From Acidimicrobiia bacterium (GTDB lineage Bacteria > Actinomycetota > Acidimicrobiia > Spongiisociales > Spongiisociaceae), in contig VXMM01000035.1 in the NCBI GenBank assembly GCA_009841105.1, forward strand, positions 1 through 52,631: 52,631 nucleotides of DNA, written 5' to 3'. Below the pieces are notes generated by a model. The model searched no databases, had not been told where the DNA came from, and saw only the letters and a program-made list of their open reading frames with translations. The first letter of the stretch is position 1. The number at the start of each line of letters is the position of its first letter. The translations under genes were made by a program, and so were the position numbers. Below, one piece after another: positions 1 to 52,631 of the stretch.

Positions 1-22
1 CACCCCCCCCCCCCCACCCCCC
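1..22. other. C-rich run at window edge
   Basis: The first 22 bases are almost only C, with two A. Nothing else in the window looks like this, and the following roughly 80 bases fit the downstream amidase family only poorly. This is more like low-quality sequence at a contig end than biology. Confidence 0.6.
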
Positions 23-313
23 TGCTTGAGCGGAACACGGTGCTCGCTGGAAATCCTGGCTAAGGCGTTCTACACAAAAAACACGTGGGGCGGGGTAAAC
101 CGGGTGGGGGTAGATGAGGGGGGTTCCGACTCTCACTTCTACGGGTCGTCGATGTGGGTGGATCCGAAGGGGAAGATCATCTCGCAGGCCAGCGACGCCG
201 AGGACGAGGTGCTGGTCGCCGACCTGGACCTGTCGGTCATCCCGCAGATCCGCAACGACTGGGGTTTCTTCCGCGACCGCCGGCCCGATCTGTATGGCCA
301 GCTGAGTACCTGA
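1..313 (+). CDS. Nitrilase-superfamily amidase, C-terminal part (N-carbamoyl-beta-alanine amidohydrolase-like)
   Basis: This is the 3' end of a gene that enters from outside the window, with its stop at 311-313. The readable part has the late nitrilase-fold pattern: a VNRVG strand, then FYGSS, a VDPKGKI turn, then a tail with a W-x-FFRDRRPDLYG signature. That tail is typical of beta-ureidopropionase and N-carbamoyl amino acid amidohydrolases, which release ammonia and CO2 from N-carbamoyl groups in pyrimidine breakdown. The catalytic Glu-Lys-Cys triad lies upstream and is not visible. The first 30 or so residues match the family poorly, probably from bad sequence at the edge. The exact substrate is not determinable. 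Confidence 0.7.
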   Translation, partial: TPPPPPPCLSGTRCSLEILAKAFYTKNTWGGVNRVGVDEGGSDSHFYGSSMWVDPKGKIISQASDAEDEVLVADLDLSVIPQIRNDWGFFRDRRPDLYGQLST

Positions 314-337
314 TCAACCGATTACAAGGAGCGAACG

Positions 338-1120
338 ATGGATCTCGGCCTGCAGGACAAGGTGGTCGTGGTGACCGGCGCCAGCCGCGGGATCGGGCGG
401 GCGATCGCGCAGGCGTTCGCCCGCGAGGGTGCCCGGGTGGCGGCACTGGCCCGGACGGAGGACGACCTGGCGCGCACGGTGGAGTTGATGGAGGGCGGCG
501 CCGGAGCCCACTTGGCGGTGGTCTGCGACGTGACCGACCCAGCCCAGGCGGTGTCGGCTCTCGACCGGGTGCGGGCCGGACTCGGGGGCCTCGACGTCTT
601 GGTCAACAACGCCGGCCGCCGCCAGAACTTCAGCCGGCTCGACACCCTTGAGCTGGAGGAGTGGCGGGTGGGGATAGAGGCCAACCTGTCTTCGGTCTTC
701 TACATGTCCCGGGCGGCGGCCACCTCGATGATCGAGCAGCGTTCGGGCTCGATCGTCAACATCTCCTCCATTGCCGGTCCGGTTGCGTTCGCCAACATCG
801 GCGCCTACTCGGCCGCCAAGGCGGGGGTGATCGCCCTCACCAAGGTGATGGCGGTCGAATGGGCCGAGTTCGGCATCCGGACCAACTCGGTGGCGCCCGG
901 CTGGACCGAGTCGTACATGAACTACGAACTCCGGACCGACCCCGCCAACCGCGAGCTGTTCGAGTCGATCCGCGACCAGGTCGTGATGAAGAGGTTCGCC
1001 GACCCGTCCGAGACGGCCAACGCGGTGCTGTTCCTGGCGGGAGACTCGGCCAGCTACATCACCGGCGAGACCATCTTCGTCGACGGAGGCTGGACGGCCG
1101 AAGGCTGGACGGCGGACTAG
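338..1120 (+). CDS. SDR family NAD(P)-dependent oxidoreductase (FabG-like)
   Basis: This is a classical short-chain dehydrogenase of 260 aa, the usual length. The Rossmann motif TGASRGIG is at residues 13-20, NNAG at 90-93, the catalytic Ser near 143, and YSAAK with Tyr157/Lys161. The C-terminal PGW...G.TIFVDGGW pattern is also standard. It starts 25 bases after the amidase stop, with AAGGAGCG upstream of the ATG, so the two genes are probably co-transcribed. The family oxidises or reduces hydroxyl/keto groups on many small molecules. Nothing here fixes the substrate; a role next to an amidase in catabolism is inference. Confidence 0.9.
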   Translation: MDLGLQDKVVVVTGASRGIGRAIAQAFAREGARVAALARTEDDLARTVELMEGGAGAHLAVVCDVTDPAQAVSALDRVRAGLGGLDVLVNNAGRRQNFSRLDTLELEEWRVGIEANLSSVFYMSRAAATSMIEQRSGSIVNISSIAGPVAFANIGAYSAAKAGVIALTKVMAVEWAEFGIRTNSVAPGWTESYMNYELRTDPANRELFESIRDQVVMKRFADPSETANAVLFLAGDSASYITGETIFVDGGWTAEGWTAD

Positions 1121-1552
1121 CCGCAGTCGTCAAGCTGTAGAACTCTCGACGAGTTTCAGCGGCCCCGGCGAAGCCGGCGGAAGGGTGCCGGTGTCTGTTT
1201 GAGCCGAGTACCCACGGTGTCCGGTGTCTTTGGTTGGCCGCGTCCTGTGAGCGTGGCCGTCGTGGGCGGCGTGGGTCCGGCGCCCGACAAGGGGGTTGAA
1301 CATGTCACATCCCCGTCGCATACTGTCCGGCAGTCACAAGCACCGCCGGTTTCTTGCTTTTCGACGTCGAGGGAACCGGAACCGGGATCATTTCGGGAGC
1401 GGACCCGTCGGGGGATAGCGGAACGCGTTCGGACCGAAGGAGGTGGTGGCTGGGGGATGGGCCCGCTGGGTTGGGGCGTGTTCTAGCGTTTTTCGCGCTC
1501 TCGTTGTTTGGGGTGTCGTAGCGGACTACCGGATCCGGACGCGCCGGAAGGT
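1121..1552. other. 432-bp gap without a protein gene
   Basis: No convincing coding frame lies between the SDR gene and the convergent esterase gene. The first part has small inverted repeats (AACTC/GAGTT at 1141-1155 and CCGGC-GAA-GCCGG at 1165-1177) that could form a weak end-of-transcript structure. The second part holds non-coding element copy A, listed separately. Confidence 0.6.
1291..1508 (+). ncRNA. Candidate non-coding element, copy A
   Basis: Copy A shares two blocks with the gap at 21068-21320. The first is a 17-base 5' block at 1293-1309 (GGGTTGAACATGTCACA, two differences from the other copy). The second is a 3' block at about 1442-1500 containing GGTGGTGGC, GGGGG, GGGCCCG and TTTTTCGCG in the same order. 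TTGAAC at 1296-1301 is followed after 17 bases by CATACT, a plausible promoter. No protein frame crosses it. It may be a small RNA gene or a decayed mobile repeat. Orientation is inferred from the promoter-like box. Confidence 0.35.
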
Positions 1553-2884
1553 TCACTCTTGCGACAGGAGCCAGTCCACGAGCGCGTCCACGAAGGCGTC
1601 GCCGTAGCTGGGGGCATGGCTGCTTCCCACGCTCATCCATAGCTCAATCCGGATTCCCTCTGCGCAGCCTGACTCCAGGCGGAATGCTCTGGTTTCGGCT
1701 CCCGCCACACTCTGGTCCAGATCGAGCGTGGCGTACGTCTGGGGTTGTTCGGGCCATTCGCAGCCGGCCCGCCGGCTCCAGCGGTCCACCATTTCCAGAG
1801 CCCCGGCGTAGAAGGCCCGCTCGCCGTCGGCCTTCGGATCCGGCTCGGTCTCGTCACCTTCGAAGAGGATCACTTCGTCGGCGGTGCCGTGGATATGCAA
1901 CACCGACACGGGGGATGTGCCTTCGCAGTTGCCGTCCTCGACGTAACTCGTACCGGCCAGGCTGGCCACGGCACGGAGGCCGGGCAGACCCTTGCAGGCG
2001 ATGTGGTACGACATGAACCCGCCGTTGGAGTAACCGAAGAAGTACACCGGCCCGAAGTCCATGACCTCCTCTGCGCTGGCCACCAGCTCGGTCAGGTAGG
2101 CGACATCATCCTGGCCGCCCTTGGCGGACTCGCAGCACTCGTCCGTGGGGTTCCAGAAGCGGTTGCCCTCGCTGTCGCGGATGCCGTTGGGAAGCAGCAC
2201 GGCGAACCCGCCGGTGTTCACTCGCTCGTGGAGGGGCACGTAGGTGGCCTGGTAGGCGGAATCCCCTCCGAAGCCGTGCAAGGAAACGACTAGCGGGGTC
2301 TCTCCGTCTACAGCTACCTGAGGCATCACCAGAACCGAGGGGTCTTCCCTGTCGGCGTGGTTGATGTAGTGGACCTCGCCTCCGGACTCCGCCGCCAGCC
2401 GGACGGTCCTCTCCAGAGCGGTGCCCTCCAGCGCGGACAACGGGTCGTCCACTCCCTTGGCCCACTGCTCCACGGCGAGGACGACCCACTCCACTGTGGA
2501 GGCGAGGTCCTCGAGTTCCCGCACACGAGCGTCCAGATCGTCCATGCGCTCGGCAGCGTTGGTCCGATCCTCCTCCGGGATGGCCGGCTGCTCCTCCTGT
2601 CCCTCCTCCGAGTCGGCCATTTCTTGCGGCTCGCTCGCTGACCCGGCGGCTTCACGCCCTTCCAAGGAACCGGCCTGTTCCGCCAGGGTCGCGACTTCAT
2701 CCTTCAGCGCGGCGGTCTCGCTTGCCAGGGCTCCGATCGACTCCTCCAGCGAATGCACCTTCTCCTCCAGCGCGATCAACCGCTGGTCCGGGGCAGGATC
2801 CTGGCTCGAACCCGCACAGGCGAACGAGACGGCGGCCACCAGGAGGCAGACCGTCGATCTACCGAGAAGTCGCAGTGAACCCAC
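1553..2884 (-). CDS. Secreted lipoprotein with coiled coil and PHB-depolymerase-like esterase domain
   Basis: The protein has about 443 aa: an export signal ending at a Cys (LLVAAVSFAC), a heptad-like coiled coil over about residues 35-80, an acidic low-complexity linker, then an alpha/beta hydrolase domain. The hydrolase part resembles LpqC/polyhydroxybutyrate depolymerase-type esterases: oxyanion segment SLHGFGG, nucleophile elbow GYSNGG (Ser about 286), Asp in HGTADEV (about 336) and His in SSHAPSY (about 423). I chose GTG 2884, 8 bases after the stop of the upstream gene, because it gives a compact signal peptide; GTG 2935 is also open but overlaps that gene. The lipobox (S-F-A-C) is imperfect. 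It likely cleaves esters outside the cell; the substrate is unknown. Confidence 0.75.
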   Translation of the reverse strand: MGSLRLLGRSTVCLLVAAVSFACAGSSQDPAPDQRLIALEEKVHSLEESIGALASETAALKDEVATLAEQAGSLEGREAAGSASEPQEMADSEEGQEEQPAIPEEDRTNAAERMDDLDARVRELEDLASTVEWVVLAVEQWAKGVDDPLSALEGTALERTVRLAAESGGEVHYINHADREDPSVLVMPQVAVDGETPLVVSLHGFGGDSAYQATYVPLHERVNTGGFAVLLPNGIRDSEGNRFWNPTDECCESAKGGQDDVAYLTELVASAEEVMDFGPVYFFGYSNGGFMSYHIACKGLPGLRAVASLAGTSYVEDGNCEGTSPVSVLHIHGTADEVILFEGDETEPDPKADGERAFYAGALEMVDRWSRRAGCEWPEQPQTYATLDLDQSVAGAETRAFRLESGCAEGIRIELWMSVGSSHAPSYGDAFVDALVDWLLSQE

Positions 2885-2891
2885 CAGACGT

Positions 2892-3950
2892 TCAGGCCAT
2901 GGGGGATGGGGTAGTAACACCAGGGGACGGGCCACCGGAACCCGGGCCGGGTGCGAACGCCTCGATTATCTCCTCGTAGTTCTCCGTGATTGGGAGCAGG
3001 GCCGGGTAGATGTTGGGCCGGACCGAGTAGGCAGCCACCTGCTCGCGGCATTGGTCAGGAGTACCGGCCGCCGTCAGAGACCTGACCACCTCAAGGCGTA
3101 CCAGCGGCATGGCGGCCTCTATCCCTCCATCCCTGGGTGGCCAGCCTCCCATGGCCTCCTTCACTCGGTCCAGCAGGTCCTGGTCAACGCCGCTAGCCCG
3201 GGCGATATGGGGCTGCTGGCCCAGGTACATGGTCGTCATCCTGGTGGCCACTTCCAGCGCCTTCTCCTCGTCCTCGTCCATAGCGACCACGATGGTCTGG
3301 GGGAGGTCGAGGTCGTCCACCCGACGGCCGCTGCGAAGGGCGCCCCGGTCGATGCGCCGGAGGGCATCGGCCAGGTAGGTCAGGGACGTGAAACCGTTGA
3401 GCATCACCCCGTCGGCCAACTCACCGGACAGCGCCAGCATCTGCGGTCCGGTGGCGCCGACGTAAATCGGTACCCGCTTCGGGATGCGGGCCACGCCGTG
3501 CCCGAGGTCCAGGCGCAGGTCGCGCACCGCCACCAGCTCGCCCTCGTAGGTGACCGTTTCGAGCGCGAGCAGGCGGCGGGTGACCTCGATGTATTCCCGC
3601 ATCTGTCTGACGGGCTTGCGCCGGTCGATCCCCTGCTTCCACGCCAGGGGGTCCCAATAGGCGCCGATCCCGAGCAGCATCCGGTCGGGGGCCAGTTCGT
3701 CGAGGGTGGCAAAGGTAAGGGCCATCAGCGAGGCGGGCCGGGTCCACGAGTTGACCACCCCGCTGCCCACCTTGATCCGGTTGGTCGCGTAAGCGATGGC
3801 GCCCATGACGGAGACGGCGTCCCTGGCGGTGCGGGTCTCGCACACCCACACCGAGTCGTATCCCAACTCTTCCATCCGTATGGCTAGCGCCACCTGCCTC
3901 CGAGGATCAGGCCGGTCGAGAAAACACATTCCCACGCGCCCATCGTTCAT
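2892..3950 (-). CDS. LLM-class (luciferase-like, probably F420-dependent) oxidoreductase
   Basis: This is a TIM-barrel luciferase-like protein of about 352 aa. Features typical of the methylene-tetrahydromethanopterin-reductase-like F420 group are the early LGYDSVWVCET strand, IKVGSGVVN, a LAPDRMLLGIGAYWDPLA segment, PIYVGATGPQ, and the LADGVMLNG strand. The members reduce or oxidise small molecules with F420 or flavin. I start at ATG 3950, where MNDGRVGMCFL opens the first beta strand, with GGAGG 12 bases upstream; TTG 3980 is an alternative. It is divergent from the aminotransferase at 4074, sharing a 123-bp promoter region, and is followed closely by the esterase gene. Confidence 0.85.
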   Translation of the reverse strand: MNDGRVGMCFLDRPDPRRQVALAIRMEELGYDSVWVCETRTARDAVSVMGAIAYATNRIKVGSGVVNSWTRPASLMALTFATLDELAPDRMLLGIGAYWDPLAWKQGIDRRKPVRQMREYIEVTRRLLALETVTYEGELVAVRDLRLDLGHGVARIPKRVPIYVGATGPQMLALSGELADGVMLNGFTSLTYLADALRRIDRGALRSGRRVDDLDLPQTIVVAMDEDEEKALEVATRMTTMYLGQQPHIARASGVDQDLLDRVKEAMGGWPPRDGGIEAAMPLVRLEVVRSLTAAGTPDQCREQVAAYSVRPNIYPALLPITENYEEIIEAFAPGPGSGGPSPGVTTPSPMA

Positions 3951-4073
3951 CGGAATGATGGTCCTCCCTGTCAATACCAATCGGATGGCAACTCTACCGG
4001 GCGTGCCCTACCGGGCTGCTGCCGGGCGGTGCCGGCAGGCGGTAGGCTGACCCGCAGTCTCGGAGAGGTGAAG

Positions 4074-5360
4074 GTGACCGCCGACTTCAAGTACACGGAA
4101 GCCCTCCGCCGGGTCAGCGACGAGTACGTGGCCCGGAACACTCGTTCCATGGAGATCGCTGAGCGGGCGGCAGTGGTCCTTCCTGGAGGAACCACCCGGA
4201 CCACCACGTTCTTCGCGCCTTTCCCGCCCGTCCTGGTCCGGGGCCAAGGGTCCGAGATCGTGGACGCCGACGGTAACCGGAGGGTCGACTACCTCAACAA
4301 CTACACCTCTCTGATCCTCGGCCACGCCCATCCCGAGGTGGTGGAGCGAGCCATGTCGGTGGCCCGTCGGGGAACCGCCTTCTCATCACCTACCGAGCAG
4401 GAGGTGCTCCTGGCCGAGGTGCTGGTCGAACGGGTCGCCTCGGTCGACCAGGTCCGTTTCACGAACTCCGGAACCGAGGCCACGATGGCCGCGATGCGAT
4501 TGGCCCGTGCCTTCACAGGCCGTCCCGTGGTGGCCCGCTTCGAGGGCGGCTACCACGGCACGCACGATTACACGGCCACGCCGGGGGCGGGGATCCCGGA
4601 CCCGATCGGCGGCCTGGTGGTCACCCTGCCGTTCAACGACATCGCGGGTTGCGAGCAGAGGTTGGCGGAGGTGGCCGGCTCGCTGGCGGCGGTCATCATC
4701 GAGCCGGTGCTGGGCGCTGGTGGCGTGATCGCCGCCGACCACGGGTTCCTCGCAGACCTGAGGGAAGCCACCAGCCGGATGGGCGCCCTGCTGATCTTCG
4801 ACGAGATCATCACCCTCCGCCTGCACACGGGCGGCGCCCAGGCGATCAGCGGGGTCCGCCCGGATCTGACCACCTTCGGCAAGATCATCGGCGGCGGGTT
4901 CCCGATCGGCGCATTCGGCGGGCGGAGGGAGGTGATGGCACTGCTTCACCCGACCGAGGGAACGATCAGCTGGGGCGGCACCTTCAACGGCAACCCGGTG
5001 AGCGCCACCGCGGGCATCGAAACCCTGGAAGCTCTCACCGCGCCGGTCATCGACGAGCTGAACCGCTCCGGGGAGGAGCTCACCGAGCGCCTGGACAAAG
5101 CCCTCCAAGCCTCAGGACTCCCGGCCCGCGCAACCGGCGCGGGGTCCCTCTTCAACGTCCATGCCACCGGCGAGGAGGTCACCGACAATCGCGCGGTACA
5201 GCGAGCCGATCCCGAGTTGACCGAGTTACTGCACCTGGGCCTGATGAACCGTGGGTACTTTCTAGCCCCGCGCGGCATGGGCTGCCTTTCCACCGCCATG
5301 ACCTCTAAACAACTGGACGGCCTAGTGGACGCCGTAGAGGATCTAGTCAACACCGTCTGA
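4074..5360 (+). CDS. Class III aminotransferase, glutamate-1-semialdehyde aminomutase-like
   Basis: A PLP enzyme of 428 aa in the glutamate-1-semialdehyde 2,1-aminomutase subgroup. It shows the substrate-side LPGGTTRTT segment, the NSGTEA phosphate-binding turn, FEGGYHGTHD, the cofactor Asp in LIFDEI (about 243) and the Schiff-base Lys in FGKIIGGG (about 270). GTG 4074 is chosen because GGAGAG sits 7 bases upstream. The gene has no haem-biosynthesis neighbours, so it more likely moves amino groups in a catabolic route than makes 5-aminolevulinate; this is inference. A paralogue lies at 45970-47292. Confidence 0.85.
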   Translation: MTADFKYTEALRRVSDEYVARNTRSMEIAERAAVVLPGGTTRTTTFFAPFPPVLVRGQGSEIVDADGNRRVDYLNNYTSLILGHAHPEVVERAMSVARRGTAFSSPTEQEVLLAEVLVERVASVDQVRFTNSGTEATMAAMRLARAFTGRPVVARFEGGYHGTHDYTATPGAGIPDPIGGLVVTLPFNDIAGCEQRLAEVAGSLAAVIIEPVLGAGGVIAADHGFLADLREATSRMGALLIFDEIITLRLHTGGAQAISGVRPDLTTFGKIIGGGFPIGAFGGRREVMALLHPTEGTISWGGTFNGNPVSATAGIETLEALTAPVIDELNRSGEELTERLDKALQASGLPARATGAGSLFNVHATGEEVTDNRAVQRADPELTELLHLGLMNRGYFLAPRGMGCLSTAMTSKQLDGLVDAVEDLVNTV

Positions 5361-5429
5361 CGGTTCGTGGTAGCCACTCCAACAGTTCGCCCGCTCTCGC
5401 CGGGTTCTGCCTGTCGGCTCTTTGAGATG

Positions 5430-5747
5430 TCAGCCGAGAGCGAGCACGGTCTGAAGAGCCGTATCGACTCCCCATTGTTCTTCTGGCGTGAGATGCCCGG
5501 CGAGGTCCCCGAGGCGGGTCACGTCGACAGCACCGACGTGTTCGACAAGTACCCGGGTCAGGACCCCTTCTATCTCGATCTTCGGTCGGAACGAAGCGGG
5601 TAGCGCACTCGTCGAGGTGGGCGCCACCAACACTACGGAGCGGGGCAGCAGGGGATCGGCCTGCACGACGACCCCGTACCGGGGCCCGTATTGTTCGTGC
5701 CCCACTCCCTTGGGAAGCCGCAACGCGAAGATGTCACCCCGGCGCAC
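5430..5747 (-). CDS. MazF/PemK-type toxin (endoribonuclease)
   Basis: A 105-aa protein with the MazF/PemK fold pattern: RRGDIFALRLP at the start, RYGVVVQAD, VVLVAPTSTS, then a run to VLVEHVGAVDVTRLGDLAGHLTPEE near the end. Such toxins cut mRNA at short sequences when their antitoxin is lost. The start overlaps the 3' end of the antitoxin gene by 14 bases, the usual antitoxin-first, translationally coupled order. The cleavage site cannot be predicted. Confidence 0.85.
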   Translation of the reverse strand: MRRGDIFALRLPKGVGHEQYGPRYGVVVQADPLLPRSVVLVAPTSTSALPASFRPKIEIEGVLTRVLVEHVGAVDVTRLGDLAGHLTPEEQWGVDTALQTVLALG

Positions 5748-5976
5748 GCAGGTTTTCCATTACGCGGGCGACCGCGAGCATTTCCGCCCGGTCGTCTTCG
5801 TCGGCTTCGAGCTTGGCCGCTTCGGAGGCCAAGGCCTGTTCGCCTCGATACCGTGCAGCTGTCTCTACCAAGGCCAGGCGGATGGCCTCGGAACGGGTCA
5901 TGCCCGTTCCTTCCAGCTGGTGTAGCGCCTGTGACGCCTGGTCGTCGAGGCGGACGGACAACGCTCGAGAAGGCAT
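5734..5976 (-). CDS. Ribbon-helix-helix antitoxin
   Basis: An 80-aa protein opening with a ribbon-helix-helix pattern (SRALSVRLDDQASQALHQL, then MTRSEAIRLAL), the DNA-binding and dimerisation part of CopG/Arc-type antitoxins. The charged tail (LEADEDDRAEMLAVARVME) would bind and mask the toxin. It precedes and overlaps the MazF-like gene. Tandem 11-base repeats sit just upstream of its start (5999-6020) and are the likely operator for autorepression. Confidence 0.85.
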   Translation of the reverse strand: MPSRALSVRLDDQASQALHQLEGTGMTRSEAIRLALVETAARYRGEQALASEAAKLEADEDDRAEMLAVARVMENLRAPG

Positions 5977-5998
5977 ACCCCCAATTGTATCACGGTCT

Positions 5999-6020
5999 GT
6001 CCTACATTGGTCCTACATTG
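5999..6020. promoter_or_regulatory. Tandem 11-bp repeat upstream of the antitoxin gene
   Basis: GTCCTACATTG occurs twice head to tail (5999-6009 and 6010-6020), 23 bases upstream of the antitoxin start. On the minus strand a TACAAT -10-like hexamer lies between the repeats and the start. RHH antitoxins commonly repress their operons by binding such repeats; the assignment is inference. Confidence 0.55.
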
Positions 6021-6103
6021 ATGGAGGGACAATCCGGTCTGAACGCCAAGCCGCTCCAAACGGTTTCCCGCGCTCGTCAAGTTCTGCTCTGTTGGCCGAA
6101 TCG

Positions 6104-7024
6104 TCAGCAATCTCCTAACCGGTCGAGTAGTGACAGGCCGGCGCCGATGACGCCGGCGGATGGGCCACAGCTTCCGGTCACTATCGGCGTCCGGCGGGCG
6201 CGATCCGACCACACGGCGCGGAGGGCGACATCCCTCAGCCCATCCACCAAACCCGGATCCTCGGCGAGGCCTCCGCCGAGGATCACCAGTCCCGGGTCGA
6301 GAATGTCTATCAGGGAGGCCACCAGGTGTCCGAGAAGGTCGATCGACTGGGTCATCACCAGAACGGCGTCGGTGTCGCCATTCCTTGCTCGCTCGAACAC
6401 CGCGGATGCAGGAAGGGTTCTGCCGCTGAGGCGGGAGTAGCGCTCCGAGATTCCCCGGCCCGACGCCACGTCCTCCACGCGGCATCCGACTAGATCGTTA
6501 CGTTGCTCGTCGAGCGCCGTGAGCAGGGTTGAACCGCTCATCAGGGCCCGTCCGTGCTGGCCCTCGAACGGTCGCCCGTCGATCAGCAGGCAGTGGCTGA
6601 TCCCCGTCCCCAGGTTGACGTACAGCGTGACCCCGGCGCGCCCGCCGCTCCCGAAACGGCACTCGGCCAGCGCCGCGGCGCGGATGTCGGCTTCCACCCG
6701 GATGGTGCCGTAGCGGGCGAAGGCAGACTCGACCCACTCGTCCGTCCAGGCCACCACCGCATGCGAGGTGATCCGGCCGTCCTCCACCAACTCCGGCAAT
6801 CCGATCCCGGCGCCAACCACACGCATACCCAGTTCCTCGGCGGTGGCGGCGACCTGCTCTCCCAGGGAGGCAGCTCTCCGGAGGGAGTTGTCACCGGGAT
6901 TGCCGGTGGGCACGGTCCGGAGCGAGAGGATGTTCCCGTCTTGATCCACCAGCGCGGCGGCAATCTTGGTGCCCCCCACGTCGATGGCCAGCGCCGCCGG
7001 GGTACGGCGGCCCGCCTGACTCAT
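6104..7024 (-). CDS. ROK-family sugar kinase
   Basis: A 306-aa ROK protein with the ATP phosphate-1 motif AIDVGGTK (residues 13-20), a GIGLPELV segment, LYVNLGTGISHCLLIDG, and an ILGGGLAEDP adenosine-region motif. There is no N-terminal winged helix, so this is a kinase rather than a NagC-type repressor. The family's usual CxCGxxGC zinc cluster is not visible. ATG 7024 overlaps the cupin stop (ATGA). It is the last gene of the ABC-transporter operon and probably phosphorylates the imported sugar or a product of the dehydrogenase. Confidence 0.85.
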   Translation of the reverse strand: MSQAGRRTPAALAIDVGGTKIAAALVDQDGNILSLRTVPTGNPGDNSLRRAASLGEQVAATAEELGMRVVGAGIGLPELVEDGRITSHAVVAWTDEWVESAFARYGTIRVEADIRAAALAECRFGSGGRAGVTLYVNLGTGISHCLLIDGRPFEGQHGRALMSGSTLLTALDEQRNDLVGCRVEDVASGRGISERYSRLSGRTLPASAVFERARNGDTDAVLVMTQSIDLLGHLVASLIDILDPGLVILGGGLAEDPGLVDGLRDVALRAVWSDRARRTPIVTGSCGPSAGVIGAGLSLLDRLGDC

Positions 7025-7905
7025 CCGCCGGCGATGTCCGAAGCGGGCTCGGGAAGATAGGAAGGAGCGACCCCGAATAGGATTTCGGCGGATTCGGAAC
7101 CGTGGGCGAAGCACTGGTACCGGGTGCCGACCGGTGCGTAGAAGCCGTCGCCCACGCCCAGCTGGAACCAACTCGGCGGCTCCACCTTCTCCGGCACGAA
7201 GACGGCTATCTCGCCGGAGAGGACCACCATCACCAGGTCGCCTCCATGCCTGCGGACCAGGCTCCTCTGCCCCGGGAGCAGCGAGGCGCGGCCCGCCGTC
7301 AGGTGCTCGGTGCTCGCGATCAGGCCTACTAGCAGGTCGTCGGAAGGGTCGTCCATCCTCCAGGCCAGGTTATGGGATCCGACGAGATGGAAGCAGCGCT
7401 CGCGATCCCGCTCGGCACGGCTCATCGGCCAGCCACCGAGCAGGCGGTCGTCGGCGTAGCTCCACTCGGTCAGGTAAGGACGGGTACGCGCGTAGGTCGA
7501 GGAGGCGCCGGTCGAGGGCGGGGGCGCGAAGAGTTCCATTACCCGCAGGGGCCGGTCAGGGCTGCGATTGATGGCGTGATGCCAGGTGTCGCGCCGGAAG
7601 AACACGGACTCGCCGGTGCGGGCCACCTCGACCTCACCGGTCTCCGGGTTGGCCAGCATCATCTCGCCCTCCACCACGTGCAAGACCTCGTCGGCCGCGA
7701 AGACGGTCCGGTTGGCGTCGGAGTGGGTGAAGCGGGCTCGGGGCGGTAGCGAGAACTCGATCAGGTGGATGAGGTCCGACGAGGCGTAGATGCGGTCGCC
7801 GACATACCCGGCCTCGGTATCGCCCCAGAGATGCAGGACCGCCTGATCGTAAGGGATGGCGGTCGCTTCCTCGAAGGTGGGCCGTGGTGAAGCTCTTCTG
7901 GTCAT
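7021..7905 (-). CDS. Bicupin protein, sugar-operon enzyme of unknown reaction
   Basis: A 294-aa protein with two cupin halves. The first holds a metal-site-like pattern (FTHSD...EVLHVVEGEM... then DTWHHAIN, about residues 58-112). The second is around RRHGGDLVMVVLSGEIAVFVPE and DGFYAPVGTRYQCFAHG (about 218-270). Cupins of this type act as isomerases, dioxygenases or binding proteins on sugars and sugar acids. It overlaps both neighbours by ATGA junctions, between the Gfo/Idh/MocA gene and the ROK kinase, so it is surely made with them. Its specific reaction cannot be named from sequence. Confidence 0.7.
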   Translation of the reverse strand: MTRRASPRPTFEEATAIPYDQAVLHLWGDTEAGYVGDRIYASSDLIHLIEFSLPPRARFTHSDANRTVFAADEVLHVVEGEMMLANPETGEVEVARTGESVFFRRDTWHHAINRSPDRPLRVMELFAPPPSTGASSTYARTRPYLTEWSYADDRLLGGWPMSRAERDRERCFHLVGSHNLAWRMDDPSDDLLVGLIASTEHLTAGRASLLPGQRSLVRRHGGDLVMVVLSGEIAVFVPEKVEPPSWFQLGVGDGFYAPVGTRYQCFAHGSESAEILFGVAPSYLPEPASDIAGG

Positions 7906-9044
7906 GGCGCTGTTTCCTTGAGGTGCTCCTCGGTGCGGACGATCCGCCGATCATGGGTCGGGAAGCTGCTGTGCAGCTCGATCGAAGCGGGGTCGAAGGG
8001 GAGGGGATCGAACGTGCTGGAGAGCTGCTGTGCAACTCCCGTCGAGGCGGCCCGGTCGGCTGCCAGCATGAGCTCGAGGACGTGGAAGGCGTGATCGGGC
8101 TGGATCAGCTGGGTGGCCCCGCCGGCAACGTCCACCAGGTGCTCGAGGCCTGAGGTCCAGTCCCACCGTGGATCGACTTCCCCGCAGAGCGCCCAGGCCC
8201 CCATCTCGTTGGACCACATCTCGTAACCCTCAGGCGCCCAGTCGTCGCCCAGCATCTGGATGGTTCCTTCGCTTCCGTAGAGCTCCAGGGCAGGCGACCG
8301 GTACTGCTGGATGGTGAAACCGGTCGTCACCGAAGCGAAGGCGGACGAGCCGAAGTCGATCAGTATCTGGTAGTTGTCGTATACCTCCACCTCGATCTCC
8401 TCACCGTCCACCACCCTCCGCGGACTGGTCGTACCCGCGAAGGCGGTTACCCGTCGGGCGGGTCCCAAGAGGCCGGTGAGGGCGGTTATGTTGTACACGC
8501 CCAGGTCGAACACCGGACCACCGCCGGAACGATAGAACCAGGGTCCCCAGGTGGGACCTGACCATCCGTACCTGCCGCGCGCCAGATGGACCGTCCCGAT
8601 CTGGCCTTCGTGCACCACCCTCTTCCATATCGCCTGGTAGGTGGGGCTCAGGACGACACCCGGGGCGCAAACCAGGACCGACTCGCACCGCGCGGCTACC
8701 TCCATGATCGCTTCCGCGCCCGGCAGGTCGACCGACATGGGTTTCTCGACCAGGACGTGCTTGCCTGCCTGCATGGCCTCGAGGGCGATGGGACCGTGGT
8801 GCGGCATCGAGGTAAGAATCGCCACCGCGTCCACGCCGGGATCGGCGATCACCTCCGAGTAGTCCGTGCAGAAGGGGATGCTCTCGTGCAGGTAATGCCG
8901 GGATGCGTCCGCGCGGCGGGGGTTGATGTCGCACGTCCTGACGACCCGGACCCGTCCTTCCGTCTGGAGCCTCCGCAGCAACTCCGCATAGGGCTCGAAC
9001 ACGCTGCCGAGGCCGATCACGCCGATTCTCAGTACGTCAGCCAA
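7902..9044 (-). CDS. Gfo/Idh/MocA-family oxidoreductase
   Basis: A 380-aa NAD(P)-dependent sugar oxidoreductase. The N-terminal Rossmann motif is GVIGLGSVFEPY, followed by the VEKPMS signature (Lys of the EKP motif) about residue 100. The C-terminal alpha/beta domain contains GGGPVFDLGVYNI, the region carrying the family's catalytic Asp. The start is TTG 9044, with GGAGAG 5 bases upstream. It lies 28 bases downstream of the 75-bp MITE-like insertion that separates it from the permease gene, and overlaps the bicupin by ATGA. It probably oxidises the ABC-imported sugar; which one is unknown. Confidence 0.88.
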   Translation of the reverse strand: MADVLRIGVIGLGSVFEPYAELLRRLQTEGRVRVVRTCDINPRRADASRHYLHESIPFCTDYSEVIADPGVDAVAILTSMPHHGPIALEAMQAGKHVLVEKPMSVDLPGAEAIMEVAARCESVLVCAPGVVLSPTYQAIWKRVVHEGQIGTVHLARGRYGWSGPTWGPWFYRSGGGPVFDLGVYNITALTGLLGPARRVTAFAGTTSPRRVVDGEEIEVEVYDNYQILIDFGSSAFASVTTGFTIQQYRSPALELYGSEGTIQMLGDDWAPEGYEMWSNEMGAWALCGEVDPRWDWTSGLEHLVDVAGGATQLIQPDHAFHVLELMLAADRAASTGVAQQLSSTFDPLPFDPASIELHSSFPTHDRRIVRTEEHLKETAP

Positions 9045-9071
9045 GCCCGCTCTCCATCCGGTCCGTCCCTC

Positions 9072-9146
9072 CTAGTGGTCTGTCTGTGTAATGGCGGTGT
9101 GGTATGGCCGCCAGAGCACCCGGTAGTTTCGCAGACAGACCACTAG
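9072..9146. mobile_element. MITE-like element, 75-bp internally deleted copy
   Basis: Bounded by CTAG, with near-perfect terminal inverted repeats (CTAGTGGTCTGTCTG / CAGACAGACCACTAG). It equals the reverse complement of the 168-bp copy at 38718-38885 with about 93 internal bases missing; only one substitution is evident in the shared ends. The stop codon of the permease gene (9143-9145) lies inside its terminal CTAG. It sits within an otherwise tightly packed operon and may fold as a hairpin in the mRNA. Confidence 0.8.
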
Positions 9147-10054
9147 CCCTTGATCCCGAACATCTTCATACCCTGGATGAAATACTTCTGAGCCACCGCG
9201 AACAGGATCACGAGCGGCGCCGTCATGAGTGTGGCGGCCGCCATCATCAGGTGCCATTCGGTGAGCCGCCGCCCCCGGAATGTGAACAGCCCGAGCGAGA
9301 GCGGGAACTTGTCGGGGTCCTGCAAGTATATGAGCGGCCGGAAGAAGTCGTGCCAGGTCCAGACGAAGGTGAACACCGCCATGACGACCAGCGCCGGCCT
9401 GACCAGTGGGAGCATTATCTGCCAGAAGATACGGAACTCCCCGGCGCCGTCCACCCGCGCCGCGTCGTCCAGCTCTTTGGGAACACCTCGGAAGAACTGG
9501 CGCATCATGAAGATGAAGAACGCCTCCCCGAACAAAGCGGGAGCGATCAGGGGTATGTAGCCGCCCAGCACCCCGAGTTGCTTGAAGAGGAGAAAGGTCG
9601 GGATGAAGGTGACCACGTACGGGATCATCATGGTCGCCAGGGTCACGCCGAACAGGATGTCGCGCCCGGGGAAACGGAGACGGGCGAAGCCGTAGCCCAC
9701 CAGCGCGCAGGACAGCACGGTTGCCACGGTCACCGAACCGGCGTAGAACACGCTGTTGGAGAAGAACTGGAGGAAGGGGTAGCCCGGGTAGCTGAGGACC
9801 GACACGAAATTCTCCCACCGGAACACGGCGGGCAGCCACTGGACCGGCACCGTGAAGATTTCCTTGTTCTCCTTCAGGGCCGAGCTCAGCATCCAGAGCA
9901 GGGGGATGGTGAAGCAGACCGACAAGACGCTGAGCACCAGGTGCCACCCGGTCTGGCGGAGCCAGCCGCCGCGCCTCCCGTACCGGGTGGGCTGGGCGGC
10001 GGTCCCGTCGCCTTGGTCTCGTCCGGTGAGGGCCGACGGCCGGATCGCCCTCAT
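9143..10054 (-). CDS. Carbohydrate ABC transporter permease (MalG/UgpE-type)
   Basis: A 303-aa inner-membrane permease with about six membrane segments; the first is WHLVLSVLSVCFTIPLLWML (about residues 36-55). The EAA loop that contacts the ATPase is present as ELDDAARVDGAGEFRIFW..LPL (about 197-220). It ends GMKMFGIKG, as many MalG-type proteins do. It is the second permease gene, 36 bases after the first. The TAG stop is formed by the end of the MITE-like element. Confidence 0.92.
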   Translation of the reverse strand: MRAIRPSALTGRDQGDGTAAQPTRYGRRGGWLRQTGWHLVLSVLSVCFTIPLLWMLSSALKENKEIFTVPVQWLPAVFRWENFVSVLSYPGYPFLQFFSNSVFYAGSVTVATVLSCALVGYGFARLRFPGRDILFGVTLATMMIPYVVTFIPTFLLFKQLGVLGGYIPLIAPALFGEAFFIFMMRQFFRGVPKELDDAARVDGAGEFRIFWQIMLPLVRPALVVMAVFTFVWTWHDFFRPLIYLQDPDKFPLSLGLFTFRGRRLTEWHLMMAAATLMTAPLVILFAVAQKYFIQGMKMFGIKG

Positions 10055-10090
10055 GAGGCGGCGCTCCGCGGGGTCATCTTGGTGTCCCCA

Positions 10091-10999
10091 TCAAGCCTCC
10101 TCGTACACCCAACGCCTGGTCGTCCCGAAGATGGCGGCGGTGACCGCCAGGATCGCCAGGAACAGCACCAGGGCCTGCGCCGACGCGTAGCCCATGTCGA
10201 AATAGCTGAAGGCGGAACGGTAGATGAGCACCATGTACATCAGCGTCGAGCCGCCCGGCTCACCGGTCGTGCCCCCTACCACCATCGCCGCATCGAACAC
10301 CTGGAAGGAGTAGATCACTCCGATCACCAGGTTGAACAGGATCACCGGTGTCAGGAGGGGGAGGGTCACGTGGCGAAACCGGCCCCACGCACCCGCCCCG
10401 TCGATCGACGCCGCCTCGAGCAGCGACGCCGGGATCTCCTGGAGTCCGGCCAGGAAGATCAGGGTGGCCGCTCCCACCCCCCACAGGCTGAGGACGATCA
10501 GACCCCACTTCGACCACTGCGGATCGAGAAACCAGGCCGGCCCGTCCAGGCCGGTGACCTCGATGACCGTGTTCAGCAGGCCGGAGCGAGGCTCCAGCAG
10601 TAGCAGGAACACGATCGTCCCGGCCACCGGAGGAACAACGGAAGGCATGTAGAACAGCGTCCGGTGGATGCCTATGCCCCGTACCGGCCGGTTGAGTAGG
10701 AGCGCCAGCACCAGTGACAGCACCAGGCCGATGGGAACCGATAGCAGGGCGTAGAACAGGCTGTTCCTGGCTGCCCTCCACACCGCTGAGTCGCCCCACA
10801 TCTTCACGTAGTTGTCCGTCCCCACCCATTCCGGGGGAGTGAGGACGGTGTAGTCCGTGAAGGACAGGTAGGTCGCGGCGACGATCGGGTAGCCGTGGAA
10901 CACCACCAAGGCAAGCAGCCACGGCGCCACGAACAGGAGTCCTGCCGCCGCCTGGCGACGCCCCAGCGGGCTCAACCGGCGTCGGCGCAACCTACCCAT
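10091..10999 (-). CDS. Carbohydrate ABC transporter permease (MalF/UgpA-type)
   Basis: A 302-aa permease with a basic N-terminus, a first membrane segment at about 18-38 (GLLFVAPWLLALVVFHGYP), a periplasmic loop, five further hydrophobic segments, and the EAA motif LLEAASIDGAGAWGRFRHVT (about 195-214). It would pair with the MalG-type permease downstream to form the channel. The sugar-binding lipoprotein gene precedes it by 21 bases. No ATPase gene is in the operon, so a shared MsmK/MsiK-type ATPase from elsewhere is likely. Confidence 0.92.
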   Translation of the reverse strand: MGRLRRRRLSPLGRRQAAAGLLFVAPWLLALVVFHGYPIVAATYLSFTDYTVLTPPEWVGTDNYVKMWGDSAVWRAARNSLFYALLSVPIGLVLSLVLALLLNRPVRGIGIHRTLFYMPSVVPPVAGTIVFLLLLEPRSGLLNTVIEVTGLDGPAWFLDPQWSKWGLIVLSLWGVGAATLIFLAGLQEIPASLLEAASIDGAGAWGRFRHVTLPLLTPVILFNLVIGVIYSFQVFDAAMVVGGTTGEPGGSTLMYMVLIYRSAFSYFDMGYASAQALVLFLAILAVTAAIFGTTRRWVYEEA

Positions 11000-11020
11000 C
11001 GGAGACCGGGCCGGTCCCGG

Positions 11021-12469
11021 CTAGCCCGCCAGGAGACTGTCCAGTTCGGCCTGGGTCGCTTCCTGGGCGGCCGTCAGAGCTTCCTTCGGGGTAGCCGTCT
11101 TCAGTAGGACGGCATCGATCGCCTCGTAGAGCCGATCATGCATGAAGTCCTGAACCGGCGAGGTCCACATGGGCGCCGCCACCTCCAGTTGGGCGGTGAA
11201 GAACTGGGTGATCTCGGTGGCGAACTCGTCGTCGCGCTGATCGGCCACCGCCTGCGGGAAGAGGTCATCCGGCGCCAGGCGATTGGTGGGAATGTCCGGA
11301 ACCTTGCCGAACCAGGTCCTCATACCCTCTACCACCAGGTAGTCGAGCCACTTGAAGGCGGCTTCGGGATTGGGAGCGCCCTTCGGGATGGCACACCAGT
11401 TGGGCCAGAAACCGGAGGCAGTCGAAGTCCCGCTCGGTCCCACCGGGAACTGTGCCACGTTCCAGCGCTCCCAACCGGAGAATTCCGAGCCGTAGATGTC
11501 GGAGGCGAACCAGAATCCGTTGACCAGCGCGGCATGGTGCCCGCCCTGGAAGGCGGGGGGACGCCCGCTGCCGTCCACGTACCCGCCGCCGGTGTAGTTG
11601 CCGGATGCCTGGAGGGCCACCCAATCACCCTTGTACTGCTCGTTCAGCCACTGCAGCGCGTAGTCGAGCATCTCGATGTTCTGGTCGGAGTCGAGCGTGG
11701 AGCGTTGCTGATCGGCGTCGTAGAGAACCCCGCCGTTGGTCGCCGACCAGATGGCGCTCTCGATGCCGTCATAGGGGGGTATGAACCCGGCCGAGACCAG
11801 CGTGTCGCCATCCCACTCGACGAACTCGGCCGACATGGCCTTGAGGTCGTCCCAGGTCTTCGGGAAGTCCTCCCGCGCGCTGGAAATCCCCTTGCTTTCC
11901 AGCAGTTCCTCGTTGTAGAAGATGGCATAGGAACTGGCGGTGGCAGGCAACCCGAAGATCTGGCCGTCCCAACGGCACGAAGCCAGCACGCCCTCGGGCC
12001 AGTTCTCCACCTGCGAGTAGGTGGACGCCGCCATCAGGCCGTCTAGGGGCTCAAGCGCTCCGAGGGACGCCATCACCACCGGCGGGCTCCAGATGATGAC
12101 CGCGTCCGGTGGTGTGCCCGCCGCCAGATTGGCCATGAGCCGCTCGTTGAAGTCCTCGTCCACGCCGACGCCGCACAAGACGTCGTTGAGAGTTACACCT
12201 GATCCGGAAGCCGAGAAGGCCTCTCCGACCTCCACGAAGCCCTGGCAGAAGGGATCGGAGCCGCCTGGGAGCCAGAAGTCGATCGCGACCGGCGCGGCTG
12301 TGGTGGCGGGCGCAGCAGTACCTGAGGTAGTCGCCGCCGCGGTGGTAGCGGCAGGCTCGTCCGAACCGCAGGCGCCAACCAGCACTGCGGCGCCCCCAGC
12401 TCCTAGAAGCTGGAGAAACCTCCTCCTGTCGATCACCATCGGCATCAGCGGTCCGCGATTGGGCCTCAT
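11021..12469 (-). CDS. Extracellular sugar-binding lipoprotein of ABC transporter
   Basis: A 482-aa solute-binding protein. It has a twin-arginine-like lipoprotein signal (DRRRFLQLLGAGGAAVLVGAC, Cys about residue 34), an Ala/Thr-rich linker, then a family-1 solute-binding fold: IDFWLPGG, MANLAAGTPPDAVIIW, LPATASSYAIFYNEELLESKGI, and FKWLDYLVVEGM late. GGGAGGAG lies about 8 bases before ATG 12469. As first gene of the operon it would capture the sugar outside the membrane. The ligand is not predictable. Confidence 0.9.
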   Translation of the reverse strand: MRPNRGPLMPMVIDRRRFLQLLGAGGAAVLVGACGSDEPAATTAAATTSGTAAPATTAAPVAIDFWLPGGSDPFCQGFVEVGEAFSASGSGVTLNDVLCGVGVDEDFNERLMANLAAGTPPDAVIIWSPPVVMASLGALEPLDGLMAASTYSQVENWPEGVLASCRWDGQIFGLPATASSYAIFYNEELLESKGISSAREDFPKTWDDLKAMSAEFVEWDGDTLVSAGFIPPYDGIESAIWSATNGGVLYDADQQRSTLDSDQNIEMLDYALQWLNEQYKGDWVALQASGNYTGGGYVDGSGRPPAFQGGHHAALVNGFWFASDIYGSEFSGWERWNVAQFPVGPSGTSTASGFWPNWCAIPKGAPNPEAAFKWLDYLVVEGMRTWFGKVPDIPTNRLAPDDLFPQAVADQRDDEFATEITQFFTAQLEVAAPMWTSPVQDFMHDRLYEAIDAVLLKTATPKEALTAAQEATQAELDSLLAG

Positions 12470-12618
12470 TGGCAGTACTCCTCCCTATCCTGGGTGCTCC
12501 CCGTCCCGCTGCCCGAACAGGCACGACGGGGATATGCGAGCCTGAGCATAGGCCGTCCCGCTGGAGGCCGCCGATGTTCGGGCCGGCGAGCGACCGGGCT
12601 GACCACCACGCCGCGGGT

Positions 12619-12634
12619 GACCCGTCTTCGGGTC
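12619..12634 (-). terminator. Hairpin after the VWA gene
   Basis: GACCCG-TCTT-CGGGTC gives a 6-bp GC-rich stem immediately after the stop of the VWA gene (12638). There is no clear U-run on the minus strand, so it is at best a weak or factor-dependent terminator separating this unit from the sugar operon downstream. Confidence 0.35.
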
Positions 12635-12637
12635 TTG

Positions 12638-13780
12638 TCAGGCAGCCCAGCCTTCCAGGACTCGGGCCAGGTCTTCCAGTCCTTCGATACTGTGGCCTGC
12701 GATGAGCTCGTCAACGAACGGCAGGGCTGCCACGAGGCCGCGGGCCAGCGGTTGGAACTTCGGATCGCCCGCCAGCGGGTTGACCCATATGACGCGGTGT
12801 GCCTGGTGGGACAGGCGCCGCATGGCCCAGGCAAGCCGGTCAGGCTCGCCCCGCTCCAGGCCGTCGGAGCAGATGATCACCGTCGCACCGCGGTTGAGGC
12901 GGTACTTGCCCCACCTCGTGACATAGGACCCCAGCGACTCACCGATCCTGGTGCCCCCGTCCCAGTCGACCACCAGAGCGGTTGCCTCGTCGAAAGCTGC
13001 ATTCGGATCGCGTACCCGCATGGCCTTCGTGAGGCGGGTGAGTCTGGTCCCGAAGCAGAACACCTCCACCCGTTGCGAGGCCCGGCTCATCCCGTATGAG
13101 AACTGGACCAAGGCCCGCGAGAAGCCGGCCATGGACCCTGAGACGTCGACGATCAGGACGATGGGCCGGGGCCGCTCCATTCGCCGGCGCCGCCGGAGGT
13201 GGAGCAGGTCACCCCCGTAGCGCAGGGAATGGCGGACGCTGCGCCGGAGGTCGATCCTGGGGCCTCTCGGTGAGGGGCGGGTGCGCCGGGTGCGCCGCTG
13301 TGGCAACCTCAGGGTGGGTAGCAGCCGGGCCAACCGGCGGAACTCATCCTCCGTCCAGCGGTCGAAGTGCTTCGTCCTGAGGATCTCGGCGCTCGAGGCC
13401 CGCGGCCCTCCCGCGGCGGGGAGTTCCTCGTCGCCGGCATCGAGCACCTCGACCTCCTGGTGGTCGGTGCCGAAGGAGATGGAGGCCGGGTCCCCGTCAC
13501 CACCGTCGGCGGTCGCTAGCGGCAGGATGGCAGGAGGGGAGTCGCTCTCCGAGCCGATGAAGAAGGAGTCGAAGGCGGCGTCGTAGACGGCCAGGTCGGC
13601 CTGCTGGTTCACCAGGGTGATCCGGCCCGTCCAGTAGAGGTCCTCGATGGCGGCCGGGTCGAGGCCGGCTACCGCTCTCGTGTAGGACACCACCTGCCCG
13701 GCGCCGACCTTGACCCCGTGGGTCCGCAACAACCGTCCGAATCGGACCAGTTCGGTGGTCGGTCCGGGCTCAGACTCCAT
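12638..13780 (-). CDS. VWA-domain protein, CoxE-like
   Basis: A 380-aa protein whose N-terminal half is helical and Arg-rich, with a C-terminal von Willebrand A domain. The MIDAS motif DVSGSMAGFS follows the strand RPIVLIVDV at about residue 200, and a late TVIICSDGLERG strand supplies the third metal-site segment. This is the CoxE layout, the partner of MoxR-type AAA ATPases (CoxD), which activate or mature metalloenzymes. It overlaps the ATPase gene by 11 bases. No carbon monoxide dehydrogenase genes are in the window, so the client is unknown. Confidence 0.85.
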   Translation of the reverse strand: MESEPGPTTELVRFGRLLRTHGVKVGAGQVVSYTRAVAGLDPAAIEDLYWTGRITLVNQQADLAVYDAAFDSFFIGSESDSPPAILPLATADGGDGDPASISFGTDHQEVEVLDAGDEELPAAGGPRASSAEILRTKHFDRWTEDEFRRLARLLPTLRLPQRRTRRTRPSPRGPRIDLRRSVRHSLRYGGDLLHLRRRRRMERPRPIVLIVDVSGSMAGFSRALVQFSYGMSRASQRVEVFCFGTRLTRLTKAMRVRDPNAAFDEATALVVDWDGGTRIGESLGSYVTRWGKYRLNRGATVIICSDGLERGEPDRLAWAMRRLSHQAHRVIWVNPLAGDPKFQPLARGLVAALPFVDELIAGHSIEGLEDLARVLEGWAA

Positions 13781-14657
13781 CCAGCATCTCGGCTACCCGG
13801 CTCCGGACCGTGGACAGGTCGTCGTGGTCCTTGATCACCGACCCCAGGCTGATGTCGAGGTTGTCGGCGGTCACCTCATGCTCACCGAGCTGGTTCAGCG
13901 CTCGGGCCCAGTTGATGGTCTCGGCGACACCGGGTTGCTTGACCAGTTCGAGGCCGCGCAACCTGGACACGACCCGGCTGGTGCTGCGAGCGAGGAGCGC
14001 GGGAACCTCCGGCGCACGTGCCGCCACGATCTCCACCTCCCTTTCCAGGCCCGGGAAGTCAATCCAGTGATAGAGGCAGCGGCGCTTCAGGGCGTCGTGC
14101 AGCTCGCGGGTGCGGTTGGAGGTGATGATGACCGGCGGCGGGGCGGACGCCCCAACCGTGCCTATCTCGGGAATCGATATCTGGAACTCGGACAGGATCT
14201 CCAGGAGGAAAGCTTCGAACTCGTCGTCCGCCCGGTCGATCTCGTCGATGAGCAACACGCAATCCGCTCCCTTGCGTATCGCCTGCAGCAACGGACGCTC
14301 CACCAGGAAGCGTTCGGCAAAGAGATCGTCCGATCCGTCGCCACCCGCATCGGCCTCGGCCGCACGTCGCAGGTAGAGGAGTTGGCGCGGGTAGTCCCAC
14401 TCGTAGAGGGCCTGGTTGGCGTCTATTCCCTCGTAGCACTGGAGCCGGATCAGATCCACTCCCAGTCCTCCCGCGAGCGCCTTCGCCACCTCGGTCTTGC
14501 CCACCCCTGCCTCACCTTCCAGCAGGAGGGGCTGCGACAGCGTGAGGGAGAGGTAGATGGCGGTCGACAGACCCCGGTCGGCCAGGTAGGCCTGACCGGC
14601 CAGCATCTCGGTGATCGTGGCTATGTCACCGGTGAACCTGTCGGCGGGTGCGGTCAA
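13770..14657 (-). CDS. MoxR-family AAA ATPase (CoxD-like)
   Basis: A 295-aa AAA+ ATPase of the MoxR group: Walker A GEAGVGKTE (about 48-56), Walker B VLLIDEIDRAD (about 130), sensor-1 IITSNRTRELHDALKRRC, and a WARALNQL C-terminal lid segment. The start is TTG 14657, which overlaps the thiolase stop (TTGA) and begins right where the family similarity starts; no ATG or GTG fits. It works as a chaperone-like remodelling enzyme together with the overlapping VWA protein. Client and pathway are unknown. Confidence 0.88.
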   Translation of the reverse strand: MTAPADRFTGDIATITEMLAGQAYLADRGLSTAIYLSLTLSQPLLLEGEAGVGKTEVAKALAGGLGVDLIRLQCYEGIDANQALYEWDYPRQLLYLRRAAEADAGGDGSDDLFAERFLVERPLLQAIRKGADCVLLIDEIDRADDEFEAFLLEILSEFQISIPEIGTVGASAPPPVIITSNRTRELHDALKRRCLYHWIDFPGLEREVEIVAARAPEVPALLARSTSRVVSRLRGLELVKQPGVAETINWARALNQLGEHEVTADNLDISLGSVIKDHDDLSTVRSRVAEMLDGV

Positions 14658-15829
14658 GGGCGTTCGAAGATCGCCGCCATCCCCTGGCCGCCCCCGATGC
14701 ACATCGTCACGATGCCGCGCCGGCCTCCGGTCCGCTCCAGGGAGTGCATGAGCTTGATGGCCAGCATCGTCCCGGTTGCGCCCACCGGGTGGCCCAGTGC
14801 TATGGCGCCGCCGGAGACGTTGGTCTTCTCCGGGTCCAGTCCCGCATCCCGAATGACGGCCACGGCTTGGGCGGCGAAGGCCTCGTTGAGCTCGATCAGG
14901 TCGATGTCGTCGAGCGTGAGGCCCGCCTTGTCCAGCACCGCGGGCACGGCGAGAGCCGGGGCGTAGCCCATCACCTCCGGGTCGATGCCGCTCACCGCCC
15001 ACGCCACCAGGCGCAGACGCGGTTCGGCGCCCCGGGCCCGAGCCACCTTCTCGCTCATCAGGACCACCGAGGCGGCCCCGTCATTGATGCCCGACGAGTT
15101 GCCGGCCGTGACCGTTCCGTCCTTGACGAACACTGGCCGGAGTCGAGAGAGGCTCTCTTCCGTGGTGTTGGGCCTCGGGTGCTCGTCCACCAGGAACGGG
15201 TCGTCCTTAGGGCGTTCCACCCCGACGATCTGGTCTTCGAACAGGCCCTCCTTGATGGCGACTGCGGCCCGGTACTGGCTCTCGGCGGCGAACCGATCCT
15301 GCGCGCTGCGACTGACGTTATAGCGCTCGGCCACCCGCTCGGCGGTGGTGCCCATCGGGTACCCGCCGAAGGGATCCGTTACCAGGGACAGGGTGCCGTC
15401 GATGGACTTCCGGGGACCCAGCCTCCAACCGTCACGGGCCTGGTAGTCGAGAAACGGCTGGCTGCTCATGTTCTCATTCCCCCCGGCCACGACGATGTCC
15501 GCATCCCCGAGCATGATTTGCTGGGCGCCTGTAATGATCGCCTGCAGACCGGACGAGCACAGCCGGTTGACGTTCATGGCCGTGGTGGATGACGGAAGCC
15601 CGGCTTCGAGGGCACATCGTCGGGCGTTGTAGGCGTCCGGACCCACCTGTCCGATCTGGCCCATGACCACCTCGTCTACCTCGCCGGCTTCGACGCCCGC
15701 CCGGCTTAACGATTCCTTGATCGTTGTCGCGCCGAGCTTGTAGGAGTCGATCTTGGCGAGCGACCCTCCGTAGGTTCCGATGGCGGTCCGAGCCGCCCCG
15801 ACTACCACCACGTGATCCGTATCAACCAT
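14654..15829 (-). CDS. Acetyl-CoA acetyltransferase (thiolase)
   Basis: A 391-aa thiolase of normal length. The nucleophilic Cys is in NRLCSSGLQA (about residue 91), followed by GGNENMS, the NGSSGINDGAA-like segment (here AGNSSGINDGAAS), NEAFAAQA, GGAIALGHP with the active-site His, and CIGGGQG with the second catalytic Cys. It catalyses reversible acetyl/acyl transfer between CoA thioesters, either the last step of beta-oxidation or acetoacetyl-CoA synthesis. It is translationally coupled to the MoxR gene by TTGA, an unusual partnership. Confidence 0.92.
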   Translation of the reverse strand: MVDTDHVVVVGAARTAIGTYGGSLAKIDSYKLGATTIKESLSRAGVEAGEVDEVVMGQIGQVGPDAYNARRCALEAGLPSSTTAMNVNRLCSSGLQAIITGAQQIMLGDADIVVAGGNENMSSQPFLDYQARDGWRLGPRKSIDGTLSLVTDPFGGYPMGTTAERVAERYNVSRSAQDRFAAESQYRAAVAIKEGLFEDQIVGVERPKDDPFLVDEHPRPNTTEESLSRLRPVFVKDGTVTAGNSSGINDGAASVVLMSEKVARARGAEPRLRLVAWAVSGIDPEVMGYAPALAVPAVLDKAGLTLDDIDLIELNEAFAAQAVAVIRDAGLDPEKTNVSGGAIALGHPVGATGTMLAIKLMHSLERTGGRRGIVTMCIGGGQGMAAIFERP

Positions 15830-15975
15830 GCCCTTGTTCCTTTACACGACCGCGAACAACCACCCGGAATACAGACCCATGCCGGAGGCCGGCCGAGACA
15901 CCGGGCGAATGGATAGTCAGTGATGCTAGTGGCGCGGAGAGTCGCCGGCACCGGGTGCTCAGCCCTTTGCTGGGG

Positions 15976-17190
15976 CTAACGGCTCAGGCTGATCAGTTGG
16001 TCGGCGATGGCGGCGAACCGGTCCGTTACCTCGGCGTACTCGGCGGCCGCCGCTCGCCGGGCGGTTCCGTCATCCGGTTCGGGGAGGCGGAGGCCCGCCA
16101 GTACGGCTTCGGCCAGCGTGACCAACTCACCGGTCAGCTCGACCGGTCCTCCTGGGCCGTCGTGGCGGTCGGCCAGTTCGTCTGGTGGAGTCAGGTCCCG
16201 GACCGTTGCTTCGAGCGTCCGGGTCCTTTCGATGAAGTCGACGAGTGCCGCCTCGGTCTGGCGGTAGGAAGCCCCGATGGCCCGCTGATCCTCCCAGGCC
16301 TGGTTGGCTTCGTTGAGGTCATCGAGGAGCCGGGTGGCCGTGCCTCCCAAGCCCGACAGTTGTTCGAGATACAGAGCCGCATCCTCTGCCAACCCGTCCG
16401 AGTCTGGTTCTGTGGCGCCGACTCCCAGTTCCGCGGCTTCGTCCCGCACCCGGTCGATCAATCCGTCCATCGCGGTGTTGAACTCCTTGGAGGCGACGTT
16501 GTAGTCGGCGAGGGCGGCCCTGCGGGCGGAACCGTCCTCGGGGTAGGGGAGCCGGAGTCCGGCCAGGACTGCCTCGGCCAGGGGGACCAGTCGGGCGGCC
16601 TGTTCGATCGGGCCGTCCGATGCTTCATGAAGTTCGGCCAGGGCGGGCGGGACCTCCAATGCGGCGGCCTGGCCTGCCAGAGCCCGGACGCCGACGATGA
16701 CGGTAGAGATGGCGTCAGCCGTCATCCGGAGGTCCGGTCCGGTCGAGAAGCGGTTGTCGAAAACCAGGTTGGTGGCCGCCATCTCCTCGACCAGGAGCGC
16801 CAGGGCCACCCGCGCCTCAGCCAGCCCGTTGGCGTATTCCGGACTTGCCGAATCGGCGAGTGTGGTGGTCGTCGTTGCGCCGGTAGTGGAGGTGGTGGCT
16901 GCGGTCGTATCGGCCAACGCCGTGGTTGTCGCAGGTGTGGTTGTCGCAGGTGTGGTTGTCGCAGGTGTGGTTGTTGTGGTGGGCGTGGTCGCGGTGGTGG
17001 TTGCCGGGGGCTGCGGGGTTGTCGTTGTCTCCTCCGTGGCGGCCGTCGCGGCCGTTGCTGCGGCCGTATCGGATGCGATCGTCGTGGCAGACCCGAGGTC
17101 GCCACCTCTATCCCGGTTGACGATGACGAATACCAGAACCGCCACGAGTACCAGGCCCAGGATGACCTGGCCCAGCGCCCGTCTCCTCAT
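15976..17190 (-). CDS. Membrane-anchored Thr-rich protein with internally duplicated helical domain, function unknown
   Basis: A 404-aa protein: a short basic start, one membrane segment (about 7-24), a Thr/Ala/Pro-rich stalk (about 35-120), then an extracellular helical region. Two stretches in this region are clearly duplicated: LVPLAEAVLAGLRLPYPEDG and LVTLAEAVLAGLRLPEPDDG, each followed by ARRAA and an aromatic-rich helix, about 140 residues apart. The stalk contains a triplicated 15-bp DNA unit. I do not recognise the family. It probably sits on the outer face of the membrane with the stalk spanning the wall. Confidence 0.75.
   Translation of the reverse strand: MRRRALGQVILGLVLVAVLVFVIVNRDRGGDLGSATTIASDTAAATAATAATEETTTTPQPPATTTATTPTTTTTPATTTPATTTPATTTALADTTAATTSTTGATTTTTLADSASPEYANGLAEARVALALLVEEMAATNLVFDNRFSTGPDLRMTADAISTVIVGVRALAGQAAALEVPPALAELHEASDGPIEQAARLVPLAEAVLAGLRLPYPEDGSARRAALADYNVASKEFNTAMDGLIDRVRDEAAELGVGATEPDSDGLAEDAALYLEQLSGLGGTATRLLDDLNEANQAWEDQRAIGASYRQTEAALVDFIERTRTLEATVRDLTPPDELADRHDGPGGPVELTGELVTLAEAVLAGLRLPEPDDGTARRAAAAEYAEVTDRFAAIADQLISLSR
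16922..16966. repeat. Three tandem copies of a 15-bp unit in the Thr-rich stalk
   Basis: GTGGTTGTCGCAGGT is repeated exactly three times (16922, 16937, 16952), encoding PATTT x3 on the minus strand. The exactness suggests recent slippage; stalk length may vary between strains. Confidence 0.9.
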
Positions 17191-17401
17191 ACTCGACCTC
17201 TCCGATCAGCAACCCGTGTCCCATGGCCGGCCGTTCAGGCGCTCTCTGTCCGCTTTCGGGTGCCCAAGGGATCCGGAGGCCGATCCTATTCGCGTAACCG
17301 GGCCGGATGGTGCCAATCATCATCGTTACGCCCCGCCGCCGCCTCGGGCCCGGTGCTTTGATAGATTCGGCAGGGAGTAGCCGAGAGCCTGGAGGTGCGG
17401 C

Positions 17402-17767
17402 GTGATCAAACTCATAGGGACGGCCTACAAGAGAGACGACTTCTCGAAGGAGCAGTTCTTCGACTACTGGTTCGATGTCCACGCTCCGATCTCGGCGCAG
17501 CTTCCGGGACTGCGTGGTTACGTGGTGTCCGAGGTGGTGAGCAAGCTCGCCGGCGAGTTGGAGACCGAGGCCTTCGTGGAGCAGTGGTATGACGATGAGG
17601 CGGCCTGGGACCGGGCCTCGGCGACCGAACAGGCGGCCGCCGCCTGGGAGGACGTGGGCCGCTACGCCAAGACGACCGGTACGTTCTGGGTGGTGAAGGA
17701 GCATGTCATCGTGCCCCCGCCGGACCGGGGGCCCGGGTTGGCCTCGACATGGGAGAAGGGATCGTGA
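17402..17767 (+). CDS. EthD-domain (dimeric alpha/beta barrel) protein
   Basis: A 121-aa protein with the EthD pattern: MIKLIGTAYKRDDFSKEQFFDYWFDVHAPI (first strand and helix with the conserved D-x-H) and a GYVVSEVV strand, then a FVEQWYDD segment. EthD-like proteins are small dimeric ferredoxin-like folds found with oxygenases and dehydrogenases of ring or ether degradation; many lack a proven reaction. GTG 17402 is chosen, with CTGGAGGTG just upstream. Its stop overlaps the start of the SDR gene (GTGA), so the two are coupled. Confidence 0.8.
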   Translation: MIKLIGTAYKRDDFSKEQFFDYWFDVHAPISAQLPGLRGYVVSEVVSKLAGELETEAFVEQWYDDEAAWDRASATEQAAAAWEDVGRYAKTTGTFWVVKEHVIVPPPDRGPGLASTWEKGS

Positions 17768-18549
17768 GGAGGTTCAAGGGCAAGAACGTCTTCGTCACCG
17801 GCGCCGGCAGCGGGTTCGGGAGGCGCACGGCTCAACGGTTTGCCGAAGAAGGCGCCCACCACGTCTACCTGGTGGACTACAACCAGGAACGTCTGGACGC
17901 CACGGCCCCGTCCATCGAGGCCCATGGTGCGGTGCCGCACAAGATCTGCCTGGACATGGCGGACATGGACAATTGCGTAGATGCCGTGGCACAGGCGCTG
18001 GGGGTCGATCCCAAGCTCGACGTGATGGTGTCCAACGCCGCCGCGTGGGCGGATGCACAGTTCATCGATATGTCGACCGAGGACTGGCGGCGAATTATGG
18101 CGGTCAACCTCGACGCTTACTTCGTGCTGGCGCGGGAGGCGGCCAGGGCCATGCGGGACACCGGAGGCGGCGTGATCCTGTTCACCGCCTCGATCGTCTC
18201 GCTCGGCCATGGGCGTGGCTTCACCGCCTATTGCGTGTCGAAGTCTGGGCTCGTTTCTCTGGCCAGGGCCATCGCGGTGGAGTGCGCACCCTACGGGATC
18301 AGGGCGAACTGCGTCAGCCCGGGGCCGGCCGACACCCAGCAGTCGGTGGACCTGGTGGGAGAGGAACTGATGGACAAGTGGCGGCAGGAAGGCTTCCCGG
18401 TCGTACCTGCCAACCGCCTGGCCGACGATTTAGACATCGCCGAGGCGTTCCTCTACCTGGCTTCCGATGCCGCCAAGTACGTCAGCGGAGTCAATCTGAT
18501 CGTCGACGGCGCCCTCACTGCCCAGACCTACGACGTCCCGGACAACTGA
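17764..18549 (+). CDS. SDR family oxidoreductase coupled to EthD protein
   Basis: A short-chain dehydrogenase of about 261 aa: TGAGSGFGRR Rossmann motif near the start, SNAA in place of NNAG, Ser in LFTASIVS, the catalytic Tyr-Lys pair in AYCVSKSG, then NCVSPGPADT and a VSGVNLIVDGALTAQ C-terminus. I prefer GTG 17764: it has GGAGAAGGG 4-12 bases upstream and overlaps the EthD stop, while ATG 17749 lacks a ribosome site. The substrate is unknown. A 53-bp repeat begins 8 bases after the stop. Confidence 0.88.
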   Translation: MRRFKGKNVFVTGAGSGFGRRTAQRFAEEGAHHVYLVDYNQERLDATAPSIEAHGAVPHKICLDMADMDNCVDAVAQALGVDPKLDVMVSNAAAWADAQFIDMSTEDWRRIMAVNLDAYFVLAREAARAMRDTGGGVILFTASIVSLGHGRGFTAYCVSKSGLVSLARAIAVECAPYGIRANCVSPGPADTQQSVDLVGEELMDKWRQEGFPVVPANRLADDLDIAEAFLYLASDAAKYVSGVNLIVDGALTAQTYDVPDN

Positions 18550-18556
18550 AACTGCT

Positions 18557-18609
18557 CTAGGGCGTGTTGGCGCTATGAGCACTGGCTTGTTATCGAGGGT
18601 CCCGTGGTC
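18557..18609. repeat. 53-bp CTAG-ended repeat, copy 1
   Basis: The reverse complement of this block aligns without gaps to 36002-36054. The most conserved parts are the CTAGGGCGTGTT end, CGCT..GAGC in the middle, and GGGTCCCGTGGTC versus its counterpart at the other end. It lies 8 bases after the SDR stop and abuts a decayed copy of the other CTAG family. It may be the terminal repeat of an insertion sequence. Confidence 0.65.
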
Positions 18610-18683
18610 GGTCTGTGGGCGGCGGTGGGACATGGCGGTTCAGAGCACGCCGGCGCAACGTAGAACGACCATGCTCAACTAGC
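18604..18683. repeat. Decayed copy of the MITE-like family (short form)
   Basis: GTGGTCGGTCTGTG, GGCGGTG, ACATGGCGG, CAGAGCACGCCGG and a terminal CAACTAG follow the same order as in the 75-bp copy at 9072-9146, with scattered substitutions. It is too diverged to be active. It overlaps the 53-bp repeat by six bases. Confidence 0.5.
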
Positions 18684-18777
18684 TGGTCGGGCCAGGGGCG
18701 GGCGCCAGTCCGTAGTGGGAAGACGGAGTGTGGGGCCAGGGTTCGAGGGCGGATCGACCACTACCCTCCCCACCGGT

Positions 18778-20211
18778 ATGAGAAGCGGAGCCGGGCCACG
18801 TACGATCGCGATCGCGGGTGCGTGGATGTTGCTCCTGGCTGGCCTCGCGGGATGCTCCGCGGAGCAGCCCGTACCGCCGACCGAACCGGTCGCCACGTCC
18901 TCGACGACCACCCTCCCACCGGCGCCGACCACGTCGACCAGCCCGCCGGCTACCTCCACCACGACCACCACCGTCCCCACGACGACCACCACCACGCCGG
19001 TTCCGTGGCGGATTCCCTCCGATCAGGTTGCTCACGTCGAAGAGCTGGTCGCCACAGTCGAGGCTCTCCGGGGTCGCTCATTCGAAGAGCGACCGTGGGT
19101 GGACATCATCAGCGCCGACGAGTATCCGATCCGGCACTCGGCTGCCGCAGGCCCCGGCTTCGGCCCCTACGAGATGGGCTATCTAACAGCCTTCTTCGAG
19201 TTGCTGGGAATGGTTTCGCCCGGCACCGACTTGGCCGCCTTCTACGCACGGCACGAGAACGCGCCCCCCGGGCCCTTCTACGACCCGGTCGAGAGGGAGG
19301 TGCTGATCCCTGAACATCTGCTCCCGCTGGATGACTACCAGAGCCTGGTAATGGTCGGAGAACTGACCAAGGCCATGTCCCACCAGCACCATCCGTCGCT
19401 GGTGGAGGCCATTGTCGCCATCGACGGGGGCGACGTCGATCGCTCGGCGGCCCACCGCGCCTTGCTGGAGGGAGAAGCGATCCTGGTCCAGACGTTGTAC
19501 ATCGAGTCCTTGCCGCCGGAGCGGCGAGCAGTCATTGCCGACCAAGCGCGCGTAGCCGCGGAGGCTGCATACTCGGATGGGGGTTCCGGGCTCTCTCCGG
19601 AGGAGGCCCCTCGGCTCATGGTGGAAACGGCTCGCTTCCCCACCTGGGCCGGCGCATCCCTGGTCATCGACCTGTACCGGCAAGGGGGTTTCAATGCCCT
19701 CGATCAGGCCCTCGACCTTCCGCCCGAGACCACCGAGCAGGTTCTCCACCCGGATCGCTACCGGGCCCTGGAGCCCGCGGTGGAGATGGATCCGTTCGGG
19801 CTGGTGGTAAGCGGCTACGAGGTGGTTGCTGAGGGGACCTGGGGCGAGTTGCGCTGGCGTGGTCTCCTGGCTCATCATGGCGACCAGGTCAACGCCGCCC
19901 GAGCCGCCGAGGGGTGGGGCGGGGACCGTTACCAGCTGCTGTGGGCACCGGACTCCGGGAAGCTGGCTTTCGCAGTCCGGCTGGCGGCTGACTCCTTCGT
20001 GGACGAGTCGGAAGTGAACGCCGCCGTTCGGGACCTGATCACGACGGGGATGGATGTGGGCGACTCCCGGGTGGTGGACACCGCCACCGAGTGGGAGGGC
20101 GCCGACTACGCGATGATCTCTTGGGACGTGGGTGTGATCACCTGGGTGGTTGCGTCCGACACGGAGGTGGGACGCCAGATCGCTGCCCAACTCGGGGTCA
20201 ACCTCGCATGA
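18778..20211 (+). CDS. Lipoprotein resembling a metallopeptidase with a degenerate HExxH site
   Basis: A 477-aa secreted lipoprotein: signal and lipobox LAGLAGC (Cys26), a Thr/Pro-rich stalk to about residue 76, then a helical globular domain. Residues 194-205 read GELTKAMSHQHH, followed by ALLEGEA at 228-234. In related surface proteins (for example the Hvo_1808-like group) the equivalent stretch is HELxHALQDQHF followed by ALVEGDA, a zinc-peptidase-like site; here the first His and the second zinc-binding His are gone. I therefore read it as a binding or scaffold relative. ATG 18778 is chosen because it starts a normal lipoprotein signal; GTG 18715 is also open. Confidence 0.7.
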   Translation: MRSGAGPRTIAIAGAWMLLLAGLAGCSAEQPVPPTEPVATSSTTTLPPAPTTSTSPPATSTTTTTVPTTTTTTPVPWRIPSDQVAHVEELVATVEALRGRSFEERPWVDIISADEYPIRHSAAAGPGFGPYEMGYLTAFFELLGMVSPGTDLAAFYARHENAPPGPFYDPVEREVLIPEHLLPLDDYQSLVMVGELTKAMSHQHHPSLVEAIVAIDGGDVDRSAAHRALLEGEAILVQTLYIESLPPERRAVIADQARVAAEAAYSDGGSGLSPEEAPRLMVETARFPTWAGASLVIDLYRQGGFNALDQALDLPPETTEQVLHPDRYRALEPAVEMDPFGLVVSGYEVVAEGTWGELRWRGLLAHHGDQVNAARAAEGWGGDRYQLLWAPDSGKLAFAVRLAADSFVDESEVNAAVRDLITTGMDVGDSRVVDTATEWEGADYAMISWDVGVITWVVASDTEVGRQIAAQLGVNLA

Positions 20212-20221
20212 AACGCTGTCG

Positions 20222-21046
20222 ATGAGCGGCCGGTTGGTCCTGTGCGCCACGCCGATCGGCCATCTTGGTGACGCCTCACCGCGGCTGGCGGAGGCATTGG
20301 CCGAGGCTGACGTCATCTTGTCGGAGGACACCCGCCGGGCCCGGGTCCTGCTGAACCACCTGGGAGTGGAGAACCGCCCTGAGTCCTACCACGCCGGCAA
20401 CGAGGCGGAGAGGGCCGGCCGGCTGGCGCAGCTTCTCGAGGAGGGCGCGTCGGTGGCACTGATCTCCGACGCCGGTACCCCGGCAGTCGCCGACCCCGGC
20501 CTCTCCGCGGTTCGCATCGCCCGCGAGGTGGGGGCCGAGGTGTCTGTCGTCCCCGGTCCGAGCGCGGTGGTGGCCGCGCTGGCCGTTTCCGGGCTCCCGT
20601 CCGAACGGTTCGTGTTCGAAGGATTTCTGCCTCGTCGGGGCACGGGGCGCTCCGCACGCCTGGCCGCGCTGGCGGCCGAAGTCCGTACCATCGTGCTGTT
20701 CTCCGCCACAGCGCGGGTGGTGGAGGACCTGTCCGCCCTGGGCGGGGCATTGGGTGAGGACCGGCAAGTCACGATTTCCCGGGAACTGACCAAGGCGCAC
20801 GAAGAAGTGTGGTCGGGCACTCTCGGAGAGGCGGTGGAGGAGTGGAGCAGCAGGCGGCCACTCGGGGAGTTCACGCTGGTGGTGCAGGGAAGTCCTGGCC
20901 GGGTTACCCCCATCGAGAGGGCAGTCGGCGAGATCAACGCCCGCATCGAAGCGGGGGAGCCCATGTCGGAAGCGGTACGGCGGGTGGCGGACGGGCTGGG
21001 GATGTCCCGGCGGACTCTCTACGAGGCGGTCCTCCGCCAGGAGTGA
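20222..21046 (+). CDS. rsmI: 16S rRNA (cytidine1402-2'-O)-methyltransferase
   Basis: A 274-aa tetrapyrrole-methylase-fold protein with LCATPIGHLGDASPR at the N-terminus, EDTRRARVLL, YHAGNEAER (commonly SYHEHNE), the ALISDAGTPAVADPG signature and VVPGPSAVVAAL; it ends with a small helix-turn-helix-like RsmI C-terminal part. It uses SAM to 2'-O-methylate C1402 in the ribosomal P site. ATG 20222 begins exactly where conservation starts, 11 bases after the lipoprotein stop. Confidence 0.93.
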   Translation: MSGRLVLCATPIGHLGDASPRLAEALAEADVILSEDTRRARVLLNHLGVENRPESYHAGNEAERAGRLAQLLEEGASVALISDAGTPAVADPGLSAVRIAREVGAEVSVVPGPSAVVAALAVSGLPSERFVFEGFLPRRGTGRSARLAALAAEVRTIVLFSATARVVEDLSALGGALGEDRQVTISRELTKAHEEVWSGTLGEAVEEWSSRRPLGEFTLVVQGSPGRVTPIERAVGEINARIEAGEPMSEAVRRVADGLGMSRRTLYEAVLRQE

Positions 21047-21067
21047 TCCGACTCGGCATCAGGGCGA

Positions 21068-21320
21068 GATTTTCGCGTTCTGGCAGAAAAGGGTTGAATC
21101 TGTCACAGGCTTGCTATACGTTGCCTATCGCCAAGCACCTACACCGGCCGATGAGAGAGACCGATCGGAGCGGCCGGCCCGAGGGGAACATTCAAGGCTT
21201 CATGGAGCGAACCGCCGATCATCCGGCACAGTCCGGGCATGGCCGACCACGCTCCAACAGGATGGATGGTGGCGGGGGCAGGGCCCGGTGCGGAGCACCG
21301 GATTTTCGCGTTTTCGAACT
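21068..21320 (+). ncRNA. Candidate non-coding element, copy B
   Basis: The block is bounded by a 12-bp direct repeat GATTTTCGCGTT (21068-21079 and 21301-21312). It carries the 17-base box GGGTTGAATCTGTCACA (21091-21107) and the 3' block GGATGGTGGC..GGGGG..GGGCCCGGTG (21264-21290) that are shared with 1291-1508. TTGAAT followed by TATACG after 15 bases is promoter-like. A 7-bp GC stem followed by ATTTT closes it. A transcript of roughly 170-190 nt would fit. It could equally be a decayed repeat element. Confidence 0.4.
21285..21306 (+). terminator. Intrinsic terminator-like hairpin
   Basis: CCGGTGC-GGA-GCACCGG (21285-21301) is a perfect 7-bp stem with a 3-base loop, followed by ATTTTCGCGTTTT. 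It would end transcripts from rsmI or from the candidate RNA before tatD. Confidence 0.6.
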
Positions 21321-21329
21321 TTGGGCGGA

Positions 21330-21349
21330 GGGCGTCATATATGACGCCC
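21330..21349. promoter_or_regulatory. 20-bp perfect palindrome upstream of tatD
   Basis: GGGCGTCATATATGACGCCC is fully self-complementary and lies 90 bases before tatD. Its right half continues into a 26-bp unit that is repeated 35 bases downstream. It is a candidate binding site for a dimeric regulator. Confidence 0.5.
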
Positions 21350-21398
21350 TGATCCTCAGGTTCACCGCACCGTATATGACGTTCTGATCCTCAGGTTC
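21338..21398. repeat. Direct repeat of 26 bp upstream of tatD
   Basis: The 26-bp units at 21338-21363 and 21373-21398 start with TATATGACG and end with CTGATCCTCAGGTTC; they differ at two positions. The second unit is 40 bases before the tatD start. Confidence 0.8.
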
Positions 21399-21438
21399 CA
21401 AGTATCGGCAACCTCCGGCCCGTCGCTACCCTCGCGCC

Positions 21439-22188
21439 ATGGCCGAATGGGTTGATACGCACTGCCATCTCCAACTGGATACCCGTGACCCCGACATCCT
21501 CCTCAGCCGGGCCGGACATGTGCGATACGTGGTGGTGCCCGGGGTGGACGTGGCTTCCAGCATCGCTGCCCGCGAGATCGCTCTAGGGGCACCCGGGCGG
21601 GCCTTCTACGCCGCCGGGTTGCATCCGCACGAAGCTGATCGCTGGAACACCGAACGGGACGGGCTCCTGCCGCTCATGGAGGGAGCCGTAGCCATTGGTG
21701 AGACCGGCCTGGACTTCTACCGCAACCTCTCGTCCGCTGAGGCACAGGTGGAGAGCTTTCTGGAGCATCATCGGATAGCGGAGCAGATGTCCAAGCCGCT
21801 GATCGTTCATTGCCGGGACGCATTTCGACAGGTTTACGAGGTCCTCGAACGGTATGGGGCCGGTCCATGGATCGTGCTTCATTGCTGGACCGGTGGGCCG
21901 AAGTGGTCCAAGCGGTTCCTTGAGATGGGCGTCACCTTCTCGTTCGCCGGACCGGTCACCTACGAGGGGGGCGATACGATCCGGCGGGCGGCCGCGGTCA
22001 TCCCTCCTGAACGGGTGGTGGTCGAGACCGACGCGCCGTATATGGCCCCGGAGCCCCATCGGCGAGGCCCGAACGAGCCCCGCTACGTCAGCCTGACTGG
22101 AGAAGCTCTGGCCCGTATATGGGGCATGGACACAACGGAGGTGGCCCGGCTGACCACCGAACGCGCCATCAGCGTCTTCGACCTGTGA
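21439..22188 (+). CDS. tatD: TatD-family metal-dependent hydrolase (deoxyribonuclease)
   Basis: A 249-aa TIM-barrel amidohydrolase with metal-binding THCHLQLD at residues 7-14, GLHPHEA, AIGETGLDFYR with the bridging Glu, IVHCRDA, LHCWTGG, and ETDAPYMAPEP with the final catalytic Asp. TatD enzymes act as 3'-5' exonucleases in DNA repair and turnover. It is coupled to rsmA by a GTGA overlap; the usual actinobacterial upstream partner metG is not here. Confidence 0.92.
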   Translation: MAEWVDTHCHLQLDTRDPDILLSRAGHVRYVVVPGVDVASSIAAREIALGAPGRAFYAAGLHPHEADRWNTERDGLLPLMEGAVAIGETGLDFYRNLSSAEAQVESFLEHHRIAEQMSKPLIVHCRDAFRQVYEVLERYGAGPWIVLHCWTGGPKWSKRFLEMGVTFSFAGPVTYEGGDTIRRAAAVIPPERVVVETDAPYMAPEPHRRGPNEPRYVSLTGEALARIWGMDTTEVARLTTERAISVFDL

Positions 22189-23009
22189 GCCAGACCCGTT
22201 CCGAGATCGGAACTCTGTTGCGGCGGCATGCGGTCACGCCTCGCAAGGGGCTGGGGCAGCACTTCCTGGCCGATCGCAACCTGGTGGCCAAGATGGTGGA
22301 CCTGGCCGGCGATCCGGCACGGTCCAGGGCACTGGAGATCGGACCCGGTACCGGGACCATCACGCGGGCGCTTGCCGAGGCAGGGTTCGCGGTGACGGCC
22401 TACGAGATCGACGAGCGGCTCCGGCCGGTCTTGAAGGAGAGCCTGGCGGGCCTCGATGTGGACATGCGATTCCAGAACGCTGCCCGACTGGACATGAACG
22501 AGTTCGGCGCCGGAACCGACTGGGTGCTGGTGTCCAACCTTCCCTACCGACTGGGTACGTCGATCCTTCTGGAGCTCCTGCAGGAGGCGGCCGGTCTGGG
22601 CAGGTGCGTGGTGGTGGCCCAGCGAGAGGTCGCCGAGCGGCTCACGGCCGGTCCCGGATCCAAGGCCTATGGCTTGCCCAGCGTGATAACCGCCCTGTAC
22701 GGGCAGGCCCGGCTGGAGTTTCGCGTCCCTCCCCAGGTGTTCCTGCCGGCGCCCAAGGTCGACTCGGCGGCGGTGTCCATCCGGCGCGTCGCTCCTCCCG
22801 AACCAGTGCGAAGTCTGGCGGTCCGGATTGCTGCCGCAGCCTTCCGGAAACGGCGCAAGATGGTCCGCTCTTCGCTACGCGGCGTGCTCCCGGCTCCGGC
22901 GGAGGAGATCCTGGCGAGCACCGGGATCGATCCCACCAAGCGGGCCGAGGACCTGGATCACGGCGCCTACCTGTCCATAGCGTCCGCCATTCCACGAACA
23001 GACCAGTGA
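22185..23009 (+). CDS. rsmA: 16S rRNA (adenine1518/1519-N6)-dimethyltransferase
   Basis: A 274-aa KsgA/RsmA protein: GLGQHFLADRNLV at the start, SAM-binding EIGPGTGTITRALAEAG, the catalytic NLPY motif in LVSNLPYRLGT, VVVAQREVAERL, and the C-terminal FRKRRKMVRSSLRG helix. It dimethylates the two adenines in the helix-45 loop of 16S rRNA. The start is GTG 22185, overlapping the tatD stop. Its own TGA overlaps the ATG of ispE. Confidence 0.94.
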   Translation: MSQTRSEIGTLLRRHAVTPRKGLGQHFLADRNLVAKMVDLAGDPARSRALEIGPGTGTITRALAEAGFAVTAYEIDERLRPVLKESLAGLDVDMRFQNAARLDMNEFGAGTDWVLVSNLPYRLGTSILLELLQEAAGLGRCVVVAQREVAERLTAGPGSKAYGLPSVITALYGQARLEFRVPPQVFLPAPKVDSAAVSIRRVAPPEPVRSLAVRIAAAAFRKRRKMVRSSLRGVLPAPAEEILASTGIDPTKRAEDLDHGAYLSIASAIPRTDQ

Positions 23010-23872
23010 TGTCCTCGCGTCGGGCCCTGGCGCCCGCCAAGCTCAACCTGTCCCTCCACGTCCGGCGCATGGACTCCTCGGGGCTCCATCCCGTGCGTGG
23101 GCTCACCCTCTCGATCGACCGGAACGACATCCTGGACATGGCGCCGGCCGAATCTGATCACCTGGAGATCCATGGGGCCGACCTACCGACCGGTGATCAG
23201 AACCTGGTGTGGAAGGCGGTGTCCGCGCTTCGCAGCGGCCGGAGTGATCGTCCTCCGGTGAGGTTCGAGCTGTGGAAGCGGATTCCGGTGGCAGCCGGTC
23301 TGGCCGGCGGAAGCTCCGATGCGGCGGCCGCGTTGCTTCTCTACGGAAGCCTGGCTGGCCGGGACCGGGCTCATCTGTCACAGCCGGCGGCGGCGATAGG
23401 CGCCGACGTGAGCTTCTGCCTGCGAGGTGGCCTCAGGTGGATCGGAGGTTACGGGGAGCAGCTTGGCGACCGGCTGAATCTGGACGATGACTTCGTCCTG
23501 GTGGTTGCCGTTCCACCCTTCATGCTCGAGACGGCTCGCGTGTACTCAGCCTGGGATCGCCTGGGCGAGCCGGAGGGGCGGACCGTGAGCGGGACGGCCA
23601 TTCCTCCCGGCATCCGCCGCCACGGCCCGCTGGTCAACGATCTCTACCCGGCTGCGGTCTCGATCGAGCCGGATCTGGACGACTGGAGGGTCGAACTCAA
23701 GAGCCGCTGGGACCGGCCCGTGCTCATGTCAGGGAGCGGGCCCTCCCTCTATGCCTTCTTCCGCGATACGGCCGAGGCCGGCGAGGGGCTGGACCTGGTC
23801 CCCGAGGAAGCCAGAGGTGCCTTTGTCGCCGTGCCTCAGGACCGGGGGGCACACCTGGTCGAGGATGGATGA
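23009..23872 (+). CDS. ispE: 4-diphosphocytidyl-2-C-methyl-D-erythritol kinase
   Basis: A 287-aa GHMP kinase with the N-terminal APAKLNLSLHV motif (Lys10-type), the ATP loop PVAAGLAGGSSDAAAAL, IGADVSFCLRGG, and the C-terminal MSGSGPSLYAFF. It phosphorylates CDP-ME in the MEP isoprenoid pathway. ATG 23009 overlaps the rsmA stop, matching the conserved tatD-rsmA-ispE order in actinobacteria. A MITE-like copy separates it from tRNA-Gln. Confidence 0.94.
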   Translation: MSSRRALAPAKLNLSLHVRRMDSSGLHPVRGLTLSIDRNDILDMAPAESDHLEIHGADLPTGDQNLVWKAVSALRSGRSDRPPVRFELWKRIPVAAGLAGGSSDAAAALLLYGSLAGRDRAHLSQPAAAIGADVSFCLRGGLRWIGGYGEQLGDRLNLDDDFVLVVAVPPFMLETARVYSAWDRLGEPEGRTVSGTAIPPGIRRHGPLVNDLYPAAVSIEPDLDDWRVELKSRWDRPVLMSGSGPSLYAFFRDTAEAGEGLDLVPEEARGAFVAVPQDRGAHLVEDG

Positions 23873-23964
23873 TGAAAGGACCACGGACTTCCGGGAGACC
23901 GAACCCAGCCACAGCAGCCACAGAGATCGCACCGGTGGGCCGCCGTGCCACAGACAGACGCGGT

Positions 23965-24134
23965 GGTGGTCTGTCTGTGCAACACCTTGGCGTGTTCTGC
24001 TTGCCATCGGCGTCCCGTCGCTGCGTTCCGCTTTCCTCTACGTACGCTACGGGTACGCATCCGTCAGTGGGCATTGCGAGGAACACCGCTGGCTGGCGCA
24101 TACCACCCCGCCGTCCCACGGTCAGACCACCTAG
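23965..24134. mobile_element. MITE-like element, diverged full-length copy
   Basis: About 170 bp, colinear with 38718-38885. Shared parts include GTGGTCTGTCTG, CCATCGGCG, CGCTGCGTTCCGCTT, CGGGTACGC, CGTCAG.GGGC, TTGCGAGGAACACCGCTG, CATACCAC.CCGCC and a terminal CTAG. The right terminal repeat is eroded (GGTCAGACCACCTAG). It fills most of the 320-bp gap between ispE and tRNA-Gln; a short CAGACAGAC fragment at 23951-23959 may be another remnant. Confidence 0.75.
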
Positions 24135-24192
24135 AATCGCAGACGTTGCGCCCGTCCGCCGGAAGTACCTGCGCCCGGGAGCCCCGACGCCG

Positions 24193-24264
24193 TGGGGGGT
24201 AGTGTAAATGGCAGCACAGCGGGTTTTGGTCCCGCTAGTACGGGTTCGACTCCTGTCCCCCCAG
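24193..24264 (+). tRNA. tRNA-Gln (TTG anticodon)
   Basis: A full cloverleaf can be drawn: acceptor TGGGGGG with CCCCCCA, a D arm (GTGT...GCAC), anticodon stem GCGGG/CCCGC with the loop reading TTG (decodes CAA), and a T arm ACGGG/CCTGT with TTCGACT. Discriminator G is at 24264. CCA is not encoded (CCC follows). Position just upstream of glmU is typical of actinobacteria. Confidence 0.95.
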
Positions 24265-24284
24265 CCCGACAGAGGAGAAACGAA

Positions 24285-25661
24285 GTGGCCATAAGGGCGG
24301 TGGTTCTGGGGGCCGGCGAGGGCTCCCGGATGAAGTCGATTCTCCCCAAGGTCATCCATCCGGTGGCGGGGCGGCCGATGATCGAGTGGGTCATCGACGC
24401 CACCAGATCCTTGAACCCGGTCCAGACCGTCGTGGTGGTCAAGCCGGACGCCGACGAGGTTGTGGCGATGTTGCCCGATGGGGCGACGCCGGTGGTGCAG
24501 CCCAAGCAACTGGGCACCGCTCACGCCTTGCAGCACGCGCTCGAGATCATCCCGCTGGACGCAGACGACCATGTACTGGTGGTGCCCGCCGACACACCGC
24601 TCATTACAGGTGACACGCTGGGCGAGATGGCCAAGCTCCATCGGCGGACCGGCGCGGCCGTAACCTGCTTGACAGCCAACATGGACGATCCGACCGGGTA
24701 CGGACGGGTGGTACGGGACGGCTGGGGCCGGGTGGAGAGGATCGTGGAACATGCCGACACCACCACCCACGAGCGGGAGATCAGCGAGATCAACGGTGGC
24801 GTCTACCTGTTCGACGGATCCCTGGTCCGGGAGGCCGTGGCCCGCGTGGAGCGAGACAATGTCCAGGGTGAGTACTACCTGCCCGACGTGGTGGCCATCC
24901 TCGGCGCCGAGGGCCACGGGATCAATGCCTACCGCACCGATGCCGAGGAGCTGTCCGGCGTCAACACGCAGGATCAGCTTGCCGGCGTCGCAGAGATCTT
25001 CCGCCATCGTATCAACAGGGCTTGGATGCGGGATGGGGTCTGGATGCTGGACCCCGGCCGGGTGTATATCGACGTCTCGGTACGCCTTGAGGCGGGAGTA
25101 AGGATCCTTCCGGGGGTGCATCTGGAAGGATCGACCTCGGTGGCGGAGGGCGCCGAACTCGGGCCCGACTGCTTCATCCGGGATAGCCGGATCGGTCCCG
25201 GAGCGAGGATATGGTATTCCGTGGTAAGGGGCGTATCGGTCGGAACAGATGCCCAGGTCGGTCCCTACGCCTCGTTGAGGCCGGGAGTGGAACTGGGCGA
25301 CAGCGCCAAGGCAGGTACCTTCGTGGAGGTCAAGAACTCCGTGGTCGGCGCCCGCGCCAAGGTTCCCCACCTAGCGTATGTTGGGGATACCGACATCGGT
25401 GAGGAGGCCAACGTGGGCGCGGGGACCATCACCGCCAACTACGACGGTTACAACAAGCACCGCACCCGCATCGGAAGCCGGGCGCAGATCGGGTCCAACA
25501 CCGTGCTGGTGGCGCCCGTCGAGGTGGGGGCCGAGGCCTACACGGGCGCCGGTTCGGCCATCACCCGTGACGTTCCGGATGGCGCGCTCGGCGTGGAGAG
25601 GACTTCCCAGCGGGAGATTCCGGGCTACGCGAAACTGCGCAAGGCTCGCCACGAGGCGTAG
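24285..25661 (+). CDS. glmU: Bifunctional N-acetylglucosamine-1-phosphate uridyltransferase / glucosamine-1-phosphate acetyltransferase
   Basis: A 458-aa two-domain enzyme. The N-terminal nucleotidyltransferase has VVLGAGEGSRMKS, PKVIHPVAGRPM, QLGTAHA and VVPADTPL. The C-terminal left-handed beta-helix has GPYASLRPG, GTFVEVKNS, HLAYVGD, NVGAGTITANYDG (acetyltransferase active-site strand) and a closing KLRKARHEA. It makes UDP-GlcNAc for peptidoglycan. GTG 24285 is used, with AGAGGAGAAACGAA upstream. It is followed by prs after 3 bases. Confidence 0.95.
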   Translation: MAIRAVVLGAGEGSRMKSILPKVIHPVAGRPMIEWVIDATRSLNPVQTVVVVKPDADEVVAMLPDGATPVVQPKQLGTAHALQHALEIIPLDADDHVLVVPADTPLITGDTLGEMAKLHRRTGAAVTCLTANMDDPTGYGRVVRDGWGRVERIVEHADTTTHEREISEINGGVYLFDGSLVREAVARVERDNVQGEYYLPDVVAILGAEGHGINAYRTDAEELSGVNTQDQLAGVAEIFRHRINRAWMRDGVWMLDPGRVYIDVSVRLEAGVRILPGVHLEGSTSVAEGAELGPDCFIRDSRIGPGARIWYSVVRGVSVGTDAQVGPYASLRPGVELGDSAKAGTFVEVKNSVVGARAKVPHLAYVGDTDIGEEANVGAGTITANYDGYNKHRTRIGSRAQIGSNTVLVAPVEVGAEAYTGAGSAITRDVPDGALGVERTSQREIPGYAKLRKARHEA

Positions 25662-25664
25662 GCC

Positions 25665-26636
25665 ATGGAGCTCGTAACCCGCAAGCGCTTCATGCTGTTC
25701 ACAGGCTCGGCCAACCCCGAGTTGGCTGAGGCGGTAGCGGACGAGCTGGGCGTGAGGCTCGGCAGGGTGCAGCTGTCACGCTTTGCCAACACGGAGGTGT
25801 ACACCCGCCCGTCGGAGTCGGTCCGCGGGTTCGACTGCTTCGTGATCCAGAGCCATGCCCCGGAGATCAACTTCCACATCATGGAGCAGCTGATCCTGAT
25901 CGATGCCCTCAAGAGGGCATCGGCGCACCGCATCACCGCGGTGGTGCCGTTCTTCGGGTATGCACGAGCCGACAAGAAGGTACGTCCGCGTGAACCCATC
26001 TCGGCCCGGCTGATGAGTGACCTGTTCCTGGCGGCCGGGGCCGACCGCATCGTGTCGGTCGACCTGCATACCGGCCAGATCCAGGGCTTCTTCCCCAAGC
26101 CGTTCGACCATCTGACCGCGCTACCGATCGTGACCGACTATCTAAAGGAACGCCTGGACGGTCCTACCACCGTGGTCTCCCCCGACGCCGGTGGTGTCAA
26201 GCGGGCCGAGAAGTACGCCCGCTACCTGGAGGCCTACGTGGCCTTCGTCCACAAGCGGCGCGAGTTCGACGTCCACAACGAGTCCCAAGCCCTGACCGTG
26301 GTGGGTGCGGTACGGGGTCGCAATGCGGTGATCGTGGACGACATGATCGATACCGGCGGCACGGTGGAGAATGCGGCCCGGTTGCTCCGCGAACGGGGCG
26401 CCCGGACGGTCTACGTGGCGGCTACGCACCCCGTGTTGTCACCCCCCGCCCTCGGCCGGCTGAAGAGGGCTCCGATCGATGAAGTGGTGGTCACCGATAC
26501 GCTTCCGATCAGCAAGGAAGTTCGGGATTTCGACAAGCTGACCCGGTTGTCGGTCGCTCCGATGCTGGCTGAGGCCTTGCAGGCGATCTTCCTGGACAGC
26601 TCGGTGTCAGCCATATTCCTCGGCGACAACAACTGA
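25665..26636 (+). CDS. prs: Ribose-phosphate pyrophosphokinase
   Basis: A 323-aa PRPP synthase: FTGSANPELAEAV, PFFGYARADKK (ATP-binding), the SVDLHTGQIQGFF flexible/metal-binding segment, VVSPDAGGVKRAEKYA, and the PRPP-binding loop AVIVDDMIDTGGT. It makes PRPP from ribose 5-phosphate and ATP for nucleotide, His and Trp synthesis. The glmU-prs pair is conserved in actinobacteria. The stop is directly abutted by the next ATG. Confidence 0.95.
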   Translation: MELVTRKRFMLFTGSANPELAEAVADELGVRLGRVQLSRFANTEVYTRPSESVRGFDCFVIQSHAPEINFHIMEQLILIDALKRASAHRITAVVPFFGYARADKKVRPREPISARLMSDLFLAAGADRIVSVDLHTGQIQGFFPKPFDHLTALPIVTDYLKERLDGPTTVVSPDAGGVKRAEKYARYLEAYVAFVHKRREFDVHNESQALTVVGAVRGRNAVIVDDMIDTGGTVENAARLLRERGARTVYVAATHPVLSPPALGRLKRAPIDEVVVTDTLPISKEVRDFDKLTRLSVAPMLAEALQAIFLDSSVSAIFLGDNN

Positions 26637-27050
26637 ATGGCTCTCGCGACCGAGGTTTTCCAGGTGAGGACCGGGGCCGAACCGGCCGTTGTTGACATCG
26701 GCTACCGGCTGGCTACGTTCGTTCGGGGCCGTGGCGATGGCCTGCTGTCGGTGTTCGTACCTCACTCCACGGCCGGGTTGGCCATCATGGAGGTAGGCGC
26801 AAGGTCCGATAGGGACCTTCTCGCGTACCTGCGGGATGGCATGTCCCCCGACCGCTACCGCTGGGAACACCGGCACGGCGCTCCCGGTCATGGCGCCGAT
26901 CACATAATTCCCGCCTTCATATCGCCCAGCCTGATGATTCCTGTCCGGGGCGGCGCGCCGACTCTGGGCACATGGCAAACCGTCGTGCTGGTGGACACCA
27001 ATGTCGACAATCCGGTGCGGGACGTGAGGCTCAGCTTCCTGGCGGCCTGA
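26637..27050 (+). CDS. YjbQ/UPF0047 family protein
   Basis: A 137-aa protein with the UPF0047 pattern: GDGLLSVFVPHSTAGLAIMEVG (conserved His and Ser), HRHGAPGHGADHIIPAFISPSL, and GTWQTVVLVDTN. Some family members show weak thiamine-phosphate-synthase-like activity; the physiological job is unsettled. It follows prs with no gap (TGAATG). Its end overlaps the convergent LysM gene by 20 bases. Confidence 0.88.
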   Translation: MALATEVFQVRTGAEPAVVDIGYRLATFVRGRGDGLLSVFVPHSTAGLAIMEVGARSDRDLLAYLRDGMSPDRYRWEHRHGAPGHGADHIIPAFISPSLMIPVRGGAPTLGTWQTVVLVDTNVDNPVRDVRLSFLAA

Positions 27051-27867
27051 GCGGTCCGCCTCGTGTACCGAGGTCGGGGAGAACGATTCGCTCGCCCGGG
27101 AAGATGAGGTTGGGGTCCCCGGACCCGATCAGGTCCCGGTTGATTTCGATCACCTGATGCCAGAGTGCGGCTATCTCCTCGGCGCTTGCCGTACGGCCCA
27201 GGTGCTCGGCCAGGTAGCCGGCCGTGATCGACCACAGGTGGTCGCCCCGTTGCACGGTGTAGGTCACCGATGTCGCCCCATGATCCCGGACGACATCTAG
27301 CGCGCCGTCGGCGAGGTATGGGACCGGCACTATCACCGTGCTGCTATCCGGAAGCGATCCCAGTGGACGGTCGTGGTCGGGATGCGCGGCCACCGTGGGG
27401 ATCGGGATCGTCACGCCCATCGGTGGGGCCGGAAGGAACGCGCCATCAGCCGCCTCAACCGTGGCTCCCGGTTGCGCGGCGGTGACGGCGTAGGGAACCG
27501 GAGGGGCATGGGCTGCGCCCACCGGCGTCGAGATCGACAGGCTTCCGACAGCGAGCACCAGCGCCGCGGCGCGGCGGGACAGATGCCGGATGGGAGCGAT
27601 GGTTATCCACCGGACAGCTCTTACCGCGATCGGGATCCGGGTTACGTAGGCAAGGACCGAGAGGGTGGTGGTCAGGCCGACCCACGCCGTGATCGCGGCC
27701 GCGAGGAGCCAGACCGCGCCGTAGATCGCCTCCTCGGGATTGGCAGCGTGGATCCGGTTCGGCGGGGGAAGCCATGATGACTCCCGCAAGCGGAGCAGCA
27801 GCAGAGCGCTACCGGCCACACCTGAGCCCAGGGCGGCCAGCTGGATGAGGGTACGTGTCGGTCTCAT
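27031..27867 (-). CDS. Membrane protein with C-terminal LysM domain
   Basis: A 278-aa protein: two hydrophobic segments (about 8-27 and 47-75), a third at about 98-118, a Pro-rich region, and a LysM-type module from about residue 206 (VTYTVQRGDHLWSITAGYL...INRDLIGSGDPNLIFPGERIVLP). The YTV..GD.LW.I..N...I..GDP..I.PG..I spacing is that of actinobacterial LysM/BTAD-like wall proteins. It probably anchors in the membrane and binds peptidoglycan. Function beyond that is unknown. Confidence 0.82.
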   Translation of the reverse strand: MRPTRTLIQLAALGSGVAGSALLLLRLRESSWLPPPNRIHAANPEEAIYGAVWLLAAAITAWVGLTTTLSVLAYVTRIPIAVRAVRWITIAPIRHLSRRAAALVLAVGSLSISTPVGAAHAPPVPYAVTAAQPGATVEAADGAFLPAPPMGVTIPIPTVAAHPDHDRPLGSLPDSSTVIVPVPYLADGALDVVRDHGATSVTYTVQRGDHLWSITAGYLAEHLGRTASAEEIAALWHQVIEINRDLIGSGDPNLIFPGERIVLPDLGTRGGPLRPPGS

Positions 27868-27947
27868 GGCGTATACGTACCGCGCCGTGCCGAGGCTTTC
27901 AATACCCTTGATCGGGCGTGGAGAAAAATCCGAGATCGCTAAAAGTT

Positions 27948-27963
27948 TGTGAAGGAAATCACT
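27948..27963. promoter_or_regulatory. CRP-type box 1 upstream of whiB
   Basis: TGTGAAGGAAATCACT has the exact core GTGA-N6-TCAC recognised by CRP/FNR-family regulators. It lies 214 bases before the whiB start and 87 bases before box 2. The mycobacterial whiB1 promoter also carries two CRP sites. Confidence 0.5.
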
Positions 27964-28032
27964 TGCGGGTCGGCAAGCGGCCTGGTTAGTCTCTACCGCA
28001 GGTCGGTTCGCCGGCTCTTAATTTGGCCCGTC

Positions 28033-28052
28033 CTTGTGAAATAGTTCACAAG
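28033..28052. promoter_or_regulatory. CRP-type box 2 (20-bp palindrome) upstream of whiB
   Basis: CTTGTGAAATAGTTCACAAG has 8-bp perfect arms around ATAG. The core TGTGA-N6-TCACA (28035-28050) fits the CRP consensus and resembles the CRP site described upstream of mycobacterial whiB1 (GTGAGATAGCCCAC). The palindrome also fits a Rex operator (TTGTGAA-N4-TTCACAA). It is 110 bases before the whiB start. Confidence 0.6.
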
Positions 28053-28161
28053 CGAGGGTCGAACCCCAAACTCCGGGCGTTCGACGCCTGCGCGTGGATC
28101 ACCGCCCGGAGACCGCGGGGGAGTCGAGATCTGACGCTTAGCGACTAGAAGGTGTAAGACC

Positions 28162-28434
28162 GTGTTGACCATTACCAAGCCGGACTGGCGTGAGATAGCC
28201 GCATGCCGGGACTCCGAGCCGAGCCTTTTCTTCCCCATTGGCACGACGGGGTTGGCCATCGAGCAGATCCAGGAAGCCAAAGGCATCTGCTCGCTCTGTT
28301 TGGTGGCGGATGAGTGTTTGCAGTACGCGCTCCAGACCAACCAGGAGGCCGGGGTCTGGGGAGGTTATGCGGAGGATGAGCGGCGCCGACTTCGTAAGCG
28401 CTGGATGGCCGAGCGGCGCCGGGCGGCGAGCTGA
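28162..28434 (+). CDS. whiB: WhiB-family iron-sulfur transcriptional regulator (WhiB1-like)
   Basis: A 90-aa Wbl protein with four cluster-ligating cysteines: C15 (AACRDS), C43 and C46 (GICSLC) and C52 (ADEC), then the G-V-W-G-G turn at residues 64-68 and a basic C-terminal tail (ERRRLRKRWMAERRRA). Wbl proteins hold a [4Fe-4S] cluster, bind the primary sigma factor and respond to O2/NO. The gene starts at GTG 28162 after a 294-bp regulatory gap containing two CRP-type boxes; this and the motif spacing suggest the WhiB1 subgroup. Confidence 0.92.
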   Translation: MLTITKPDWREIAACRDSEPSLFFPIGTTGLAIEQIQEAKGICSLCLVADECLQYALQTNQEAGVWGGYAEDERRRLRKRWMAERRRAAS

Positions 28435-28471
28435 ACCGGAGCGGATGAGCCACTCCGTAGTGGCCTGACCC

Positions 28472-28696
28472 TCACTGCCGACCGAAGCCCACGGCCTTAT
28501 CCGGGGACTCGACCAACTCGATGAAGGCGATGCGTTCCAGAGGGACTCCTACGTCGTCGCCCTTGGTGTCCAGGAACCAGAGGATGGAAACCCCGTCGTT
28601 GTAGGCGCTTTCGAGCCGCCTGACGATCTCGTCCTTGTTTCCAACCTCTACTTCGATCTCACGGCCGGTGTCCGCGATTCCGATACGCGCCCTCAC
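28472..28696 (-). CDS. DUF3107 family protein
   Basis: A 74-aa actinobacterial protein of the DUF3107 type: a RARIGIADTGREIEVEV start, a short helix with EIVRRLESA, then ILWFLDTKGDDVGVPLERIAFIELVE. The strand pattern and the VP...AFIE ending match the family. No function is established. The start is GTG 28696. It stands alone between whiB and the Ku gene. Confidence 0.8.
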   Translation of the reverse strand: MRARIGIADTGREIEVEVGNKDEIVRRLESAYNDGVSILWFLDTKGDDVGVPLERIAFIELVESPDKAVGFGRQ

Positions 28697-28710
28697 TCGA
28701 AGCCTCCCCG

Positions 28711-28766
28711 GCTAGTTGGTAATTGGTAGTTGCGGTTGGATTATATGGGCTACTAACTACTGACCG
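28711..28766. repeat. AT-rich TAGTTGG/CTACTAAC tract
   Basis: A low-complexity stretch (TAGTTGGTAATTGGTAGTTG ... CTACTAACTACTGACC) that stands out from the GC-rich genes. Similar tracts occur at 29908-30025, 40324-40372 and 51861-51960, always between genes. Confidence 0.6.
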
Positions 28767-29561
28767 CTAACCGGCCTTGCGGTGAGCGGCCTGCTCCCTG
28801 GTCGCCTCGACCGAGGCCTTCAGGGCTTCGAGCAGGTCCACCACGCGGGTCGGTTCCGGGGCGTCTGCGGAGACGATTTCCTTGCCCTCGATCTTCTGGC
28901 GCACCAGTTCTTCGATCTTCTCGCGCGTGGTGTCCGTCCATTGGCCGGGCTCGAAATCTGTGGCGAGGTTGTCGATCAGCATCTTGGCCATGGCCAACTC
29001 GCTCTCCAGCGGTTCCACCTCCGTTTCGAGATTCCCGAAATCGGCGGAGCGGATCTCGTCCGGCCAATACATGGTCTCCAGAACGAGCAGATCTTCCCGT
29101 GGCCTGATCGATGCCAGGTGCTGGCGGGACCTTATGGCGACCGTGGCGATCCCGACCCGATCCGTCTCGGCCAGGGCAGTCCGGAGGAGGCTGTAGGCCT
29201 TCTCTCCGGTGGGGCCGGGTTCCAGGTAATAGGACGTGCGGTAGTAAACGGGGTCGATCTGAAACGCGTCGACGAACGCCGCCACATCGACGATGCGGGG
29301 GCCGCCTTGGTAGGCCGCTCCGGCGATCTCCTCATCGGTCAACACCACGTACCGGCCCTTCTCGAACTCGTACCCCCGCACGATCTCCTCACGAGGGACT
29401 TCGCGGCCGTCGGCGTCGGCAACCTTGCGATACCTGATCGGGCTGTGGTCCTCCTGGCGGAGTTGGCGGAACTTGGGGCGCCGGCTCGTCGTGGCCGGGT
29501 ACAGGCGCACGGGGATGGTGACCAGACCGAACGATACGGCGCCGCTCCAGATGGGTCGCAT
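28767..29561 (-). CDS. ku: Ku protein (non-homologous end joining)
   Basis: A 264-aa bacterial Ku core: MRPIWSGAVSFGLVTIPVRLYPAT at the start, IRYRKVADADGREVPREEIVRGYE, YVVLTDEEI, the VYYRTSYYLEP strand with EKAYSLLRTAL, and the LLVLETMYWPDEIR segment. Its C-terminal tail is short. Ku threads onto DNA ends and recruits LigD; ligD is not in the window. ATG 29561 is chosen because the family starts at MRPIWSG. The stop lies in the adjoining AT-rich tract. Confidence 0.94.
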   Translation of the reverse strand: MRPIWSGAVSFGLVTIPVRLYPATTSRRPKFRQLRQEDHSPIRYRKVADADGREVPREEIVRGYEFEKGRYVVLTDEEIAGAAYQGGPRIVDVAAFVDAFQIDPVYYRTSYYLEPGPTGEKAYSLLRTALAETDRVGIATVAIRSRQHLASIRPREDLLVLETMYWPDEIRSADFGNLETEVEPLESELAMAKMLIDNLATDFEPGQWTDTTREKIEELVRQKIEGKEIVSADAPEPTRVVDLLEALKASVEATREQAAHRKAG

Positions 29562-29630
29562 GACGGGGGATTCTAGGAGGGTGCCGGAAAGGAAGGGGAG
29601 AGGCTTGGCCTGGACCGGTCGGCTCCCCTG

Positions 29631-29660
29631 TGGACAAACCGCGGGCTGCTGTTCTATACT
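29631..29660 (+). promoter_or_regulatory. Strong sigma70-type promoter between ku and tRNA-Arg
   Basis: TGGACA (29631-29636), an 18-base spacer and TATACT (29655-29660) each differ by one base from the consensus hexamers. It would start transcription near 29667, heading through two hairpins toward tRNA-Arg. Confidence 0.6.
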
Positions 29661-29676
29661 CCATCGACCCACCAAC

Positions 29677-29742
29677 GGCAGGACACCACCTGCCATCCGG
29701 CCGGGGCGCCGCGTTCTCTCCCCCTAGAACCGCGCCCCGGCC
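29677..29742 (+). ncRNA. Two-hairpin transcript candidate upstream of tRNA-Arg
   Basis: Just downstream of a strong promoter are hairpin 1, GGCAGG-ACACCA-CCTGCC (29677-29694), and hairpin 2 (29699-29742), whose arms begin GGCCGGGGCG and end CGCCCCGGCC around a C-rich loop. There is no U-run after hairpin 2. It may be a small RNA or the processed leader of the tRNA-Arg transcript. Confidence 0.35.
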
Positions 29743-29831
29743 TTCCAATTCTCGGGTGCCGACCGCCCCTGCCTCGCCTGCTGTCGATATCGACGTACTG
29801 GTAGGCTTCGCGGCCCGCATTCGAGCACATA

Positions 29832-29906
29832 GCCCTCGTAGCTCAGGGGATAGAGCACCGGCCTCCGGAGCCGGGTGCGCAGGTTCGAATCCTGCCGAGG
29901 GCGCCA
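29832..29906 (+). tRNA. tRNA-Arg (CCG anticodon)
   Basis: Acceptor GCCCTCG/CGAGGGC, D arm GCTC...GAGC, anticodon stem CCGGC/GCCGG with loop reading CCG (decodes CGG), T arm GCAGG/CCTGC with TTCGAAT, discriminator G and an encoded CCA (29904-29906). It sits upstream of lysA as in many actinobacteria, although argS, the usual intervening gene, is absent. Confidence 0.96.
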
Positions 29907-29907
29907 C

Positions 29908-30025
29908 CACCCAGTCTGTAGTCGGACCGTTTGCAGTCGGTAATTAGCGTTGACTTAGCCTATAACAACTGACTGGAAGCCAGCGACTATCAACTAGCAA
30001 CTACCAACTAGGTACTAATCATCTA
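29908..30025. repeat. AT-rich ACTACCAACTAG tract
   Basis: Between tRNA-Arg and lysA, this low-complexity segment is full of CAACTA, AGTCGG and ACTGACT words (for example ACTAGCAACTACCAACTAG). Composition is far more AT-rich than the surroundings. It belongs with the tracts at 28711, 40324 and 51861. Confidence 0.6.
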
Positions 30026-30059
30026 ATCTGGTGCGGCCCATTCCCCAGAAGGTTTCGCT

Positions 30060-31379
30060 ATGGCCCTGCGCGATGTGCTCCCCTTGACCTGGACCCGACG
30101 GAACGACCGAGCTTCGATCGGTGGTGTCCGGCTGAGCGCGATCGCAGAACACTTCGGAACTCCTGCGTACGTGTTCGACATGGCCCACCTCGAAGCGCGC
30201 CTGGACGAATTCACGAGCGCCTTCCGCGGGATCGGTGTGCCGGTGTACGCCACCAAGGCCTTCATCTGCCCGGCCCTCGCCGAGATGGTCGCGTCACGGG
30301 GCTGGTGGGCGGACGTGGTGTCGGTCGGAGAGACCGCCATCGCCAGGCGCGGAGGGATTCCGGCATCCCGTATTCTCCTTCACGGCAATCTGAAATCGGT
30401 GGCCGAGATCGACCTGGCCGCGTCGGGACAGGTAGGCATCACGGTCATCGACAGCCTCGGCGAGATCGACCAGTTGGCCCGAGCGGCCCGGACGGCGGGC
30501 CGTACCGTGGATGTGATGATCAGGCTCAACGAGGCGGTCGATCTGGTCACAAATCGGAAAGTCCTCACCACGGGCGACCACGCCAAGTTCGGACTGTCGC
30601 CGGGTGCGGCCGACGAAGCGGTAGCCAGAGTGGCGGCCACCGAAACGCTCCGGCTGCGAGGGCTGCACCTCCATGCCGGTAGCCACATCACCGATCCGGA
30701 ACTGTACGCCCGGATACTGGACCGGCTGGCGGCGGCGGTGTTGCGGAACCGGTCGGCGTTCGTCACCACGCCGATCCTCCTCGACGTGGGAGGGGGAATG
30801 GCGTCGCCGTACCTGCGTGCCGATGCGACGATCAGCCCGGCCGAAGTCGCTGCCGCCCTGAGGCGAGCCCTCGAGGCGCTGGAGATCCTGGAGCGGCTCG
30901 GACCGGTGGAGGTGATGGTCGAGCCGGGACGGGCGCTGGTGGCCAACGCGGCGGTCCTGCTCTACACCGTCGGTGTCCGCAAGCCTTTACCCGGCGGCGG
31001 TGAGATGCTGGCCCTGGACGGCGGTCTCACCGACAACCCGAGACCCGCCCTGTATGACTCCGAGTACGAGTTGTTGGCCGATGGCCGTCTCGATCAGGCG
31101 GCGGACTTTCCCTTCCGGGTGTTCGGCCGGATGTGTGAGACCGACGTAATGCTCGAGGAGGTCCTGTTACCGGCGACCATGGGCCCCGGTGACCTGGTTG
31201 CCATGCCAGCGGCGGGCGCCTACACCTTCGCCATGTCGTCCCGCTACAACGTGCTGCCCCGTCCCCCGGTCCTGTTCGTCAAAGACGGCGAAGTGCGGGA
31301 GGTGGTGCGTAGGGAGACACTCGAGGAGGTCTTGGAGGGTCAAAGAACATTGCATGAGGCCGAACCGTTGGTCCTCTAA
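30060..31379 (+). CDS. lysA: Diaminopimelate decarboxylase
   Basis: A 439-aa PLP enzyme of fold III: YATKAF with the PLP Lys66, HGNLKS, HAGSH for phosphate/pyridoxal contacts, LDVGGGM, EPGRALVANA, and the C-terminal GRMCETDVMLEE with the active-site Cys, followed by AGAYTFAMSSRYN. It converts meso-diaminopimelate to lysine. It leads the lysA-hom-thrC run with short gaps, a conserved actinobacterial order. Confidence 0.93.
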   Translation: MALRDVLPLTWTRRNDRASIGGVRLSAIAEHFGTPAYVFDMAHLEARLDEFTSAFRGIGVPVYATKAFICPALAEMVASRGWWADVVSVGETAIARRGGIPASRILLHGNLKSVAEIDLAASGQVGITVIDSLGEIDQLARAARTAGRTVDVMIRLNEAVDLVTNRKVLTTGDHAKFGLSPGAADEAVARVAATETLRLRGLHLHAGSHITDPELYARILDRLAAAVLRNRSAFVTTPILLDVGGGMASPYLRADATISPAEVAAALRRALEALEILERLGPVEVMVEPGRALVANAAVLLYTVGVRKPLPGGGEMLALDGGLTDNPRPALYDSEYELLADGRLDQAADFPFRVFGRMCETDVMLEEVLLPATMGPGDLVAMPAAGAYTFAMSSRYNVLPRPPVLFVKDGEVREVVRRETLEEVLEGQRTLHEAEPLVL

Positions 31380-31398
31380 CCATGGATGGGAGCTGAGC

Positions 31399-32688
31399 AT
31401 GAGCATGCAGATCGGTGTCGGATTCCTGGGTGCCGGCACGGTCGGGAGCGTCCTGGTCCGCCGGCTCATCTACGAGTCTGACGCGATCGCTGCCAAGACG
31501 GGCCTTGACCTGGCGGTACGCGGGATCGCGGTCCGTGACCTCGCCAAGGATCGGGGGATAGTGATTCCTCCCGGATTGCTGACCGACCGTCCTCGCGACG
31601 TAGTGGACGACCCGACGGTCCAGATCGTGATCGAGGTCATGGGAGGGCTTGATCCGGCCGGGGACCTGGTGATGAGAGCTCTTGACTCCGGTAAAGCCGT
31701 GGTGACGGCCAACAAGGAGTTGATGGCGTCGCGAGGGCGTGCCCTGCTGGCTGCTGCTGAAGCTGCGGGTGTCTCCCTGCTGTTCGAAGCCGCCGTAGGA
31801 GGAGGCATCCCGATCATCCGCCCTCTGTCCGAGTCGCTGGCCGGGGAGAGGATCACCTCGGTGCTCGGAATCGTGAACGGCACCACCAACTACATCCTGA
31901 CCCGCATGGCGGAGGAGGGGATCGACTACGAAGAGGTGCTGGCAGCGGCGCAGGAGCTGGGATATGCGGAGGCCGATCCCACCGCCGACGTGGGCGGCGG
32001 AGACGCTGCTTCCAAGGCCGCCATCCTGGCCAGCCTGGCCTTCGGGACCTGGGTGGACGGTTCGCAGGTCACCAGGGAGGGTATCCAGGACCTCAGGACC
32101 GAGGACTTCGTCTTCGCCCGGCGGCTCGGCTACATCCCCAAGCTCCTGGCGATCGCCGAGGACTCCGACCAGGGCATCGCGGTTCGCGTCCATCCCACGC
32201 TCGTGCCATTGGATCATCCCCTTGCCTCCGTCCGCGGGGCCACCAACGCGATATACGTCTCCGGCCCTTCGATCGGCGAGCTGCTGTTCACCGGTCCCGG
32301 GGCCGGAGGGGAGCCGACCGCCACGGCTCTGCTGGGCGATGTGATCATGTCGGCCCGGGAGCGCTTAGCCGGGACGCAGGTCAAATCCAGGATCCGCTTC
32401 GCAACGGGTCGCCTCCGGGACGTGGCAAATTTCTCGACCAAGTGGCTGCTCCGGATCACCGTCGCGGACCGCCCTGGGGTGCTGGCCCAGATAGCGGCGG
32501 TGTTCGGACGTCACGAAGTGTCGATCAAGTCGGTGTGGCAGGACGGGCGCGGGGACGAGGCCACTCTCCTGCTGGTCACGCATGAGTCCCCCGAGGGCGA
32601 TTTGCACCTGGCGGCATCTGAACTCGCCGGGCTCGAAGTGGTGTCCGAGGTAGATTCGGTCATGCGGGTCTACAACAACGAGCCCTGA
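31399..32688 (+). CDS. hom: Homoserine dehydrogenase
   Basis: A 429-aa enzyme with N-terminal Rossmann motif GFLGAGTVGS, VVTANKELMAS, the catalytic-domain signature GIVNGTTNYIL and AEADPTADVGGGDAASKAAILA, and a C-terminal ACT domain (about 347-425) beginning RITVADRPGVLAQIA. It reduces aspartate semialdehyde to homoserine, with threonine feedback through ACT. ATG 31399 follows a GGGAGCTGAGC ribosome site. Its stop abuts the thrC GTG directly. Confidence 0.94.
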   Translation: MSMQIGVGFLGAGTVGSVLVRRLIYESDAIAAKTGLDLAVRGIAVRDLAKDRGIVIPPGLLTDRPRDVVDDPTVQIVIEVMGGLDPAGDLVMRALDSGKAVVTANKELMASRGRALLAAAEAAGVSLLFEAAVGGGIPIIRPLSESLAGERITSVLGIVNGTTNYILTRMAEEGIDYEEVLAAAQELGYAEADPTADVGGGDAASKAAILASLAFGTWVDGSQVTREGIQDLRTEDFVFARRLGYIPKLLAIAEDSDQGIAVRVHPTLVPLDHPLASVRGATNAIYVSGPSIGELLFTGPGAGGEPTATALLGDVIMSARERLAGTQVKSRIRFATGRLRDVANFSTKWLLRITVADRPGVLAQIAAVFGRHEVSIKSVWQDGRGDEATLLLVTHESPEGDLHLAASELAGLEVVSEVDSVMRVYNNEP

Positions 32689-34056
32689 GTGCCGGTCCGG
32701 CTGGTCTCGACCCGAGGGGGCCCGGCGGTCGACCTGCCGGCCGCCATCCTCGCCGGGTTGGCGCCCGACGGAGGCCTGTACGTGCCCGAGGAGTGGCCCC
32801 GGCTCGATCCTGCCGATCTGGACGCCGGCTCGGGTTTCACGGCGGTGGCCACCGCGGTCCTAGGGCTGTTCACATCAGACCTGCTACCCGCCGCTCGGCT
32901 GGAACAGGTGGTAGGGGAGGCGTTCGCCCGCTTCGACCACCCTGAGGTGGCGCCCCTGGTCGAGCTGGATCAGGACCTGTACCTGATGGAGTTGTTCTGG
33001 GGCCCCACCCTTGCCTTCAAAGACTTCGCTCTCCAGGTCTTGGGCCGGCTGGTCGACGTGGCGCTGGGGGTGCGCGGGGGCAACGCCATGATCCTCGGCG
33101 CGACGTCCGGTGACACCGGTTCGGCCGCCATGGAGGCGTTCCGGGATCGGGAGCGGGTGGACGTGGTGATCCTCTATCCCGAGGGGCGCACAACCGAGGT
33201 ACAGCGCCGGCAGATGACCACCATCGGCGCGCCCAACGTCCACGCCGTGGCGGTGGAGGGGACCTTCGATGACTGCCAGGACCTGGTCAAGGCGGTGTTC
33301 GCCGATCCCCGGACACGGGACGACCTGTCGTTGTCCACGGCCAACTCGATCAACTTCGGCCGGCTCATCACGCAGGTCGCCTACTACTACTGGGCGGCGG
33401 CCCGGCTGGGCGGGCCGATCTCGTTCGCCGTTCCGAGCGGCAACTTCGGCAACGTCTATTCGGGCTATGCCGCAACCCGCATGGGCCTGCCGGTGCGGCG
33501 CCTGATCGTGGGGAGCAACGCCAACAACGTGCTCGATGGGTTCTTCCGGAACGGCCGGCTGGATCTCGGAACCGTTATCCCGACCCTGAGCCCCTCGATG
33601 GACATCCAGGTCCCGTCCAATCTGGAGCGTCTCCTGTTCGATCTGTTCAGAAGGGACGGGGAGAGGCTGGCGGTGGCCATGACCCGTCTGCGTGAGGAGG
33701 GCTCCCTGACGGTCATGGGCGGGACGGACGACCTCTTCGTGTCGAGGTGGTGCGACGACGAGGATACGATGGCGGCCATGCGGGACGTATACCGATCCTC
33801 GGGGAGGATCGTGGATCCACATTCGGCGGTCGGGATAGCGGCGGCCCGCGACGCGGCGCTCGATGGCCCGGTGGTCTGCCTGGCGACCGCCCACCCGGCC
33901 AAGTTCGCCGACGCAGTCGAGCGGGCTCTCGGCCGGCCGGCCCCCGCGCCGGCATCACTCGAGGGCATCCATAATCGCCCCGAAAGGATCACCCGGATCC
34001 CGAGGGATCTCGGAGCCGTCCACGGGTTGCTCAGGGAAAGGAGCCGCTTCTCCTGA
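32689..34056 (+). CDS. thrC: Threonine synthase
   Basis: A 455-aa enzyme of the longer threonine-synthase type (APDGGLYVPEEW near the start, as in E. coli and yeast). The PLP Lys111 lies in LAFKDFALQ, with GATSGDTGSAAMEAF, LYPEGRTTEVQRRQM, SINFGRLITQVAYYYW and VPSGNFGNV following. It converts O-phosphohomoserine to threonine. thrB, which should supply the substrate and usually lies next, is missing here. Confidence 0.93.
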   Translation: MPVRLVSTRGGPAVDLPAAILAGLAPDGGLYVPEEWPRLDPADLDAGSGFTAVATAVLGLFTSDLLPAARLEQVVGEAFARFDHPEVAPLVELDQDLYLMELFWGPTLAFKDFALQVLGRLVDVALGVRGGNAMILGATSGDTGSAAMEAFRDRERVDVVILYPEGRTTEVQRRQMTTIGAPNVHAVAVEGTFDDCQDLVKAVFADPRTRDDLSLSTANSINFGRLITQVAYYYWAAARLGGPISFAVPSGNFGNVYSGYAATRMGLPVRRLIVGSNANNVLDGFFRNGRLDLGTVIPTLSPSMDIQVPSNLERLLFDLFRRDGERLAVAMTRLREEGSLTVMGGTDDLFVSRWCDDEDTMAAMRDVYRSSGRIVDPHSAVGIAAARDAALDGPVVCLATAHPAKFADAVERALGRPAPAPASLEGIHNRPERITRIPRDLGAVHGLLRERSRFS

Positions 34057-34458
34057 GCGCCCGGCGACCGCCGACTACCTACTCCAGGAGCGGTGTGGTA
34101 CTATCAGGCAACCGCCCCCCTTGCGGTATGTCCATGGAATGGCGGTGTGACAGTCGATAGCAGGCTGAGCACGCCGAGTTGTTCGCAGACAGACCACTAA
34201 TTGCCGGGCGTCCAGATCCCGCCATAAGGAAGTTTCAACCCCTATTCCGGTATCCCGGTAAGGGGCGCAGGCGGTCTCCCGAAAGGCATTTGCGGGGCCG
34301 TGGTGGCCTTGCTAATCGATCCGGACCAGGGGTTCGCCCAGTCCGCCAAGGACCGGCGAGTACCGGTGCGGGGATCCCGAGGGGTCCACCCGGAATTGGA
34401 ATGTCGGCATGAGGCGCCCCCGACTTCGGTCTGGCGAGCACTTTACGGAGGAACCAGA
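34057..34458. other. 402-bp gap: thrB position, MITE remnant and rho leader
   Basis: No protein gene lies here although thrB is expected between thrC and rho. The middle holds a decayed MITE-like copy. After it, TTGCCG (34201) and CATAAG 16 bases later form a weak promoter, giving a rho leader of over 200 nt, which may serve rho autoregulation. Confidence 0.5.
34135..34199. repeat. Decayed MITE-like remnant between thrC and rho
   Basis: AATGGCGGTGTG (34138-34149) matches one end of the MITE-like family, and TTGTTCGCAGACAGACCACTA (34179-34199) matches the other almost perfectly; the interior is unrelated or eroded. This is a short internal-deletion-type copy with a damaged left end. Confidence 0.65.
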
Positions 34459-35973
34459 ATGGCCACCCGATCAGAGCTACAGACTAAGAACATCAAGGAC
34501 CTGCGCACCATCGCATCGGCGGTCGGCATAGAGGTAGATGGCCTCCAGAAGGCGAAGCTCATCGACGCGATCATGGGAGCGGACGGCTTCAAGGTGGAGG
34601 TGGCGGACGAGGCGCCACAGGTCGAACTTCCGGATGCGACTGTCCGGGACGGCCGGACCAAGGAAAACGGAAGCACCGAGTCCGGGTCAGAGCGTGCGGA
34701 TGGTGAGGCCGGCTCGCCGCCGGGCCGGGATCACGCCAAGCGGCGGGATGCAGATGGTGGCGCACCGCGCGGTCAACGCGGACCGCAGAAGGCCGGCCCG
34801 GGCGGAAGACGCCGTCGGAGGCGAGGACCCGCCGACCGGCATGTCCAGGACGGTCCGCCCGAGGTTCGTGAGGGTGCTCTGGACATCCTTCCCGAGGGGT
34901 ACGGGTTCCTCCGGTGTTCGGGATATCTTCCCAGCGAGAAGGACGTATACGTTTCCGCCGGACAGATCCGCAAGTTCGCCCTCCGGAAGGGCGATGTGCT
35001 CAGCGGCCCGGTGCGAGCGCCGCGCAGCCAGGAGAAGTTCCCCGCCCTCGCCCGGATCGAGAAGAGCAACGGGATGTCGCCGCAGGAGGCACGCGGCCGG
35101 CCGAAGTTCGCCAATCTGACCCCGCTCTTCCCCGATGTCCGGCTGCGGCTGGAGGTGCCCGGGAGGTCCCGGAGCACGCTCACCCGAATCATCGACCTGA
35201 TCGCTCCTATCGGGAAGGGTCAGCGCGGCCTGATCGTCTCGCCGCCGAAAGCGGGGAAGACCACGGTCCTGAAGGAAATAGCGCAGGCCATCACGGCCAA
35301 CAACCCCGAGTGTTACCTCATGGTCGTGCTGGTCGACGAACGCCCTGAGGAGGTCACGGACATGCAGCGCTCCGTGAAGGGCGAGGTCATCTATTCGACG
35401 TTCGACCGTCCGGCCGAGGAGCACACCCAGGTCTCGGAACTGGCCATAGAGCGGGCCAAGCGGATGGTGGAGATGGGTACCGATGTGGTGATCCTGCTGG
35501 ACTCCATCACGCGACTCGCCCGGGCGCACAACCTGGCTACGCCGGCCTCCGGACGCATTCTCTCGGGCGGAGTCGATTCCACCGCCCTCTATCCCCCCAA
35601 GCGGTTCTTCGGAGCGGCCCGGAATATCGAAGAGGGCGGGAGCCTGACCATCATCGGAACGGCTCTGGTAGAGACCGGTTCGAAGATGGACGAGGTGATC
35701 TTCGAGGAGTTCAAGGGGACCGGCAACATGGAGCTCCGCCTCGACCGTCGGCTGGCCGACAGGCGGGTCTACCCGGCCATCGACATCGCTTCCTCGGGGA
35801 CCCGGCGGGAGGAGCTCCTCTTCGATCCGGACGAGCTCCAGCAGGTCTGGAAGCTGCGCCGGGTGCTGCTGGGCCTGGAGCCGGGTGCGGCGCTCGAGTT
35901 GTTGATCGACAAGCTGAGAACCTCGAAGTCCAACGCCGACTTCCTGGCAGAGGTAGCCAGGTCGCGCAACTAG
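34459..35973 (+). CDS. rho: Transcription termination factor Rho
   Basis: A 504-aa Rho with the N-terminal helix bundle (LKDLRTIA-type), then an Arg/Gly-rich, disordered insertion of about 80 residues (50-130) as in high-GC actinobacteria. The RNA-binding cold-shock-like domain follows ([14 protein letters not shown]...[10 protein letters not shown]), then Walker A PPKAGKTT (about 262-269), Walker [15 protein letters not shown], the Q-loop and R-loop regions, and GTALVETGS. The hexamer pulls RNA from the polymerase to end transcription. GGAGGAACCAG precedes ATG 34459. Confidence 0.95.
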
Positions 35974-36001
35974 GCGTGGTGTCGGCGGGGACTAGTTGAT
36001 C

Positions 36002-36054
36002 GACCACGGGACCCGCGATGACAGACGAACGCTCAAAGCGTGAACACGCCCTAG
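36002..36054. repeat. 53-bp CTAG-ended repeat, copy 2
   Basis: Inverted relative to copy 1 at 18557-18609 and aligned without gaps; the ends (GACCACGGGACCC and AACACGCCCTAG) are conserved. It lies 29 bases after the rho stop, as copy 1 lies just after a stop. Confidence 0.65.
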
Positions 36055-36150
36055 TCTGGGAGGACGTGGCATAATCCCGTAGCTCGCGAGCAACCGGCCC
36101 GAGGCGGCTGCCGCCGATGTTGAGACACCAGCGCGCAAACAGGAGGACAC

Positions 36151-36429
36151 GTGAAGCGTGACATACATCCGGAGTACCGGCCCGTGGTGTTCCAAGACCC
36201 TTCGGTCGACTTCGCGTTCCTGACCCGATCGACCATCCGTACCAACGAGACCATCGTCTGGGAGGATGGCCAGACCTATCCCTTAGCCAGGGTCGAGATA
36301 TCGAGTGCGAGCCATCCGTTCTTCACCGGCAAGCAGAAGTTGGTGGACACGGCGGGACGGGTGGAACGTTTCGAGCGGCGCTACGGCAGAACGGCTCGTG
36401 ATCGGGGAGACGCGGGCCAACGTTCGTAA
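36151..36429 (+). CDS. rpmE: 50S ribosomal protein L31 (zinc-free type)
   Basis: A 92-aa protein starting [16 protein letters not shown] with FLTRSTI, then [30 protein letters not shown]. The HPFFTG...GRVERF.RRYG end is the L31 signature. The Cys ligands of the zinc-binding form are absent. AGGAGG is 5 bases before GTG 36151. The rho-rpmE-prfA order is conserved. The 3' end may be read through into overlapping starts of the next gene. Confidence 0.93.
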
Positions 36430-36448
36430 TCTGCCCGGCACCGTGAAT

Positions 36449-37381
36449 ATGGCCAAGTCGCCGGTAGCGACCGTCGGAGGGCAGGCGGTCATCGAAGGGG
36501 TGATGATGCGGGCGCCATCCGCTTGGTCGGTGGCGGTTCGCAACCCTTCCGGCGAGATAGAAGCCGTCCGCCACCGGCTGCCGAGGCTGAGTTCGCGTTC
36601 CCGATGGGCCAGGGTTCCACTGGTCCGGGGCGTACTCGTACTAGGGGAGAGCCTCACACTGGGCTTCCGCGCCCTGGCGTGGTCCGGGCAGCGCTCGGTC
36701 GGCGAGGATGAGGAGCCCGTCACCAAGGGCCAGATGGCGGGCTCCATGACAATTGCCGCTCTCTTCTTCGTGGCGTTCTTCATAGTCGTACCCCTCCTGG
36801 TGGTTCGCTGGGGTGGCTTGGATGCCTCGTCGTGGGTGTTCCATCTGGTCGAGGCGGTGATCCGGATCACCCTTCTGGTCGGCTACGTGTGGCTGATCGG
36901 GCGCTGGGACGAGATAGGACGTGTCTATGCGTATCACGGTGCCGAGCACATGACCATCCATGCCTACGAGGCGGGTGATCCGCTCGATCGGGACCACATC
37001 TCCGCGTACCGTCCGGAGCACCCTCGGTGCGGGACCAGCTTCCTGCTGCTGGTGATGCTCACGGCCATCGTGGTCTTCAGCCTGGTGGGCAGCCTTCCGT
37101 GGTACGGCCTGATCGCCAGCCGGGTGGTGCTGATTCCGGTCGTGGCCGGTATCTCCTACGAGCTTCTCAAGCTGGGCGGAGCGCAGGCGGATCGGCCCGT
37201 CGGGAGGATCCTCACCGCTCCCGGCCTGTGGTTGCAGCGGCTCACCACACGGGTTCCCGAGAAGAACATGATCGATGTGGCGGTGGCAGCGCTGCTGGTT
37301 GCTTTGACGGACGAGGAAGTCGACAAGCTGGCCCGCAGGGGTCCGATCATTCCTGAGGCGCTGAACGCCACCCGCAGGTAG
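36449..37381 (+). CDS. DUF1385 (YqhQ-like) membrane protein
   Basis: About 310 aa. VGGQAVIEGVMMRAP opens the domain, followed by membrane segments at about residues 100-120 and 130-150, the family-specific YHGAEHMTIHAYE motif, HPRCGTSFLLLV, and further membrane segments. The family (YqhQ) is membrane-embedded with no proven reaction, though the His/Glu/Cys motifs suggest metal binding. ATG 36449 is used; an in-frame GTG two codons earlier and others upstream are open. It sits between rpmE and prfA, as in many actinobacteria, and the stop abuts prfA. Confidence 0.85.
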   Translation: MAKSPVATVGGQAVIEGVMMRAPSAWSVAVRNPSGEIEAVRHRLPRLSSRSRWARVPLVRGVLVLGESLTLGFRALAWSGQRSVGEDEEPVTKGQMAGSMTIAALFFVAFFIVVPLLVVRWGGLDASSWVFHLVEAVIRITLLVGYVWLIGRWDEIGRVYAYHGAEHMTIHAYEAGDPLDRDHISAYRPEHPRCGTSFLLLVMLTAIVVFSLVGSLPWYGLIASRVVLIPVVAGISYELLKLGGAQADRPVGRILTAPGLWLQRLTTRVPEKNMIDVAVAALLVALTDEEVDKLARRGPIIPEALNATRR

Positions 37382-38467
37382 GTGGGAGTGGTGGACCAGG
37401 GGCTTGCCGATCGGCTTTCCGAGGTCGAGCAGGAGTACGGTGAGGTTGAGGGCATGCTGGCCGATCCGGTGGTGCTGGGCGACCCGAGCCGGTATGGCGA
37501 AGTCTCCCGCCGCTACGCCGAACTCCGGCCACTGGTCCTGTCCTTCCGGTCGTTGAAGGCGGCGGTTGACGACTCCAGGGAAGCGGTCGAGCTGGCCGAT
37601 ATCGAGCCGGACCCCGATCTGGCCAGGGAGTTGCGCGAGCTCGCCGTGGCTCGCCAGCAGGAAGCCGACCGCATGGCCGCCGATCTCCGGGCGGCGCTCA
37701 CACCCAGCGACCCGGACGACGTCAAGGACGCCATAGTCGAGATCCGGGCCGCGGCCGGGGGCGCGGAGGCGGCTCTATGGGCCGGGGAACTGCTGCGCAT
37801 GTACCAGCGGTTCGCCGAAATGGAGGGCTTCGGGTGGGAGCCGATCGACAGCGCGGCTGCGGAAGGGGGCGGATTGAGCTCGGTCACCTTCGGAGTGACC
37901 GGCCGTGGGGCGTTCGCAAGGCTCAAGTTCGAGGCCGGGGTCCACCGGGTCCAGCGGGTGCCGAGGACAGAATCGCAGGGGCGGGTCCATACCTCGACGG
38001 CCACCGTGGCCGTGATGCCCGAAGCCGAAGAGGTCGATGTGCAGATCGACGCGAGCGACGTCAAAGTGGACACGTTCCGGTCGTCGGGACCGGGGGGGCA
38101 ATCCGTCAACACAACCGACTCGGCGGTCCGGATCACCCACCTGCCCACCGGTCTGGTTGTTACCTGCCAGGACGAGAAGTCCCAGCTCCAGAACAAGGAG
38201 AAGGCCTTCCGCGTCCTCCGAGCCCGGCTGTACCAGGAAGAGCACCTGGCTCGCGCCGCGGAGCGAGCGGCTGGCAGACGTTCGCAGATCGGCACCGGGG
38301 ATCGGTCCGAGAAGATCCGAACGTACAACTTCAGGGAGAACCGGGTGACCGACCACCGGATCGGCCTCGTCATCAGGCGCCTCCCGCAGGTCCTCGACGG
38401 TCAACTGTCCGACTTCGTCGACGCTCTTACCTCGGACCAGGCCACCCGGCGCATGGTCGGCAAGTGA
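37382..38467 (+). CDS. prfA: Peptide chain release factor 1
   Basis: A 361-aa class I release factor: IRAAAGGAEAALWAGELLRMY, the codon-recognition loop RVPRTESQGRVHTS (P-x-T motif of RF1, here PRT), VDTFRSSGPGGQSVN with the catalytic GGQ, and IRTYNFRENRVTDHRI. It releases the peptide at UAA/UAG. GTG 37382 abuts the upstream stop; GTG 37388 and 37391 are alternatives. Its stop overlaps the next GTG (GTGA). prmC, the methylase of the GGQ Gln, follows after one small gene. Confidence 0.95.
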   Translation: MGVVDQGLADRLSEVEQEYGEVEGMLADPVVLGDPSRYGEVSRRYAELRPLVLSFRSLKAAVDDSREAVELADIEPDPDLARELRELAVARQQEADRMAADLRAALTPSDPDDVKDAIVEIRAAAGGAEAALWAGELLRMYQRFAEMEGFGWEPIDSAAAEGGGLSSVTFGVTGRGAFARLKFEAGVHRVQRVPRTESQGRVHTSTATVAVMPEAEEVDVQIDASDVKVDTFRSSGPGGQSVNTTDSAVRITHLPTGLVVTCQDEKSQLQNKEKAFRVLRARLYQEEHLARAAERAAGRRSQIGTGDRSEKIRTYNFRENRVTDHRIGLVIRRLPQVLDGQLSDFVDALTSDQATRRMVGK

Positions 38468-38721
38468 TCTTCTTCGTTCGCTTCCCGCCCCACGCCGACC
38501 TCTCCGCCGAGGCCATCGAGGAGATTGTGCAGAGTTGTCTCGGCCGGTCCGGCTCCGTGATAGGGGCATCGGAAGGCGCTATAGACGTGGAGTTGTCCGA
38601 TGAGAATCCGGCCGCTGCGCTGGCGGTACTGGCCGCTGAACTTCGGGCGGCCGGAGTGCCTTCCTCCACGATCATCGATATCCCATCCCGGGGTTTACGT
38701 CTAGGGATTCACGAGGTCTAG
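38464..38721 (+). CDS. Orphan 85-aa protein coupled to prfA
   Basis: The gene begins at GTG 38464, overlapping the prfA stop (GTGA), and ends with TAG at 38719-38721, inside the terminal CTAG of the MITE-like element. The product (FFVRFPPHADLSAEAIEEIV at its start, with DVELSDENPAAALAVLAAEL and a GLRLGIHEV end) looks like a compact alpha/beta fold. I do not recognise it. The tight coupling and normal codon use favour a real gene. The element may have trimmed the original C-terminus. Confidence 0.6.
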   Translation: MIFFVRFPPHADLSAEAIEEIVQSCLGRSGSVIGASEGAIDVELSDENPAAALAVLAAELRAAGVPSSTIIDIPSRGLRLGIHEV

Positions 38722-38885
38722 TGGTCTGTCTGCGAAACAACCGGGTGCTCTGGCGGCCATCGGCGCCCCTCGCTGCGTTCCGCTTCCTCGACGTACCGCT
38801 GCGGGTACGCCTTCGTCAGCGGGCCTTGCGAGGAACACCGCTGCCGACGCCATACCACACCGCCATTACACAGACAGACCACTAG
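38718..38885. mobile_element. MITE-like element, 168-bp intact copy
   Basis: Bounded by CTAG with terminal inverted repeats CTAGTGGTCTGTCTG / CAGACAGACCACTAG. Inside are nested pairs: CCTCGC with GCGAGG, and CGTACC with GGGTACG around a GCTGC loop, so the RNA or single strand can fold as a long hairpin. It has no coding frame. It separates the 85-aa gene from prmC within a tightly spaced cluster and supplies the TAG stop of the former. Four related copies exist in the window. Confidence 0.85.
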
Positions 38886-38915
38886 AGGGTGCAGCAAGCA
38901 CGGGGATCGGTAGGC

Positions 38916-39776
38916 ATGTCCGGCGTCAGCGCAGCGAATAGCGACGGCCGGCTACCGGTCGGCGGCGTCAACTCCAAGCTCCTGATCGGGAGTTGCAGCC
39001 TGCCAACCCATGAGGTGGTGCGGTTGCTCGCAGCCATCACGGGCCGACCTCGTGCTGAGCTGCTGAGCGGGATGGTGGTCGATCGTCCGACGGTGAACAT
39101 GTTCTACCGGCTGATGGAGCAACGCTCGGCCGGGATGCCGCTCCAGTACCTGGAGGGAACGGTGCAGTTCGGTCCCCTGGAACTGCTGGTGGACCACCGG
39201 GTGCTGATTCCCCGGCCCGAGACGGAGCAGCTATGGGAGAAGGCCCTCGAACTGGTTCCCGACGGAGCGTGCACCGTCGTCGATATGGGCACAGGCTCCG
39301 GATGCCTGGCGATCGGGATCGCGCACCGGCGGCCGGCGGCGCGTGTCATCGCAACCGACATCAGCAGTGACGCGCTCGATCTGGCCCGGCTCAACGCCGC
39401 CCTCCTGCAGGTGGAAGCCGAGTTCTGCCGGGGGGATCGTCTTGACGCGCTCCATCCGTCGTTGCGCGGTGAGGTCGATCTGATCGTGACCAATCCCCCC
39501 TACGTCTCGGACTCGGAATGGCTCAAGCTGCCTCCCGAGGTTCGCGACTACGAACCGCGTCTGGCCCTGGCGGCCGGCGACGGGCTCCACATCTTCCGGT
39601 ACCTCGCATCGGAGGCGCCGTCGTGGCTGGCGCCCGATGGTGTCCTCGTCGCCGAGATTGGCGACCGGCAGGGAGCCAAGATCCGGTGGGCATTCAGGGA
39701 CCCGCCGTGGGAGGCAAGCGTTCTCCCGGACTTGACCGGACGGGATCGGTTCCTGATCGCCAGGATCGCCGCATGA
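38916..39776 (+). CDS. prmC: Peptide chain release factor N5-glutamine methyltransferase
   Basis: About 286 aa. A helical N-terminal domain has PLQYLEGTVQF, then the SAM-binding VVDMGTGSGCLAIGIA, the Asp/Asn adenine contacts (ATDISSDALDLAR), and the catalytic LIVTNPPYVSD. It methylates the GGQ glutamine of RF1/RF2. I prefer ATG 38916 (GGTAGG upstream); GTG 38889, 3 bases after the MITE-like element, is also open. The stop overlaps tsaC (ATGA). Confidence 0.92.
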   Translation: MSGVSAANSDGRLPVGGVNSKLLIGSCSLPTHEVVRLLAAITGRPRAELLSGMVVDRPTVNMFYRLMEQRSAGMPLQYLEGTVQFGPLELLVDHRVLIPRPETEQLWEKALELVPDGACTVVDMGTGSGCLAIGIAHRRPAARVIATDISSDALDLARLNAALLQVEAEFCRGDRLDALHPSLRGEVDLIVTNPPYVSDSEWLKLPPEVRDYEPRLALAAGDGLHIFRYLASEAPSWLAPDGVLVAEIGDRQGAKIRWAFRDPPWEASVLPDLTGRDRFLIARIAA

Positions 39777-40333
39777 GCCTTTCCACGGCGCTGGTAGCGC
39801 TGCGGACCGGCCAGGTGGTGGGGGTGCCCACGGACACCGTCTACGGCCTGGCAGTCGATCCTGCCAACAAGGAGGCGGTACGGTCGCTCTTCCGGATCAA
39901 GGGGCGCGGTAGGCACCTGCCGCTGGCCGTACTGGCTGCCTCGTTCGATCAGGTCGACGGGCTCGTCGATTGGACCGGGGCGGAGAGGGAACTCGTCCGA
40001 CCCCACTGGCCGGGTCCGCTCACCGTCGTGCTGAGGGCCAGGGCCCCGCTGGCGGCGGGTGTCGGCGACCACGAACGCGGTACGTTGGCGGTGCGGATCC
40101 CGGATCACGATCTCCTGAGGGGGTTGCTGGCGGAATCCGGTCCGTTGGCGGTTACGAGCGCCAACCCCAGCGGGTCGCCGCCCGCGCTGGACAGCGTCCA
40201 GGCTCGGGCGCTCCTCGGCGATCGGGTGCCGGTGTACCTGGAGGGGGAGCGGCGGGGAGGTGAGGCGTCGACCGTGGTCGATCTGACCTGCATCCCCCCG
40301 GTCGTGCTACGCGAGGGACCGGTTAGTTTATAG
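39773..40333 (+). CDS. tsaC: L-threonylcarbamoyladenylate synthase (Sua5/YrdC/TsaC)
   Basis: A 186-aa YrdC-domain protein: G(Q)VVGVPTDTVYGLAVDPANKEAV near the start, FRIKGRGRHLPLAVL, WPGPLTVVLRA, LAVRIPDH, LAVTSANPSG and STVVDLT, ending VVLREGPVSL. It makes threonylcarbamoyl-AMP for the t6A37 modification of tRNAs. It has the short YrdC-only form without the extra Sua5 domain. It ends the conserved rho-to-tsaC block; the gene beyond is convergent and belongs to the demethylation cluster. Confidence 0.93.
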   Translation: MSLSTALVALRTGQVVGVPTDTVYGLAVDPANKEAVRSLFRIKGRGRHLPLAVLAASFDQVDGLVDWTGAERELVRPHWPGPLTVVLRARAPLAAGVGDHERGTLAVRIPDHDLLRGLLAESGPLAVTSANPSGSPPALDSVQARALLGDRVPVYLEGERRGGEASTVVDLTCIPPVVLREGPVSL

Positions 40334-40372
40334 GCTGTATTTGATAGTTTATAGTTGCTATCCGCTATCCTC
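40324..40372. repeat. AT-rich TTAGTTTATAG tract at the tsaC/etfA junction
   Basis: GTTTATAG occurs twice and the stretch is AT-rich against a GC-rich background. It spans the ends of the convergent tsaC and etfA genes and marks the border between the core gene block and the accessory cluster. Confidence 0.5.
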
Positions 40373-41356
40373 GGCGGCGAGGGTGCGGCGGCGGAGGATC
40401 TCTTCAGATATGGCCGGAACAACCTGGTGGAGGTCGGCTATCACGGCCCAGTCGGCCTTGGTGACCATGGGGGCGTCGCGGTCGATGTTGATCGCTAGGA
40501 CGTTCTTGGCGTTCATCATTCCCACCCAGTGCTGGATGGCGCCGGAGATGCCGCAGGCGATGTAGAGGTCGGGTGCGACGACCGTTCCGGTCTGGCCCAC
40601 CTGGAATTTGTGGTTCTTCCAGCCGTTGTTGGTGACCACCCTGGAACATCCCACCGCTCCACCCAGCAGGTCGGCTAGCTCCTCGATGATGTCGAAGGCT
40701 TCGGCGCTTCCGACGCCCCGGCCCCCGCTGACCACCACCGGTGCGGTGGCCAGAGTGATTCCCTCCGACACGGTTACCCGGTCTACCACCATGGTGACCG
40801 CGTCGGCCTCGGACAGATCGGGAGTGAACCCGGACACGATCCCGGCGGCCGGTTGGTCGGACGGGGCTGCTTCGGTGCTGTGGGGGGCGATCGTCACCAG
40901 CTTGACGGGTGCGGACAGCCGGGCCCGCTCGTGAAGGCTGCCACCCCAGCGGACCCGGGTCATCAGCCAGTCGTCGCCGTCCTGCTCGATCTCCAAGCAG
41001 TTGGCCACCATGGCCAGATCCGCCCGGGCACCGACCTGAGCCATCACCTCGTTGCCGCGGTCGCTTCCCGTGGCGACTACCGCGCCGGCGCCCACCGACC
41101 CGGCCAGCTGGAAGAGGCTCTCGGCCCACGCATCCGGGCCGTAGTCGGTCAGGAGATGGTGGCGGACCACGTGGACCTGTTCGAACCCGTATGCTGCCAG
41201 ACCGTCGGCGGCAGCCTCGCTCCCGGCGCCGATCACCACCGCGTGGAGCTCGGAAGCCGTCCGTTCCGCCAGCAGCCGGGCGCCGGTCATCCCGCCCCAG
41301 GCGGTCTCGTCGATCCGGCCCCGGTCGTGTTCCACGAGATACAGGAGGATGTTCAT
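40358..41356 (-). CDS. etfA: Electron transfer flavoprotein subunit alpha
   Basis: A 332-aa ETF-alpha with an N-terminal Rossmann-like domain and the C-terminal FAD-binding domain: VVSGGRGVGSAEAFDIIEELA, RVVTNNGW, QVGQTGTVVAPDLYIACGISGAIQHWVGM (the ETF-alpha signature), and VLAINIDRDAPMVTKADW. ATG 41356 overlaps the etfB stop (ATGA). In mitochondria ETF takes electrons from dimethylglycine and sarcosine dehydrogenases; two such dehydrogenases lie upstream in the same operon, so this is probably a dedicated acceptor. Confidence 0.93.
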   Translation of the reverse strand: MNILLYLVEHDRGRIDETAWGGMTGARLLAERTASELHAVVIGAGSEAAADGLAAYGFEQVHVVRHHLLTDYGPDAWAESLFQLAGSVGAGAVVATGSDRGNEVMAQVGARADLAMVANCLEIEQDGDDWLMTRVRWGGSLHERARLSAPVKLVTIAPHSTEAAPSDQPAAGIVSGFTPDLSEADAVTMVVDRVTVSEGITLATAPVVVSGGRGVGSAEAFDIIEELADLLGGAVGCSRVVTNNGWKNHKFQVGQTGTVVAPDLYIACGISGAIQHWVGMMNAKNVLAINIDRDAPMVTKADWAVIADLHQVVPAISEEILRRRTLAAEDSG

Positions 41357-42117
41357 ACCAGGCCCAGGCCTTCCATGATGTCCACGATGGCCGGCGCAGC
41401 TTCCGGACCCTCGCCGAGAATCTCCACCGCCGATCCCGCATCGGGCGGGGTCATCAGCATCACCTTCGACTGCCCGCTCGTGCTCGCGGCGGGGTCCATG
41501 GTCGCCACCGGCGCCCGGCGGGCCGCCATGCGACCCTTCAACGTGGGGTAGCGGGGCAGGTTGATCCCCTCCTTGACCCCGACCATCGCCGGCAACGGCA
41601 GGCGGTACACCTCCCAACCGGACGGGGTCTCGCGACGGGCGGCGACCGAATCCCCTTCGGTGTCGATGCCCTTGATCCCGGTCACCATCGGGCGCCCGAG
41701 CGATCGGGCCACCCGGATACCCACCTGGTAACCGCCGGAATCGGCCGATTCGTTGCCGAACAGGATCAGGTCGAAGGGTGCCTCCTCGTCCTCCAGCCGG
41801 GAGATAGCGGAAACCAGGGCTGCCGAGGTGGAAACCGGATCCCAGTCGGGGATGTCGGTCGGCAGCAGGACCACAGACGTGGCGCCGACCGCCACCGCCG
41901 CCCGCAGCTGCTCCGCCGCTTCAGGCGGGCCCAGCGTCATAACGGTTACCGACCCGCCCTCGCGTTCCACTATCTGGACCGCCTCCTCGACGGCGCACTC
42001 CTCATGGGGGCTGATGGCGAAGCCCAGCAACGAGGCGTCGATGTCCTGGCCGTCGGGGGTGAGCACGATTTTCGCTCCGGGCGCCGGGACCCGCTTGACG
42101 CAAACCAGAATCCGCAC
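41353..42117 (-). CDS. etfB: Electron transfer flavoprotein subunit beta
   Basis: A 254-aa ETF-beta: ILVCVKRVPAP at the start, FAISPHEECAVEEAVQI, VTVMTLGPPEAAEQLRAAVAVGA, LILFGNESADSGGYQVGIRVARSLGRPMVTGI, and PAMVGVKEGINLPRYPTLKGRMAAR, which is the signature region. AMP binding and dimerisation with ETF-alpha are expected. It lies 31 bases after the first FAD/GcvT dehydrogenase gene and overlaps etfA. Confidence 0.93.
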   Translation of the reverse strand: MRILVCVKRVPAPGAKIVLTPDGQDIDASLLGFAISPHEECAVEEAVQIVEREGGSVTVMTLGPPEAAEQLRAAVAVGATSVVLLPTDIPDWDPVSTSAALVSAISRLEDEEAPFDLILFGNESADSGGYQVGIRVARSLGRPMVTGIKGIDTEGDSVAARRETPSGWEVYRLPLPAMVGVKEGINLPRYPTLKGRMAARRAPVATMDPAASTSGQSKVMLMTPPDAGSAVEILGEGPEAAPAIVDIMEGLGLV

Positions 42118-42148
42118 TTCAGAACCTCGCTTGACCGAGCTACCGCAT

Positions 42149-44659
42149 TCAGCTCTTCATCCGGCTGTCGTCCGGATCGAACAGGGGTCTGGAGCCCACC
42201 CGGGCCACCTTCACGGGGAACAGCTCGTTCTGGTACATGATCTGGAGACCACGGCCTTCCTGAGCGAACTCGGGCGGCAGGTAGCCCAGCAGCAGGTATG
42301 TGTCGAGGGACGGCGACGCCCCTGCCGAGGTCACCCTTGAGACCCGACCCTTGCGGTCCACGATCCTCTCACCGTCCGGAGTGAGGATGGGCTCGTTCCC
42401 GCCCATAGGAAACCGGGCCTCCCCTGACGTTGACACGTAGCTCTCGAGGGTCAGGGTGCAGCACACCGCGGCGGCCTCCTCCTCCCGAGCCCTCAGGTAG
42501 GCCTCCTTGCCCACGAAATCGGCCTTCTTGACCAGGCGCCGGGCCAGGCCGGCTTCCACCGGGTTGTACTCGGACTCGAGTTCGGCGCCCATCAACCGGT
42601 AGCCCTTCTCCAAGCGGCCGGTGGTTCCGTAGACGCCGGCGCCCACGGGCACCACCCCCAGGCCCTGGCCGGCCTCCCAGAGGGTCTCCCACAGCATCGG
42701 GGCGTGTTCCATGCCGGTGTACACCTCCCAGCCGAGCTCACCCACGTATGAGATGCGGAACATGGTCACGGGGATCGAGCCGATGGTGGCGTGCTTCCAG
42801 CTTCCGTAAGGGAATCCCTCGTGGGAGACGTCGTCATCGGTGACGCTCTGAACCAGACGCCGGGCGTTCGGACCCCAGACGCCGATGGTCGACATCGAGG
42901 AGGTGACGTCGGTGAAGGTGACGCAGTCGCTCTCGGGCAACCACTTCCGGAACCAGTAGGCGTCACGGGCGCCGTCGAAACCGCCGGTCACCACCCGGAA
43001 ATGATCCTCGGCCATGCGCAGAACCGTGAGGTCCGACCGGAACCCGCCCTCCTCGGTGAGCAATGGCGTGTAGATGCCGCTTCCCACCGGTCTGTCCACC
43101 TGGTTCACGGTCATGTACTGCATGAACTGGAGGGCACCGGAGCCGGTGATGTCGAAGATCGCGAATGCGGTCAGGTCGATCATGCCCACCCGGTCCCGCA
43201 GGGCCAGGTGCTCTGCGTTCTGGATGGGTGACCACCAGCGGCGGTCCCACTCGTGAGGCCGATCGGGTATCCGGTCGCCGTACTCGTCGAGTAGGGGAGC
43301 GTTCGACTCGTACCAGTGGGGCCTTTCCCAACCGCCCGCCTCGAAGTACACCGCCGCCAGCGCCGAGGTGGTGGCGTGAAGGGTGCTGACCCGGCTGCTC
43401 CGTCTCGAGTCCCACTGCTCACGAGGATGGACGATGCCGTAGGTCTTGTTGAAGTGCTCCGAGCATCGGGCCAGGATGTGGCGCTCGGTCTTCATGTAGG
43501 GGTAGAAGCGGGCGATGTCGGATGCGTGCGGGTCGATCTCGGGGTAGCCCTGGGTCATCCACTCGGCCAGTGCCCGGCCGGTGCCCGGACCTTCCTTGAT
43601 CCAGATGGCCGCGCACGACCATAGGTTCTTGACCTCGGGAGTCTCGCCCACCAACGGCATGGCGTCCGGGGTCAAGGAGAGCAACCCGTTGATGCCGTAC
43701 TTGATCTCGGCGTCGCCCAGGAACGGCATCAGCTCGACCGCCTGCTCGAGCTGCGGATCGAAGTCGTCCATGGTCAGGGGCAGCTCGGTCGGCGACAGGC
43801 GGGCCTCTTCGATGGAAGGGATGGTGTCGGGGTGGTGGAAGATCGGCCGGTGAGCGTACGAGCCCACTTCCATGGAGCCCCCGGTCTGGCGCTCGTAGCA
43901 GAACGTGTCCATGTCGCGGACTATCGGATAGCCGATCTCGCTGTTAGTGGCGGAAAGGATCTCGAGGGGGCCCACGTCGATCATCTGGTGGACGGCGGGA
44001 GTCAGGGGAATGGAGGCGCCTGCCATCCGGGCCAGGCGGGGAGACCACACGCCGCACGCGATGACCACGTATTCGCAAGCGATCCTTCCCTTGTTGGTGA
44101 CCACCGCGTCGATCCGGCCCCGCTTCGTCTCGATGTCTAGTACCTCGGTAACAGGGTGAACCGAAAGGGCGCCCTTCTGCTGGGCGTACTCTCGCATGAG
44201 GGTTCCGGCCCGCAGAGAGTCCACCACGGACACGCTAGGGCTGTACCAGCCGCCCAGGACCACGTCGACATCGATGAAAGGCACGAGCCCCTCGATCTCT
44301 TCCCTGGTCACCAGCCGGCTGTCGATGCCCCAGGACTTGGCCGAGGTCATGCGGCGGTTCAACTCGTGCATGCGGGCTTCCGTCCTGGCGACCTCCAACC
44401 CTCCGGAGGTGACGCTCACGCCCATCTCCTCGTACTGCTCCTGGCTGTCGAGGGTGAGGTGGGCCATCTCCTTGTTGTGGTCCACCGGGTAGATGAAGTT
44501 GGAGGCGTGGCCGGTGGAACCTCCCGGGTTTGGCAGGGGGCCCTTGTCGAGCTGGACGATTTCGCGCCAACCGTGGGCGGCGAGGTGTTTCACCACCGAG
44601 TTCCCAACGATTCCGGCGCCGATCACCACCACCTGGGCGCTGGACGGGAAGTCGCCCAT
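42149..44659 (-). CDS. FAD-dependent N-demethylating dehydrogenase with GcvT domain (dimethylglycine/sarcosine dehydrogenase-like) 1
   Basis: An 836-aa two-part enzyme. The N-terminal DAO-type oxidoreductase has VVIGAGIVGNSV and GSTGHASNF, where His51 matches the residue that binds FAD covalently in mammalian dimethylglycine and sarcosine dehydrogenases. The C-terminal half (from about 430) is a GcvT/aminomethyltransferase domain (VGMIDLTAFAIFDI...GPNARRLVQS...YVGELGWEVY) expected to bind tetrahydrofolate and capture the C1 unit. ATG 44659 has AGGAGG 5 bases upstream. The genes for ETF follow directly. The substrate is probably an N-methylated amino acid but unproven. Confidence 0.9.
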   Translation of the reverse strand: MGDFPSSAQVVVIGAGIVGNSVVKHLAAHGWREIVQLDKGPLPNPGGSTGHASNFIYPVDHNKEMAHLTLDSQEQYEEMGVSVTSGGLEVARTEARMHELNRRMTSAKSWGIDSRLVTREEIEGLVPFIDVDVVLGGWYSPSVSVVDSLRAGTLMREYAQQKGALSVHPVTEVLDIETKRGRIDAVVTNKGRIACEYVVIACGVWSPRLARMAGASIPLTPAVHQMIDVGPLEILSATNSEIGYPIVRDMDTFCYERQTGGSMEVGSYAHRPIFHHPDTIPSIEEARLSPTELPLTMDDFDPQLEQAVELMPFLGDAEIKYGINGLLSLTPDAMPLVGETPEVKNLWSCAAIWIKEGPGTGRALAEWMTQGYPEIDPHASDIARFYPYMKTERHILARCSEHFNKTYGIVHPREQWDSRRSSRVSTLHATTSALAAVYFEAGGWERPHWYESNAPLLDEYGDRIPDRPHEWDRRWWSPIQNAEHLALRDRVGMIDLTAFAIFDITGSGALQFMQYMTVNQVDRPVGSGIYTPLLTEEGGFRSDLTVLRMAEDHFRVVTGGFDGARDAYWFRKWLPESDCVTFTDVTSSMSTIGVWGPNARRLVQSVTDDDVSHEGFPYGSWKHATIGSIPVTMFRISYVGELGWEVYTGMEHAPMLWETLWEAGQGLGVVPVGAGVYGTTGRLEKGYRLMGAELESEYNPVEAGLARRLVKKADFVGKEAYLRAREEEAAAVCCTLTLESYVSTSGEARFPMGGNEPILTPDGERIVDRKGRVSRVTSAGASPSLDTYLLLGYLPPEFAQEGRGLQIMYQNELFPVKVARVGSRPLFDPDDSRMKS

Positions 44660-44863
44660 TCCTGCCTCCTCTGCCTTCCCCGGCCCTTCCGGTTCCACGA
44701 TGCGGAACCTTCTTACGATACGGAACAGATTCTATCGCTCCGGCGCGGGCTTTGCGTGTCCGATCATGAGCGGTGCGCGGCGATCAGGAGCGCACCCCAA
44801 GTGGCTTCGGGCACGATCGGTTGTGCCTCGTGGACCCGTAGGGAGAGTCCGTCCGGCAGTGGG

Positions 44864-45973
44864 TCATTCGTAACCAACCACCATTAGCGGGTCTCCGAGG
44901 GCTTCCGGGTCGGGTTCGGCGCCCAGACCAGGAGTGCGGGGGGCGCGGGCGACACCGCCGAGGTTGCGTGCTCCTCCGATGATCGGATCCACGGTGATCA
45001 TCTCATGGCAGAACCAGGTCCCGCGCCGGTAGCGGGCCGGTGTGGCTTGGGCGAGATGAACCGCGGCGGTGTCGGCTAGCGCGGTGCCGCCCGTGTCCTC
45101 GATGTTCAATCTCAGACCCATCTGGACGCAGAAGTCACGGATCCGCCTGGCCTTGGTGAGGCCGCCCACCCGGTTCGGCTTGAGCCCGATTCCCTCGCAG
45201 GCCTGGTCATGGTAGGCCCGTACCAGGTCCTCGTATGTGTGGATGATCTCGTCGAGGAGAATCGGTTGGCGGGTGGAGCGGCGGACCTGGAGGCACTCCT
45301 CGTAGGTTTCGCAGGGCTGCTCGAAGTAGGCGTCGACTGTCTCGGTCGCCTGCATCACCCGGATGGCCTGGTCGGGAATCCAGGCCCGGTTGGCGTCGAT
45401 GGTAAGGGAGCTACCCGCCGGCATCCGCTCCGCCAGGTACTCGATCCGCTCGATGTCCGCTGCCACGTCTGAACCCACCTTGGCCGAGTGGATCCGGTAG
45501 CCCCGTGCGTGGTAGCGCTCGATGGTCCGCCACATCTCCGGGGGATCGTCTGAAGGGATGGAGGATTGGATGGTCACGTCCTCGGGTCTACGGCCTCCCA
45601 GCAGGTCACAGACCGGCAGGCCGGTCGCCTTCCCGAGGATGTCCCAGCAGGCGATGTCGATGGCCGACTTCACGTAGGGATGCCCCGGTAGCGCGGTGTC
45701 CATCATGGTGTTGATCACGTCGGTGCGCCTGGGGTCCCGCCCGAGCAGGCCCGGCGCCAGTTCTTCTAGACCGGCCCGTATGCCCTTCGGGAACGCGGGA
45801 AGGTACGTCGATCCCCACGGGCATGCTTCACCCCAGCCGCTTACCCCGTCGTCGGTGTCGAGCCGGACGAGAGTCGAGTCGAGTTGCTCGAAGCGGAGAC
45901 GCCCTCCTTGCAGTTCGTAGGGCCGCTGCAAGGGGAGCGCCAACCTGAAGACCGAGATCCGGATGATCTTCAT
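44864..45973 (-). CDS. Enolase-superfamily enzyme (MLE/mandelate-racemase group)
   Basis: A 369-aa protein with the capping domain and a barrel. Metal ligands are likely D193 (TIDANRAW), E218 (YFEQPC) and D241/E242 (LLDEII); the C-terminal-side base is K265 (GLKPNRVGG). At the usual K-x-K site the sequence is S163-A-K165. Related enzymes include dipeptide epimerases, hydroxyproline-betaine 2-epimerase and cis-3-hydroxyproline dehydratase. The demethylase neighbourhood favours an amino-acid or betaine substrate; this is inference. The start overlaps the aminotransferase stop (ATGA). Confidence 0.85.
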   Translation of the reverse strand: MKIIRISVFRLALPLQRPYELQGGRLRFEQLDSTLVRLDTDDGVSGWGEACPWGSTYLPAFPKGIRAGLEELAPGLLGRDPRRTDVINTMMDTALPGHPYVKSAIDIACWDILGKATGLPVCDLLGGRRPEDVTIQSSIPSDDPPEMWRTIERYHARGYRIHSAKVGSDVAADIERIEYLAERMPAGSSLTIDANRAWIPDQAIRVMQATETVDAYFEQPCETYEECLQVRRSTRQPILLDEIIHTYEDLVRAYHDQACEGIGLKPNRVGGLTKARRIRDFCVQMGLRLNIEDTGGTALADTAAVHLAQATPARYRRGTWFCHEMITVDPIIGGARNLGGVARAPRTPGLGAEPDPEALGDPLMVVGYE

Positions 45974-47292
45974 GATGGATACGGTCCGCTTGACCTGGCC
46001 GCGGCCGGCTCCCGGCAGGCGCGGTCCAGGGCCCGGGCGGTTGCCTCGAAATGGTCATCGGAGTGGGCCGTGCTGACGAAGCGTCGCAGCCCGGGAATCA
46101 CGTTGATCCCGTTGGCGAGCAGCGCCCGGTCGAGTTGGAGGTTGGCGGCCTGGTCGGAGGCCAGCAGGTCGGCGTAGCGTTCCGGGGGCCGGTCGATGTG
46201 GAGGATCTGCCACAGCGAGCCGGCAGTCGCCACCAGGGCCTGGCGGTCGTGGTTGGCGAGAACATCGGCCAGCCGGCATGACAGGCGCCGGGTTCGATCC
46301 GCCAGGTCTTCGTAGAAGCCTGGCCGGCGGAGCATTTCGAGGGTGGCCAGCCCGGCTGCCGCCGCCAGGGGATTGCCGTGGAACGTGCCGGACGTATACA
46401 CGAAGCGAGGAGTCCCCTTGAGCCGAGGGCTGGTCCGATCGATCAGCTCCGCCCGGCCCGCAACGCATGCCAGCGTCCCCCCTCCGCCGATGATCTTGCC
46501 GAAAGCTGCCAGGTCCGGCGTCACGCCGAAATAGCCCTGCGCGCTCTGGTAGGAGAGGCGGAATCCAGTTACCACTTCGTCGAAGATGAGCAGCAGCCCG
46601 TGCCGGTCGCAGAAGCTCCGGAGCCCTTCGAGGAAGCCGGGTAGGGGCCGGATGATCCGCTGCACCGGCTCGGCGATAATCCCTGCTACCCGGTCCACCA
46701 CCGGGGTGACCAGCCGGTCGAGAGCCTCTAGGTCGTTGTAAGGGACCACCAGCACTGTGTCCCGCACCGCACCGGGGGTACCGGCCGTAAAAGGCTTGCC
46801 GGTCGGGTAGTCGGCTGCGGCAGGGGCGGCAACCGCGATTCCCGCGTAGTCGTGGTTGCCATGGAACCCGCCTTCGAATTTCACAATGAGGTCGCGGCCG
46901 GTTACCGCCCTCGCCAGGCGCATTGAGTAGGCCGTGGCCTCCGAGCCGGTGGTGGCGAAGACTATGCGCTCGGCGCAAGGGATCGCGTCCACCAGTTGGG
47001 CGGCCAACTCGATCGCCACGTCGGTCAGGGCCCCGTACTGGTGCATGGTTCGACGGGCCTGGCCGACCACGGCATCCACCACGGCCGGATGCTGGTGTCC
47101 GAGTATGAGAGCCCCTGCGCCCGTCACGTAGTCCAGGTAGCGGTTGCCGTCCGTGTCGGTTATGTAGGGGCCGGACGCAGCCGCGACCGTGAAACGAGGG
47201 CCGACCATGTTCGCATTGGCGCCCAGCGCTCCGCCGGGCAGGAACGACTCGGCGCGGGCCGGGTCCATGGGGGATCGGTCCCGGGGGTTCAT
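45970..47292 (-). CDS. Class III aminotransferase, glutamate-1-semialdehyde aminomutase-like
   Basis: A 440-aa PLP enzyme with FLPGGALGANAN, TDTDGNRYLDYVTGAGALILGH, TTGSEATAYSMRLAR, KFEGGFHGNHD, LLIFDEVVTGFRLS (cofactor Asp), the Schiff-base Lys in AAFGKIIGGGG, and FVYTSGTFHGNP. It is a paralogue of the enzyme at 4074-5360. It overlaps both neighbours by ATGA, so it is an integral operon member; it may transfer the amino group freed after demethylation. The exact reaction is unknown. Confidence 0.87.
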   Translation of the reverse strand: MNPRDRSPMDPARAESFLPGGALGANANMVGPRFTVAAASGPYITDTDGNRYLDYVTGAGALILGHQHPAVVDAVVGQARRTMHQYGALTDVAIELAAQLVDAIPCAERIVFATTGSEATAYSMRLARAVTGRDLIVKFEGGFHGNHDYAGIAVAAPAAADYPTGKPFTAGTPGAVRDTVLVVPYNDLEALDRLVTPVVDRVAGIIAEPVQRIIRPLPGFLEGLRSFCDRHGLLLIFDEVVTGFRLSYQSAQGYFGVTPDLAAFGKIIGGGGTLACVAGRAELIDRTSPRLKGTPRFVYTSGTFHGNPLAAAAGLATLEMLRRPGFYEDLADRTRRLSCRLADVLANHDRQALVATAGSLWQILHIDRPPERYADLLASDQAANLQLDRALLANGINVIPGLRRFVSTAHSDDHFEATARALDRACREPAAARSSGPYPS

Positions 47293-49745
47293 CTGCGTGG
47301 CCTTACCGTGTCAGGATCCCAGACAGGACCGTCCAGCACCCTTGCCCGGGTCGGCGCGCCCAGCACCATCACGTCGAGGCCGGTCCCCGCGACGTCGAGC
47401 CCGGGATCCACGTATGCCCAGGCCAGGCTGCGGCCCGTTGTGTGTCCGTAGCCGGTGGTGGTTACCACCCCGACCCGCCGGTTACTCATAAAAACACCCT
47501 CCCCGCCGAGCGGATCGGCGTCCGTTACATCCACGTCCAGCAAAGCCAACTTCCAGCGCGGTTTGTCCATGTTGGCAGCCAGGGCCTCGTGGCCGATGTA
47601 GTCCCGCTTGGCAGGATCGACGAACCTCATCAACCCGGCCTCGTACGCGGTCACCTCCTGGGTCATGTCGCCCGAGACGCGGTAGGCCTTCTCCATGCGC
47701 ATGGAGTTCAGAGCCAGCGATCCGAACACACCCAACCCGTGGGCCGCGCCCGAGCGAGTCACCGCGTCGAACACGACCGGCAGGTCCTCCATCGCCACAT
47801 GGAGTTCCCATCCGAGTTCGCCGGTGAAGGACAGACGCAGTGCGAGGGCCCGTGCCCCGGCGATGTCCAGCCAGCGCACCGACAGCCACCCTCCGCCGGC
47901 GTTGGACAGGTCGGCATGGGCGAGCGGTTGGAGAACTTCGCGGCTACGTGGTCCTGCCAGTCCCAACACGCCCAGGTCGCCGGAGCGGTTGGTGATGCTG
48001 ACTCGCTCCGGTCCATGGGCGCCGAGTCCCCGTCCTTTCCTGCCGTCCAGAACGTGGGATCGCATCCAGTCGAGGAACCGGAGTTCGCCGGCTGCGGCGC
48101 CCACCAGGTAGAAGCGGTCCCCGGCCAGGCGGGCGGCGGTGAACTCGGCTTCGACCATTCCGTGTTCGGTGAGCATGTACATCAGGCCGATCCGGCCCAC
48201 TTCGGGCAGGCGACCCGGCGTAAGGCGGTCGAGGAAGGCGGCGGAGTCGGCGCCCGTTATCTCGAACTTGGAGAAGGCGGTCAGGTCGGCCACTCCGGCC
48301 CGTTCCCTCACTGCCTTGACCTCACCGGCCACCGGCGCGAACCAACGAGCCCTCCGGAACGAGTGATGGTGGCGAGCCGCTGCTCCGCCGGGCGCGAACC
48401 AGCGGGGTCGTTCCCATCCGAAGACCTCCTCGAACACCGCCCCCCGCCGAGCCATCCGATCGTGGAGGGTGGAGGTCTTGTGCGGGCGCCCGGCGGGGCG
48501 GTCCAGGTCGGGAAAGGGAACCTCGTGGCGCAGCAGGTAGTCCTCGTGGGCCTTGGTCCGGTTGTAGCCCGGCGTGGCGAACTCCCCGAAGCGGGAGGGA
48601 TCGAAGGCGCGCAGGTTGAGCGTCGGCGCGCCTCGCACCATCCAGGTGGCGAGTTGGCGGGTGGCGCCGGGACCCCACGAGATGCCGACCTGCACCCCGG
48701 TGCAGTACCAGTAATTGGTGAGGCCGGGCGCGGGGCCGAGCAGCATATTGCCGTCGGGAGGATGGGTGATCGCTCCGTGAACCTCCTTCACGATCCCGGC
48801 GTCCGCCAGGACCGGTACCCGCTCGAAGGCCGCCTCGAGCCAGGGCGCCACCCGGTCGTAGTCGGGAGGGAACAGGTGATGGTCCGCATCCCAGGGAGTA
48901 CCGTCCTCCCACACCGAGAGCGGATCCGCCTTCTCGTAGATGCCGATGAGGCCGGCCCGCCTCTCCATCCTGATATATCCCGACACGTGCGTGTCCTCGC
49001 GCAGGACGGGTAGTTCCTCCTCCAGGTCGGAGAAGGCCGGGACCTCCTCGGTCACGAAGTACTGGTGGGTCATCGGAATGACCGGCAGGTCCACGGCCGG
49101 ACCGGCCCAGGCCGCCACCTGGCGAGCGTACGTCCCGGCCGCGTTGACCACCTGGTCGCACTCGTACGTTCCGGCCTCGGTCTCCACCCTCCAGCGACCG
49201 TCCGGCAAGGCCACCGTACCGGTGACCCTGGTGTGACGCTTGATGGCGGCTCCTCTCTGCCTGGCGCCCTCCGCGAAGGCGAGCACGGCGCCCGCGGGAT
49301 CTACATGACCGTCGTCCGGTGTGTGAAGCGCCCCGAGCACGCCGTCAAGATTGCAGAAGGGATGGAGTTCGGCGATCCGGTCGGGGTAGATCAACTCCAT
49401 GCGGTTCCCCACCCCGCGGCCCACCGACACCGTGTAGCGCAGCCAGTCCAGTTCATCCTCCCGGACCGCGAGCCGTAGCGATCCGGGCTGGTGCCAGCTG
49501 ACCGGCCGGCCGGTCTCCGCTTCCAGATCGGCGTACTTGCGGGTTCCGTACCGGGTCATCCATGCCAAGCCGTAACTGGAGGTCGAATGGGTGATCTGGC
49601 CGGCGGCGTGCCACGTGGATCCGGAGGCCAGTTCTCCCTTCTCGAGCAGCAGGCAGTCGCTCCAACCCTCAGCGGCCAGGTGATAGAGGAGCGATGTGCC
49701 CATGATCCCCCCACCGATGATGATCACCCGGGCGTCAGAGTTCAT
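47289..49745 (-). CDS. FAD-dependent N-demethylating dehydrogenase with GcvT domain (dimethylglycine/sarcosine dehydrogenase-like) 2
   Basis: An 818-aa relative of the 42149-44659 product: VIIIGGGIMGTSLLYHLA, SGSTWHAAGQ with His46 at the covalent-FAD position, GVQVGISWGPGATRQLATW, then a GcvT domain (AGVADLTAFSKFEITGADS...LAGPRSREVLQPL...FTGELGWELHV). The WHAAG form is closer to the mammalian enzymes than the GHASN form of the other copy. It is the first gene of the operon, 107 bases from the divergent regulator; ATG 49745 is where the Rossmann fold begins. Confidence 0.9.
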   Translation of the reverse strand: MNSDARVIIIGGGIMGTSLLYHLAAEGWSDCLLLEKGELASGSTWHAAGQITHSTSSYGLAWMTRYGTRKYADLEAETGRPVSWHQPGSLRLAVREDELDWLRYTVSVGRGVGNRMELIYPDRIAELHPFCNLDGVLGALHTPDDGHVDPAGAVLAFAEGARQRGAAIKRHTRVTGTVALPDGRWRVETEAGTYECDQVVNAAGTYARQVAAWAGPAVDLPVIPMTHQYFVTEEVPAFSDLEEELPVLREDTHVSGYIRMERRAGLIGIYEKADPLSVWEDGTPWDADHHLFPPDYDRVAPWLEAAFERVPVLADAGIVKEVHGAITHPPDGNMLLGPAPGLTNYWYCTGVQVGISWGPGATRQLATWMVRGAPTLNLRAFDPSRFGEFATPGYNRTKAHEDYLLRHEVPFPDLDRPAGRPHKTSTLHDRMARRGAVFEEVFGWERPRWFAPGGAAARHHHSFRRARWFAPVAGEVKAVRERAGVADLTAFSKFEITGADSAAFLDRLTPGRLPEVGRIGLMYMLTEHGMVEAEFTAARLAGDRFYLVGAAAGELRFLDWMRSHVLDGRKGRGLGAHGPERVSITNRSGDLGVLGLAGPRSREVLQPLAHADLSNAGGGWLSVRWLDIAGARALALRLSFTGELGWELHVAMEDLPVVFDAVTRSGAAHGLGVFGSLALNSMRMEKAYRVSGDMTQEVTAYEAGLMRFVDPAKRDYIGHEALAANMDKPRWKLALLDVDVTDADPLGGEGVFMSNRRVGVVTTTGYGHTTGRSLAWAYVDPGLDVAGTGLDVMVLGAPTRARVLDGPVWDPDTVRPRR

Positions 49746-49833
49746 GCCTGGCCCGATCCAGGGTCGGACGGACGGGAACAGGTATGAGGAGCTGGAACCC
49801 GACGGGCAAAACGTGCCGTGAGGGCTTCCTATC

Positions 49834-49848
49834 TGGTACGATTGTATG
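49834..49848. promoter_or_regulatory. Operator-like site O1 upstream of the RpiR gene
   Basis: TGGTACGATTGTATG matches the reverse complement of O2 (49865-49879) at 12 of 15 positions. It overlaps a TACGAT -10-like hexamer for the regulator gene and a TACAAT on the opposite strand for the demethylation operon. Confidence 0.5.
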
Positions 49849-49852
49849 AGAT

Positions 49853-50770
49853 ATGAGCATGAACCGTACAACTGTACCAGACACGGCCGCAGGGCTCGAC
49901 CCGCTGCTTGAACACATGAGCGCGGCGATCGCGGACATGGCTCCGCAGGTCCGCAAGGCGACCGCCTTCGTGCTCGACCATCCCGACGAGGTCGGGTTCG
50001 CCACGGTGCGGGAGTTGGCAGAACTGGCGGAGGTGCATCCCAACACCCTGGTACGCATGGCTCGGGTGGTGGGCTTCAAGGGCTTCGACGACTTCCGCGA
50101 GCGGTTCCGCAACGAGTTGCGGAACCGCAGCCCGTTTCACGCCCGGGCCGTGTCGCTGCAGTTGATGTCGTCGGACGAGAGGCTCCCGGCCCTGTACGGG
50201 GAGATAGCTGCGGTCACGCTACAGAACCTGGAGCGGATGTTCACCGGCACCTCTGCTGCGGAGATGCAGGCGATCGCCGACCACATCGTCTGCTCCCGGC
50301 GTACTTACGTCATCGGTGTGGGCGCCAACTACGCCCTGGCCCACAACTTCGCCTACCTGGCCGGGATGGCCCTGGACAACGTGGTGGCGGTGCCCGGGGA
50401 AGGGAACGTGCCCATGGACGGGATCGTGAAGGCGGGCTCCGCAGACGTTGTAGTGGCGATGACCTTCGCCCCCTACCGGGTGGAGGTCGTCGAGGCGACC
50501 GAGGCCGCCCGGCGGCAGGGTGCTCGGGTCGTGGCGATTACGGACAGCCACGGCTCTCCGATCGCGCCCGGCGCCGACCACCTGATCCTCGCTCCGAGCG
50601 ACACCCCGCAGTTCTTCCCCTCCACGCTGGCGGCGGCCGCCGCCCTCGAGACGCTGGTGTCGTTCATCGTGGCCGACGCGCCACCGGACGTGGTGGCGGC
50701 CGTAGACCTCATGCATCAACGCCGATACGATCTCGGTGTCTACTGGAAGCCGGACCGTGGAAACCACTGA
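49853..50770 (+). CDS. RpiR-family (MurR/RpiR) transcriptional regulator
   Basis: A 305-aa regulator: an N-terminal helix-turn-helix (VRKATAFVLDHPDEVGFATVRELAELAEVHPNTLVRMARVVGFKGFDDF, about 33-78) and a C-terminal SIS domain (VIGVGANYALAHN, about 152-165; VVVAMTFAPYRVEVVEATEAAR; AITDS). SIS domains usually sense sugar phosphates, but RpiR members also control amino-acid and betaine genes. It is divergent from the dehydrogenase operon and overlaps the Rieske gene. ATG 49853 may be leaderless; ATG 49859 and 49916 are alternatives. Confidence 0.9.
   Translation: MSMNRTTVPDTAAGLDPLLEHMSAAIADMAPQVRKATAFVLDHPDEVGFATVRELAELAEVHPNTLVRMARVVGFKGFDDFRERFRNELRNRSPFHARAVSLQLMSSDERLPALYGEIAAVTLQNLERMFTGTSAAEMQAIADHIVCSRRTYVIGVGANYALAHNFAYLAGMALDNVVAVPGEGNVPMDGIVKAGSADVVVAMTFAPYRVEVVEATEAARRQGARVVAITDSHGSPIAPGADHLILAPSDTPQFFPSTLAAAAALETLVSFIVADAPPDVVAAVDLMHQRRYDLGVYWKPDRGNH
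49865..49879. promoter_or_regulatory. Operator-like site O2 at the 5' end of the RpiR gene
   Basis: CGTACAACTGTACCA contains the palindrome GTACA-AC-TGTAC and mirrors O1. The two centres are 31 bp apart, about three helical turns, a spacing suited to cooperative binding on one DNA face. O2 lies just inside the coding sequence if ATG 49853 is the start. Confidence 0.5.
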
Positions 50771-51860
50771 GAGCTCCGCCTATACCCGACCCCAGCGGGT
50801 CATGGATCCGTCCGTGTACCTGGATGAGGACCTGTTCGACCGCGAGCAGCGCAGCCTGCTGTCGTCCACCTGGCAGTATGCCTGTCATAGGTCGGAGCTC
50901 GGCAGGCCGGGGAGCTACATCACGTTCGAGGTCGCCGGGGAGCCGCTCTTCACGGTCAGCGACCGCGAGGGCGCGATCCGCACCTTCTACAACGTCTGCA
51001 TGCACCGCGGCCATCGCCTGGTACAGGGCAGCGGCGTCCGCCCGAAGCTGGTCTGCCCCTATCACGCATGGACCTACCGCTTGGACGGGCGCCTCGACCA
51101 TGCCCCCCACGCCGAAGGACGTCCCGGATTCGATCCGGATGGAATATGCCTGACCGAGGTTGCGACGGAGGACCTGTGGGGCTTCCTCTTCGTCAACCTG
51201 GACGGCGATGCGCCGCCCATCGAGGCCCTCTATCCCGGCGTTCGAGAGGCGATCCACGAGTTCCTTCCCTCCATCGGACGGATGAGGCCGATCGAGCGCC
51301 GCTGGTTTACCGCCGAGTCGAACTGGAAGGTGGCGATCGAGAACTACAACGAGTGCTACCACTGCCGGAACGCTCATCCGTCCTTCTCCAGGGGAGTGGT
51401 CCTCCCGAAGACCTACACGATCCGGCCTGTCGGCCAATCCCTCCAGCACCGTGCCGAGAGTTCTCCTGAGCAGTATTACGAGATCGACTACGAGGCCTCG
51501 CCCCACGCCGCCGACTACCGCGCCTTCTACCTGTGGCCGCTCTTCTCTTTCCAGATCTACCCGGGCCCGGTTCTCAACACCTTCTGCTGGCGGCCCGAGT
51601 CGGTGGATCGGACTCCCTTCTTCCGCGAGTGGTTCAGCCTTGACGGCGAGGACTCACCAACCGTCCGGCAGGTGGCTGACGAGGACGCCCGCACGACGGT
51701 GGCGGAGGACCTGGCCCTGATGCGGTCGGTGCAGGGTGGTCTGTCGAGCCGGGGCTATCGCCCCGGACCCCTGATCATCGATCCTGAAATGGGGCTCAAC
51801 AGCGAGCACACCGTGGCGGCGGTCAAAGCCTGGTACCAGGACGCGATGGACCTCGCGTAG
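50757..51860 (+). CDS. Rieske non-haem iron oxygenase, alpha subunit (CntA/GbcA-like, quaternary amine type)
   Basis: About 367 aa. The Rieske cluster site is C81-x-H83 (CMHRGH) and C100-x2-H103 (CPYHAW). The mononuclear iron site lies in NWKVAIENYNECYHCRNAHP, with H202 and H207; the residue linking the two centres is Glu199 rather than the usual Asp, as in carnitine monooxygenase CntA. GbcA, CntA and stachydrine demethylases share this pattern and oxidatively remove groups from quaternary amines. GTG 50757 (GGAAG upstream) overlaps the RpiR gene; GTG 50736 is also open. No reductase partner gene is in the window. Confidence 0.9.
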   Translation: METTESSAYTRPQRVMDPSVYLDEDLFDREQRSLLSSTWQYACHRSELGRPGSYITFEVAGEPLFTVSDREGAIRTFYNVCMHRGHRLVQGSGVRPKLVCPYHAWTYRLDGRLDHAPHAEGRPGFDPDGICLTEVATEDLWGFLFVNLDGDAPPIEALYPGVREAIHEFLPSIGRMRPIERRWFTAESNWKVAIENYNECYHCRNAHPSFSRGVVLPKTYTIRPVGQSLQHRAESSPEQYYEIDYEASPHAADYRAFYLWPLFSFQIYPGPVLNTFCWRPESVDRTPFFREWFSLDGEDSPTVRQVADEDARTTVAEDLALMRSVQGGLSSRGYRPGPLIIDPEMGLNSEHTVAAVKAWYQDAMDLA

Positions 51861-51960
51861 TTGTTAGTTGTTAGACGTTAGTTGCTAGGTGACATTGATT
51901 AAACAGTCCACCGTCCACTGAGCACTGACTACCGACTACCAAGTACCGACTACCGGCCAT
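51861..51960. repeat. AT-rich TTAGTTG / GACTACCGACTACC tract
   Basis: This is the longest of the four tracts: TTGTTAGTTGTTAG then repeated GACTACC and ATTGG words. It lies between the Rieske and corrinoid-protein genes. No protein frame or clear hairpin is seen. Confidence 0.6.
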
Positions 51961-52110
51961 TGGTCATTGGCCACTGGCAGAGAGACCATGGTTTTGTCGC
52001 TCTCGGGCTTCGGTTCAGGTATGCTGTTCCACGATGTAGGACTGTTCCGCATCATGAGACAAACACCTTTCGGCTTCCCGTTGTTGGGGGGAAGGGTCCT
52101 ACCTGCTCTC

Positions 52111-52631
52111 ATGGACATGTTCGACGAAGATCTCGACCTTCGCACCCTCCCTGACGACGAACTCGTCGAGCAGATGCATGACGATCTCTATGACGGTCTC
52201 GCGGACGAGATCGACGAGGGAACCCGGATTCTCCTGGAGCGCGGCTGGTCCGCACCGGAAGTCCTGAACGATGCCCTCGTCGAGGGGATGCGGATCGTCG
52301 GTATCGACTTCCGGGACGGCATCCTGTTCGTCCCCGAGGTGTTGATGGCCGCCAACGCCATGAAGGCCGGGATGGCCGTGTTGAGGCCCCTCTTGGCGGA
52401 GACCGGCGCCGAAACGGTCGGGACGGTGGTAATCGGGACGGTCAAGGGAGACATCCACGACATCGGCAAGAACTTGGTGGCCATGATGATGGAGGGCGCC
52501 GGGTTCGAGGTCATCGACCTGGGCATCAACACCGACGTAGACGAGTTCATCGAAGCCATACTGGAGCACCAGCCCGACATCCTCGGCATGTCGGCCCTGC
52601 TGACCACCACCATGCCCTACATGAAGGTGGT
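52111..52631 (+). CDS. Methyltransferase corrinoid protein (MtbC/MttC-like), 5' part
   Basis: The gene runs off the window end. The visible 173 codons give a helical B12-binding cap (LVEGMRIVGIDFRDGILFVPEVLMAANAMKAGM...LLAE) and the start of the cobalamin domain with the D-x-H-x-x-G cobalt-ligand motif (GDIHDIGKN), then GFEVIDLGINT and LGMSALLTTTMPYMK. Such proteins carry methyl groups between MttB/MtgB-type methyltransferases and tetrahydrofolate. ATG 52111 fits the family start; in-frame ATGs at 52054 and 52021 extend it. A methyltransferase gene probably follows. Confidence 0.88.
   Translation, partial: MDMFDEDLDLRTLPDDELVEQMHDDLYDGLADEIDEGTRILLERGWSAPEVLNDALVEGMRIVGIDFRDGILFVPEVLMAANAMKAGMAVLRPLLAETGAETVGTVVIGTVKGDIHDIGKNLVAMMMEGAGFEVIDLGINTDVDEFIEAILEHQPDILGMSALLTTTMPYMKV

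Follow-up and report, generated by a model that had tools for sequence, protein, structure and literature searches.

We found that the rsmI–tatD spacer carries an element that, by comparison of its relatives, is shown to be one copy of a dispersed family of predicted small RNA genes with a promoter block and a terminator-like end. The window, meaning the whole 52,631-nucleotide stretch of DNA that was analysed, holds this element and a diverged second member, copy A (Table 1). The RNA gene family is previously undescribed, and our literature search found no paper on such RNAs in Acidimicrobiia. Our reading, to which we assign a probability of about 0.6 as a whole, is that of a gene family, amplified for dosage, whose RNAs dimerise and act in trans while gene conversion keeps the copies alike. 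Taken by itself, the part of it that concerns a structured, independently transcribed RNA gene appears very probable from the sequence comparisons.

A predicted RNA gene between rsmI and tatD

The putative RNA, as shown by comparison of the copies, is about 150–180 nt long and has three helices: the closing stem P1, P2 with a palindromic loop and the hairpin P4. In 78 genus-level sequences, 19 pairs changed on both sides, compared with 6.5 ± 1.9 after shuffling, and 33 superfamily sequences gave 71 double-changed cells (27 ± 5 shuffled). An alignment of 94 sequences gave 270 such cells (88 ± 10.5 shuffled) and a score of 0.380 against 0.186; this alignment, A4, was made to the covariance model R2 and thus leans towards the model structure, although genus g30, absent from the R2 building set, supplies 39 of its members. 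When the partners were slid by 1–3 columns, each of the three tests showed a strong fall in score. There are more G-U than A-C cells (157 vs 84 and 122 vs 58), an excess that speaks for the + strand as the transcribed one. The unit is not a reading frame, given that its copies have lengths out of phase (20, 31 and 27 by remainder modulo 3), and protein coding was rejected.

The promoter block common to the copies reads TTGAA..TGTCACA..TATA or, in its wider form, GGGGTTGA..TGTCACA..CATA/TATA. It lies mostly 28–29 nt upstream of the RNA start and is present in 86 of 93 members belonging to three genus groups; shuffled sequences contain it in 30% of cases when any position is allowed. The combined pattern is rare outside the elements and hence almost specific to them. 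Downstream, TTTT follows the terminator-like hairpin in 77 of the 93 members. For the rsmI–tatD copy alone, with its short promoter spacer of 15 bp and a U-tract of just four T, a generic sigma-70 and terminator scan scored neither a promoter nor a terminator, and its folding energy does not surpass that of shuffles (z −0.03 and −0.38). The features of one copy are thus weak by themselves, its folding energy is uninformative, and the evidence is comparative.

The first-pass annotation had described a promoter and a perfect 7-bp stem followed by ATTTT, and had considered a transcript of about 170–190 nt between the two genes plausible. The promoter hexamers and the stem are indeed there, and the comparison of the conserved promoter block, the covarying structure and the terminator-like end gives good support to a discrete, non-coding transcript of some 180 nt. 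The best reading is a predicted transcript from about 21127 to 21306.

Table 1. Features of the element and of copy A, in window coordinates
Feature	Position	Strand	Basis or remark
Upstream inverted-repeat remnant with the first GATTTTCGCGTT (21068–21079) in its loop	21063–21085	+	Orthologs have GGGCGAGATTCTCGCGTTCTCGCC; 12-mer confirmed
Promoter block: TTGAAT 21094–21099, TGTCACA 21101–21107, TATACG 21115–21120	21094–21120	+	Conservation among members; pattern near-specific to the elements
Predicted structured RNA body	21128–21301	+	R1 match of 166.8 bits; all helices covary
Helix P1, 5' strand CGCCAAGCACC	21129–21139	+	Partner 21265–21274; covariation
Hairpin P2, 21144–21150 paired with 21171–21177	21144–21177	+	8 of 8 pairs covary in the superfamily
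Palindromic loop of P2, CCGATCGG	21161–21168	+	Loop palindrome test
Unpaired conserved linker GAGGGGAACAT	21181–21191	+	GAGGGAUCAU in other subfamilies; alignments A2 and A3
Hairpin P4, GGAGCG 21204–21209 with CGCTCC 21250–21255	21204–21255	+	Covariation
Helix P1, 3' strand	21265–21274	+	One mismatch in the window copy; model alignment
G-rich segment GGTGGCGGGGGCAGGGCCC, almost invariant	21268–21286	+	Invariant columns of A3
Terminator-like hairpin, CCGGTGC 21285–21291 with GCACCGG 21295–21301 (loop GGA), then ATTTT 21302–21306	21285–21306	+	Sequence; hairpin pairs covary in A2
3' tail, palindromic unit twice, 35 bp apart	21338–21398	.	Tail present in about half of the copies
Copy A, diverged member, promoter TTGAAC/TGTCACA/CATACT	1296–1501	+	RNA 1332–1464, GACGTC loop, end TTTTTCGCGCTCT

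The segment GGUGGnGGnGGGGGnGGGCCC is almost invariant across the copies. A G-quadruplex is possible at GGTGGTGGCGGGGG, and a two-tier quadruplex of the G-rich strand GGUGGnGGnGGGGG could compete with P1. The quadruplex pattern fits 92 of 94 members, largely because the G-rich strand is conserved.

The 12-mer GATTTTCGCGTT borders the element on both sides, as had been annotated, with its second occurrence at 21301–21312 (233 bp from start to start). Its reading as a target duplication does not hold. The genome of the window has 62 occurrences of TTTTCGCGTTCT and none of the reversed control, which marks it as a family motif. A version of it stands upstream of the promoter in about half of the copies and at the 3' end in others, where it comes after the terminator hairpin. 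In four orthologous rsmI–tatD spacers, a separate inverted repeat, GGCGAGA..TCTCGCC, has it as its loop. A target-site duplication was rejected on these two grounds, recurrence in the family and a place inside an inverted repeat of its own in the orthologs. No terminal inverted repeats are among the repeats found in the window.

Several other repeats were observed. The 35-bp-spaced palindromic units (TATATGACGCCCTGATCCTCAGGTTC) of the 3' tail differ in number among orthologs. Another interspersed family, about 80–96% identical, occupies 24045–24130 and 38797–38882 of the window and, in inverted orientation, 9047–9150 and 38714–38910, with a fragment in locus L038. An inverted pair of about 57 bp (18557–18613 and 35998–36054, 81% identity) also occurs in loci L146 and L142 at 78–84%.

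Copies, taxonomic range and genomic sites

BLASTN scored 40 copies in the 3.05-Mb genome of the window, with 74–84% identity. For a covariance model of the aligned copies (R1), 39 of these 40 were fetched with their flanks. R1 gave 65 matches at E ≤ 1 in the same genome and, for every one of ten genomes of the genus, 27–47 strong copies. The exact core 19-mer was found at 50 loci in Acidimicrobiia-type metagenome-assembled genomes, and all of these have the element at least in part; its matches in Paenibacillus and Hymenobacter were dismissed as chance, neither carrying the element. The diverged copies have the promoter block and the 3' segment in common with the main family. One of them is copy A, which the first-pass annotation had already listed and which proved real: R2, a second covariance model built from 33 diverged and main-family sequences, matches it with 84.6 bits, a value that is not independent since copy A belongs to the training set of R2. 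Models lacking copy A match it as well (a profile with 27 bits; R1 with 22 bits, E 0.003).

With R2, the genome of the window (G000) has 86 copies, nine congeners have 40–64 each, two genomes of the sister genus g2 have 38 and 88, and six genomes of genus g30, in another family of the class (f3), have 15–35 each. A single genome of genus g3 has only two. Copies are thus present in 19 genomes, at 15–88 per genome in 18 of them, a scale that the first-pass annotation could not have revealed. R2 matched none of the approximately 376 remaining genomes among the 395 sampled from the class, and none of 395 others sampled across the phylum; these large scans were run with stricter filters and could have overlooked weak single copies there. 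Unlike g1–g3 and g30, genus g4 and all other f3 genera that were sampled lack the RNA, which points to frequent loss or transfer. Several copies in G000 lie at contig ends (for example, C43:3-162, C49:35-182, C64:1-154 and C63:188577-188739). Copies may thus be points where the assembly breaks, and their true number may slightly exceed 86.

Rfam 15 gave no match in the window, in 18 main-family loci, in eight superfamily-member loci or in copy A at gathering and relaxed thresholds. The scan of these loci returned only tRNAs and sub-threshold chance matches; relatives in Rfam, including HEARO, ROOL, GOLLD, OLE, 6S and sRNAs, were rejected because nothing passed a curated threshold. The plasmid and phage collections gave no match, and carriage by phages or plasmids was also rejected. 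Two viral contigs share the G-rich 21-mer, but the remainder of the RNA is lacking in them (18 bits, E 0.11).

All tested copies are intergenic, and no gene called by a simple codon-usage caller overlaps any copy. Flanking proteins are conserved on both sides at 24 sites between G000 and the related genome G006 and at 17 sites between G000 and G005, and at more sites on one side. More than half of the main-family copies stand at sites conserved between species. For pairs of strong copies at the same site (27 with G006 and 21 with G005), element identity averages 0.86 and 0.85, respectively, and that of the flanking spacer is 0.71–0.73. The ortholog is the best match in only 12 of the 27 and 4 of the 21 pairs. 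Several non-orthologous pairs within a genome have 98–100% identical RNAs but differ in sequence upstream of the −10 region. That copies are often closer to others of their own genome than to their orthologs indicates concerted evolution, in which sites are largely kept and sequences are homogenised within a genome. The mechanism could be gene conversion or repeated replacement at the site. Related genomes also differ by presence and absence. The rsmI–tatD spacer has no element in G002 and G009, where it is 33 bp long, and the L041 site has the element in G000, a 3' remnant indicating loss in G005, and none in five other spacers that were read. The element-less spacers L219, L221 and L223 of that site (in G006, G003 and G001) contain a further family of simple repeats, with GGTCAGTGGTCAGT and CAACTAGCAACTAG in runs.

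The palindromic loop and competing explanations

A self-complementary hexamer is present in the P2 loop of 97% of 86 unique loops, compared with 45% (at most 58%) of shuffled ones; with Watson–Crick pairs only, the figures are 78% and 20%. The hexamer itself varies, and GACGUC, GGCGUC, CGAUCG, GGCGCC, GGUACC, GCGCGC, ACGCGU and CAAUUG are all found. GGCGUC, in 16 members, is self-complementary only with G-U pairs, that is, as RNA. The apical loop thus stays self-complementary while its sequence changes, as looked for in a kissing loop, and this suggests that the RNA may pair with itself as a kissing-loop homodimer. A DNA-level explanation is possible for the perfect palindromes. That the palindromes reflect chance or a DNA–protein feature and the RNA acts as a monomer seems unlikely to us. 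The main genus family mostly shares a single palindrome, CGAUCG, so that many members are not independent, and this fits a monomer; the occurrence of at least seven different hexamers and the excess over shuffled loops speak against it.

In the dosage-amplified reading, transcription of many loci would provide a high RNA dosage, and the RNA would act in trans. The P2 kissing loop would join two identical RNAs or the products of different copies. P1 and the G-rich strand would form a core that is probably recognised by a protein or RNA partner. Gene conversion would keep the copies alike because their products must work together. We also consider, as a rather doubtful extension, that this may be an abundant, self-assembling RNA of a new class, encoded at as many as 88 scattered places in a genome. 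Homogenisation would then mainly copy the transcribed part, possibly with an RNA template, and leave each locus its individual upstream promoter sequence.

The leading alternative is a selfish repeat in which a structured RNA happens to be encoded: a non-autonomous, MITE-like mobile repeat or selfish RNA element whose promoter and structure serve its own spread rather than the host. High copy number, homogenised copies, a patchy taxonomic distribution, the presence and absence at the rsmI–tatD and L041 sites and the avoidance of divergent promoters would all suit such an element. It would be harder to reconcile with the lack of terminal inverted repeats and of a target duplication, the conserved sites of more than half of the main family, the promoter and structure kept by old copies, and the absence from the plasmid and phage collections; in an unsystematic view of the neighbours, no associated transposase was noticed. 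We regard a purely selfish repeat as improbable, though a serious competitor, and favour a dosage-amplified, dimerising, trans-acting RNA.

The neighbouring genes bear on two further alternatives. Among copies with both neighbours called, 32 are convergent, 25 and 17 are co-directional in the two arrangements, and 5 are divergent. A cis-acting, riboswitch-like leader or attenuator of the downstream gene would explain why promoter, structured RNA and terminator precede tatD in this order in the window. Of the 83 copies whose right neighbour was called, only 25 are followed by a gene on the same strand; the convergent arrangement is the most frequent, and the neighbouring genes differ from site to site. 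The element is thus not a leader of the downstream gene, and we rejected this explanation as barely credible. The bias towards convergent and downstream positions, together with the palindromic units of the 3' tail, would instead agree with a DNA-level element, such as a bidirectional terminator, an insulator or an intergenic chromosome-organising palindrome. This too is very unlikely, since the conserved promoter block, the long-range covariation with its G-U excess and the loops that are self-complementary only through G-U require RNA.

Relation to known RNAs and repeats

With up to 88 promoter-bearing copies of a structured RNA per genome, this would be an unusually amplified small RNA family. 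Its conserved yet sequence-variable palindromic loop offers a direct and cheap test of RNA dimerisation, and its combination of fixed sites with homogenised sequence is a natural setting in which to test whether short RNA genes dispersed in a genome undergo gene conversion. Annotation would miss the family, which has no Rfam entry and is restricted to a few genera within a single class.

The cuckoo RNAs of alphaproteobacteria and Yfr2 of cyanobacteria are multicopy paralogous sRNA families. Cuckoo RNAs are defined by an exposed CCUCCUCCC loop and have small copy numbers, and a palindromic dimer loop is not known to be part of their definition. The present family resembles both in having several homologous non-coding genes per genome; where those paralogs have their own promoters and terminators, the copies here have a promoter block and a terminator-like end. 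It differs from the cuckoo RNAs in that the CCUCCUCCC loop was not seen in our alignments and copies number up to 88. Both PMC7143759 and PMC10253847 mention the cuckoo RNAs. ROOL, GOLLD and OLE are large bacterial RNAs that form homo-oligomers (PMC12286853). Pairing between identical RNAs, here only proposed, would be the likeness, whereas the present RNA is about 150–180 nt long, has many copies and matches nothing in Rfam. Interspersed structured repeats include bcr1 of Bacillus cereus and REP/BIME, REPs being palindromes of 20–40 bp (PMC3733652). They also have many foldable intergenic copies that are present or absent between strains, but the present family adds a conserved promoter, a three-helix covarying RNA and orthologous sites across species. 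Omega RNAs and HEARO, of IscB and TnpB elements, are likewise structured and dispersed; the present RNA differs in having no Rfam match, and it would carry no flanking guide, because the predicted transcript starts and ends inside the conserved unit. Multicopy sRNAs, oligomeric ornate RNAs and interspersed repeats thus each have one property in common with this family, and never the combination.
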